A program made the translations under genes and the position numbers. The notes under the pieces were generated by a model, which did no database searches, was not told the DNA's origin, and saw only the letters and a list, made by a program, of their open reading frames with translations. Below are positions 1 to 37,328 of a stretch of DNA of 37,328 nucleotides, one piece after another (position 1 is the stretch's first letter; each line of letters starts with the position of its first letter). Origin of the DNA: an uncultured bacterium (GTDB taxonomy: Bacteria > Patescibacteriota > Microgenomatia > UBA1400 > UBA12108); contig CAJAUT010000007.1 in the NCBI GenBank assembly GCA_903945195.1, positions 1 to 37,328 on the forward strand, read 5' to 3'.

Positions 1-271
1 TGTTGCCGTTTGGATCGGTGCTGCGAGTCCAAACAAATTCGGGGCGATTGTCGCCTGTAACTGTCCCATCAACTGGGCTGATTAAAATGGGGAGAGTGGG
101 TGGCGTGTTATCTCCCGCTGATGGCGAGGTAGAGGGAATTTTGGCTGTGGCTGAGGTGGTCGCGAGTTGAGGATCGGTGGCGGCATGAGCTGGGAAAGGG
201 AAAAGTAGGAAGGTCGAAGTCAGAATGGATAGGTAAAAACTAGTCAGTAATAGAGAGCGTGATTTGGGCAT
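1..271 (-). CDS. Secreted protein with Ig/fibronectin-like domain (C-terminus outside window)
   Basis: The first 90 residues are visible and the gene runs off the left edge. It starts with a Sec signal peptide (MPKSR, a long hydrophobic stretch, then PAHAA as the likely cleavage region). A Thr/Ser/Pro-rich linker follows, then a segment containing LISPVDGTV and PEFVWTRSTDPNG, typical of bacterial Ig-like or fibronectin-like surface modules. Start choice: ATG at 271 lies 7 bases after a good -10 hexamer (TATACT, 279-284 on the minus strand) and fits the leaderless pattern seen elsewhere. It lies 20 bases after the stop of the DUF916-like gene in the same direction, so it can be read with the surface operon or from its own promoter. 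The exact function is unknown. Confidence 0.7.
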   Translation of the reverse strand, partial: MPKSRSLLLTSFYLSILTSTFLLFPFPAHAATDPQLATTSATAKIPSTSPSAGDNTPPTLPILISPVDGTVTGDNRPEFVWTRSTDPNGN

Positions 272-291
272 ACACTCTAGTATATCAAGAT

Positions 292-1269
292 TTAGATATG
301 CTTGTTTTCCATCTCTACGATCTTGCGTTTGAGCTCGTCGATCTCTTCATCTCTGTGATCAGATCTGTGAGCTAGATGTCTCTTGATTGAGATAAAGATG
401 GCAAGTAGTACCATAAGGACGACCAAGATAGCAGCGATCAAGCGATAAGGCATGATCCAGAAATACATGGTTCGAGTAGCGACTAATCCTGGACCATATG
501 AAGAAGTAAGAGTGGCGGAGTAGCGACCTAGACCCCAGACGTTGTCCCAGCTACCTTTTAAGGTGCGAGAAGTGAAGGGGAAGATGTTTACATCTGAAAG
601 TTTGATCTCTGAGAGTTTGCGACCGATCATGTCGTGGACGACTATGGTAGAGCTAGGTGAGATGTGAGAGTCTGATTGGTTTTCGATGGTAGCACTAAAA
701 TCTACTGGGCCAAATTCGAAGACATTTTTGGAAGTTTTGAATTCTTTGATTAAAGCATCGTATTTGATATCACCTGGAATTGTGACGGAGAAGAGTGAGC
801 CCACTTGGGCGGAAGTATAGGAGACTGTGCTCTTCATGTTTTTGGCTGGAACTGGCTCAAAGAATACACCTGCATAGTGACCGCCTGGTAGGGCATCTGC
901 TGGGATATTGATGAGCACTACTAAACGCTCAGTTGTCTTGGGTGGGATCACGAGCTCAGATTTTTCTAGAGTGAACCAAGGAGAAGCTAGATATTTGCCG
1001 GCTGTTTTGTCGTCTACTAAAATAGGGGTGCCTAGATCATCTTGTACGATAAAGTTTTTGACATTAATTTTTAAAATGACTTCTTGATCCTCACTGTTGT
1101 TGGTGATTTTGATGTTTTTTTGGACTACTTCTCCTGGCTTACCATCGATCATGGTGCTTGGAGGAGAGACAACAAGGGAGAGTTCTTGAGCGCGGGCGGA
1201 GGAAGTAGAAAGTAGAAAGTATAAAGTAAAAAGTATTATGTAGAAGAAACGGGGCAGTGAAAGTTTCAT
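292..1269 (-). CDS. DUF916-like membrane-anchored surface protein (WxL-locus partner type)
   Basis: 325 residues. A signal peptide (MKLSLPRFF, hydrophobic core, ARAQE) is followed by an extracytoplasmic beta-sandwich beginning LSLVVSPPSTMIDGKPGE and KNIKITNNSEDQ. This is the pattern of DUF916/WxL-interacting proteins. One C-terminal membrane helix (about residues 275-295, RLIAAILVVLMVLLAIF) is followed by a charged cytoplasmic tail (RDEEIDELKRKIVEMENK). In Firmicutes such proteins pair with WxL-domain proteins at the cell surface; here the gene lies 6 bases after the 484-residue secreted protein with a WxL-like tail, so a similar pairing is inferred. The signal-peptide region contains degenerate 7-bp tandem repeats (1204-1238). 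The family call is by pattern only. Confidence 0.7.
   Translation of the reverse strand: MKLSLPRFFYIILFTLYFLLSTSSARAQELSLVVSPPSTMIDGKPGEVVQKNIKITNNSEDQEVILKINVKNFIVQDDLGTPILVDDKTAGKYLASPWFTLEKSELVIPPKTTERLVVLINIPADALPGGHYAGVFFEPVPAKNMKSTVSYTSAQVGSLFSVTIPGDIKYDALIKEFKTSKNVFEFGPVDFSATIENQSDSHISPSSTIVVHDMIGRKLSEIKLSDVNIFPFTSRTLKGSWDNVWGLGRYSATLTSSYGPGLVATRTMYFWIMPYRLIAAILVVLMVLLAIFISIKRHLAHRSDHRDEEIDELKRKIVEMENKHI
1204..1238. repeat. Heptanucleotide tandem repeat (AGTAGAA-type) inside signal-peptide coding region
   Basis: On the plus strand there are two exact copies of AGTAGAA followed by AGTATAA, AGTAAAA and AGTATTA, five 7-bp units in a row. They encode part of the signal peptide of the DUF916-like protein on the minus strand. 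Because 7 is not a multiple of 3, gain or loss of one unit would shift the frame. The same unit occurs in the paralogous gene at 3583-3605. Confidence 0.8.
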
Positions 1270-1275
1270 ATGATT

Positions 1276-2730
1276 TTAGAATGTTCCTGTAGCGGTGTAA
1301 GTAATTTGGTTTTCGTAGTCACCTGCAGCTTGGGTGGCTCCTACTCCTAGGCGATAGCAGACGTAGATATCCTCGGCGTTGGCTATTGTGGTAGAAGACA
1401 TGATGGTCTGAGGTGTTTCTGCACCTTGGATATCGGCAAACTGTCGGGCACAGAATGTGCCTGTACAAGCGCCGGTGGCTGTCGTGTACTGGAATGGTAC
1501 TACGGCGGCATCTAGATTTTGGATGGAGAAACCAAAGCCGTTGATAGTAGTAGTTGTCCATTCGGCGAATGTAGACTCGGTCATGCCAGCAGCATTGCCG
1601 GTAGAGTCAGGAATAAACGGAGTAGTAGTGCCATCTTTGCCTAGCTGATCATTTTCGGATGCTGTCACGACATAGCCTCCTGAACCATTGGTGGAAACGG
1701 TGAGTTGGTGGGATAAGTTTTTGAAGGTGTTTAGAGCCATGGTACCAAAGGGTACGGAGGAGACTGTGGTTGTCACATCAGTTGTGACGCCGCATCGAGA
1801 CTGACCTGAGGCAACGCCGGTGATAGCGAAGTTGATGGTTGGGTCTACAGTAGCTGAGACTCTAACTGGCTCGATGTGAGCAAGACGAGCATTGGTGTGA
1901 TCAACAGCAGCGGTGACGTTTGGATTGACTCCGGCAGCAAAGTTGTTGACTATGATAGGGTAGGTGTCGGCGGTGCCTTCGGTATGTGCAATGGCAGCTG
2001 CAGGAGAGACGGGAGTATTTGTGCCGTTTGTATTGCCGATTGTGATGGAGATGGCTTGTCCAATGCTGCCGTTACCTGAATAGTGGACTTCGAAACAGTG
2101 ATAGTTGGCTGGGGCAGTGCAGCCTGTAGCACCTGCTGCAGTAGCTACGCCAGTAACAAAGTCGTAGACACCTACATCTGCCGCAACTACGTCGACAGTG
2201 GTATTGAAATCATATCCGGCATCATCTGGCAAACCATTGTTTGGGGTGGTAGTGTCGGCTGGAAGTAGTACCTGGAAGAAACCATTTGGGACAGCGGTAA
2301 CAGTACTAAAGGCAACAGTGTGCTGGGGTTTGATTTTGACATACACTGGATCGGTGTTGTCCGTGTCGCCGGCGATCAAAACTGGAGTGACCGTAAAGTT
2401 TAAGGAATCACTAACACCTACTACAGTATATGTATTGACGCCAATAATGACTGAATCGCCTACACCAGCGCCGCCAGCTTTGAGACCGATAGTACTAATG
2501 GTATTAGCTTGACTGGTAGCAGAGTCTAGTCCGGTGGTGCCTAGGAGTTTGACGTTTGAACCACCAGTGATAGTGCCTGTGGAATCTACACGACCATGGA
2601 ATGAAAGGCGAGAAGTCTGTAAAGTATCTTTGACACTAGTTAAACCGACTGAATCTGTTTTTTCTAAAGGGTGGACGAGAACTGCGACAAGGGCCAAGGT
2701 AAAAACTGCAATACCTAATATTTTTTTCAT
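1276..2730 (-). CDS. Large secreted surface protein with WxL-like C-terminal domain
   Basis: 484 residues. An N-terminal signal peptide (MKKILGIAVFTLALVAVLV) precedes a Thr/Gly/Ala-rich beta-strand body with repeated valine/threonine motifs. The last ~160 residues (from VSSVPFGTMALNTFKNLSHQ to AAGDYENQITYTATGTF) match the C-terminal domain of the 244-residue protein upstream: both have FGT/LGT..LNTF..SH.L.V, a central NGFGF motif, paired cysteines or an IMSST/IMTT segment, and an AAGDY..QI.Y.AT ending. WxL domains of Gram-positive bacteria end in a comparable YxxxxTWTL tail that binds peptidoglycan. No membrane anchor or LPXTG site is visible, so non-covalent cell-wall attachment or binding to the DUF916-like partner downstream is inferred. 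Confidence 0.65.
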   Translation of the reverse strand: MKKILGIAVFTLALVAVLVHPLEKTDSVGLTSVKDTLQTSRLSFHGRVDSTGTITGGSNVKLLGTTGLDSATSQANTISTIGLKAGGAGVGDSVIIGVNTYTVVGVSDSLNFTVTPVLIAGDTDNTDPVYVKIKPQHTVAFSTVTAVPNGFFQVLLPADTTTPNNGLPDDAGYDFNTTVDVVAADVGVYDFVTGVATAAGATGCTAPANYHCFEVHYSGNGSIGQAISITIGNTNGTNTPVSPAAAIAHTEGTADTYPIIVNNFAAGVNPNVTAAVDHTNARLAHIEPVRVSATVDPTINFAITGVASGQSRCGVTTDVTTTVSSVPFGTMALNTFKNLSHQLTVSTNGSGGYVVTASENDQLGKDGTTTPFIPDSTGNAAGMTESTFAEWTTTTINGFGFSIQNLDAAVVPFQYTTATGACTGTFCARQFADIQGAETPQTIMSSTTIANAEDIYVCYRLGVGATQAAGDYENQITYTATGTF

Positions 2731-2753
2731 ATCTAAGTATCTAATGTAGTGGG

Positions 2754-3632
2754 TTATTTGGACCTTGTCAAGCGTGAAATGATGATAGTTAGGAGAAAGA
2801 GAATAATTAGAGCGCGAATTGGTAAAATCCAGAGTAATTTTTCTGTTTCTGAAAGCTTGGTCCCGCCTTGGGTTCTGATGCTAAGGCGTATTTTGTGGGG
2901 ACCTATATTTGACCATTTTGGAGACCAGACAAAACTTTGGGGTAGAGAGTCGACCATAGTTTGCAATTTACGTGATGAATCTCCTAGAATTAAGTGGGGA
3001 TACAAATCTGCTGAAAAGACACTTTTGCCAGACCAATTTATGATCTCATATTTACCTTCTGGACGGATCATGATGGGAGTTTTGTTTTCTAGAAAAGGAT
3101 TTGTGTTGAATGGAAGCCAAGAATCGTGGATAAAAGGTAGCTCAAAGTCTTTGAGCTCGAGGTTGATGGGGAGGATGCCGTCGCTTGTGATTGTAACTAA
3201 AATAAGTGCGGATATCCCCGGTATGGCGGTCGAGGTAGAGAGGTCGTCTTTTGAGCTAGCTTTAAAAACTAAGGCAAGATATACGTCTTGAGAGACATCT
3301 GAGCTTGCGGCTTCGAGGGTGAGGGTAGGGCTTGTATTTGGTCCTGACAATTTGATTGTGAGAGGGAGCGTAGAGGGGACGATGGGCTTTTGATCGATCT
3401 CGATGTGACCAGTAGAGTCGCTAGGTTTGGCAAGATGAATCTCTGGAGTAATCTCTAGATCATTATTGTTGGTAGTGAGGCTAAAAGTCTGTTCGACCTT
3501 TTTATTTGGGGCAAGTAAGATCTCGACAACTGGAGGTGTAACGGAGAGGTCGATAGATTGGGCGTGAGCGAAGGAGGGGGGAAGTAGAAAGTAGAAAGTA
3601 GAAAGAATGGTCGAGAGTAGTAGTTTTTTCAT
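2754..3632 (-). CDS. DUF916-like membrane-anchored surface protein, second copy
   Basis: 292 residues with signal peptide (MKKLLLSTILSTFYFLLPPSFAHAQ), an extracytoplasmic domain starting IDLSVTPPVVEILLAPNKKV and TFSLTTNNNDLE, and a C-terminal helix (ILPIRALIILFLLTIIIS) with a short basic tail. Architecture and order match the 325-residue protein in this operon, so the two are probably paralogues. It sits between two WxL-like secreted proteins (gaps of 4 and 23 bases). Its ATG is 6 bases after a TATATT hexamer on the minus strand, so it may also have its own leaderless start. Three perfect copies of the heptamer AGTAGAA (3583-3605) lie in its signal-peptide coding region. Confidence 0.7.
   Translation of the reverse strand: MKKLLLSTILSTFYFLLPPSFAHAQSIDLSVTPPVVEILLAPNKKVEQTFSLTTNNNDLEITPEIHLAKPSDSTGHIEIDQKPIVPSTLPLTIKLSGPNTSPTLTLEAASSDVSQDVYLALVFKASSKDDLSTSTAIPGISALILVTITSDGILPINLELKDFELPFIHDSWLPFNTNPFLENKTPIMIRPEGKYEIINWSGKSVFSADLYPHLILGDSSRKLQTMVDSLPQSFVWSPKWSNIGPHKIRLSIRTQGGTKLSETEKLLWILPIRALIILFLLTIIISRLTRSK
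3583..3605. repeat. Heptanucleotide tandem repeat (AGTAGAA)3 in signal-peptide coding region
   Basis: Three perfect, contiguous 7-bp units plus two bases of a fourth, in the start region of the second DUF916-like gene. The same motif also occurs as single copies inside leuS, on the opposite coding strand, so it behaves as a DNA-level element rather than a conserved protein motif. Confidence 0.85.
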
Positions 3633-3636
3633 AGAT

Positions 3637-4371
3637 TTAATATACAGGAGTTGCGATGTAAACTATTTGGGTTACATAATCGCCTGCGGCTTGGGATGCA
3701 TTGGGAGAAATTTTGTAGGTGACAGTAGCTGTCCTGTTTCTGCCAGCAACTGGTGTCGTCATGATAGTGGAGGGAGCTTCGCTCAGACTGGCATCTGGGA
3801 AAGGCCGGAAGTAGCTAGAAGAGATAAAGTCTGGCGAGACATCGTTGCCTGTCAGATTGAAACCAAAGCCATTGTTGGTGGGTGTGTTCCAGACTCCGGC
3901 TGATGTTTCTGTACAAATACCAGAGTCGCAAATGGTATCTGGGATCGTGTCTCCGTTTGCATTTTTTAGTTTATTACTTTCGATTGCTGTGACCGAGTAT
4001 CCTTGACCTGGGGCGGTCACCATGAGCGTGTGACTGCCTGTGGAGAAAGTGTTTAGTGATAGTGTACCCAGGTTGACTGCTAAAGAAGAAATGGCAAATC
4101 TAAATTTGTCTAAAGTATAGATGTACTGGAAGCCGGCCTTGACGTGATAGCCTGTGCTACTAAAAAATTCTGCAGCGATCTGACCCACAGTATCTGTCAA
4201 GTTGTATGAGGTAGAGCTTTTCATACCAGAGGTCATGTTGAAGTTGCCTAGTCTGATTTTAAAATTGGGGGAGATGAGAGTCTCGGCGTGGACGGGGGAA
4301 GAAAGAAGGGGAATAATCAATATTGTTAATATGATTTTGGCAGTGATAGATAGTATGGTATGTCGGTGCAT
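3637..4371 (-). CDS. Secreted surface protein with WxL-like C-terminal domain
   Basis: 244 residues and the first gene of the surface operon. It begins with a signal peptide (MHRHTILSITAKIILTILIIPLLSS, then VHAE) and continues with a stretch (NFKIRLGNFNMTSGMKSS, YNLTDTVGQ) often seen at the N-terminus of CPR secreted proteins. From about residue 95 it carries the same domain as the 484-residue protein (LGTLSLNTFSTGSHTLMV, NNGFGFNL, AAGDYVTQIVYIATPVY). The ATG is 6 bases after a TATACT hexamer (4378-4383), giving a leaderless start divergent from dprA. Surface display with the DUF916-like neighbour is inferred, not shown. Confidence 0.65.
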   Translation of the reverse strand: MHRHTILSITAKIILTILIIPLLSSPVHAETLISPNFKIRLGNFNMTSGMKSSTSYNLTDTVGQIAAEFFSSTGYHVKAGFQYIYTLDKFRFAISSLAVNLGTLSLNTFSTGSHTLMVTAPGQGYSVTAIESNKLKNANGDTIPDTICDSGICTETSAGVWNTPTNNGFGFNLTGNDVSPDFISSSYFRPFPDASLSEAPSTIMTTPVAGRNRTATVTYKISPNASQAAGDYVTQIVYIATPVY

Positions 4372-4377
4372 AGATTT

Positions 4378-4385
4378 AGTATAGT
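4378..4385. promoter_or_regulatory. Overlapping divergent -10 elements between surface operon and dprA
   Basis: Only 23 bases separate the two start codons. On the minus strand TATACT (4383-4378) lies 6 bases before the surface-operon ATG. On the plus strand TATAGT (4380-4385) lies 9 bases before the dprA ATG. The hexamers overlap, so the two transcripts should compete for RNA polymerase. No clear -35 box is visible for either. Confidence 0.5.
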
Positions 4386-4394
4386 GTATTTATT

Positions 4395-5282
4395 ATGGAT
4401 AGTAGATATATAGCGTGTGATGATGCTAAATTTCCGACTAAACTACTGAATCTAAATATCAAGCCGAAGATAAAAGGGCTTTGGTATAGGGGGGAGCTCG
4501 GTAATAATTTGTTTGAGAAGACGGTGGCGATCATTGGGTCGCGTAATATGAGTAGATACGGGGTGCAAGTGTTAGCTGAAATTGTCCCTAGGTTTGTGGA
4601 GGCAGGGTTTACTACGATTTCGGGATTTATGTACGGCATTGATACAGAAGTGCATAGATTGACACTGGAAAATGGGGGCAAAACAGTCGCCATACTGGGG
4701 TATGGAATTGACCATGATATTGATATAGAAAACAATAATTTGTATCACAAGATGATGGAAAGTGGTGGGTTGATAATGTCGGAATATCCGGGGATGACTG
4801 GCGGTCGCACATGGACATTCCCCCAACGCAATCGGATTGTGGTGGGACTGTCTGACATGGTGGTGGTAGTAGAAGCTGGCACAAAGTCGGGATCGCTAAA
4901 CTCTGCTAGTTGGGCACTGAGGCAAAGTAAACCAATCTTTGCGGTACCTGGGTCAATATTTTCTATGACCTCAGAAGGGTCCAATATCCTGATATCTGAA
5001 GGCAAGGCGATATCTCTGACATTAGCCAGGCTATATCAAGCCCTAGAGAAAGATGAGGATTATTTATACTCACAAAAAGCACGGATAAATAGCCAAAAGT
5101 CGCGTTTGTCTGATCCCGAGAGTACTTTAGTTGCACTACTGAGACTGCAGGGGCCACAGATGCTCAATGAATTATCTAGGTCGTATGGCAAGCCAGTAGG
5201 GGAGGTATCGGCGATGCTGATGAGTCTACTACTGAGAGGTGAAGTAACTGAAGAAAGGGGGACATGGGGAGTTGCCAAATAG
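4395..5282 (+). CDS. dprA: DNA-processing protein DprA
   Basis: 295 residues. DprA binds incoming single-stranded DNA during transformation and loads RecA. The Rossmann-like core shows VAIIGSR at 44-50, SGFMYGID at 76-83 (the family usually has SGxAxGID), FPQRNRI at 142-148 and EAGTKSGSL at 160-168. The C-terminus (about 235-295) reads as the winged-helix module found in many DprA proteins. The N-terminal SAM-like region is very short, giving a total below the usual ~360 residues, which is common in small genomes. It is followed 26 bases later by comM in the same direction, and comEA and the comEC parts lie further along, consistent with natural competence. Confidence 0.93.
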   Translation: MDSRYIACDDAKFPTKLLNLNIKPKIKGLWYRGELGNNLFEKTVAIIGSRNMSRYGVQVLAEIVPRFVEAGFTTISGFMYGIDTEVHRLTLENGGKTVAILGYGIDHDIDIENNNLYHKMMESGGLIMSEYPGMTGGRTWTFPQRNRIVVGLSDMVVVVEAGTKSGSLNSASWALRQSKPIFAVPGSIFSMTSEGSNILISEGKAISLTLARLYQALEKDEDYLYSQKARINSQKSRLSDPESTLVALLRLQGPQMLNELSRSYGKPVGEVSAMLMSLLLRGEVTEERGTWGVAK

Positions 5283-5308
5283 CTTATATTTTTTGCTATA
5301 GTTAATTT

Positions 5309-6850
5309 ATGCTGGCGCGGATCAAAAGTGTAGCAACGGTTGGACTAGATGCTCAAGAGGTGGTAGTGGAAGTAGATGTGGCAGAGAAAGGATTCCCTGG
5401 TGTTACGATCGTGGGACTACCTGACAAGGCGATAGGGGAATCTAAAGAGCGGGTCAAGAAAGCGATTCAAAATAGTAATGCAACATTTCCTGACAAAAAA
5501 ATCACGATCAATCTGTCTCCGGCGGATCTACCTAAAGTGGGCTCAAACTATGACCTGCCGATTGCCATAGGGATACTGCTGGCGAACGAGGAATTTGAGG
5601 CGAGTGTTGAAGAAGCATATTTTTACGGCGAGCTAGGACTGGACGGGTCGCTAAAACATAGTCGCGGGGTACTACTGGCTGCAATGCTTGCAAAAGAAAA
5701 AGGTATCAAAGATCTGTATGTCTCTATCTATAGTGCCAATGAAGCCGCGGTTGTTGAGGGGATATCGGTTTATCCTGTGCGAGATTTGACTGAGCTGATC
5801 AGACATCTGCGAGGTGACAAACTGATCTCTCCTTTAAAAAATATTGAGTTATCACAAGTACTTGATGAAGTGGAACCTCTTGTAGACTTTAGCGAAATAT
5901 CTGGGCAAGAGATGGCCAAGAGGGCAGCGGAGATCTCGGCGTGTGGCGGACACAATCTACTGCTTGTGGGGCCACCTGGTGCAGGTAAGACCATGCTGGC
6001 AAAGGCACTACCGTCGATATTGCCACCACTACTACCGGAAGAGTCGCTAGAAGTCACTAGGATATATAGTGTATCTGGGCTGATGGAAGTGGGAGGGGCA
6101 CTAGTACATCGGCGACCATTTAGATCGCCACACCATACAACGAGCATGATAGGGCTCATAGGTGGCGGGTCTAATCCGATGCCTGGCGAGGTGTCTCTAG
6201 CTCATTTGGGTGTACTATTTCTGGACGAAATGCCAGAATTTAGCAGGTCGGTCCTCGAAGTACTGCGGCAACCCATGGAGGACGGCAAGGTCTCGATCAC
6301 GCGGGCATCAGGCCGCGTAGAGTACCCAGCTAGCTTTATGCTAATGGCAAGTGCCAACCCGTGCCCTTGTGGATACCTAAATCATCCAACGAAAGAGTGT
6401 GCTTGTGGGATGAGAAATATAGCAAAATATAGACGCCGAGTGAGTGGACCAATCCTAGATAGGATAGATCTGCATGTCTGGGTGGATCCGGTTGAGGTCT
6501 CGAAGTTAAGCGGTGATACTTTAAGGGTCGGACCCTTAAAGTCGGAGAGTTCGAAGGAGATCAGAGAGCGAGTGATAAAGGTGAGAGAGATCCAAAACGA
6601 GAGGTTTAAGGGGGTAAAAGGCATGTATACCAATGCCCAGATGGGAAATAAGCAGGTGAAGCTATATTGTCCATTATCTAGTGAGGTTAAAACTTTTTTA
6701 AATACTGCTGCCAAGAAGTTTGATTTGTCGGCAAGGGCTTATTTTAAAGTAATCAAAGTGGCTAGGACGATCGCAGATATTGCGGGAGAGGCTGAGATAC
6801 TACCCTCGCACATCGCCGAGGCGGTGCAGTATAGGGAGAATGTGTGGTGA
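5309..6850 (+). CDS. comM: ComM/YifB family AAA+ helicase (Mg-chelatase-like)
   Basis: 513 residues, normal length for the family. ComM is a hexameric helicase that promotes branch migration during integration of transforming DNA. The N-terminal ChlI-like domain begins MLARIKSVATVGLDAQEV and contains GFPGVTIVGLPD and NLSPADLPK. The AAA+ core has Walker A GPPGAGKT near residue 221, Walker B VLFLDE near 302, and the CPCGY...CACG cysteine cluster followed by RRRVSGPILDRIDLHV. The C-terminal Mg_chelatase_C part carries LSARAYFKVIKVARTIADI. The start is supported by an extended -10 (TGC-TATAGT, 5297-5302) ending 6 bases before ATG, which suggests a leaderless mRNA. Confidence 0.95.
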   Translation: MLARIKSVATVGLDAQEVVVEVDVAEKGFPGVTIVGLPDKAIGESKERVKKAIQNSNATFPDKKITINLSPADLPKVGSNYDLPIAIGILLANEEFEASVEEAYFYGELGLDGSLKHSRGVLLAAMLAKEKGIKDLYVSIYSANEAAVVEGISVYPVRDLTELIRHLRGDKLISPLKNIELSQVLDEVEPLVDFSEISGQEMAKRAAEISACGGHNLLLVGPPGAGKTMLAKALPSILPPLLPEESLEVTRIYSVSGLMEVGGALVHRRPFRSPHHTTSMIGLIGGGSNPMPGEVSLAHLGVLFLDEMPEFSRSVLEVLRQPMEDGKVSITRASGRVEYPASFMLMASANPCPCGYLNHPTKECACGMRNIAKYRRRVSGPILDRIDLHVWVDPVEVSKLSGDTLRVGPLKSESSKEIRERVIKVREIQNERFKGVKGMYTNAQMGNKQVKLYCPLSSEVKTFLNTAAKKFDLSARAYFKVIKVARTIADIAGEAEILPSHIAEAVQYRENVW

Positions 6851-6857
6851 TTACAAC

Positions 6858-6878
6858 ATCAAACTCCCGGAGTTTGAT
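6858..6878. repeat. REP-like palindrome, family A, copy 1
   Basis: Perfect 10-bp arms ATCAAACTCC and GGAGTTTGAT around a single C. It lies between comM and the first RAYT gene, whose GGAG ribosome binding site follows it. Two more copies flank and follow the transposase. Confidence 0.9.
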
Positions 6879-6894
6879 ATGAAAGGAGTGTGGT

Positions 6895-7542
6895 ATGCCG
6901 AGTAGAAAAGTTCCTCTTGTGAGTGGGTCGTATTACCACGTGTTTAACAGGAGTGTTTTTCAGAATCCTATATTTTCTAATGAGAGAGAGACAAAAGCAT
7001 TTGTAAAAGCTTTAACATACTACACCTTGATCAAACCTCCAAGAAGTTTGTCTTTAGAGAAAAGGTATAAAGAGAATATTATGAATTATGATGAGAGACT
7101 CGTGTCTATACTTTCATATTGTGTAATGCCAAATCATTTTCATATCGAATTGAAACAGGAAGTTGATGGGGGAATTTCTACATATCTCCGACGGTTAAGC
7201 TTGTCTTTTGTGAGATATTACAACTCATTACATAAACAAAAGGGGTCGTTATTTGAATCTCTTTTCAAGTCAGTATTAATCGAATCTGAGAACCAGCTAT
7301 TGCACGTATCTAGATATATACATTTAAACCCAACGAGCGCAGGACTTGTTGATGATCCCATTAAATATCCTTATTCTTCTTTCCGGTTGTATGTTCACGG
7401 GGGAGAGAAGCCCCCGTTTGTCTTTGATGATATTCTGCGTTCTAAAAAGCGAGCATATTACGAGAGATTTGTGTATGACAATATGGAATATCAGCAGACC
7501 CTGCAGTTCATAAAAAACCAGTTGATAGACCACGAGATCTGA
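6895..7542 (+). CDS. REP-associated tyrosine transposase (RAYT, Y1_Tnp family)
   Basis: 215 residues. The N-terminal RAYT signature SGSYYHVFNRSV is present, the metal-binding HFH motif is in VMPNHFHIEL (81-83), and the presumed nucleophile is Y141 in SRYIHLNP. All catalytic residues are therefore intact. The gene is bracketed by identical palindromes (6858-6878 and 7545-7565), the expected substrate of such enzymes. The start has a plain Shine-Dalgarno (AAAGGAG) and no near -10, unlike the leaderless host genes. Inside the gene a GC-rich hairpin (7397-7417, ACGGGGG with CCCCCGT) encodes part of the C-terminal region. RAYTs cut single-stranded DNA at REP hairpins; activity here is inferred. 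Confidence 0.9.
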   Translation: MPSRKVPLVSGSYYHVFNRSVFQNPIFSNERETKAFVKALTYYTLIKPPRSLSLEKRYKENIMNYDERLVSILSYCVMPNHFHIELKQEVDGGISTYLRRLSLSFVRYYNSLHKQKGSLFESLFKSVLIESENQLLHVSRYIHLNPTSAGLVDDPIKYPYSSFRLYVHGGEKPPFVFDDILRSKKRAYYERFVYDNMEYQQTLQFIKNQLIDHEI

Positions 7543-7543
7543 G

Positions 7544-7566
7544 TATCAAACTCCGGGAGTTTGATA
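7544..7566. repeat. REP-like palindrome, family A, copy 2
   Basis: Arms TATCAAACTCC and GGAGTTTGATA around one G, starting 2 bases after the RAYT stop codon. Same sequence as copies 1 and 3 apart from the central base and outer flanks. Confidence 0.9.
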
Positions 7567-7569
7567 TTC

Positions 7570-7710
7570 CTATGGCCGCTGATTGCTTTTGGGTGGACGA
7601 GGAGGAGGGTTGAGAAATAAATTGGCCAAGATTGCTAAAATAGAGAACTGGGCGGTATTCCATAATATTAATAATTGCTCAGGATTGTGAATACCAAGTT
7701 TTTCAAACAT
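7570..7710 (-). CDS. Possible small membrane protein between two REPs
   Basis: A 46-residue reading frame on the minus strand: MFEKLGIHNPEQLLILWNT, then a hydrophobic run (FSILAILANLFL) and a basic proline-rich tail (PPPRPPKSNQRP). The composition resembles a small single-pass membrane protein. A consensus -35 (TTGACA, 7743-7738) lies 16 bp from a weak -10 (AAAATT, 7721-7716) that ends 5 bases before this ATG, close to the leaderless pattern of other genes here. There is no family match by eye. It could be a remnant or chance frame. Confidence 0.35.
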   Translation of the reverse strand: MFEKLGIHNPEQLLILWNTAQFSILAILANLFLNPPPRPPKSNQRP

Positions 7711-7755
7711 GTTGGAATTTTCCCAGAGAGAGAGCTGTGTCAAGGTGGTGGACAC

Positions 7756-7782
7756 AATATCAAACTCCGGGAGTTTGATATT
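7756..7782. repeat. REP-like palindrome, family A, copy 3
   Basis: The longest copy: 13-bp perfect arms (AATATCAAACTCC and GGAGTTTGATATT) around one G, just upstream of the yraN promoter. A short hairpin of this strength could also end leftward or rightward transcripts, but it has no T-tract. Confidence 0.9.
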
Positions 7783-7815
7783 GGGGGACAGTATGTTTTG
7801 GTATAATGGAGGTAT

Positions 7816-8196
7816 ATGGGGAAGCAGGGGAATAAGGTCACAGGAAACAAAGGGGAGACGCTCGCGGCGGAACATTTGATGATGAAGGGATATAAGATTT
7901 TACAAAGAAATTACAGTAGTAAATGGGGTGAGGTGGATATAATTTGCAAACAGCATATGGCAAACGGCGTACAGCAGGATGTCATCGTGTTTGTGGAGGT
8001 AAAGACCAAGACGACAGATAAATACGGGGAGCCGTGGGAGATGGTGAACGCCTGGAAGATAGAGCAAGTAAAGAAGATGGGGGAGACGTGGTGCAGGGAA
8101 TATGCTTGGGAGGGAAGAGTGAGGGTGGATGTGGTAGGGGTGTATTTAGATGGTGAAACGCCGAGGATAGAGCACTGGGAGAGTGTGACGAACTAA
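7816..8196 (+). CDS. yraN: YraN family (UPF0102) endonuclease-like protein
   Basis: 126 residues, typical length. The restriction-endonuclease-like fold is recognisable from GNKGETLAAEHLMMKGYKIL, the NYSSKWGEVDIIC segment and VIVFVEVKTK, which give the GExxA, GEVDxI and FVEVKxK motifs of the family (E, D and EVK as putative catalytic set). Cellular role is not well defined in any organism; yraN often lies near rnhB or comM/dprA, as here. Start: a TATAAT (7802-7807, extended by TGG) ends 8 bases before ATG, and GGAGG also sits in that gap, so either leaderless or SD-led initiation is possible. Confidence 0.9.
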   Translation: MGKQGNKVTGNKGETLAAEHLMMKGYKILQRNYSSKWGEVDIICKQHMANGVQQDVIVFVEVKTKTTDKYGEPWEMVNAWKIEQVKKMGETWCREYAWEGRVRVDVVGVYLDGETPRIEHWESVTN

Positions 8197-8199
8197 TTT

Positions 8200-8265
8200 C
8201 AGATTGAAAATCTGTCGTTATCCCAAGTCGAAAATCGGACATATTTTGCTGGTGCAAAATTGTCC
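8200..8265. repeat. Two hairpins in the convergent yraN / RAYT-like intergenic region
   Basis: Hairpin 1: CAGATT / AATCTG with a 3-base loop (8200-8214), directly after the yraN stop. Hairpin 2: GGACA and ATTTTGC pair with GCAAAAT and TGTCC around a TGGT loop (8237-8265), 12 pairs with one bulged T. A further A/T hairpin (ATTTTC-TTTA-GAAAAT, 8319-8334) lies just before the end of the minus-strand gene. They may end the two converging transcripts; none has a classical long T-tract right after the stem. Confidence 0.55.
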
Positions 8266-8340
8266 TAGTTCTCGGCCTACCCGGCCTGCGCAATTTTTTC
8301 TTTTGGAACAATCGACAAATTTTCTTTAGAAAATAGTTAC

Positions 8341-8949
8341 TTACTTCTCAAGTAGTAATTTCTTGGAGAAGATGATGGTGGTAGTGCGTGGAATCGGTGA
8401 GAGCCAAGGCCTAGCGGTAGCAAAATAGTCAGAGCGAGAGGAATGGAGAGGGGAAGTTAAAAAGGTATCGTTGACTCCATCATGATGATGGAGACCATCA
8501 ATCAGTGGTGAGAGTTCGTCTTGAGACACCTCCGTCATTTTGTACTTGCCCTGATAAATAGTGCCTTTTACACCGTAGGTCTTGTTGTAGTACATAGCAT
8601 AGCCTACAGATAGGCGGCGCATGAGATTTGAAATGCCTGGCTTGCTCGTGCCTAGATTTTCGCGCAGGACTAGGTGGAAGTGATCGGGGAGGAGAAGGAA
8701 TGAGTGGAGAGTGGTGGGGGTAGCACCTAGTTTAGAATCGTTTCTTTTGTTGATCACGGTTTGTGGAGTCAAGCGCTTGACCCAGGATAAAGGGGTGGCA
8801 TCTGGGAAGCGCAGATAATAGGAGAGAAGTAGGATAAAGGTCTTGTAGTCGGCTTCGTTTTGGAAAAGAATAGTATCTTTTTTGCTCTGGTGGCGGAGGT
8901 GGTAGTATCTGGTGGGTTCAAAATTTCGAAGTAAGAGTTTGCTAGGCAT
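8341..8949 (-). CDS. Degenerate RAYT-like (Y1_Tnp) protein lacking the catalytic tyrosine
   Basis: 202 residues. It begins like a RAYT (MPSKLLLRNF, TRYYHLRHQ) and keeps the metal-binding HFH motif (LLPDHFHLVL, 90-92) and the RRLSVGYAMYYNKTYGVKG segment. Where active relatives carry YIHLNP, this protein reads GLHHHDG (152-158), so the tyrosine nucleophile appears replaced by Gly. No REP palindromes matching each other flank the gene. A strong leaderless-type promoter precedes it. This combination suggests a decayed or domesticated nuclease-fold protein that may bind hairpin DNA without cutting. Alternatively the Tyr is supplied elsewhere in the chain; the C-terminal YF pair near residue 173 is not in the usual context. 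Confidence 0.75.
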   Translation of the reverse strand: MPSKLLLRNFEPTRYYHLRHQSKKDTILFQNEADYKTFILLLSYYLRFPDATPLSWVKRLTPQTVINKRNDSKLGATPTTLHSFLLLPDHFHLVLRENLGTSKPGISNLMRRLSVGYAMYYNKTYGVKGTIYQGKYKMTEVSQDELSPLIDGLHHHDGVNDTFLTSPLHSSRSDYFATARPWLSPIPRTTTIIFSKKLLLEK

Positions 8950-8956
8950 GTATTAA

Positions 8957-8985
8957 ACATAACTTAGGTTAACTATCCTTGTCAA
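8957..8985 (-). promoter_or_regulatory. Promoter of the RAYT-like gene (leaderless type)
   Basis: On the minus strand TTGACA (8985-8980), 17-bp spacer, TTATGT (8962-8957), then 7 bases to the ATG at 8949. The -35 matches the bacterial sigma-70 consensus fully; the -10 matches partly. Confidence 0.6.
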
Positions 8986-9000
8986 GTATCGGTATACGTT

Positions 9001-9036
9001 GCCTGCCCGCAGTGCTTCAGCACAGCTGATGCAGGC
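9001..9036. repeat. Nested GC-rich hairpin upstream of the SIMPL gene
   Basis: Outer arms GCCTGC (9001-9006) and GCAGGC (9031-9036) enclose an inner stem GTGC/GCAC (9012-9015, 9020-9023) with a TTCA loop. It lies between two divergent genes, so it is not a simple terminator. It looks like a stray copy of a dispersed GC-rich repeat in an otherwise A/T-rich gap. Confidence 0.6.
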
Positions 9037-9080
9037 GGGTCAATGGTTGGATATGCTATATTTGATGTAGGAGGTAATAT

Positions 9081-9815
9081 ATGCTTAAAAAAATGCTTGA
9101 GATCGTGATGGTAGCTGTCATAGTAGCAGGAGTGGCGGGGGCTTATTTTAGATGGATGGGAGCACTACCTATTGCTGTGACTCAAACTCAAAAAATGTCT
9201 AGTTTTGATGTAAGTGGCGAGGGTAAAGTAGTAGTGATCCCAGACCAAGCTGTGGTGAGCATGGGAGTACAAGAAACTGGAGGTAATTTAAAACAGGTAC
9301 AAGAAGCTGTAAATAAAAAAATGACTAGTTTGAGTAAATCTTTAAAAGATCTAGGGATAGCTGAAAAAGATATCAAGACTACTGGCTATAATTATTATCC
9401 TGATTGGCAAAATAAATCAAAGTTTGTGGCATATGCTTCTTTGTCTATCGTGATCAGAGATATGGAACAAGTATCACCTGTCATGGACCTAGTGGGATCT
9501 TTGGGACTCGACAATGTCTCTGGGCCAACATTTGGACTATCTGAAGATCTCATGTCCAAAACAGTAAAAGAAGCTAGATCGCTAGCCATAGACAAAGCTA
9601 AAGCCAAAGCGGAAGAACTCTCGGGCCTAGCAGGAATGAAGCTAGGAAGAATCGTAAATGTAGCAGAGGGTACAAATAGACCACAAAATTACCTAATGAG
9701 AGATGCGCTACCTATCACGGGTGGTGGCAATTCAGAGCTAAAGACAACAACTCCAGTGGAAGTGGGTAGTAGTGAAGTAGTGGTGGATGTAACGCTATCT
9801 TACGAAACTCTTTAA
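9081..9815 (+). CDS. SIMPL domain (DUF541) protein, membrane-anchored
   Basis: 244 residues. One N-terminal membrane helix (about 5-23, IVMVAVIVAGVAGAYF) is followed by the SIMPL/DUF541 fold: FDVSGEGKVVVIPDQAVVSMGVQETG, the DLGIAEKDIKTTGYNYYP segment, and AIDKAKAKAEELSGLAGMKLGRIVNV, all hallmark stretches. The family is periplasmic or extracytoplasmic; its role is poorly defined and has been linked to oxidative stress or envelope integrity in some bacteria. Start is set by AGGAGG (about 9068-9074) upstream of ATG; an extended -10 (TGC-TATATT) lies further up, so this mRNA would have a short leader. The stop overlaps the end of the converging membrane gene by 4 bases. Confidence 0.9.
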   Translation: MLKKMLEIVMVAVIVAGVAGAYFRWMGALPIAVTQTQKMSSFDVSGEGKVVVIPDQAVVSMGVQETGGNLKQVQEAVNKKMTSLSKSLKDLGIAEKDIKTTGYNYYPDWQNKSKFVAYASLSIVIRDMEQVSPVMDLVGSLGLDNVSGPTFGLSEDLMSKTVKEARSLAIDKAKAKAEELSGLAGMKLGRIVNVAEGTNRPQNYLMRDALPITGGGNSELKTTTPVEVGSSEVVVDVTLSYETL

Positions 9816-10525
9816 TCAGTTTGTTTGTCTATGGTCTCTTCGAGTTCGCCTGCCGAACGATAAAGTACTCTGAGATCTGTATAGAGTGTTTCTAGATGAG
9901 ATCTGACATCTTTGACTTTTTCTTGTGGGATAACTAGAGAAAGAGTATCTAGTGCTGATAACAAAGTTTTTTTGAGATTGAGAGAAAGGAAGATAAGAGT
10001 GTCTGTTTCTTCTTTGGCAATATGAGAGTTGAGGATCATTTTGGCTTTCTTTTCATCTAAAGTTGTCTCATATTGGTGGCCTGTAAAGATGGCAAGGGGA
10101 GTGATCATGATGAGCGCGATGATCTCTGTGAGATGTGAAAAGTCCAACAAACTGGTGTTTGGAATGAAGAGGAAAAACAAAATCAGGACACCGGTCAAGA
10201 CTAGGGTGGCTTCGATTTCATACAACATGGCTACGCCAAATAACAGGAAGTAGCAGAGGAAGAAAAATGGAGAGGTTAAAGCGCCTGTTTCTGTAACCAG
10301 TAGGAGGATCATGGCAGTGAGAATAGTAATGTCCATGGTGATGCTAGATTTGTGAAACCAGAGGGGTTTGTGTTTGCGAAGATAGTGAGAACCTAGATAA
10401 AGTAGTACCAAGATGGCTACAAGTTGGAGGGTGTAAGGGAGGAGAGTGGGGATAGATAGCCAGAAATAGACTCCAAAAGTGGAGACTAGGAGCAGAATAG
10501 TGTGCAACAAAAACTTGGTGGGCAT
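9812..10525 (-). CDS. Polytopic membrane protein with cytoplasmic helical tail (sensor-like N-terminal half)
   Basis: 237 residues from the chosen ATG. About six hydrophobic helices fill residues 5-155 (LLHTILLLVSTFGVYFW and others), followed by a soluble, helical C-terminus with charged heptad-like spacing (EKKAKMILNSHIAKEETDTL, SLNLKKTLLSALDTL, ELEETIDKQ). This resembles the membrane and dimerisation part of a sensor kinase, but no ATP-binding domain is present and the His in NSHIAKEE is not in a clear HisKA context. An earlier ATG at 10585 is in frame, but the promoter at 10533-10561 points to 10525. Function unknown. Confidence 0.6.
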   Translation of the reverse strand: MPTKFLLHTILLLVSTFGVYFWLSIPTLLPYTLQLVAILVLLYLGSHYLRKHKPLWFHKSSITMDITILTAMILLLVTETGALTSPFFFLCYFLLFGVAMLYEIEATLVLTGVLILFFLFIPNTSLLDFSHLTEIIALIMITPLAIFTGHQYETTLDEKKAKMILNSHIAKEETDTLIFLSLNLKKTLLSALDTLSLVIPQEKVKDVRSHLETLYTDLRVLYRSAGELEETIDKQTD

Positions 10526-10532
10526 TGGATCT

Positions 10533-10561
10533 AGTATCACCCAAAAACAATCAAGTATCAA
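10533..10561 (-). promoter_or_regulatory. Promoter setting the start of the polytopic membrane gene
   Basis: On the minus strand TTGATA (10561-10556), exactly 17 bp, GATACT (10538-10533), then 7 bases to the ATG at 10525. The promoter overlaps the extra N-terminal codons of the longer possible frame, which argues for the shorter protein. Confidence 0.65.
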
Positions 10562-10615
10562 GCTATGAGTATTGAGTGTGTACAAATATATTGCTATAGG
10601 CTATAATAATCACCT

Positions 10616-11818
10616 ATGTTAGTAGCTCATGAGGCGACGGTGCCTCCATCAAGTCATGTATTTACCATCGATAAAGCGCCATGGGCACAAAATATATGTG
10701 GACCTGATAGTTTGCAAATTGTAGAGGAAAATTATGGCTATAAATTAAATGTTTCTATTACGTGTGGATCAATTAATGTCACAAAACTGTTTTCGATGAT
10801 TGCGGAAGTGTCTGGTGCAACAGATTATGTAGCAAACCCAGCTTATTATAATATTTCAGATGGGAAATTGATCCAGTCTCCAGAGGGAGATTGGATATTT
10901 TCTAAATTTGATTCTTCTGACAGGATTGATGTTAATTTTTCTGGTAATCCAGATTCGTATGATTTTGTATTGCCAGCTCAAGATGGTAGTACCCATACTG
11001 TTAGATTGACTAAAGATCAGGTGACTAGTGTATTTGCGGCCTCTTTAGTTTCTGATGGCAATGGAGTCGATCTTGGCTCCACGCCTACTCTTGAACCATT
11101 GTCTATAGTTACAGAGTCAATTGTCGAAATTCCTGAGGCGTTGACTGTTTCCCCTCAAGTAGATAGCGCGACATCTCAGGAGCCAAGCAGCAAAGAAGTG
11201 AATAATCAGTCGGAATATGATTTTCTTCTCTTCATAAGAGGGTTATGGACTCCTGATGAAGTGACGAATATGAATGTTTTAGAAAAGTTAGGATCCGTTT
11301 TTGGATTATTATTGATGATTGAGATAGGCAAATTGATGATAGTTTCAGGTGAAAGATTTTTAAATGAATCAGATCAAGTAGTAGGTAAGAAAACTAAAAT
11401 AAATACTGGAAATAGTGAATATGACATCCCAGAGGCAAGAAGGCTGGAAAAGGGTCAATCTAGAAAGCCTGTAGCTTCAATAAATCCTAAAAGTATGTCG
11501 TCTAAAACTACAAACTCTGATTCTGGACTTTCGCCTGAATTTAGAGAGCATCTAGCTAAATGTGGAATAGTATTACCTACTCCTGAAGAAAAACAACAAC
11601 ATATAGAGTTATTATATAGTTTGTCACAAATTGATAATCAAAACGTTGGAGATGATACTAAATCCTCTAGTAGAGAATCTTTAGGTAGTAAAAAACCTAC
11701 CAAGCCTGTGGGTGCTAGCGTGCTTAGCGAAGAAGAGGAGGGAAGGCTGAAAAAATCGGGAATCAATGACATTTTGGACAGTATATTGAAAAAACATGAC
11801 AGTGATAATAAGAAATAA
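10616..11818 (+). CDS. Unknown single-pass membrane protein
   Basis: 400 residues, no family recognised. Residues 1-200 read as a soluble, mostly beta domain with two cysteines (ICGPDS, ITCGS) and motifs such as SPEGDWIFSKFDSSDRIDV. A probable membrane helix lies at about 229-248 (GSVFGLLLMIEIGKLMIV). The remaining 150 residues are polar and low in complexity (Ser/Lys/Glu), with two short similar helices (LSPEFREHLAKCGIVLP and LSEEEEGRLKKSGIND). There is no clear signal peptide; the N-terminus begins MLVAHEATVPPSSH. The start follows TATAAT (10602-10607) by 8 bases. A+T-rich codon use differs somewhat from leuS downstream. Function not assigned. Confidence 0.6.
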   Translation: MLVAHEATVPPSSHVFTIDKAPWAQNICGPDSLQIVEENYGYKLNVSITCGSINVTKLFSMIAEVSGATDYVANPAYYNISDGKLIQSPEGDWIFSKFDSSDRIDVNFSGNPDSYDFVLPAQDGSTHTVRLTKDQVTSVFAASLVSDGNGVDLGSTPTLEPLSIVTESIVEIPEALTVSPQVDSATSQEPSSKEVNNQSEYDFLLFIRGLWTPDEVTNMNVLEKLGSVFGLLLMIEIGKLMIVSGERFLNESDQVVGKKTKINTGNSEYDIPEARRLEKGQSRKPVASINPKSMSSKTTNSDSGLSPEFREHLAKCGIVLPTPEEKQQHIELLYSLSQIDNQNVGDDTKSSSRESLGSKKPTKPVGASVLSEEEEGRLKKSGINDILDSILKKHDSDNKK

Positions 11819-11850
11819 TAATATTTTATGTTTTAGTATAAAATAGCCCC

Positions 11851-14292
11851 ATGGCAAAAGATAAGACATATGTACTAGGCATGTTCCCGTATCCCTCCGG
11901 AGAGGGGCTACACGTAGGTCACGGCCGTATATTCTCGGCAGTTGATGTGATGGGACGTTATTTTAGGATGAAAGGGAAGCAGGAATCGCAAAGTTCCGAT
12001 CACTCGCCTAAAATCGCGCAAGGATCGGAACTCGGGGGACAGGTTCTTTCTCCTATGGGTTGGGATGCCTTTGGATTACCTGCAGAAAATGCTGCGATCA
12101 AGGCAAAAAAGAATCCGATCGACATGGTGCCACACAACTACGGTAACTTCCGCGCTCAGATGAAAAATTTATCCTTTGATTTTGACTGGAAGCACGAATT
12201 TGCAACAACTGACCCAACCTATTATGGCTTTACTCAGTGGTTATTTTTACACCTATATGAGGCAGGACTGGTATACAGAGAAGAAGTGGCTATCAACTGG
12301 TGCCCAAAGTGTCTCACGGGGCTAGCAAACGAAGAGGTGATGGGAGACGGGACTCACGAGAGATGTGGGACTGTAGTGACTAAAAAAAGTATGCCCCAAT
12401 GGGTGATGAAAATCACGAATTATGCAGATCGTTTATTAAACGATCTAAGTGCTCCGGTTATCCAGTCATCCAGTAATCCAGTAGATGACAGGAAAACAGG
12501 AAAACAGGAAAACAGGAATACCAACATGGGATTGGATTGGCCACGCGGGATCCTAGAGATGCAGAGGAACTGGATAGGGAAGAAAGAGGGGGTACGAGTA
12601 AAGTTTCAAGTAGAAAGTCCTTCAAGTTTATCAAGTTTAACTGCACTCGAAGTGTTTACAACTAGGATCGACACAATCAACGGAGTCACTTTTATCGTGG
12701 TGGCACCAGAAATAGCAGATGGGTGGATCAACGGTGGATTTGAGGCAAACGAAGAAGTCAAAAAATATATAGAAAAATCATTGCAAAAGAGTGATCAAAC
12801 TAGACAGGAAGGCGAGAAAAATAAAACTGGAGTAGATACAGGACTGAAAGCGATAAACCCGTGGAATCAGGAAGAGGTGCCTATCTACGTGGCTGACTAT
12901 GTGCTACCTGATTTTGGGACAGGGTGCGTCATGGGCGTGCCACAATATGATGAGCGTGATTTGGCTTTTGCTACCAAATATAATCTGGAAGTTAAAGATT
13001 TACCACTTGATAAATACGAAGATGTTTTAGCTAAACTCACAAAAGATAAAGTGGCAAACAGTGAGACAAATTGGCATCTGCGTGACTGGGTATTTTCTCG
13101 CCAGAGATACTGGGGAGAGCCGATCCCACTGGTATACTGCGAAAAATGTGGGGACCAAAATGGTGTGGTACCACTGACAGAAAAAGATCTACCACTTGAG
13201 CTGCCATATTTAGAATCATATGAGCCAACAGATACTGGTGAGTCACCACTGTCTAGAATAAATGAGTGGGTAAATACAAAGTGTCCAAAATGTGGAGGTC
13301 CAGCCAGACGTGAGACAGATACCATGCCAAACTGGGCTGGATCTTGCTGGTATTTCCTGGCTTTCCCTTGGTGGAGTGAAAAGACCAAGACACAGCTAGA
13401 TGAGTTTAAAAAGAAAAGTGAGACTCCATATACGAATTTTTGGAAAGAAGTAGCTAAACCCGAGATAGACAAATGGTTGCCTGTTGACTGGTACCTGGGC
13501 GGGGCAGAGCATGCTGTGCTACACCTGCTTTATGCCAGATTCTGGGTCAAGGTATTTCAGGACCGTGGACTACTAGATTTTTCTGAGCCATTTTTAAGGC
13601 TTCGTAGTGTGGGGATGGTACTGGCAGAAGATGGTAAGAAAATGAGTAAATCCTTGGGTAATGTGATAAATCCAGATGAGATGGTAGCCAAATTTGGATC
13701 TGATGCGGTAAGACTTTATGAGATGTTTATGGGGCCATGGGACCAGGCGATATCTTGGGATACGAGGTCACTCATAGGCCAGAAAAGATTTATCGAGAGA
13801 ATTGGGGAAGCGGTGAAGAAGGTGGGAGACAAGACCTCGCCAATACTTAGCGTAAACCTAGTCAAGCTAGGAGAAAAAGTGGAGAAAGGCATAGTAGAGC
13901 AGAAATTTAACACAGCGATCGCATCTATCATGGAATTTGTGAATATGTGGCGTGGATCTGATCTCGTAATGAGTCAAAATGACGTAAATAAGTTTGCACA
14001 ACTTTTGTCACCATTTGCACCAATTTGTGCTAAATCGATTTGGGATCAGGCTGAAACCGCGAAGTGGCCGACCTTTGAAGAGGTGAGTGAAATGGCTGAA
14101 GTGCCTGTGACTATAGCTGTGCAAGTAAATGGCAAGCTGAGGGCGACGGTTGAGTTAGAAAGTAGCAAGTCAAAAGTAGAAAGTGAGGTCATGAAGATTG
14201 TCATGGATAATGAGCAGGTGAAAAAATGGGCGCCAGGCGAAATAAAGAAAACTATCTTTATCCCTGGAAAAATTGTGAACTTAGTGGTCTAA
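11851..14292 (+). CDS. leuS: Leucyl-tRNA synthetase with two in-frame insertions of repeat DNA
   Basis: 813 residues. Class I synthetase charging tRNA-Leu. The HIGH-type motif is HVGH (21-24, within PYPSGEGLHVGHGRI), KMSKS is at 597-601, and the CP1 editing domain shows FTTRIDTI (usually FTTRPDT) and DFGTGCVMGVP...DERD. Other family blocks: MGWDAFGLPAENAAIKAK and NWCPKC...L. Two stretches do not belong to the family: residues 43-64 (KQESQSSDHS...GSELGGQ), between FRMKG and VLSPMGWDAFGLP, encoded by a palindromic element; and about residues 200-227, between NDL and LDWPRGILEMQRNWIG, encoded by two 8-bp tandem arrays. The rest is complete, so the enzyme is presumably active. A -10 (TAAAAT) ends 6 bases before ATG. 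Confidence 0.97.
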   Translation: MAKDKTYVLGMFPYPSGEGLHVGHGRIFSAVDVMGRYFRMKGKQESQSSDHSPKIAQGSELGGQVLSPMGWDAFGLPAENAAIKAKKNPIDMVPHNYGNFRAQMKNLSFDFDWKHEFATTDPTYYGFTQWLFLHLYEAGLVYREEVAINWCPKCLTGLANEEVMGDGTHERCGTVVTKKSMPQWVMKITNYADRLLNDLSAPVIQSSSNPVDDRKTGKQENRNTNMGLDWPRGILEMQRNWIGKKEGVRVKFQVESPSSLSSLTALEVFTTRIDTINGVTFIVVAPEIADGWINGGFEANEEVKKYIEKSLQKSDQTRQEGEKNKTGVDTGLKAINPWNQEEVPIYVADYVLPDFGTGCVMGVPQYDERDLAFATKYNLEVKDLPLDKYEDVLAKLTKDKVANSETNWHLRDWVFSRQRYWGEPIPLVYCEKCGDQNGVVPLTEKDLPLELPYLESYEPTDTGESPLSRINEWVNTKCPKCGGPARRETDTMPNWAGSCWYFLAFPWWSEKTKTQLDEFKKKSETPYTNFWKEVAKPEIDKWLPVDWYLGGAEHAVLHLLYARFWVKVFQDRGLLDFSEPFLRLRSVGMVLAEDGKKMSKSLGNVINPDEMVAKFGSDAVRLYEMFMGPWDQAISWDTRSLIGQKRFIERIGEAVKKVGDKTSPILSVNLVKLGEKVEKGIVEQKFNTAIASIMEFVNMWRGSDLVMSQNDVNKFAQLLSPFAPICAKSIWDQAETAKWPTFEEVSEMAEVPVTIAVQVNGKLRATVELESSKSKVESEVMKIVMDNEQVKKWAPGEIKKTIFIPGKIVNLVV
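11992..12032. repeat. Palindromic element (family C) inserted in leuS
   Basis: 10-bp perfect arms AGTTCCGATC (11992-12001) and GATCGGAACT (12023-12032) with a 21-bp interior. The right flank continues as CGGGGGACAGG. The same arms, with the same A-rich left edge and GGGGAC right flank, occur at 25571-25620 in another gene, so this is a dispersed element. It encodes most of LeuRS residues 43-64. Confidence 0.85.
12458..12519. repeat. Two adjacent 8-bp tandem arrays inserted in leuS
   Basis: Three units of the form TNATCCAG (12458-12481) are followed by three exact copies of ACAGGAAA plus a fourth ACAGGAAT (12488-12519). They encode a polar Ser/Asn/Gln/Lys-rich stretch in LeuRS that breaks the conserved NDL...LDWP junction. 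Confidence 0.85.
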
Positions 14293-14576
14293 CTATTGGC
14301 GTATTGATGGAGGATAGATCCTACCATAGTCTGGTATCCCAACCCTAGTTTGGCGGCTTTTTTCTTTAGTTTGGCGATAGTAATTTTTGAGACACGGATG
14401 TTCATATTTTTGTCTTTTTTAAGATCTAATAATGTGTCTTTAGCCATACGAGAGAGTCTATTCAATTCTTTTTTTGGTAGGGGTGTCAGATCTAAGAAGT
14501 CTGGAAGATTGTCTTCTATTTCTTGTTCGTATTCATCAAGTACGAGATTTTTGAAGGGATCAAATTTCTTTTTCAT
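14289..14576 (-). CDS. BrnA/CopG-like ribbon-helix-helix antitoxin
   Basis: 95 residues. The C-terminal part (NMNIRVSKITIAKLKKKAAKLGLGYQT) reads as a ribbon-helix-helix DNA-binding unit: a short basic strand followed by two helices. The N-terminal half (MKKKFDPFKNLVLDEYEQEIEDN, LDLTPLPKKEL) is acidic and would bind the toxin. Its ATG overlaps the toxin stop codon in an ATGA (14573-14576), and AAGGAG lies upstream, so translation is coupled. The toxin-first order is that of BrnT-BrnA systems, in which the antitoxin represses the shared promoter. The gene ends tail-to-tail with leuS, overlapping by 4 bases. Confidence 0.8.
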   Translation of the reverse strand: MKKKFDPFKNLVLDEYEQEIEDNLPDFLDLTPLPKKELNRLSRMAKDTLLDLKKDKNMNIRVSKITIAKLKKKAAKLGLGYQTMVGSILHQYANS

Positions 14577-14854
14577 ATTTTCTCCTTTTTATTGTATTGT
14601 TTTTGATATTTCCTACTAGGATATATTGTTTTTAGAAAAATATAATTTTTTTCTTGAACATATGGAACTGCATATGTATATTTGTTTATAATTACTATAA
14701 ATATTTGTTGATTTTTAAATTCTCGATGATTTGGATGGGGGATTGAAATAGTGTTTTTGTTAAATTGTAATGCCTTTACTATTTCATCAAACCCAATTCC
14801 CCTGGTTTCCTTGAGTAGTTTGTTTTTCTCCTCATTCCAACTAATATTTGGCAT
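14573..14854 (-). CDS. BrnT-like toxin (RelE-fold ribonuclease family)
   Basis: 93 residues from MPNISWNEEKNKLLKETRG. The W-x-EEKN-x-L-x(K)-x-RGI-F-EI start, HPNHREFKNQQIFIV core and FLKTIYPSRKYQKQY ending are the pattern of small toxins annotated as BrnT-like, which cleave RNA. A longer frame to 14983 exists, but a full promoter points to the ATG at 14854 (TATATT ending 7 bases upstream). Toxin and antitoxin form a two-gene unit divergent from the EamA-like transporter. The family call is firm for the toxin-antitoxin arrangement and less firm for the exact family name. Confidence 0.75.
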   Translation of the reverse strand: MPNISWNEEKNKLLKETRGIGFDEIVKALQFNKNTISIPHPNHREFKNQQIFIVIINKYTYAVPYVQEKNYIFLKTIYPSRKYQKQYNKKEKI

Positions 14855-14861
14855 TAATAGT

Positions 14862-14912
14862 AATATATGACTTTGTATTGTCAATGTCAATACATAATAT
14901 GTATGAGATAAT
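14862..14912. promoter_or_regulatory. Divergent promoters and candidate operator of the toxin-antitoxin unit
   Basis: Minus strand: TTGACA (14890-14885), 17 bp, TATATT (14867-14862), 7 bases, toxin ATG. Plus strand: GATAAT (14907-14912), 6 bases, ATG of the transporter at 14919; its -35 is weak. Between them lies an inverted repeat ATACAT-AAT-ATGTAT (14890-14904), a suitable site for the ribbon-helix-helix antitoxin. Binding there would cover the toxin -35 box. Confidence 0.6.
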
Positions 14913-14918
14913 GATTTG

Positions 14919-15785
14919 ATGAGCTGGCAATTGTGGGTGCTTTTATCTGGTGTACTGACGGGTCTTGGGCAGATGATCGGCAAGTCTCAGATCCACAAAA
15001 TCTCGGCCATCCAGATGGGGCTAATCCGTGATTTGACTGGGCTATTTGTGGCCGTGGGGGTCTGGGTATATTTTGGGATGCCATATGGCGGATTTAACAT
15101 GATATACGGCGTGATGAACGGGGCGATGGTGGCTGTGGGAATAGCTTTGTATTTTATGGCAGTGCGCACAAGCTTTAGCGGGGCCTCGGTCTTTGGATAT
15201 CTGATCTCACAGGTGATGATAGTCATTTCTTCGGCGGTGATTTTTAGCGAATGGGTATACTTTGACCCAAGTACTGTGAGGGGACTAGGTAATATCATCG
15301 TACTAGTTTTGACTGTGATCTCTATGCTTTTGTATATGAAGAGTCTCAAAACTACGAACAAGTGGATGGGGCTACTGATTTTGTCGGCACTAATTAACGT
15401 GACGGGAAATCTGGTAGCTAAACATTTTGTATCTGGAGAGATGAGTGTGTGGAGCTATTTTTTGTCTGAACAGATCGGACTGACAACAGCCGGTTTTATC
15501 CTACTCAAGCTCAGGGGGCAAGATTTGAGGATAGATAAGAAAGAGATGAAGGTGGGGATATGGCAGGGGCTCGTGGCTATCACCGGCCCGATCATATATT
15601 TAAATATTTTAAGTACCGAGCCACTCTCTTTAGCTAGTTTGGTCAGGAGAATTGCTGCCATCCTCGTGACTTCAATATCTGGATTATTTTGGTACAAAGA
15701 GGGTAAGACGCTCGGGGCACGTGGTGTATGGAGTCTGATCATAGGGTTTGTGGCGTTTGTGCTTGTGATGTGGGTAAACAAATAG
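14919..15785 (+). CDS. EamA-like drug/metabolite transporter family protein
   Basis: 288 residues with about ten hydrophobic helices in two halves, the layout of EamA/DMT transporters. The N-terminal half carries GVLTGLGQMIGKSQIHKISAIQ; the second half has SALINVTGNLVAKHFVSGEM and ends with FWYKEGKTLGARGVWSLIIGFVAFVLVMWV, a typical last-helix pattern. The substrate cannot be told from sequence. The ATG at 14919 is preferred over the in-frame TTG at 14916, since the GATAAT hexamer ends 6 bases before it. Confidence 0.75.
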   Translation: MSWQLWVLLSGVLTGLGQMIGKSQIHKISAIQMGLIRDLTGLFVAVGVWVYFGMPYGGFNMIYGVMNGAMVAVGIALYFMAVRTSFSGASVFGYLISQVMIVISSAVIFSEWVYFDPSTVRGLGNIIVLVLTVISMLLYMKSLKTTNKWMGLLILSALINVTGNLVAKHFVSGEMSVWSYFLSEQIGLTTAGFILLKLRGQDLRIDKKEMKVGIWQGLVAITGPIIYLNILSTEPLSLASLVRRIAAILVTSISGLFWYKEGKTLGARGVWSLIIGFVAFVLVMWVNK

Positions 15786-15843
15786 TTGAAAGCACGCGAG
15801 TGATTTGCTAGGCTTTGAAGCAGCGGAAAATGCTTGATTTGCG

Positions 15844-15872
15844 TTGACATAACGGCGGAAATAGAGTATATT
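15844..15872 (+). promoter_or_regulatory. Consensus promoter of the DUF4143-type ATPase (leaderless type)
   Basis: TTGACA (15844-15849), exactly 17 bp, TATATT (15867-15872), then 7 bases to ATG at 15880. One of the clearest leaderless-type promoters in the window. A second possible promoter, TTGAAA-17-TAGGCT (15786-15814), lies upstream. Confidence 0.75.
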
Positions 15873-15879
15873 GTGTAAT

Positions 15880-17025
15880 ATGATCACTAGAAAATTACAG
15901 GAACGCATCAAAAAACAACTAGCGAACTTGGATCTTCCAAGAGGGGTGATTTTGTATGGTCCTCGTCAAGTAGGTAAAACTACTTTAGTCCAGGCGATAG
16001 TGAGGGATCTTGGACTAAAAACACTAGTCCTTAATGGAGATCTACTTGGGAGTGAAATTAAAACTTTATGTACCAGAGATATACAAAAGATAAAGCTGTT
16101 GTTGTCTGGATATGAGATGCTTGTGATTGATGAAGCCCAGCGAATAGAAGATATAGGGATAATTGCAAAAATCGTCATGGACTTTATCCCTAACTTGAAG
16201 GTCATTTTGACCGGTTCGGCAGCGCTTGACCTGGCTTCTAGAGTAAGTGAGCCTTTAACAGGACGTGCCTATAGCTACCATTTGTGGCCTTTGTCGCAGC
16301 AAGAGTATAAAGAATATGAAACTTATGCAGAAAGACTTCGCAATTTAGAACAACGAATAGTATATGGCAACTACCCAAAGGTAAATAGTCTTGAGGGACA
16401 AGATGAAAAGAGGGAATATTTAACAAACTTGATTGATAAATATTTGTATAAAGATATTCTAGAGTTTGGAGGAATGAGAAATTCTAGCAAAATACGAGAT
16501 TTGCTGAGATTATTGGCATATCAGATAGGAAACCAAGTTTCTATTGCGGAGCTTGCAGCTAGATTAGAGATTAGTCGAGACACGGTAAATAATTATATTC
16601 ATCTACTTGAGGCATCTTTTGTGATATTTAGACTTCATGGATTTAGTCGCAATTTGAGAAAAGAAATGCGCAAGATGGATAAAATATATTTTTGGGATAC
16701 TGGAGTTCGAAATGCACTCTTAAATCAATATGCTTGGCTGGCTGAAAGACTAGACTCAGGCGCGTTGTGGGAGAATTTTATGATAGTAGAGCGACTAAAG
16801 AGGAACGAATATGAAGGGTGGGGAGCTAATCATTATTTCTGGAGACTAAATTCTGGGGCAGAGCTAGACTTAATAGAAGAGAGGGGTAGTATGCTCACTG
16901 GCATTGAGATAAAACAGGGCAATAAATACCCCAAGTTGCCTGATACATTTAAAGAAGCTTATCCAGATGCAAAATATAGGGTAGTAAATATAGATAATTG
17001 GAATGAATGGGTAGTGGAAGAATAG
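15880..17025 (+). CDS. AAA_14/DUF4143 family ATPase
   Basis: 381 residues. An N-terminal P-loop ATPase domain has Walker A GPRQVGKT (27-34) and Walker B LVIDEAQ, followed by the sensor stretch KVILTGSAALDL and the family's GRAYSYHLWPLSQQEY. The second half shows YLYKDILEFGGMRNSSKIRDLLRLLAYQIGNQVS, a helix-turn-helix-like segment (ISRDTVNNYIHLLEASFVIFRL) and the nuclease-like DUF4143 ending with GALWENFMIVERLKR and SGAELDLIEE...GIEIKQG. This family is common in mobile and accessory regions; its biological role is unsettled. Promoter evidence fixes ATG at 15880 rather than the TTG 9 bases earlier. Confidence 0.9.
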   Translation: MITRKLQERIKKQLANLDLPRGVILYGPRQVGKTTLVQAIVRDLGLKTLVLNGDLLGSEIKTLCTRDIQKIKLLLSGYEMLVIDEAQRIEDIGIIAKIVMDFIPNLKVILTGSAALDLASRVSEPLTGRAYSYHLWPLSQQEYKEYETYAERLRNLEQRIVYGNYPKVNSLEGQDEKREYLTNLIDKYLYKDILEFGGMRNSSKIRDLLRLLAYQIGNQVSIAELAARLEISRDTVNNYIHLLEASFVIFRLHGFSRNLRKEMRKMDKIYFWDTGVRNALLNQYAWLAERLDSGALWENFMIVERLKRNEYEGWGANHYFWRLNSGAELDLIEERGSMLTGIEIKQGNKYPKLPDTFKEAYPDAKYRVVNIDNWNEWVVEE

Positions 17026-17041
17026 ACTTTTGAAAATTCTA

Positions 17042-17070
17042 TTGTTAAGTTTTAGTATATTTGCTAGGCT
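17042..17070 (+). promoter_or_regulatory. Promoter of the comEA-comEC unit
   Basis: TTGTTA (17042-17047), 17 bp, TAGGCT (17065-17070), 6 bases, GTG start at 17077. The 14 bases ATTTGCTAGGCTTT also occur at 15803-15816, where they again sit 17 bp from a TTGAAA, so this may be a repeated promoter variant. Confidence 0.5.
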
Positions 17071-17076
17071 TTAGGT

Positions 17077-17721
17077 GTGGAGAAGATAATCCAGTTTTTG
17101 AAACAGTATGGGATCTTGGTGGGAATCGGATTGGTGGGGGTCGGAGTTTTGATTTACGGGGTTTATCTAGAAGTGAGTGCAGAGAAACCAGTGGTGGAGA
17201 TAGTAAAATCAGGGGCACAACCTGTAAGGTCTGACCTCGTAGGTTCTGAAAATGATTTGCAACCTACAAGATCAGACCTTGGGGGCAACGAAGTTGTGAT
17301 CGATGTGGCGGGGTCGGTGGAAAAACCGGGTCTTTACAAACTTACATCTGGATCCAGGATCGGGGACGCACTGGTGATGGCGGGGGGACTTGCAGCTGAT
17401 GCGGATAGGGAAATGGTAGCCAAGTCAATAAATCTGGCAGAGGTGTTAAAGGATGGAGGGAAGGTATATGTGCCAAAAAAGGGAACAACTGAGAGGGAGA
17501 CACCCTCCAGTGGTAAAGCGGAGGGAGTCACCCTAGGGAGCAAAATAAATATCAATACAGCGAGTATGAGTGAGCTAGACGGACTAATGGGGATAGGGGA
17601 AGCAAGAGCGAAGCTGATCCTGGATAATCGACCTTATAGTCAGATAAATGACCTGGTGAGTAAAGCTAAAATCCCTCAGAGTGTGTATGAAACGATTAAA
17701 GATAGCGTTAGTATTTATTAG
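17077..17721 (+). CDS. comEA: ComEA-like DNA-uptake receptor (SLBB + helix-hairpin-helix)
   Basis: 214 residues, GTG start. An N-terminal membrane helix (about 12-31) anchors a SLBB domain (73-133, VVIDVAGSVEKPGLYKLTSGSRIGDAL...GGLAADAD) and a C-terminal helix-hairpin-helix pair (157-214, ININTASMSELDGLMGIGEARAKLIL) that binds double-stranded DNA. ComEA holds DNA at the outer face of the membrane and passes it to ComEC. Both linkers are encoded by inverted repeats: residues 50-69 read as QPVRSDLVG...QPTRSDLGG (element at 17226-17280), and the linker after SLBB by CCCTCC/GGAGGG arms (17503-17525). The 3' end overlaps comEC by 35 bases. Confidence 0.92.
   Translation: MEKIIQFLKQYGILVGIGLVGVGVLIYGVYLEVSAEKPVVEIVKSGAQPVRSDLVGSENDLQPTRSDLGGNEVVIDVAGSVEKPGLYKLTSGSRIGDALVMAGGLAADADREMVAKSINLAEVLKDGGKVYVPKKGTTERETPSSGKAEGVTLGSKININTASMSELDGLMGIGEARAKLILDNRPYSQINDLVSKAKIPQSVYETIKDSVSIY
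17226..17280. repeat. Palindromic element (family D) inside comEA
   Basis: Two 20-bp arms (17226-17245 and 17261-17280), 18 of 20 bases complementary, starting AAGGTCTGACC and ending ATCAGACCTT, with a 15-bp interior. Because the reading frame passes through both arms, the protein shows the near-repeat QPVRSDLVG / QPTRSDLGG. Confidence 0.85.
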
Positions 17722-18814
17722 TTTTTATATCATTCGTTGGCTGAGTTTAGGGTCGGCTTTGCCACCGAATTGGACACCAGAATCAAAGATCAGATTTACC
17801 GCAACGGTAATCGAACAACCGGAATATACTGATACAAATACGATCGTGAGAGTAGGGGTGTGGTACATCAATTTGCGGGGTTATGCTACGATTATACCTG
17901 GTAATCGGGTGAGCTTTGTTGGCAAAGTCGAGCCAAAAGTGCTAGGGAAGATGACTACTAAAATTATCATGATGGATCCTACATTTGAGGTCATATCACA
18001 CACCGGGTGTGTGAAGTCTTATGCTCCCGGATGCATGAGAATATGGCTACTATCTATGAGGGAAAGATGGGTGCGGGTACTGGAAAAATCTTTGCCTGAA
18101 CCTATGTCCAGCTTGGCTGCGGGAATACTGCTTGGGGTCAAAGGTCAGATGCCTAAAGATTTTTATACCGCACTGGTCAATACGGGCACACTACATATAG
18201 TAGCAGCTAGTGGTTATAACGTAACTATAGTGGCAGCGGTGATCATGAATGTATTAAATGGGCTGGTAGGTAAGACACTAGGAGTAGCGTTTGGGGTGGT
18301 GGGGATAGTTGTGTATGTTTTGATTGCTGGAGCAGGGGCATCTGTCGTGCGAGCTGGGATTATGGGGAGTTTGACACTAGTAGCTTTTTATTTTGGCAGA
18401 CCTACAGAAGCCAAGCGACTACTATATATAGCTGCAGGTATCATGCTACTCCTTGATCCGGTGATGATCTTTGATATTGGGTTCCAGCTGTCCTTTTTAG
18501 CTACGTTTGGACTACTATACCTGGAACCAGTATTTAAAAAGTTGCCTAAGCATTCATTTTTGGCAGAGTACCTGTATCCTACGTTAGCAGCTAGTGTAGC
18601 TACGCTGCCCGTCATCCTTTACCAGTTTGGGAGAGTGAGCTATATCTCGCCACTTGTGAACATGATGGTGCTACCTGTTGTGCCACTGATCATGGGGATC
18701 ACAGCGATGGTGATAGGGGTGGGGATGATCTTGCCTGGGTTAGGACAAATCATTGCTTGGTCCCTTTATCCTTTACTCTCTTATATGGTGGAAGTGATAA
18801 TGTGGTGGGGATAG
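17687..18814 (+). CDS. comEC: ComEC/Rec2 channel domain protein (without hydrolase domain)
   Basis: 375 residues. N-terminal helix and OB-like DUF4131 region (MKRLKIALVFISFYIIRW, IRFTATVIEQPEY, PGNRVSFVGKVEP) are followed by the Competence domain: PMSSLAAGILLGVKGQMPKDFYTALVNTGTLHIVAASGYNV (the ASGxNV signature), VRAGIMGSL, YIAAGIMLLLDPVMIFDIGFQLSFLATFGLLYL. This forms the inner-membrane pore for single-stranded DNA. The metallo-beta-lactamase domain usually fused at the C-terminus is encoded by the next gene, 13 bases downstream. ATG at 17687 lies within the comEA 3' end, so the two are likely translated together. Confidence 0.9.
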   Translation: MKRLKIALVFISFYIIRWLSLGSALPPNWTPESKIRFTATVIEQPEYTDTNTIVRVGVWYINLRGYATIIPGNRVSFVGKVEPKVLGKMTTKIIMMDPTFEVISHTGCVKSYAPGCMRIWLLSMRERWVRVLEKSLPEPMSSLAAGILLGVKGQMPKDFYTALVNTGTLHIVAASGYNVTIVAAVIMNVLNGLVGKTLGVAFGVVGIVVYVLIAGAGASVVRAGIMGSLTLVAFYFGRPTEAKRLLYIAAGIMLLLDPVMIFDIGFQLSFLATFGLLYLEPVFKKLPKHSFLAEYLYPTLAASVATLPVILYQFGRVSYISPLVNMMVLPVVPLIMGITAMVIGVGMILPGLGQIIAWSLYPLLSYMVEVIMWWG

Positions 18815-18827
18815 TAGAATACTATCT

Positions 18828-19712
18828 ATGTCTAAGAAGTTGTATTACCTGGTAGGGTTGATGATAGGTTTTGTGGTGATGGTGGTGATGCAGCTGCCAA
18901 GTGATAAAGCTAGGATGGTAGTGTGTGATGTAGGGCAGGGGGATGCAATCCTGATAATCAAGGGTCGATACCAGGTACTGATAGATGGTGGGCCAAGTCG
19001 CGAAAAAATCCTTTCCTGCCTGGAAGAGCAGATTCCATTTTATGATCGGACTATTGAGCTCATAGTACTGACAAACACAGATCATGACCATATGAATGGT
19101 TTAAGTAGTGTGGTAGAGAGATACCAGGTGATACAGTTTGTAACATCTGATGGGGTACATAGTAGTGATGCGCTCGTGAGATTGAGGGGAGTACTTGCTA
19201 CTGCTGGTATTGTGCCGGTACCCGTAGAGCAAGGTGACCAAATACGAATAGGTGACACTAATGGTCTACAGTTTAATGTCTTATGGCCACCAGATACAAA
19301 TGAAGAATATGTTGCGGTGATAGGTAATGAAATGGATAAATCAAAACGTGAGCAGATACTGGGTGTGAGTGCTAAAAGGGGTAACCTTAATGAGCGGTCG
19401 GTAGTACTGCTTTTACTAGAGGACAATAAGAAGATTCTCTTGAGTGGGGATACTGGTGACCAGGCAGAGGGTGAGATGCTCAAAGAGGGGGTGCTGCAAG
19501 ATATAGATATACTCAAAGTAGGTCATCATGGATCAAAGTATGCAAGTACTGGTGAATTCCTGGAAATGATCAAGCCTGAGCTGGCGGTGATCTCTGTGGG
19601 CTCAAAAAATACTTATGGTCACCCAACACCAGAAACTTTAGATCGACTCTCAAAGGTTGGGGCTGTGGTAAGAAGGACGGATGAGGAAGGTAGTATAGAG
19701 ATAGAATTGTAA
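18828..19712 (+). CDS. ComEC-type metallo-beta-lactamase domain hydrolase (separate gene)
   Basis: 294 residues. One N-terminal membrane helix (6-22) precedes an MBL fold: MVVCDVGQGDAILI (the VGQGD motif), VLIDGGPS, LTNTDHDHMNGL, LLSGDTGD, ILKVGHHGSKYASTGEFLE and PELAVISVGSKNTYGHP. It corresponds to the C-terminal hydrolase half of ComEC, thought to degrade the non-transported strand. The usual first His of the SHxDxDH motif is Asn83 here, which may change metal binding. A small inverted repeat GATAGT-AGAAT-ACTATC (18810-18826) sits right before the ATG. The helix would tether the hydrolase next to the channel. Confidence 0.88.
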   Translation: MSKKLYYLVGLMIGFVVMVVMQLPSDKARMVVCDVGQGDAILIIKGRYQVLIDGGPSREKILSCLEEQIPFYDRTIELIVLTNTDHDHMNGLSSVVERYQVIQFVTSDGVHSSDALVRLRGVLATAGIVPVPVEQGDQIRIGDTNGLQFNVLWPPDTNEEYVAVIGNEMDKSKREQILGVSAKRGNLNERSVVLLLLEDNKKILLSGDTGDQAEGEMLKEGVLQDIDILKVGHHGSKYASTGEFLEMIKPELAVISVGSKNTYGHPTPETLDRLSKVGAVVRRTDEEGSIEIEL

Positions 19713-19756
19713 ATTATTCATTTTTACTCGAATTTATATTGAATTTATGGAATTGA

Positions 19757-19784
19757 TTCCACAAATTTGGTCCAATTTGTGGAA
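19757..19784. repeat. Perfect hairpin after the comEC-type hydrolase gene
   Basis: 11-bp perfect arms TTCCACAAATT and AATTTGTGGAA with a 6-base loop. No T-tract follows on either strand, so it is a poor intrinsic terminator, but it may protect the 3' end of the competence transcript. Confidence 0.6.
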
Positions 19785-19798
19785 AATTAAGAACGCTT

Positions 19799-19902
19799 GT
19801 ACTTATTGCCGTCCAACCCAGTAGGTTCTGGATCAACTCTCAAAGATCGGGGCTAGTGTGAGAAGAACTGACGAGGAGGGGACAATAGTCCTTGAATTAT
19901 AA
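19799..19902 (+). pseudogene. Decayed second copy of the 3' end of the comEC-type hydrolase
   Basis: Read in frame this stretch gives TYCRPTQ, a stop codon, then VLDQLSKIGASVRRTDEEG and a TIVLEL ending with its own stop. The intact gene just upstream ends TYGHPTPETLDRLSKVGAVVRRTDEEG then SIEIEL. The protein match is close while many codons differ at the third base (for example ctggat against ttagat), so the fragment is an old or foreign homologue rather than a fresh duplication. Only about 34 codons remain. It ends 10 bases before a family-B REP. Confidence 0.8.
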
Positions 19903-19911
19903 ATGATATTG

Positions 19912-19934
19912 CCTACGAGGATGATCCTTGTAGG
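19912..19934. repeat. REP-like palindrome, family B, downstream copy
   Basis: 11-bp arms CCTACGAGGAT and ATCCTTGTAGG around one G (10 of 11 paired, plus one G-T), 2 bases beyond the stop of the second RAYT gene. The core AGGAT-G-ATCCT recurs at 20428-20454 and 20660-20682, and in weaker form at 20128-20147. Confidence 0.85.
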
Positions 19935-19935
19935 G

Positions 19936-20622
19936 TCATTCTAGATCTATTGTGATTTTGAGAATAGGGGTTATATCGTTAGGATCTGATTCTTCGACAA
20001 AATTCTGATAAGAACAGCGTGGGTTAGTTTTAGAAAAATAAATTAATATATCCTTCGTTTGAACCCAAGATTGAGAAAACATATTTAGATAGTTGGCATA
20101 ACTTGAATATTTGTAGAAACTAAGTCTGCGAGGATCATCCTTGAAGGTAGGTAACGAGATTGGATTGCGGTGGATATACTTGGTCAAATATGTGAATTGA
20201 GACTCACTTTCAATCCGAACTGCTTTATAGATACCTTGGAACAAATGTCCTGTACGTTCGTATTTGGTGTTAAAGTATCTAGAATATTTTGTAGCTAGTG
20301 AGCGCATGAAATGATTGATCCCAAATTCAGAATATTGTTTGACCATAAGATGAAAGTGATTGGGCATGAGACAGTACGCGATCAATTCGATTTCACCTTT
20401 ATAATTCTTTAGTTGTCTAGAAGGAGAAACCTTCAAGGATGATCCTTGAAGGTTGGTAGCAATTTCTGGAATTAGGGGAGGGGAGAGATAAAACTGAAGA
20501 TATGATAGAAATGTTGAGTAGTCCTCTTGATCTTTGAAAATAAGTCTTCTGTTTACGCCGCGATTGTAGATGTGGTAGTAGCCACCAGCCTCATATCGTT
20601 TGAGAGCGTTTTTACTAGGCAT
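19936..20622 (-). CDS. REP-associated tyrosine transposase (RAYT), second type, with internal REP
   Basis: 228 residues. It opens with MPSKNALKRYEAGGYYHIYNRG, has HFH in CLMPNHFHLMV (89-91), and the nucleophile Y149 in TKYIHRNPISL, so the enzyme looks intact. It is flanked by its own palindrome family (19912-19934 and 20660-20682), unlike the family-A repeats of the first RAYT. A perfect copy of the palindrome lies within the coding region (20428-20454) and encodes NLQGSSLKV in the variable stretch before the HFH motif; a degenerate one encodes part of the C-terminal region near DDPRRL. The ATG is 7 bases after TATACT on the minus strand. Substrate recognition of the flanking hairpins is inferred from the family. 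Confidence 0.9.
   Translation of the reverse strand: MPSKNALKRYEAGGYYHIYNRGVNRRLIFKDQEDYSTFLSYLQFYLSPPLIPEIATNLQGSSLKVSPSRQLKNYKGEIELIAYCLMPNHFHLMVKQYSEFGINHFMRSLATKYSRYFNTKYERTGHLFQGIYKAVRIESESQFTYLTKYIHRNPISLPTFKDDPRRLSFYKYSSYANYLNMFSQSWVQTKDILIYFSKTNPRCSYQNFVEESDPNDITPILKITIDLE
20428..20454. repeat. REP-like palindrome, family B, inside the RAYT coding region
   Basis: The most perfect copy: 13-bp arms AACCTTCAAGGAT and ATCCTTGAAGGTT around one G. It is read in frame within the transposase gene. Confidence 0.9.
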
Positions 20623-20659
20623 TGAGATAAGTATACTATTTTTGAAATTGCTTAATAGA

Positions 20660-20682
20660 CCTACGAGGATGATCCTCTTAGG
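20660..20682. repeat. REP-like palindrome, family B, upstream copy
   Basis: Arms CCTACGAGGAT and ATCCTCTTAGG around one G, with one mismatch, 37 bases upstream of the RAYT start. With the copy at 19912-19934 it brackets the gene in a ~770-bp unit. Confidence 0.85.
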
Positions 20683-20720
20683 GAAGATAGTAGTAGTGAT
20701 TGCTACTACTAGTTATAGGC

Positions 20721-20748
20721 TTGACAAAGATTTTACCAGGTGTAAAAT
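20721..20748 (+). promoter_or_regulatory. Promoter and candidate operator of the TrmB-AKR fusion gene
   Basis: TTGACA (20721-20726), 16 bp, TAAAAT (20743-20748). The spacer and -10 contain an inverted repeat TTTTAC-CAGGT-GTAAAA (20731-20747), and a second one, ACCAA-TAT-TTGGT (20767-20779), lies downstream before the ATG. Both are plausible sites for autoregulation by the winged-helix protein encoded there. This gene has a ~35-base leader, unlike most others here. Confidence 0.6.
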
Positions 20749-20787
20749 ATTTTTATCATTAGATAAACCAATATTTGGTAGTAGTAT

Positions 20788-22485
20788 ATGCAACTAACAG
20801 TCAGGCCAATACTTGAACAGCTGGGACTTACGGAGAACGAGATAAAGGTTTATGAGGCATTACTCAAGCGTAAGAGTGTCGTAGCCGCTACTCTAGCTCG
20901 TGAGATAGGGCTAGATAAGTCGAGTACTTATAGAGCGCTTGAATCGATGACAGAACAGGGGCTAGTGATAGTAGAGCGCAAGAAGCGTGGGACGACATAC
21001 CAGATAGGGAGTCTCCAGATCCTCAAAGATAGTCTCCAAAAAAAGATGTTAAGTTTGAAAAATACTGAACGAGGGATTGATGATGTGATTGAAAGTATCA
21101 AGAATCAAGCGTTGACTGGTGAGAGGGACACATATATCAAAGTGGAGAAGGGAATTGATGCACATATTTCATTTATGGAGAGATCACTTGAGGGAAAAGA
21201 AAAGATAAATCGTGAAATTTTCCCATCTACTTCTGGTACTTTTTTCAAAGATCAAATTTATGATAACTTTTCTAGAAACTTTTTATTGAAGCGGGTATCA
21301 AAAAATATCTACAATAGGGCTTTGTATAGATTTTCAGGAATTTCAACGCACAAGGATATCATGCGTACATCTGAAAAATTAAAAAAAGATCTAAGAATAC
21401 TCCCTGATAGTCTGGATAATTATAATTACATGCTTGTATGGGATGATAATGTGGAAATTTTAAGTTTTACTGAAGATAAATCTGATTTTGTGGTAATTCA
21501 AATCAAAGATCGGGTGGTAGCAGAACTTGTGAAACAATTGTTTGAGTACGTGTTTGAAAGAAGTGCAAAATATTATAATCAACAAGTATTACCTATTCGA
21601 AAAATACGAGAAAGAATTGTCCCTGTTATTGGAATAGGTACCTGGGGCATAGGTGGTTATGCAACACAAAATCCTTATACAAGAGTAGTAGAGGAAGTGG
21701 ATAATCTTAGATATGCGCTTGGTACTGGTATGACTTACATAGATATCTCTCATGCATATGGAGCTGGATATGGACTTCCGATAATTGCAAAGACTATAGC
21801 TAATTACTCAAGAGAGGATTTGTTTATTAATGCAAAGATTGGTTACCAAGTAAAGAAGTTATCAGATGTGGAAAAAATGGTAGATAGATATTTGAGTGAG
21901 CTAAAAATCGACTATTTGGATCAAATAATGATACATTCGCCTCTGGCAATAGATTTGCCTATACGCGATGTCATAAAAGAGATGGAGAGAATGGCAGAGA
22001 TAGGGAAGGCAAAGTACTTGGCAGTGGCCAACTTTAATATTGAGCAACTAAAAGAGGCGCAGGCTGCAAGTAAATATGGTATATCAGCCCATGAGTTACA
22101 CTACAACCTCATGATTAGAGCAAATGAAGAGAATGGGGTCATTGATTATTGTCGGAAAGAAAAGATTATGCTGATTGCCTACCAACCGCTGCGTCGAGGC
22201 TTTTTGGCAGGAATAGAAGATGATACTCTGCGGTCCTTGGCGCAGAAATATGACAAAACCCAGTCACAAATTATTCTCAACTGGATGGCGAGTAAGGAGT
22301 ACCTGATGTTTCTCGTGAAGGCCACAAGGGGTAGTCATATAAATGAAAATGTGGCAGCACTTGGATGGAAAATGGACAAGAAGGACTATAAACTGCTTGA
22401 TGATTGGCGGATGCCGGGATACGTGACGCCAAAGTATGATGTGACTGGCAAGAGTAAAGATGGTCTAAAGATTTGGAAATTGTGA
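20788..22485 (+). CDS. TrmB-type regulator fused to an aldo/keto reductase
   Basis: 565 residues in three parts. Residues 1-85: TrmB winged helix (LGLTENEIKVYEALLKR, DKSSTYRALESMTEQGLVIVERK). Residues 86-270: coiled coil and TrmB-like effector region (YIKVEKGIDAHISF, LPDSLDNYNYMLVWDDNVEILSF). Residues ~275-565: complete aldo/keto reductase barrel (VIGIGTWGIGGY, TYIDISHAYGAG, INAKIGY, YLDQIMIHSP, GKAKYLAVANF, PLRRGFLAG). The catalytic tetrad is intact as D319, Y324, K350 and H383, so the domain should bind NAD(P)H and may be active. The protein may be a one-component regulator that senses a sugar-like carbonyl compound or the redox state of the cofactor; this is inference. No frame break or internal start suggests two genes. 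Confidence 0.88.
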   Translation: MQLTVRPILEQLGLTENEIKVYEALLKRKSVVAATLAREIGLDKSSTYRALESMTEQGLVIVERKKRGTTYQIGSLQILKDSLQKKMLSLKNTERGIDDVIESIKNQALTGERDTYIKVEKGIDAHISFMERSLEGKEKINREIFPSTSGTFFKDQIYDNFSRNFLLKRVSKNIYNRALYRFSGISTHKDIMRTSEKLKKDLRILPDSLDNYNYMLVWDDNVEILSFTEDKSDFVVIQIKDRVVAELVKQLFEYVFERSAKYYNQQVLPIRKIRERIVPVIGIGTWGIGGYATQNPYTRVVEEVDNLRYALGTGMTYIDISHAYGAGYGLPIIAKTIANYSREDLFINAKIGYQVKKLSDVEKMVDRYLSELKIDYLDQIMIHSPLAIDLPIRDVIKEMERMAEIGKAKYLAVANFNIEQLKEAQAASKYGISAHELHYNLMIRANEENGVIDYCRKEKIMLIAYQPLRRGFLAGIEDDTLRSLAQKYDKTQSQIILNWMASKEYLMFLVKATRGSHINENVAALGWKMDKKDYKLLDDWRMPGYVTPKYDVTGKSKDGLKIWKL

Positions 22486-22543
22486 GATCGATAAGCTGTA
22501 AGTATTGATTATCTTTGCAACAACTAATAGTTCATTTTATATC

Positions 22544-22580
22544 TTGACTTTGGCATAAACTGTGATATTGTTGCAATATC
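22544..22580 (+). promoter_or_regulatory. Promoter and start-abutting operator of the second TrmB gene
   Basis: TTGACT (22544-22549), 16 bp, TATTGT (22566-22571). The -10 lies inside a perfect inverted repeat GATATTG-TTG-CAATATC (22564-22580) that ends directly at the ATG (22581). Protein binding would block both transcription start and the leaderless initiation site. TGCAACAA..AATAGTT occurs at 22517 and again at the start codon region (22582). Confidence 0.6.
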
Positions 22581-23369
22581 ATGCAACAAAAAATAGTTGA
22601 AAAACTAGTAGTTTCGGGTTTGACGGAAAATGAGGCCTCGATATATCTGGCACTCCTTCATGCTGGGCAGCAGAGCCTGTCTGGGGTAGCAAATATACTG
22701 AGACTAGATAGATCCTCGGTATACCGATCTTTGCTATCTCTGGTTGAAAGAGGCCTGGCAGAGTATGAGCCCAAAGTAAGGGGATCACTTTACAGAGCAA
22801 AGCCGCCAAAATCCTTAAATTACCTGATTAGAGAGCGAGAAGAATCTACTAGAGTAGTGCAAAATGTGGTAAAAGATGTGATCCAAGAACTAGACGCTGC
22901 GAAGGATTACCCTAGTCTTGAATCCAATACGATAGTTCTTGAAGGAAATAGGGTGATAGAAGAGATTTGGGAGGATATGTTGAGGTCTGACGTAGATACT
23001 CAAAGACAACTTATTAGATGTGATGTCCAGACATATTTGGTTGAACAGCATGGTATCAACTATCATAGAGAATGGGTCACTAAATATATAAAACGTAGAG
23101 TTGCTCGTAAAATTCAATTAAAATATCTTACAAAAAAAGAATGGTTTAATGGTGAATTTACATCTAGTGATCCTAAACTTTTTAAAGAAGTGCGATGTCT
23201 CCCAGATAGTTTTGAGTTTTCTACAAATCTGGTGATTTATGGAGATAATATTGCTACACATACCATAGAAGACGATTATAAGAAAATCAAGGGCATTATC
23301 ATCAGGGATAAGGCTATTGCAGCTACACAGCGAGCCCTATTTGATAATTTATGGGAGCAATCTAAGTGA
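22581..23369 (+). CDS. TrmB family transcriptional regulator
   Basis: 262 residues. N-terminal winged helix (SGLTENEASIYLALLHAGQQ, RLDRSSVYRSLLSLVERGLAEYE, GSLYRAKPP) is followed by a coiled coil and a TrmB-like effector domain (LEGNRVIEEIWEDML, VRCLPDSFEFSTNLVIYGDNIATHT). It matches the N-terminal half of the TrmB-AKR protein in layout (for example LPDSFEFSTNLVIYGDN against LPDSLDNYNYMLVWDDN), so the two are paralogues and only one carries the reductase. TrmB proteins sense sugars or other small molecules. The stop overlaps the GTG start of the cupin gene by 4 bases, so the pair is translated together. Confidence 0.88.
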   Translation: MQQKIVEKLVVSGLTENEASIYLALLHAGQQSLSGVANILRLDRSSVYRSLLSLVERGLAEYEPKVRGSLYRAKPPKSLNYLIREREESTRVVQNVVKDVIQELDAAKDYPSLESNTIVLEGNRVIEEIWEDMLRSDVDTQRQLIRCDVQTYLVEQHGINYHREWVTKYIKRRVARKIQLKYLTKKEWFNGEFTSSDPKLFKEVRCLPDSFEFSTNLVIYGDNIATHTIEDDYKKIKGIIIRDKAIAATQRALFDNLWEQSK

Positions 23370-23995
23370 AAAGAACAATTGCAGAGTTATCATTAAAGGG
23401 GCTAACCTTTGACTTGGTAGAGTTTGCGGGTGATCACAAGGTGGAAGGGGAGAAACTCTTTATAAATATTGGGCAAGAGCCGATTAATTTGATGCAGGAT
23501 GAAGACATTGTAAACAGCTTGAATTCGAGATTAGTAAATGACGCAAGATTTGTATCTAGATCTGGTATAGGGCTCGAAATAGCTGCTACTGATAACTCAA
23601 ATTATGATGTGACTAGTAGTTTGAAAAAAGAAATCATAGCTAAATGGAGTAGGGCAAGTGAACTTTTCCCTCAAGTGGAATATTTTCAAAATTTAGAGAT
23701 GTATAGGTCGCCAAAGGTAGATCTGGGGCTGTATCAGGCAAACTTGTGGTACTTGGAGGCTAGTAGCCAGGGGCGAATACATAAAGAACATGATTTCAGG
23801 GAGATTCATACCCAAATACTTGGACTTGGGCAAATGGTCAAATATTACAAACCAGAGTATGACACGGCTTATGAGCGAGTTTTTATGGCCCCAGGATTTA
23901 CGCATTTTGAGTTTTTTGATGGAAATAGGCAGTATCCGTGGCATTCGTACAACGCTGTAAGCGACTGTATCTGGCTAGCACTTGAGCGACGTTAA
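23366..23995 (+). CDS. Cupin-fold metal-binding protein, possible sugar isomerase-like enzyme
   Basis: 209 residues, GTG start overlapping the TrmB stop (GTGA). The C-terminal half matches both cupin motifs: GRIHKEHDFREIHTQILGLG (H139, H142, E146, G153) and VFMAPGFTH (P176, G177, H180). The three His and Glu146 would bind a divalent metal. It ends with YPWHSYNAVSDCIWLALE, a conserved-looking block. The N-terminal 100 residues have no recognised domain. Coupling to a TrmB-type regulator suggests that it acts on, or binds, the small molecule that the regulator senses; carbohydrate is a guess. Confidence 0.7.
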   Translation: MKRTIAELSLKGLTFDLVEFAGDHKVEGEKLFINIGQEPINLMQDEDIVNSLNSRLVNDARFVSRSGIGLEIAATDNSNYDVTSSLKKEIIAKWSRASELFPQVEYFQNLEMYRSPKVDLGLYQANLWYLEASSQGRIHKEHDFREIHTQILGLGQMVKYYKPEYDTAYERVFMAPGFTHFEFFDGNRQYPWHSYNAVSDCIWLALERR

Positions 23996-24023
23996 AGATT
24001 TTTTACTCTTAAATTTTTCATTT

Positions 24024-24042
24024 TGTGGATAAGTGTGGATAA
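24024..24042. promoter_or_regulatory. Two tandem DnaA boxes
   Basis: Two exact copies of TGTGGATAA (24024-24032 and 24034-24042), the reverse complement of the consensus DnaA box TTATCCACA, 10 bp apart and so on the same helical face. A related GGGATAA follows at about 24056-24062. The region is A/T-rich (AAATTTTTCATTTT just before). No dnaA or dnaN is in view, so this may be a regulatory DnaA site or a titration locus rather than an origin. Confidence 0.5.
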
Positions 24043-24086
24043 CTATAGAGTAGTCGGGATAACTCAATATAGACCATATGGACCTA

Positions 24087-24115
24087 TTGCATAATATAGA
24101 ATATATAGATATTAT
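24087..24115 (+). promoter_or_regulatory. Promoter setting the start of the small winged-helix-like gene
   Basis: TTGCAT (24087-24092), 17 bp, TATTAT (24110-24115), then 7 bases to ATG at 24123. The spacing equals that of other leaderless promoters here. Confidence 0.65.
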
Positions 24116-24122
24116 AGAGTGT

Positions 24123-24431
24123 ATGGAGAAACCTTTTGATAAACAGCTAGGCAAGATGTCTAGGAACCAGCTACTGGTCTTACGGTACATGCTAGGTAGA
24201 GCCGATACTATCGTGACGACTATGGATATCGCTAAAAAAACTGGGGTCGTAGAGAAGCAGCTGGGCGGCGTACTCTCTGCCCTCTCCCGCAAACAGGTCG
24301 AAAATATGTGTTTGGTAGAGATAATGGGTCGCGATGCCACAAACGGACTGAGGTATAAGCTTAATAGCAAAGCTATCACCGTCTTGCTAGCAGACAAACA
24401 AGTGAGATCGCTACTTTTGAGTTACAAATAG
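24123..24431 (+). CDS. Small winged-helix-like DNA-binding protein
   Basis: 102 residues from MEKPFDKQLGKM. The pattern LSRNQ-like LLVLRYMLGRADTIVTTMDIAKKTGVVEKQLGGVLSALSRKQ is a helix-turn-helix followed by a wing (LVEIMGRDATNGLRYKLNSKA). An in-frame ATG 45 bases earlier gives a longer protein, but it lies upstream of the promoter's -10 and is therefore disfavoured. The gene follows two DnaA boxes and may respond to DnaA; this is inferred from position only. No specific family was recognised. Confidence 0.6.
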   Translation: MEKPFDKQLGKMSRNQLLVLRYMLGRADTIVTTMDIAKKTGVVEKQLGGVLSALSRKQVENMCLVEIMGRDATNGLRYKLNSKAITVLLADKQVRSLLLSYK

Positions 24432-24817
24432 CAATTGGTCGAGTTTTTACTAGTTTTTACAAGGTTGTAAAGTTTGGGAAAAGAGTGAAGGTTGTAGGTC
24501 TTAGGTCATAGGTCGGAGACAATACGTGTTAGTACATTATGGGGTTCATGGTTCTAACATGAGTCACGGAGAGTGTATAAATTTAGTGTTTGGGGTCGCA
24601 TAATTGAGAATCCCTGAAATTATCCAGGTATGTATCTTTAAATATGTGAGTAATAGAATTGTACGATGATTCCTAAAACCTTAATATTTTGTGGTTGTGA
24701 TTACTAAGATATGATCCGTTTTGATACAAAAGACCAATTAACTACAGGGTTTGTAAGAGGGGTGTGAAAGAGTGGTAAAGTCTTACATTTTGCCTGGTAA
24801 AGTCTTTATATGTTAGG
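24432..24817. other. Intergenic region with short repeats and no convincing gene
   Basis: 386 bases. I see no long frame with sensible composition and no tRNA-like fold. It holds three 7-bp units TAGGTC(T/A/G) in a row (24495-24515), scattered A/T-rich sequence, and near its right end two direct repeats listed separately. A partial DnaA-like TTATCCAGG occurs near 24617. Confidence 0.6.
24773..24806 (+). promoter_or_regulatory. Direct repeats upstream of the PrsW-like gene
   Basis: TGGTAAAGTCTT occurs exactly twice (24773-24784 and 24795-24806), 22 bp apart, about two helical turns. The second overlaps the presumed promoter region (TTGCCT at 24790; TTATAT at 24806 or TAGGAT at 24814). A tandem binding site for an activator or repressor is likely. 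Confidence 0.5.
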
Positions 24818-25204
24818 ATGATTCATATGATGGAAATGGGTTTGTACTCGGCTGTGGCACCTTTGCTCTTGCTACTTGTTAGCTCGGTGTGGCAGTACCC
24901 TGCAGTGCTTGAAGAAGCTGTGAAGTGGGGGATAATAAGGGTTGCAGCCAACAGCCAACAGCCAACAGTAATGAAAGGGGCGGTCATAGGCTTCGTGTTT
25001 GGGCTGTCTGAGGCGATCCTGTACAGTACTAACTCGTGGGCAAGTGGTGACTGGAACGCTATGCTCTACCGTATAGCTTTGACCGTGCCTATGCATACGC
25101 TGACCGCTATGATGACGGCACTGGGGATGAAACGAGGGGTAGGGTACATAGGGCTCATCGTCGCGATGGTGATGCATGTGATGTTTAATGGTTTCGTAGG
25201 GTGA
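24818..25204 (+). CDS. Minimal PrsW-like intramembrane protease
   Basis: 128 residues from the first ATG; 24827 (TAGGAT hexamer ending 7 bases before) is an alternative start. About four hydrophobic helices. Putative metal-site motifs in PrsW order: LEEAVKW (E32, E33, K36), GLSEAILYS (E65), MHTLTA (H93) and MHVMFNG (H120, N124). PrsW proteins of Bacillus cleave anti-sigma factors within the membrane and are about 220 residues, so this is a shortened version. Between EEAVKW and the next helix, a (CAGCCAA)3 array encodes the polar stretch ANSQQPT. The gene stands alone and converges on the SH3b gene. The family call depends on the motif order. Confidence 0.65.
   Translation: MIHMMEMGLYSAVAPLLLLLVSSVWQYPAVLEEAVKWGIIRVAANSQQPTVMKGAVIGFVFGLSEAILYSTNSWASGDWNAMLYRIALTVPMHTLTAMMTALGMKRGVGYIGLIVAMVMHVMFNGFVG
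24945..24968. repeat. Heptanucleotide tandem repeat (CAGCCAA)3 inside the PrsW-like gene
   Basis: Three exact 7-bp units plus CAG. Slippage by one unit would shift the reading frame and truncate the protein before its conserved histidines. Confidence 0.85.
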
Positions 25205-25219
25205 ATTAGTAATTGCACC

Positions 25220-25340
25220 AGTTTGACGTAAATTTTGTACTCCGGTATTATTTTGGATACGATGCAAAACACTTGCCTGCTTCGCGTCGCATGTTTTGCT
25301 TAAAGGTAAAATAATAGTGTCGTCAAAATCTAGCCAAACT
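25220..25340. terminator. Nested long inverted repeat between converging genes
   Basis: Several arms nest around one centre: AGTTTG/CAAACT (25220, 25335), TTTGACG/CGTCAAA (25222, 25321), TATTATTTT/AAAATAATA (25246, 25308) and GCAAAACA/TGTTTTGC (25264, 25292). Placed between the PrsW-like gene and the converging SH3b gene, it may act as a two-way terminator, or be a relic of a mobile palindromic element. Intervening unpaired bases are many. Confidence 0.5.
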
Positions 25341-25350
25341 GTTGCGTCGT

Positions 25351-27873
25351 CTATTTTTCGACGATGAATTTGATGTTGACCCAATAACCTTTGGTTGTGT
25401 CTTTTTCGCTGAAGCCGATGTTGCGCCACTCGCCATCTTCTTTGAAGATTACGATGTCCTGAGATTCTTTGAGGGCCATGATGATGTCGGCGCTGCTACT
25501 AGGTTTGTTGCGGATGTTTACAGAAGAATCTGAAGGCACTTCGATGCGATGGGTCAATAATGGCTCAGAAAGTTCCGATCTATCCTTCGTTTCACTGCGG
25601 ACCGCTGAAAGATCGGAACTAGGGGACGGGGAGGGCTCTATACTAGGAGAAGGAGTGGGGGTAGCAACGGGTGAGGGGATGATAGAAGGAGCTACCACCT
25701 CCGCTACTTGTGGAGAGGTTGGTTTGCCACCAGCCATGCGGGTGAGGGCAACTGTAGAGACCGCAGTTACAACTACGACTGCTGTGATAAAGGATGGCAT
25801 CTGCCAGAATGATTTGTTGCCACCTGAACTAGAGGGGATGATAAGAGGTGAGAGGCGGGGAATAGAAGAGATAGAGGTGGCCTCATCTGCGACTGATTCT
25901 AGGGTAGCATTGTTTGCGAGTGCTGGAACAAGCCTCTTGAAGTAACTAGACATAAAGACGAATCCTGCCACAACTACTAGGATGATCCCAAAGACTGCAG
26001 TAGTTGAGACGCCGCCCACAAAACCCATGATGGAACTATTGCCGGTGGCTTGGGCTACCAAGTTTTCAAGCTGCGTCATGTTGGCACCGACTGTAAGGAG
26101 CTCTAGCTGAGCTTCCCTGTAGAGCTTGATTCTATTTTCGGGCTTGGTGGATTTGATCTGAGACGAGAGGAGTTTTTGCACGGATGATTCGATATCGCCT
26201 TTGAGCATGATTCCTTGTGAAAGTAGAGCAGATTTTTCTAGGGATTTGGTGAGATCTGCGGCTTTTTTGGTAATACCTGCGAGCTCGTCATCACTAAGCT
26301 GCCAGACATCATTTACTTCTACTGCAACGATTTTGGTGACGCCAGGCTTTAGATCAAAAGTACCTGTAACTGCTAAAGAGTCAGCAACTGTGTCGTAACC
26401 GGCAGAAAGCATGGAATCGATAGTCATGATGTCTTCCATCTTGAGTTCTTTAGGTAGGAAGAATTTGATGGGGGCAGACTGGGCGATGAGACTACTTGGA
26501 TTGGTGATGACAGCACGGAAGATAATACTGCCTTCTTCTAGCCAGAGTCCGCGCACTGGTGAGTCGACTGCAGAAGCTAGACGCGCTCTATTTAAACCTG
26601 CTAAACCTTGTAGACTAAAGACGAGATTTTTAAGAGCAGCTTTGCCGGTGGCTTTTTTGTTACTAGGTTCGACGACTGATTCTCCACCTGGAAATTCGTT
26701 GATGGCGAGAAGTTTGTCCTGCGAGTCATTGATTTTTTTCTTTAAAATAGATTCGCCTGTTCCTTCCCAGTCGTCTAAAATCGACGAGAGTTTTTGGGAT
26801 TCTGTGAGGAAGAGCTCATCTTTTTCGCTGACGGCTGAGAGATAACCGTAGAATGTTTGATCGCTACTATCGCTAGTGACGTCGCCTAGGGCATCTTCGA
26901 TATCAGAGAGTGATTTGACTGCTGATAGAAGGGCGGCAGGAGCGGAGTTAGATTTGGTAGCGCTACTTGATAAGAGCGAGGTGAGGGAATCTTTGACAGT
27001 GGCACTTGAATCTGCGATCGAAGTCACTGATTTGGTATTCCAGGATTTTGATAAAGAGGATATAGTCTCTGGATTATTCCAGACTTGGGAAAGACTCGTG
27101 ATTTCTTTAGATAAAGCATCTGCTGATAATCTAGACCATTTTTCATCTAGAGTCATAAGGCGAGATTTGCTACTTTGGACGGAGTCATATAGTAGGCCTG
27201 CTTGTTTTTTGCTGTCTTCTAGTTTTTGACTAAGATCTGGAGTATTTGAGTCTTCTAGTTCGAGTGTGACAACTGGCGCATTGACGAGTTTTTCTAAGAT
27301 CTCTCTTTGGCGGGTTTGCTCGGCCATGATGTTTTGAAGGGTGCTTGGGGCAGGGGTAGAGCTAGTGTTAAAGTCAAAAGAAGTGAGAGTCTTGTTTGAG
27401 TATCCCCAGACATCGCTCACCAAACTACCAAAGCTAGTGAGCGAGCGAGTGGAGTAGTTCCATATATCAGAGATGAGGGTGCCGTAGCTAGTGAGCGTGC
27501 GATCGGAGTAGCTCCAGATATCGGCCGGAGTGGCTCCTGAAACAACTGGTGTTTTTACTTCAAAACTTTTGTCTAAACACATCAGACCTGAGGCAGGGGT
27601 GCAGCATATCGTGGTGGTATACAGGCCCGTGGTGGTGGAGAGTGTTGCGTCGTAGCTATACCAACCGTCGCTACGTCCAGTCATGGCAGCGGCGGTGACG
27701 AAGGGGGTGCCGTCTGGGTTTTTGGCTGTTATCGTACAGCTAGCGCCAGTTAAAACAGAGTAGTCGTCGTTGTACAAAAACTCGCCGATCGTGCAGGTAG
27801 AGCTAGTTTGACACTGCTGATACTCTGTGGCTTTGGCAGTCGAGATGAGGAGGGCAGCAAGTAGCTCTAACAT
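25351..27873 (-). CDS. Large membrane-anchored surface protein with virion-type repeats and SH3b domain
   Basis: 840 residues. A short signal-like N-terminus (MLELLAALLISTAKA) precedes a cysteine-containing beta domain (STCTIGEF, TGLYTTTICC). Three tandem repeats of the form DIWSYSDRTLTSYG follow (about 118-165), a motif I associate with phage tail-type proteins, then a long helical Ser-rich stalk and a beta domain (LPKELKMEDIMTIDSMLSAGYD). Membrane helices lie at about 614-643 and 690-714, then a Pro/Ser linker, and a bacterial SH3 domain at ~775-840 (SVNIRNKPSSSADIIMALKES...GYWVNIKFI). The linker contains a family-C palindromic element (residues ~751-768, SETKDRSEL). The ATG lies 3 bases after the last tatA stop, so it is the end of the Tat operon and may be tied to export. 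Confidence 0.7.
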   Translation of the reverse strand: MLELLAALLISTAKATEYQQCQTSSTCTIGEFLYNDDYSVLTGASCTITAKNPDGTPFVTAAAMTGRSDGWYSYDATLSTTTGLYTTTICCTPASGLMCLDKSFEVKTPVVSGATPADIWSYSDRTLTSYGTLISDIWNYSTRSLTSFGSLVSDVWGYSNKTLTSFDFNTSSTPAPSTLQNIMAEQTRQREILEKLVNAPVVTLELEDSNTPDLSQKLEDSKKQAGLLYDSVQSSKSRLMTLDEKWSRLSADALSKEITSLSQVWNNPETISSLSKSWNTKSVTSIADSSATVKDSLTSLLSSSATKSNSAPAALLSAVKSLSDIEDALGDVTSDSSDQTFYGYLSAVSEKDELFLTESQKLSSILDDWEGTGESILKKKINDSQDKLLAINEFPGGESVVEPSNKKATGKAALKNLVFSLQGLAGLNRARLASAVDSPVRGLWLEEGSIIFRAVITNPSSLIAQSAPIKFFLPKELKMEDIMTIDSMLSAGYDTVADSLAVTGTFDLKPGVTKIVAVEVNDVWQLSDDELAGITKKAADLTKSLEKSALLSQGIMLKGDIESSVQKLLSSQIKSTKPENRIKLYREAQLELLTVGANMTQLENLVAQATGNSSIMGFVGGVSTTAVFGIILVVVAGFVFMSSYFKRLVPALANNATLESVADEATSISSIPRLSPLIIPSSSGGNKSFWQMPSFITAVVVVTAVSTVALTRMAGGKPTSPQVAEVVAPSIIPSPVATPTPSPSIEPSPSPSSDLSAVRSETKDRSELSEPLLTHRIEVPSDSSVNIRNKPSSSADIIMALKESQDIVIFKEDGEWRNIGFSEKDTTKGYWVNIKFIVEK
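25571..25620. repeat. Palindromic element (family C) inside the SH3b protein gene
   Basis: Arms AGTTCCGATC (25571-25580) and GATCGGAACT (25611-25620), identical to the leuS copy, with a 30-bp interior that differs in sequence and length. The flanks (AA before, AGGGGACGGG after) resemble those in leuS. Both copies are in coding sequence and in frame. Confidence 0.85.
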
Positions 27874-27876
27874 AGT

Positions 27877-28059
27877 TTATGATTTTTTCTTCGATTTGGT
27901 TTTTTTGTCTTCTTCGTCGTCTTCGTTTAAGGCAGTACGAAACTCGCGCATAGCTTGGGCAATGCCTTTGGCTAACTCGGGGAACTTTTGGCCACCAAAG
28001 AGTACCATAAGCACGATGGCAATTACTAAAATTTCACTAAGACCTAGATTTTGAAACAT
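27877..28059 (-). CDS. tatA: TatA-like protein, copy 1
   Basis: 60 residues: MFQNLGLSEILVIAIVLMVLFGGQKFPELAKGIAQAMREFRTA with a short N-terminal helix, the FGGQKFPEL hinge, an amphipathic helix and an acidic then lysine-rich tail. TatA-type subunits form the pore of the twin-arginine pathway that exports folded proteins. It is last of four such genes and is preceded by a strong hairpin that contains its AGGAGG site (28064-28101). A TTGACA-17-TAGACT promoter is also embedded there, so this copy may be made separately. Confidence 0.88.
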   Translation of the reverse strand: MFQNLGLSEILVIAIVLMVLFGGQKFPELAKGIAQAMREFRTALNEDDEEDKKTKSKKKS

Positions 28060-28063
28060 AAAA

Positions 28064-28101
28064 AAACCTCCTATCTTTCAGTCTAGAGAGATAGGAGGTT
28101 T
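28064..28101 (-). terminator. Terminator/attenuator hairpin with embedded ribosome binding site
   Basis: Perfect 13-bp arms AAACCTCCTATCT and AGATAGGAGGTTT with a 12-base loop. On the minus strand the second arm is followed by a run of T bases leading straight into the ATG of tatA copy 1, so the stem plus T-run has the form of an intrinsic terminator while its AGGAGG is the ribosome binding site of the next gene. A promoter (TTGACA at 28108-28103, 17 bp, TAGACT at 28085-28080) would start RNA inside the loop and free the site. Confidence 0.75.
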
Positions 28102-28123
28102 ATGTCAAGGAATTGGGGATTTT

Positions 28124-28288
28124 TTATTCTTCTTTGAGGGCGCCGGTTAGATCCTTGGCCGCTTTTTTCATCTCTACTTTTGATTCACCTAGACTCTTAC
28201 CCATTTTGGGAAGGAATCGGGCGCCAAAAAGTACGATGAGTACGACAGCGATAATGATAATTTCTGTGGTACCAATATTGGCAAACAT
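28124..28288 (-). CDS. tatA: TatA-like protein, copy 2 (small, not in long-frame lists)
   Basis: 54 residues: [20 protein letters not shown], then FGARFLPKMGKSLGESKVEM, ending KDLTGALKEE. The N-terminal helix, Glu9 and the FG hinge are those of TatA, but the usual LPEL reads LPKM, and the amphipathic helix is short, closer to TatE or archaeal-type TatA. Start: ATG 3 bases after the stop of copy 3, with AAGGAG upstream in the end of that gene. It lies directly before the terminator-like hairpin. Confidence 0.85.
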   Translation of the reverse strand: MFANIGTTEIIIIAVVLIVLFGARFLPKMGKSLGESKVEMKKAAKDLTGALKEE

Positions 28289-28291
28289 AAT

Positions 28292-28444
28292 TTACTCCTT
28301 CTTGTCTTCTTTGCTAGCTTTACGAAATTCCTTGATACTTTCTGCGATACCTCGCATCAGTTCAGGAATCTTTTTCCCACCAAATAAAACGATGATCAGA
28401 AGGGCAATGATCACTATTTCGGTGGTACCTATGTTTTGGAACAT
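28292..28444 (-). CDS. tatA: TatA-like protein, copy 3 (small)
   Basis: 50 residues: MFQNIGTTEIVIIALLIIVL, FGGKKIPELMRGIAESIKEF, RKASKEDKKE. All TatA landmarks are present: N-terminal helix with Glu9, FGGKKIPEL hinge and amphipathic helix. GGGAGG upstream of the ATG serves as ribosome binding site. The 50-base gap before it (28445-28494) holds a short GGCTATAGCC palindrome and a TTCGCTCAGG fragment resembling the repeat in the 34191-34586 gene. Confidence 0.87.
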   Translation of the reverse strand: MFQNIGTTEIVIIALLIIVLFGGKKIPELMRGIAESIKEFRKASKEDKKE

Positions 28445-28494
28445 GTGACCTCCCATTCGGCTTCGCTCAGGGCTATAGCCTTTTTATATAATAA

Positions 28495-28677
28495 TTATGT
28501 TGTAGTCTTTTTACCTTCGTCCGTCAAGGCCTTCTCGAGTTCGGCTTTGGCTTTTTTGAGTTCGCGACCAGATTGACCTAGTCCACGAGCGAGTTCTGGG
28601 AGTTTTTTGCCACCAAAGAGGATGAGAAGGACTACGGCGATAATAATGATTTCGGTGGTGCCTAGATTTTTGAACAT
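28495..28677 (-). CDS. tatA: TatA-like protein, copy 4
   Basis: 60 residues: [40 protein letters not shown], then a helical Lys/Glu/Ala tail ending DEGKKTTT. This is the copy closest to the TatA consensus ([14 protein letters not shown]). It starts 5 bases after tatC ends, so the two are co-transcribed. Which copy fulfils a TatB-like role, if any, cannot be told; CPR and many Gram-positive bacteria use TatA plus TatC only. Confidence 0.92.
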
Positions 28678-28682
28678 ATTAT

Positions 28683-29399
28683 TTATACCTTTCTGTTCAA
28701 TAGTAGCGTTATCTCAAATAGAAGTAAAGGGGGGACAGAGAGGAGGGCCAGGGAAATGATATCGTTTGGTGGTAAAAATGCCACAAAGATCAGGATGGCG
28801 GCGTAAATGACCTTGCGAGATTTTTGCAAAAATCCTAGTTTGATGATTTTAAGTTTCAGAAGAGCAGTCAAAACTATCGGCAGTTCAAAGATTAGAGCGA
28901 GTGAGATGCCGGTCATGATGATTTGGTTGAAAAAGTGTGAGACGTCCCAGAGGTTGTTGACTGAAAAATCGAGAGTGGTCTGGCTGTAGAGATTGATGAT
29001 GAGCTGGATGATCCAACCGCCAAAAAAGAAGCCGACTACAAAAAGGACAATGGCGAGGGGATAGAGACGAATAAGTAAATTAAATTCGCGTTTGGCTAGG
29101 GCAGGGCGGACAAAGGAGATCAAGAAAAACCCAAGTAAGGGAAGAGCCAAGATGAGTCCTGTGAGAAGGCCAGTGTTTACTGCTAGGTCAATAAACTGAT
29201 AGGGGCTAGTAAGGACTAGGTTGATGCCGTCCATTTTGAATAAGTGCATAACGAAAGAGAGGATTTGCTGATAATAAATAAAGCCCAAAACTCCGCCGCC
29301 TAAAAAGACGGCAAAAACGATAAATAATTTGGACTGGAGCTCTTTTAGGTATGGTGTGTATTTGATGATTGCTGCGTCGAGAGCGGATTGATCTTCCAT
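28683..29399 (-). CDS. tatC: Sec-independent translocase TatC
   Basis: 238 residues with six membrane helices. The N-terminal [12 protein letters not shown] corresponds to the family's HLxELRxRL signal-peptide-binding region. [33 protein letters not shown] matches the block that usually reads F...K.s...g..la.P....q.w.FvaPgL, and the segment [16 protein letters not shown] corresponds to FE.P......g. TatC recognises twin-arginine signal peptides and recruits TatA. Leaderless start: an extended -10 (TGA-TATACT) ends 6 bases before ATG. First gene of the tatC-tatA x4-SH3b operon. Confidence 0.93.
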
Positions 29400-29422
29400 G
29401 AAGTTAGTATATCAGTGAACCA

Positions 29423-29475
29423 GACAATCGGAAAACTCGGAGATCCAGAGATTTTGAGAATCAGATAATCATATC
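29423..29475. repeat. Dispersed ~53-bp intergenic repeat, copy upstream of tatC
   Basis: The first 19 bases (GACAATCGGAAAACTCGGA on the plus strand) match 17 of 19 bases at 35210-35228, and similarity continues through an AATCAGATA block. Both copies sit just upstream of a minus-strand TATACT promoter and start codon, so they may be a shared regulatory sequence or a mobile repeat. Confidence 0.6.
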
Positions 29476-29515
29476 TTGCTTTCCAGGTTCCGACCCTGCA
29501 AAATTTTATTTTGAC

Positions 29516-29749
29516 ATATCACTGAGCACTGCAGTGGCTAGGCAGGTTTCGGAACAACCTACTTCTATACATTCAAGTATTACTTGCCAACCATATTCCC
29601 CTTTTTTTTACTATCATAGTACCCTCATGATTTGCGTGAGGAGCTACATCGTAGTGAATGTCACCTTCTTTAAGACTGCTTGGAATAGTATGACCTAGCC
29701 TATTGTCAGTTGGAAGAGTTTGAATATAAATACTGGGTAGAGTTGGCAT
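29516..29749 (-). pseudogene. Small unknown gene with a frame break at an A8 run
   Basis: From ATG at 29749 the frame reads MPTLPSIYIQTLPTDNRLG, HTIPSSLKEGDIHYDVAPHA, NHEGTMIVKKR and stops at 29573-29575 (58 residues). At a run of eight A bases (minus strand, about 29604-29611), dropping one base gives a longer and more protein-like continuation, MIVKKGEYGWQVILECIEVG then CSETCLATAVLSDMSK, ending at 29516. Sequencing indel, recent inactivation, or programmed slippage are all possible. The remaining bases of the 374-bp gap hold the dispersed repeat at 29423 and the tatC promoter. No family recognised. Confidence 0.55.
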
Positions 29750-29773
29750 GATTGCAGCTATTTTAGCATATTA

Positions 29774-31072
29774 TTATTTGATACTCGCCAGAGTAGCTTT
29801 CTTTTTGGCGTCGCGGAGAGTGCGACCTGTGGTGCCTGAGGTCACGTGGTCGTCGATGAGTTCGTTCCAGACTGCATCAGCAATGTCTGTAGTACTGGCG
29901 CCGCCTGCTGGGGTCTCGATGTAGGTATCTGTGCCTAGATCTAGGGTGTTGGCTGTCGTATTGTTGGTGATGGTGTTGCCGCCGCGGATCGTGGTACGGG
30001 CGACTCCTGCGCCAATTGTGACACCGTAGGCTGTGTTTTTGTAAATCAAGCTATTTTCGATGATGTTGTCGGCGAGGCCAGTGCCTGATAGAGAGATGCC
30101 ATTTAGATTGTCATTTATGATACATTTACTTGCCAGAGTTTGAGTGGTTGTGTCTGAAAAACTTAAGCCGCTTCCTACACAGTTTTCGATGACGTCTGTC
30201 AGGAGGCGCAGACGCGCTGAACTGGTGACAGAGATGCCATTCCCCTGGGATGCTCCGATCCAGCAATCGCGAATAAGCACATTGTCGCCGTTTACACTGA
30301 TCGCATTTTGGCTCCCAGTGGAAGCTGTTTCTACATAAAAACCTGAGAATTCGATATGTTCGGCGGTGATGTTGACTGTAGGAGTTATGGTGGTGGAGGG
30401 GATAAGTTTGACGGATATTCCTGGACCTCTGATTTTTAAATTGTTTTTGGTGATATTTAAAGTTTCTGTGACAATTGTAGTGCCTGATCCTCCAGTAGGT
30501 CGGCAAAATATTACGTCGCTACGACCAGATGAAACGAGAGTGTGGGCAGCTGCAAATGTTTTAACGGCAGTAGTAGGGGATAGCCCATCATTTACATCAT
30601 TACCCAAATTTGGGTCCCAGAAGAAAGTTGTGCCCCAACCTGGGTGCATGTTGCGTAGGCTTTCGACCAAATACACTAGGTTTGTATCTGACGCGGCAGA
30701 AGAAACTAAAGCAGCGGAAGTGGACTGAGAAATAGTGACCTGGGTAAAGGCGGTTGGGGCAATAGGGTTGGCTCCTGCTTCTCCGACGAAGTTACCACCA
30801 GAAACAGAGACTGAAACTGTATTTGGACCAGGGCGGGCTTCAAATGATACGCGCCAACCATCGAGTAAAATAACGGTGATACCTACAAAATTACCACCAC
30901 CTAGATCTTGTTTACCAAAGGCATCCATGATTTTGTCATAGCCCATTCCTGGGAGAAGAGTACCTTCCGCGTTGCGTACCTCATTTACTAAAAATTGAAG
31001 ATCAAGGGAAGTGTCTGGTGCAGGGACAGTGATGATTTTTGTAGCGAAATCAAAAAGTAGTGATGATGGCAT
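29774..31072 (-). CDS. Phage-tail-type protein with right-handed beta-helix
   Basis: 432 residues, no signal peptide. N-terminal ~110 residues (LLFDFATKIITVPAPDTSLD, GYDKIMDAFGKQDLGGGNFVGITVILL, GWRVSFEARPGPNTVSVS, GGNFVGEAGANPIAPTAF) match a domain I know from phage structural/minor tail proteins. The middle (about 165-390) is a parallel beta-helix with repeated NxxxxNxIxxN-like turns (FWDPNLGNDVNDGLSPTTAVKTF, NLKIRGPGISVKLI, IIENSLIYKNTAYGVTI), as in receptor-binding tailspikes. The end (TDIADAVWNELIDDHVTSGTTGRTLRDAKKK) is another virion-type motif. A TACAAT hexamer ends 6 bases before the ATG. It may bind or degrade a surface glycan of another cell; this is inferred. Confidence 0.7.
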   Translation of the reverse strand: MPSSLLFDFATKIITVPAPDTSLDLQFLVNEVRNAEGTLLPGMGYDKIMDAFGKQDLGGGNFVGITVILLDGWRVSFEARPGPNTVSVSVSGGNFVGEAGANPIAPTAFTQVTISQSTSAALVSSAASDTNLVYLVESLRNMHPGWGTTFFWDPNLGNDVNDGLSPTTAVKTFAAAHTLVSSGRSDVIFCRPTGGSGTTIVTETLNITKNNLKIRGPGISVKLIPSTTITPTVNITAEHIEFSGFYVETASTGSQNAISVNGDNVLIRDCWIGASQGNGISVTSSARLRLLTDVIENCVGSGLSFSDTTTQTLASKCIINDNLNGISLSGTGLADNIIENSLIYKNTAYGVTIGAGVARTTIRGGNTITNNTTANTLDLGTDTYIETPAGGASTTDIADAVWNELIDDHVTSGTTGRTLRDAKKKATLASIK

Positions 31073-31090
31073 GTGACTATTGTACTATGA

Positions 31091-34000
31091 CTAGGTCACG
31101 ATACTGTCTGTTGTGCGGATAGCAGCAACTGAGAGACCGGACGTTGTGACAGTACCTGAAGTCTCAAATGGTAGAATGCCTTTTTTGCGGACACGAACAA
31201 GCACGTCTTTATTGCCGTTGACCGTATCGTATAGAACTGTCTTGCTGACTGAAGTAGTAGTGGCTGTTTCGTCAATGTATGGGACATAGAGAGTGTCTGA
31301 AGCAGTATAAACAACTGGGAGATTGTTGAATGAGTAAGCGTCACTAATTACCCAGTCATTACCAGTGCCACCAACAAGTGGAGTATGGGTTATTTGAGTG
31401 TTGCTATCGACGGTGATGACGTGGCCCCAAGCTCCATCCGATGTATTGCGGATTAGGTCACCTGGTTTGACGACGGCACCAGAGACAAATGATGCTCCTG
31501 AATCGATTAGAATCCTACCTGTAACGTCAGCGGTAGTAGCAGTGCCTGTTGGGAAACTACCGGTAAGTGTGAAAGTTGAGCCGGTCCATGAAGCATAGCG
31601 GAAACGATGTTCTGTACCAGCTGATACATCTACGACGCGAATAACACCAGAGTCAGGTGTATCTGAAGCGATGGCAGGGGAGCCATCGGTGACGATTGCT
31701 GTAGCACCTAAAGTATTACTTGAGGTGTGTGATTGATACATGTTTTTATTTACCAGACTAGCACTAGTCACAAAGACAGTAATGCGATCGCCAGATACAA
31801 CAGATGACACAGAGATAGTGATGGAAGCATAAGGTTGGCGACCTGTACCGTTGCTGTCGATAAATTGGTATGACTGAGAAGCGGCAAGACCTTCGATCCA
31901 TACGCCTTGAGCTCCAAAGAGCGTGCCTCCAGCGAAAGTGCCAAAAGGAGCTGATTTGACTGGAGTATATGCTGTGTAAGCTTGGATATATTCTTCACCA
32001 TCAAGGATAGTAATTACTGAAGATACGACGGTGTACATGGAGAAAGTTGAGTTCTCTTGGGTAATGAATTTGAGATACTCGTAAACATTGGCCATGGTGC
32101 GGCCTGCATTGTAGATATCTCCTGCATTGATAATGATGTCGTAGGGGAAGGGGGATTGCTGAGTAAAGTTCTTGGTTAGAGTATGAGCTGAGGTTAGATT
32201 GGAAGTTAAGACCGCAGTTCTTCCGGATATTGCACCTGTGATTGTAAGTCCAGTAATAGCTGTAATTGTGGAGTTGCCTAAAGTAATAGTACCTGCACCT
32301 GTTGTAGTGGATTGATAAAGGACAATAGCAGTTCCGCCAGTGAAGGTCACTTTTTCACCGTAGGTAAACTGAGCACTGATGGATGAATAAGTTGCTGTCC
32401 CGTTTACGAAAGCGATAGTAATATCATCCCATCCAGAAACAATAGTAGTACTAGAGGCAGTTGTATTTGTGTAGTAGTTGGCGGGAGTACCGCTTTGTTG
32501 GATTTGTTCACCTGTAGTGAAGTTTTTGTAGTATACATTGCGACTAGTACCAGTAATCGTAGTATCAACCTGAAGAACTAGTTTACCTGTTGAACCGTCA
32601 TCTTGGACTCCGCGCAAGATACGACGGGCAGTAGAAGTGCCACCAACCATGGTAGTGCCAACTCCTGGTGGCGTACCACCTTCGGCAGTATAGGTAGTGT
32701 AGGTATCGCCAAGACTACCATTTACCTGGGCAGTACAACCTGAGGCAGTTGAAGAATATGCTTTGAAGTAGTGATTGTTGGCAGGAGTGCCTTTAACGTT
32801 TGTTAGCTTGAGGGTTCCGGTTGTGCCATCATCAGTAACGGCAACAATTTGCGCTGACCATCCACCAGCTGTAAAGTCATATCCCGAATCTGTTTGGGCG
32901 ATGACTTCTCCAACGTTAAATGGACCTGAAGCTTCGGTTTTGTACATGAGGTAATAGTCACCTGAAGTGTAGTTGAGGTCTGTGGCGGTTGATAGAGGGA
33001 CCGCGTTTCGACCTCCTGAGGTTAGATCAATACTGAAGTGATCGTAAGAGTTGCCACCTTGGCGTGCAAACACAGTGATGTTGGCGCCGTCGATTTCGGT
33101 ACCCATTTCTTTGACACGGACAAGCACATCGATTTGACCACGGTCCCAATTGGAAAGGGTAGACCATTCTGAGATACTACTGCCGTTTTGGAAAACGTAG
33201 ATTTGGGGGTAAGGGGAGGACTGGATGGTACCGAGGGTATAGACGTTGGCCCAGAGATTTTCACCGCTGGTTGCTGCTGCGGCAGTACGCGGGATATTTT
33301 GCGTCCCACCTGTGATATCTACGTTGTGAGCACCGGTTGAATCAAAGGCATTTCCTATTGCGGAACTATCTGGGCGAATCCAGATGATTTTGCGTGTAGC
33401 ATCAATAAATAATACTGTGCCTGCATCAAGATCTGTCTCTTCAACAATTGGTAGTCCAAAATCAGATGCGGCAGGGGAGCCAGAAGCATAAACGATCTGG
33501 ACGATGCCGGTATTGGTGCCTGTTGCACGCAACCATCCATCAGATTTGAGAGCACCACCGGTTAAGTATTTGATACTAACTTCGTCGATAAACCATTCAT
33601 TGATGAGCGTGTAGTCAGTAGGCGTCTGGGCTGACATTGGGACTTTGTCATCCATTTGGCCTAGCTCGTCAAAAGTATCTTGGAGATAGGAGTAGAGCGC
33701 GTTGACTGAGAAAACTGTCTCACCAACTCCACTTACTGTAACTGCGTGAGTAAATCCTGCATTGACGTCTACAGCGTTGGTACAACTGCCCTTGGATTTG
33801 TTGGTAATCGTAACTGTTGCGGTACCACCATTTGCTGCTGTAAAGTCTTTGCTAAAGTTGGCTGCGCCTATTGCAGCGACAGTAGCTGTTGCAACTTGGA
33901 TTGCAGTGTCTGTTGCACCAATTAAGACTGGAATAGCAGTTTTTCCGACGGGGGCAGGGTCACCACCGCCACTAGCTTTGTTGTACCAAACATAATATGG

Positions 34001-34183
34001 AGTCTCGTCTTTGGCGCTCCATAACAAGAAATAGTCTCCGGATGTAATTCCTGAAGCTAGAAGACATAGAGCGGTCTGAATCTCTGCGACACTTGAACTA
34101 GTGCCGTTAATTTCATCCTTCCAATTGGCATGATAGATTTGTTTGGTAGCGTAATTAATTGACCAATCGTCAGCAATAGGCAT
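31091..34183 (-). CDS. Very large virion/tail-type beta-rich structural protein
   Basis: 1030 residues, Thr/Ser/Gly/Ala-rich, almost all beta, no signal peptide or membrane helix. It opens MPIADDWSINYATKQIYHAN, a start like that of the neighbouring beta-helix protein's domain (FATKIITV). Several segments resemble repeated modules of phage structural proteins: SGDYYLMYKTEASGPFNVGE, VTDDGTTGTLKLTNVKGTPA, FTLTGSFPTGTATTADVTG, ILIDSGASFVSGAVVKPGD. Its strong internal similarity of motifs such as GTTMVGGTSTARRILRGVQ and GEKVTFTGGTAIVLYQ suggests a stacked fibre. It lies 18 bases upstream of the beta-helix gene and 7 bases after the coiled-coil gene, as one operon. Fibre or tail sheath-like role is inferred. 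Confidence 0.65.
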   Translation of the reverse strand: MPIADDWSINYATKQIYHANWKDEINGTSSSVAEIQTALCLLASGITSGDYFLLWSAKDETPYYVWYNKASGGGDPAPVGKTAIPVLIGATDTAIQVATATVAAIGAANFSKDFTAANGGTATVTITNKSKGSCTNAVDVNAGFTHAVTVSGVGETVFSVNALYSYLQDTFDELGQMDDKVPMSAQTPTDYTLINEWFIDEVSIKYLTGGALKSDGWLRATGTNTGIVQIVYASGSPAASDFGLPIVEETDLDAGTVLFIDATRKIIWIRPDSSAIGNAFDSTGAHNVDITGGTQNIPRTAAAATSGENLWANVYTLGTIQSSPYPQIYVFQNGSSISEWSTLSNWDRGQIDVLVRVKEMGTEIDGANITVFARQGGNSYDHFSIDLTSGGRNAVPLSTATDLNYTSGDYYLMYKTEASGPFNVGEVIAQTDSGYDFTAGGWSAQIVAVTDDGTTGTLKLTNVKGTPANNHYFKAYSSTASGCTAQVNGSLGDTYTTYTAEGGTPPGVGTTMVGGTSTARRILRGVQDDGSTGKLVLQVDTTITGTSRNVYYKNFTTGEQIQQSGTPANYYTNTTASSTTIVSGWDDITIAFVNGTATYSSISAQFTYGEKVTFTGGTAIVLYQSTTTGAGTITLGNSTITAITGLTITGAISGRTAVLTSNLTSAHTLTKNFTQQSPFPYDIIINAGDIYNAGRTMANVYEYLKFITQENSTFSMYTVVSSVITILDGEEYIQAYTAYTPVKSAPFGTFAGGTLFGAQGVWIEGLAASQSYQFIDSNGTGRQPYASITISVSSVVSGDRITVFVTSASLVNKNMYQSHTSSNTLGATAIVTDGSPAIASDTPDSGVIRVVDVSAGTEHRFRYASWTGSTFTLTGSFPTGTATTADVTGRILIDSGASFVSGAVVKPGDLIRNTSDGAWGHVITVDSNTQITHTPLVGGTGNDWVISDAYSFNNLPVVYTASDTLYVPYIDETATTTSVSKTVLYDTVNGNKDVLVRVRKKGILPFETSGTVTTSGLSVAAIRTTDSIVT

Positions 34184-34190
34184 ATTTTAT

Positions 34191-34586
34191 TTAGGCTTTC
34201 TTTACTGCTTTGGCAGCTTGTATTTTTTTACGTAATTCGTTTTCTAAACGAGGGTTTTTTGAAGGTGTGGTGATTGGTTGCCCCACTTCGTCCTTCGACT
34301 CGCTCAGGACTACGCTTGGGGTCTCATCTTCGATTCGAGGATTGATGATTTCAATTTTTTGAGATTTGGTTTCTGGGTCAGCTGTAATAATGCGAGTCTC
34401 TTGTGTGAGTTTGGTTGGTTTGCCAAAGAGGGGTTTGCCGATCTTTAGCTGAGAGATCTCATCTTGGCAAAGCTCAATTTGTTTATTGATGTCAGAAATG
34501 CGATCTGAATTGGTTTCGGTCAAAAGCATCTTCTCGTACTCTTCTACCATTTCCTGTCGTTGCTGAATTGCGTTGCTATAGCTCAT
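34191..34586 (-). CDS. Small coiled-coil protein of the tail-type module
   Basis: 131 residues. N-terminal half is a charged coiled coil (AIQQRQEMVEEYEKMLLTE, ISDINKQIELCQDEISQLK); a linker with KPLFGKPTKLTQET follows, and the C-terminus is basic and helical (NPRLENELRKKIQAAKAVKKA). The linker part (about 85-102, TPSVVLSESKDEVGQP) is encoded by a palindromic repeat (34281-34321). Could be a chaperone or tape-like assembly factor, by position only. A leaderless-type promoter (TTGACA-18-TACAGT-7-ATG) shows that it begins the transcription unit that includes the large structural protein. Confidence 0.55.
   Translation of the reverse strand: MSYSNAIQQRQEMVEEYEKMLLTETNSDRISDINKQIELCQDEISQLKIGKPLFGKPTKLTQETRIITADPETKSQKIEIINPRIEDETPSVVLSESKDEVGQPITTPSKNPRLENELRKKIQAAKAVKKA
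34281..34321. repeat. Palindromic repeat (GTCCT...AGGAC type) inside the coiled-coil gene
   Basis: Outer CCCCA/TGGGG-like arms and inner GTCCT (34290-34294)/AGGAC (34306-34310) enclose TCGACTCGCTC. This interior is similar to REP-like repeats with a TTCGACTCGCTCAGGA core found across many bacterial genomes. A fragment (TTCGCTCAGG) also lies near 28460. Read in frame, it encodes VVLSESKDE. Confidence 0.75.
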
Positions 34587-34593
34587 AGCTATA

Positions 34594-34623
34594 ACTGTAC
34601 TTTAGAAAGAGAGATAGTGTCAA
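34594..34623 (-). promoter_or_regulatory. Promoter of the tail-type structural operon
   Basis: On the minus strand TTGACA (34623-34618), 18 bp, TACAGT (34599-34594), 7 bases, ATG at 34586. Fits the leaderless pattern. Confidence 0.6.
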
Positions 34624-34636
34624 TAGATAAAAGTGA

Positions 34637-35194
34637 CTATTTGGTGTATTGACGAGGTGCTGGTTTACGTCCTGCCTTAATGTCCATTTTGCGAGCTTTT
34701 TCTTCTAGATTACGTAGTTCGGTGATAGGTAGGATTTGGCCCGAAGGAGCGGTGTTTGTGGGGAGAGTACGAACTATCGCGTACTGCGAGTCTTTTGTTG
34801 GTTTTTTGTCCCAAGGTTTGTCGATATACAAAACTGAGGCGTTGTTTTTTAGGATGGTACGCGTTGTGCCGTCTCCTGGTCCTCGAGAGATCCAGAGATA
34901 GTAGCCGGCGTAAATATTTGTGTCCCAGCTGGCTGTCTTGTCGATGAGAGTATCTTTGCCTGAGCCTGTGGCAACACCTGAGATTTCTTTAGCAGGTTCT
35001 ACCGAATGACCGGTGAAAAGATCTTTTAGTCCAGGATTTTTTTGAGCAAAATCGGTTAGAGGCATCCACTCAATTCTTTTTTTAGCGGGATCTGATTTAC
35101 TTTGAAATTCGACTGAAGCGTAACCTGGCCAGGCGGGATCTAGGAATACGCGTAAACATTCTCGCTCTCTGTCATTGATGTCGATGATTTGCAT
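34637..35194 (-). CDS. Small virion-type structural protein
   Basis: 185 residues, no signal peptide. N-terminal region (MQIIDINDRERECLRVFLD) has no known match to me. The centre (ISGVATGSGKDTLIDKTASW, NIYAGYYLWISRGPGDGT, TRTILKNNASVLYIDKPWD, KKPTKDSQYAIV) follows the pattern of a beta module often seen in phage and other virion proteins: G-x(n)-tLtDttksW...aGy...i..GtG.g..r.I..N....l....W...P...S.Y.I. The C-terminus is basic. A TATACT hexamer ends 6 bases before ATG, and a dispersed repeat lies just upstream. Likely a structural partner of the two large genes downstream. Confidence 0.6.
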   Translation of the reverse strand: MQIIDINDRERECLRVFLDPAWPGYASVEFQSKSDPAKKRIEWMPLTDFAQKNPGLKDLFTGHSVEPAKEISGVATGSGKDTLIDKTASWDTNIYAGYYLWISRGPGDGTTRTILKNNASVLYIDKPWDKKPTKDSQYAIVRTLPTNTAPSGQILPITELRNLEEKARKMDIKAGRKPAPRQYTK

Positions 35195-35209
35195 ACAGAT
35201 AGTATATCG

Positions 35210-35262
35210 GACAATCAGATAACTCGGAAGTGTCAGATAAATCTGATAATCAGATATTCTGA
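35210..35262. repeat. Dispersed ~53-bp intergenic repeat, copy upstream of the tail-type genes
   Basis: Partner of 29423-29475 (17 of 19 identical in the first block, then a shared AATCAGATA block). The stretch from 35231 to 35285 is itself rich in alternating TCAGATA / ATCTGAT words that can pair with each other. Confidence 0.6.
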
Positions 35263-35289
35263 TTTGCTGAGTATTCTGACTGTCTGAAC

Positions 35290-35778
35290 TTAGTCGTCTT
35301 CGTCGTCATCTACATCACTCGAGGTGTCTGAGAGTGAGCCGATATCTTTGGACTCAGTCGATTTTGGTTTTGCAACTGCGCCTTTAGCAAAAAAGAATAG
35401 CATAGGCAAAAAGAGGGTAAGGCCACCGAGCGCAAAAGAGATCGCCCATTCAAGCGGGATCCCGACAGTGCTGCTGGTAGCTGTAGCTTGGACACCGTAG
35501 AGCTGGATGAGGACAGAGACAACTAAAAGCGAGACGGCTTTAAATTGCCAGGCTTCTTTGATAAATGAGAGTAACCATAGGGGAGTGATGAGGATCGCGA
35601 GCGAGCGCACCAAGATGACGGCTGAGGTAAAGGGGACTTTGGAGATCATCTCCATGTTTAAAAATCCGTAGGGACTGGTGAGAGGAAGTGATAGTGGGTC
35701 AACGACGGCTTCTAGGAGGTAGGCGAGGAGGAAGAGGCCAACGATAAGGACTAGAACATATTCTTTTGGCATTTTCAT
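35290..35778 (-). CDS. Four-helix membrane protein with acidic tail
   Basis: 162 residues. Four hydrophobic helices (about 6-25, 47-70, 77-97, 107-133; for example EYVLVLIVGLFLLAYLLEAV) and a cytoplasmic C-terminus ending in Ser/Asp/Glu (STESKDIGSLSDTSSDVDDDEDD). Cytosolic side of the tail is assumed. The first codons are MKMPKEY; an extended -10 (TGT-TATAAT) ends 8 bases before ATG. It precedes the virion-type genes in the same direction; a holin-like or anchoring role would be speculation. No family recognised. Confidence 0.6.
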   Translation of the reverse strand: MKMPKEYVLVLIVGLFLLAYLLEAVVDPLSLPLTSPYGFLNMEMISKVPFTSAVILVRSLAILITPLWLLSFIKEAWQFKAVSLLVVSVLIQLYGVQATATSSTVGIPLEWAISFALGGLTLFLPMLFFFAKGAVAKPKSTESKDIGSLSDTSSDVDDDEDD

Positions 35779-35798
35779 ATAGGACGATTATAACAAAA

Positions 35799-36824
35799 TT
35801 ATTTCAGAGTGTAATATGTGGAGGGACCGGCATTGTGACGGATAAGAAGGCCTAGATTCATTAGATAGCTAAAGTCGCGAGCGCGGGTTGAGTCACCACG
35901 CTTGACTATTTTTTTGTATTCTTTGTCGCTGATTGTGGAGTGGTTTTTTAGGTAGTCGAGGATTTTACGATGATGAGGTCTTAAATCTTGAGAGTTTTTT
36001 GTCGAGGCAGAGAGAATCTCTCCAACTCGGACCAATTCATCAATGATGCCGTCGGTAAAGTAAATGAGCCATTTGGTGAAATCTAGATGTGAGGACAATT
36101 CGTAGTAATCTCCTTGTTCGCCTACGGTTGCGAAATATTTGGTGATGTTTTGATTGTAATAATTTTCAAAACTGAAGAGCTTGAAGGTGTTGAGACCCAG
36201 CTTGGCGAGTAATACTTTGGTGAGCAACCGAGTAGTGCGACCATTGCCATCCATAAAGGGGTGAATGAGAATAAACTGCTTGTGAAATAAGCCGGCTAAA
36301 ATAAGTGGATCGAGAGTATTTTTATATTTATCTATAAATTCCATGAGCGAGCTGATTAATTTTGGGACTTCTTCGTAATCTGGTGCTAGATATGCTGGCT
36401 CCCTCGTGCGAGGATTGTTGACGACGACAGGAAACTGGCGGATGTGACCTGATTGGAACGAGGGAAGGAGACCTCGAGTTACGCCCTCGTGGACTTTGAG
36501 GATGAGCTTGAGATCGATTTCTGGAGAGAGCGAATCTATTTGTTCGTCTAGCCAAACCAGAGTTTGATTATAGTTGACGACTTCTTTTTCGGAGTCACGT
36601 AGGCGGGATGGTTGATTTTGAAGGATTTGCTTAACCTCGGTGAGCGGGAGAAGGTTGCCCTCTATACTAGTACTGGCGTGGGTAGAGAGTGAGCGAGCAG
36701 AACTTAGGAGTTCCATGAGAACGGGGTGGCTAAAATGTTGATTGTTGAGACTTGTGATTAATTTGTGAATACGGGTTATATTATTTAATAACTCTGGTGA
36801 GATTGTGTATTTTGGATCAAACAT
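35799..36824 (-). CDS. Fic family protein with N-terminal inhibitory motif
   Basis: 341 residues. The Fic catalytic motif HPFMDGNGR is complete at 188-196 (His188 as base), so it should transfer AMP from ATP to a hydroxyl group of target proteins. The inhibitory motif (S/T)xxxE(G/N) is found near the N-terminus as STSIEGN (51-57), placing it in class II. FPVVVNNPRTREPAYLAPDYEEVPKLI is the usual flap/beta-hairpin region. A C-terminal winged helix (HHRKILDYLKNHSTISDKEYKKI...DFSYLMNLGLLIRHN) suggests DNA binding or self-regulation. The gene has a perfect -35 and 17-bp spacer, and stands alone between membrane gene and the YerC-like regulator. Confidence 0.93.
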   Translation of the reverse strand: MFDPKYTISPELLNNITRIHKLITSLNNQHFSHPVLMELLSSARSLSTHASTSIEGNLLPLTEVKQILQNQPSRLRDSEKEVVNYNQTLVWLDEQIDSLSPEIDLKLILKVHEGVTRGLLPSFQSGHIRQFPVVVNNPRTREPAYLAPDYEEVPKLISSLMEFIDKYKNTLDPLILAGLFHKQFILIHPFMDGNGRTTRLLTKVLLAKLGLNTFKLFSFENYYNQNITKYFATVGEQGDYYELSSHLDFTKWLIYFTDGIIDELVRVGEILSASTKNSQDLRPHHRKILDYLKNHSTISDKEYKKIVKRGDSTRARDFSYLMNLGLLIRHNAGPSTYYTLK

Positions 36825-36831
36825 GAGACTA

Positions 36832-36860
36832 TTTATAGACGATTATGAGACGATTGTCAA
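36832..36860 (-). promoter_or_regulatory. Promoter of the Fic gene (leaderless type)
   Basis: On the minus strand TTGACA (36860-36855), exactly 17 bp, TATAAA (36837-36832), 7 bases, ATG at 36824. Confidence 0.75.
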
Positions 36861-36862
36861 GT

Positions 36863-37306
36863 CTAGAATGCTCGCTTCTTTTTGGCACGCTCTGCGTTTG
36901 TGCGGTTATAGTGAGCTGACCAGCTTGCACCTCTAGGAGGTAGTACGTGGTCTAACTTTTCGTCAAGTTTCAGGAAAAAATCAGAGATCTTTTGGACTTT
37001 TAACATACGATCAATAACTATCTCGTAACCATTATTGGGTTTTTGCATGGTGAGACTAATTTTGGATACCGTTGTGAGACTGACTTTTAAAATATTTTGA
37101 ATCTCTCGTTGTGAGTAGCCTTTTTTTAACATATAGGCTATGGATAATCTTTTGCCTAGCATGATTTGTTCTGTGGGGGAGAGTAGATCTTCGATGAACG
37201 AGGCGGTTGTAGCAGGGGAAGGTAGGGAAGAGAGGGTAGAGAGAAACATGTCAAAAATTTGAGCAGAAACTTGTGGTGGCAAGTAACGACGAGAAACTTG
37301 AGTCAT
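36863..37306 (-). CDS. YerC/TrpR-like helix-turn-helix regulator
   Basis: 147 residues. The core (FIEDLLSPTEQIMLGKRLSIAYMLKKGYSQREIQNILKVSLTTVSKI) is the TrpR/YerC-YecD family fold: LLTxxExxxLxxRxxIAxxLxxGxSxREIxxxLxxSxxTVxRx. The C-terminal basic tail (NRTNAERAKKKRAF) is longer than in the family. TrpR itself binds tryptophan, but YerC-type proteins have no known ligand. It starts with a strong AGGAGG 6 bases before ATG; a TATAAT (37325-37320) lies 13 bases up, so this mRNA has a short leader. The target genes are not visible. Confidence 0.85.
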   Translation of the reverse strand: MTQVSRRYLPPQVSAQIFDMFLSTLSSLPSPATTASFIEDLLSPTEQIMLGKRLSIAYMLKKGYSQREIQNILKVSLTTVSKISLTMQKPNNGYEIVIDRMLKVQKISDFFLKLDEKLDHVLPPRGASWSAHYNRTNAERAKKKRAF

Positions 37307-37328
37307 ATAACCTCCTATGATTATAAAA

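Follow-up and report, generated by a model that had tools for sequence, protein, structure and literature searches.

Why does a leucyl-tRNA synthetase (LeuRS) carry about 20 residues near its HIGH motif that its closest relative lacks, and why is a palindrome found in the codons for them? We analyzed a stretch of 37,328 nucleotides (the window) containing the leuS gene, together with its own genome (1.05 Mb in 34 contigs, a draft that is 97.6% complete).

A palindrome within the leuS gene

The protein has the class Ia catalytic domain, the editing domain and the HIGH and KMSKS motifs of a bacterial LeuRS, as indicated by Pfam and by its sequence. Both signature motifs are intact (HVGH, residues 21-24; KMSKS, residues 597-601). 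The closest relative, genome G001, has a LeuRS with 71% identity over the protein. In a pairwise comparison the residues read ...FRMKGKQESQSSDHSPKIAQGSELGGQVLSPMGWDAFGLP here and ...LRMKGREVLSPMGWDAFGLP in G001. The extra segment is 20 residues long and corresponds to residues 44-63 or 45-64 (nt 11980-12039 or 11983-12042). CAG is present at both ends of the insert, which leaves its position ambiguous by 3 nt. Between RMKG and VLSPMGWDAFGLP the protein contains KQESQSSDHSPKIAQGSELGGQ; G001 reads RMKG-RE-VLSPMGW, and relatives at the order level likewise have one or two residues at this turn.

The 20 codons consist of a 41-nt inverted repeat, AGTTCCGATC...GATCGGAACT, as the core, plus short flanks. 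The palindrome is predicted to form a hairpin of about -18 to -24 kcal/mol for stretches of 39-64 nt. No match to Rfam families was found across the window. These data bear out the proposal of a first-pass annotation that a palindromic element is inserted in frame in an otherwise intact LeuRS.

We consider it highly probable that the peptide derives from a REPIN-like non-autonomous element, most likely moved by a RAYT, that inserted at a harmless turn, kept the reading frame and is translated. Features discussed below are listed in Table 1.

Table 1. Coordinates of leuS, its insert, and repeats and transposase genes of the same genome. Positions are in the window unless a contig is given.
Feature	Position	Strand	Remarks
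leuS, leucyl-tRNA synthetase, 813 aa, host of the insertion	11851..14292	+	Pfam PF13603, PF00133, PF09334; aligns with LeuRS of family relatives and PDB 1h3n/5ah5
Inserted segment, 60 nt/20 codons relative to the closest relative	11980..12042	+	Compared with G001 and G044 LeuRS
41-nt REPIN-like palindrome AGTTCCGATC-ACTCGCCTAAAATCGCGCAAG-GATCGGAACT	11992..12032		Arms 11992-12001 and 12023-12032; identical copies C9:17254, C9:58007
Second copy in the window, 50-nt form, longer loop	25571..25620		Inside 840-aa ORF 25351-27873 (-), Ser/Pro-rich linker; read SSDLSAVRSETKDRSEL
RAYT-like Y1 transposase, 228 aa, one of four	19936..20622	-	PF01797, E=1.4e-12; bounded on either side by its own REP (different from that of leuS), with two more copies in the gene
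REP CCTACGAGGATGATCCTTGTAGGG, just downstream of RAYT 19936-20622	19912..19935		Repeat search
REP upstream of RAYT 19936-20622	20660..20683		Repeat search
Internal in-frame REP, site 1, RAYT 19936-20622	20430..20453		Upstream of MPNHFH (HUH motif)
Internal in-frame REP, site 2, RAYT 19936-20622	20125..20148		Just after YIHRNP (catalytic tyrosine) motif
Second RAYT-like Y1 transposase in the window, 215 aa	6895..7542	+	PF01797, E=1.7e-5; different flanking REP, no internal copies
REP ATCAAACTCCCGGAGTTTGATAT, upstream of RAYT 6895-7542	6844..6880		Further copies 7531-7567, 7745-7781
Second family copies, L196-L204	Contigs C9, C10, C13, C17, C19, C20		Usually read GSDLxGxAQPADSKAGRSDP

A dispersed family of REPIN-like elements

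Palindromes of the leuS kind are found in at least 17 places in the genome, and a reversed control pattern is found in none. The palindrome in leuS is therefore not a chance occurrence. The same element recurs in other genes, and all 17 copies are within ORFs; a genome-wide family, with its link to a transposase, was beyond what the first-pass annotation could see. The leuS copy and two others share an identical sequence of 41 nt. Copy lengths vary from 35 to 50 nt and loops from 15 to 30 nt, with perfect arms throughout. When the 17 copies were aligned, the arms were paired in 170 of 170 cells, and 7 cells were changed on both sides (C-G to A-T at one pair, and T-A to A-T or C-G at another). 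This number of double changes was reached in 0 of 500 shuffles.

The family consensus is about CTGCAAAGTTCCGATCACTCGCCTAAAATCGCGCAAGGATCGGAACTAGGGGACA, two REP units inverted around a short spacer. Like a REPIN, it is an inverted REP pair that forms one hairpin and is repeated in the genome. A GTAG (or similar) head is absent beside the foot of the palindrome, where the alignment flanks are CTGCAA and AGGGGACA; we therefore call the element REPIN-like and not a GTAG REP. No convincing copies were found in 52 relatives, which gave three single degenerate matches, the level of the control.

The genome contains a second REPIN-like family, GGGTCTGACCTT...AAGGTCAGACCC, with nine copies of 48-62 nt, seven of them within ORFs. 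It is absent from 19 relatives, and no RAYT carrying the GGGTCTGACCTT REP was found. This family shows that the process is general in the genome.

The compensatory changes in the stem could reflect a host function as well as recognition by a transposase. The hairpin would then be kept for a role in mRNA or DNA, as a regulatory hairpin, a transcript stabiliser or a protein-binding site, and would not be selfish DNA. We consider this unlikely. The copies are scattered in their positions within genes and in the functions of their hosts, and are absent from the orthologs of relatives, and REPs linked to RAYTs keep their palindromes for their own mobility.

Host genes and reading frames

Host genes were named from sequence motifs and known family features. 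We take the hosts to include LeuRS, ValRS, an ATP-dependent DNA ligase, a TatD-like DNase, a glycosyltransferase, Tgt, QueA, DnaX and Fmt. Other hosts are presumably a DUS enzyme (twice), a flippase-like protein, a nucleotidyltransferase, a membrane hydrolase-like protein and an exported protein. The remaining two copies, on the same assumption, lie in a large Ser/Pro-rich membrane protein, which holds the copy at 25571-25620, and at the point where aldolase and PGK are joined in a fusion. At the coding density of about 89% in the window, intragenic location of all 17 copies is not by itself statistically surprising (0.89^17 = 0.14); what stands out is the difference from known REPs, which are strongly biased towards intergenic positions, REPINs being mostly extragenic, and not a departure from chance expectation.

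For most copies the host uses a single frame, which gives (L)QSSDHSPKIAQGSEL(G). Stops are present in about half of the six frames for most copies, and in the frame used by the host for none of the 17. The chance of all 17 being stop-free in that frame is about 1e-4, counting stops only. Empty sites are present in relatives, compared to which the insertions add 20 residues in LeuRS, 16 in TatD, 19 in ValRS, about 21 in QueA and 10 at the second DUS site. Several host sites are variable in relatives, and a clean empty site is not available for every copy. The net extra length varies between sites (10-21 residues, a few less clean). With these differences the ends of the element are approximate and any target duplication is putative, despite the CAG on both sides in leuS.

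A strong hairpin within coding sequence, with copies dispersed in genes, might also be expected of an element that is removed or skipped at the RNA or translation level and is absent from the protein; a mini-intron would be one case, and another a hop element comparable to the mobile bypassing elements found in yeast mitochondria. An element that is skipped has no need to stay in frame or to lack stops, yet all 17 copies are stop-free in the host frame, and copies of different lengths (35-50 nt) all preserve it. Skipping is very unlikely in our judgment. An intron and translational bypassing were rejected on account of the stop-free host frames, and an intein was rejected because the LeuRS insert is too short. 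Instead, the insert is most likely translated within the enzyme and not spliced, and only insertions that kept the frame would have survived.

In one ORF, a fusion of fructose-bisphosphate aldolase and phosphoglycerate kinase, the linker consists of a palindrome copy (L020, C16:19553-19593). The two are separate genes in relatives, and in G002 they overlap by stop and start in different frames. Palindrome insertions may even fuse neighboring genes. In QueA, Fmt and DUS of G002 and G005 (L114, L118, L136, L142), variable peptides with a recurring GFTDLR or GFTDIR are found near the insertion sites of the present genome, suggesting another in-gene element there.

The insertion site in LeuRS

The insert is located in the turn between the HIGH helix and the VLxPMGWDAFGLP strand, and aligns between Gly70 and Glu72 of Thermus thermophilus LeuRS (1h3n). 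In class I synthetases the turn at the end of the HIGH helix faces away from the active site. An AlphaFold prediction of the LeuRS with six sequences had a mean pLDDT of 52, and about 23-33 around the insert, values too low to inform on the loop.

The turn has no extra residues in G001 and G044, about two in G002, and about 12 to 16 in G003, G004 and G005. The first-pass annotation had named the same peptide in palindrome-free relatives as grounds against an insertion, and G001, G044 and G002 do not have it. It had also described the enzyme as interrupted at its catalytic core. This is overstated, because three of the five family relatives carry different insertions at this turn: SFDPSTRSTRSGLLQA (G004), SAHPSTRSARSGAPKAPA (G003) and SRLRASATSGHGESSPQ (G005). 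Judged from the alignments, the insert occupies a permissive turn past the HIGH helix and not the catalytic core. The earlier observation was thus real and its interpretation right in part. A single permissive site can be the repeated target of different insertions from species to species, and the element in leuS would have landed where extra residues do little harm.

The inserts in G003 and G004 (L028, L034) match a palindrome, CCCTTCGAC...GCTCAGGG. The peptides at the turn in these genomes are encoded by CCCTTCGACTCG..CTCGCTCAGGG palindromes, and the pattern is also found at G023:C3:7090-7117, elsewhere within the LeuRS match region. A search with a strict pattern found no further copies of the G003 and G004 palindromes in their own genomes, and the G005 insert has no further copies in the G005 genome. 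Each being single-copy, we do not claim these three inserts as mobile repeats.

The variable length of the turn, from about two extra residues in G002 to about 12 to 16 in G003, G004 and G005, and the single-copy insert in G005 would also suit an ordinary lineage-specific loop extension, with the palindrome coincidental or produced by local hairpin slippage. This reading has very little chance of being correct for the leuS studied here. The identical 41-mer is found in unrelated genes of the genome, and the 17 family members, against 0 controls, are dispersed copies that refute it; for the G005 insert a loop extension is possible. An assembly artefact or chimera at the repeat, conceivable as a misjoin in a 34-contig draft and raised in the first-pass annotation as a way to be wrong, is extremely improbable, as the leuS ORF stays collinear to the left and right of the insert, ordinary reads are much longer than the repeat and the 16 other copies lie in frame in intact ORFs.

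A candidate transposase

Two inverted REPs around a spacer would constitute a non-autonomous mobile element, which depends on a transposase for its movement. The genome encodes five Y1_Tnp genes, one IS200-like and four RAYT-like, and each of the four RAYT-like genes is flanked by its own short palindrome (REP). For the RAYT on contig C6 (56.6-57.3 kb) the REP is TTTGCAAAGTTACGATCCTTGCAAA, present both beside the gene and within it. A single base separates the core of this REP, AGTTACGATC, from the leuS-type AGTTCCGATC. AGTTACGATC is found exactly in both arms of 2 of the 17 dispersed copies (C19:54516 and C25:9081), in which the neighboring TGCAAAGTT and CCTTG also match. The leuS copy is one base off per arm, and some other copies are two bases off. 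None of the RAYTs in the genome has exactly AGTTCCGATC; the link is through REPs that differ by one base. The near match suggests that the C6 RAYT, a Y1 transposase, is most likely what moved the leuS-type element, as single-stranded DNA.

The window contains two of the RAYT-like genes. The one at 6895-7542 is part of a segment (6844-7783) in which it is flanked by ATCAAACTCC(C/G)GGAGTTTGAT, with an extra copy at 7745-7781.

REPs inside RAYT genes

Three of the four RAYTs in the genome, including the one at 19936-20622 in the window, contain two further in-frame copies of their own REP. We surveyed 34 RAYTs of this order whose flanking REP could be identified, counting 14 or more of 18 positions as a match. 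The own REP is present before the MPNHFH codons, about 77-104 nt upstream, in 18 of the 34 genes, and about 206-236 nt after them in 23. In a control stretch between the two internal sites it is present in none of the 34. When REPs were swapped between RAYTs, the average match was 10.3-10.5 of 18. The second site follows YIHRNP, the tyrosine of which aligns with the KYIE tyrosine of ISDra2 TnpA (2xm3), which we take to be the catalytic tyrosine. Two related RAYTs of two genera, L060 in this genome and L091 in G003, have different REPs, and their internal copies differ accordingly. Outside the order, internal copies are present in some RAYTs and not in others, so the feature is not universal.

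The arrangement of the own REP at the ends and at two fixed internal sites is observed in the window (19912-20683), in L059 and L060, and in about 20 RAYTs in relatives. The REP varies from one RAYT to another and agrees within each locus.

One tentative reading, which we hold to be possible and somewhat less than even, is that the own REP is a built-in part of RAYT genes in this CPR lineage, at two fixed coding sites, and that the four REPs of a locus change in concert as specificity drifts. With its recognition site in its own sequence, such a gene may regulate, cut or re-target itself. If so, a system common to the lineage would be placing REPs in proteins as a matter of routine, with the LeuRS insert among its products. 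RAYTs with internal REPs offer a direct test of co-evolution between transposase and target.

Relation to known systems

Protein-coding palindromes have reportedly been a Rickettsia curiosity since 2000, and we know of no clear mover for them. The present genome joins two halves, palindromes in essential proteins and a resident RAYT with nearly the same REP. It indicates that mobile DNA within an essential enzyme can be tolerated by the streamlined genomes of CPR bacteria.

REPINs and RAYTs (REPtrons) have been described in Pseudomonas fluorescens SBW25 (PMC3116915), at rayT of Escherichia coli and in Stenotrophomonas (PMC2817692). The element shares with them an inverted REP hairpin, compensatory changes in the arms and a Y1 transposase flanked by a matching or nearly matching REP. 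It differs in that all copies are in genes, the copy number is low and there is no GTAG head. Overlap with genes was seen for only 14 of 1,067 of the most abundant REP 16-mers in SBW25 (PMC3116915). At the E. coli rayT locus the REPs are outside only, whereas the RAYTs here carry a REP inside the coding sequence.

The palindromic elements of Rickettsia and Wolbachia (RPE, WPE) are in frame in many unrelated genes and give tolerated peptides (Ogata et al. 2000, summarised in PMC10969869, PMC3767692). Shared with these are the in-frame palindromes, here too giving a peptide within an ORF that is, as far as sequence can tell, tolerated, and the presence of different elements at or near the same site of an ortholog. 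Unlike the RPEs, which are about 100-150 nt long, the element here is 41-60 nt, occurs in unrelated bacteria (Microgenomates, not Rickettsia or Wolbachia) and has a candidate transposase. By analogy, it appears to work like a REPIN inserted in the manner of the Rickettsia palindromic elements.

According to the available passages of one survey, intragenic GTAG/CGTC REP dimers in ORFs encode 20-30 aa, with tRNA synthetases and DNA repair genes among the hosts, and two Xanthomonas have different REPs at about the same recB site (PMC3733652). In those passages most REPs are intergenic, in contrast to the wholly intragenic copies here. They contain no mention of Patescibacteria or of REPs inside RAYT genes, and no description of RAYT genes carrying their own REPs internally was found in the open-licence literature searched. 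To the extent covered by these passages and the work on RPEs, the element is of a kind already known, as intragenic REP dimers and in-frame palindromes. As far as could be found, the occurrence in a CPR lineage, the exclusively intragenic distribution and the RAYTs carrying their own REPs are new.

Other repeats in the window

The LeuRS has a second, different expansion, VIQSSSNPVDDRKTGKQENRNTN, at about 12456-12525, with short tandem repeats (ATCCAGT, AGGAAAAC); it falls in a region that drops out of alignments with relatives. GTAGAAA-type simple repeat runs are located near gene ends at 1188-1236 and 3560-3608.
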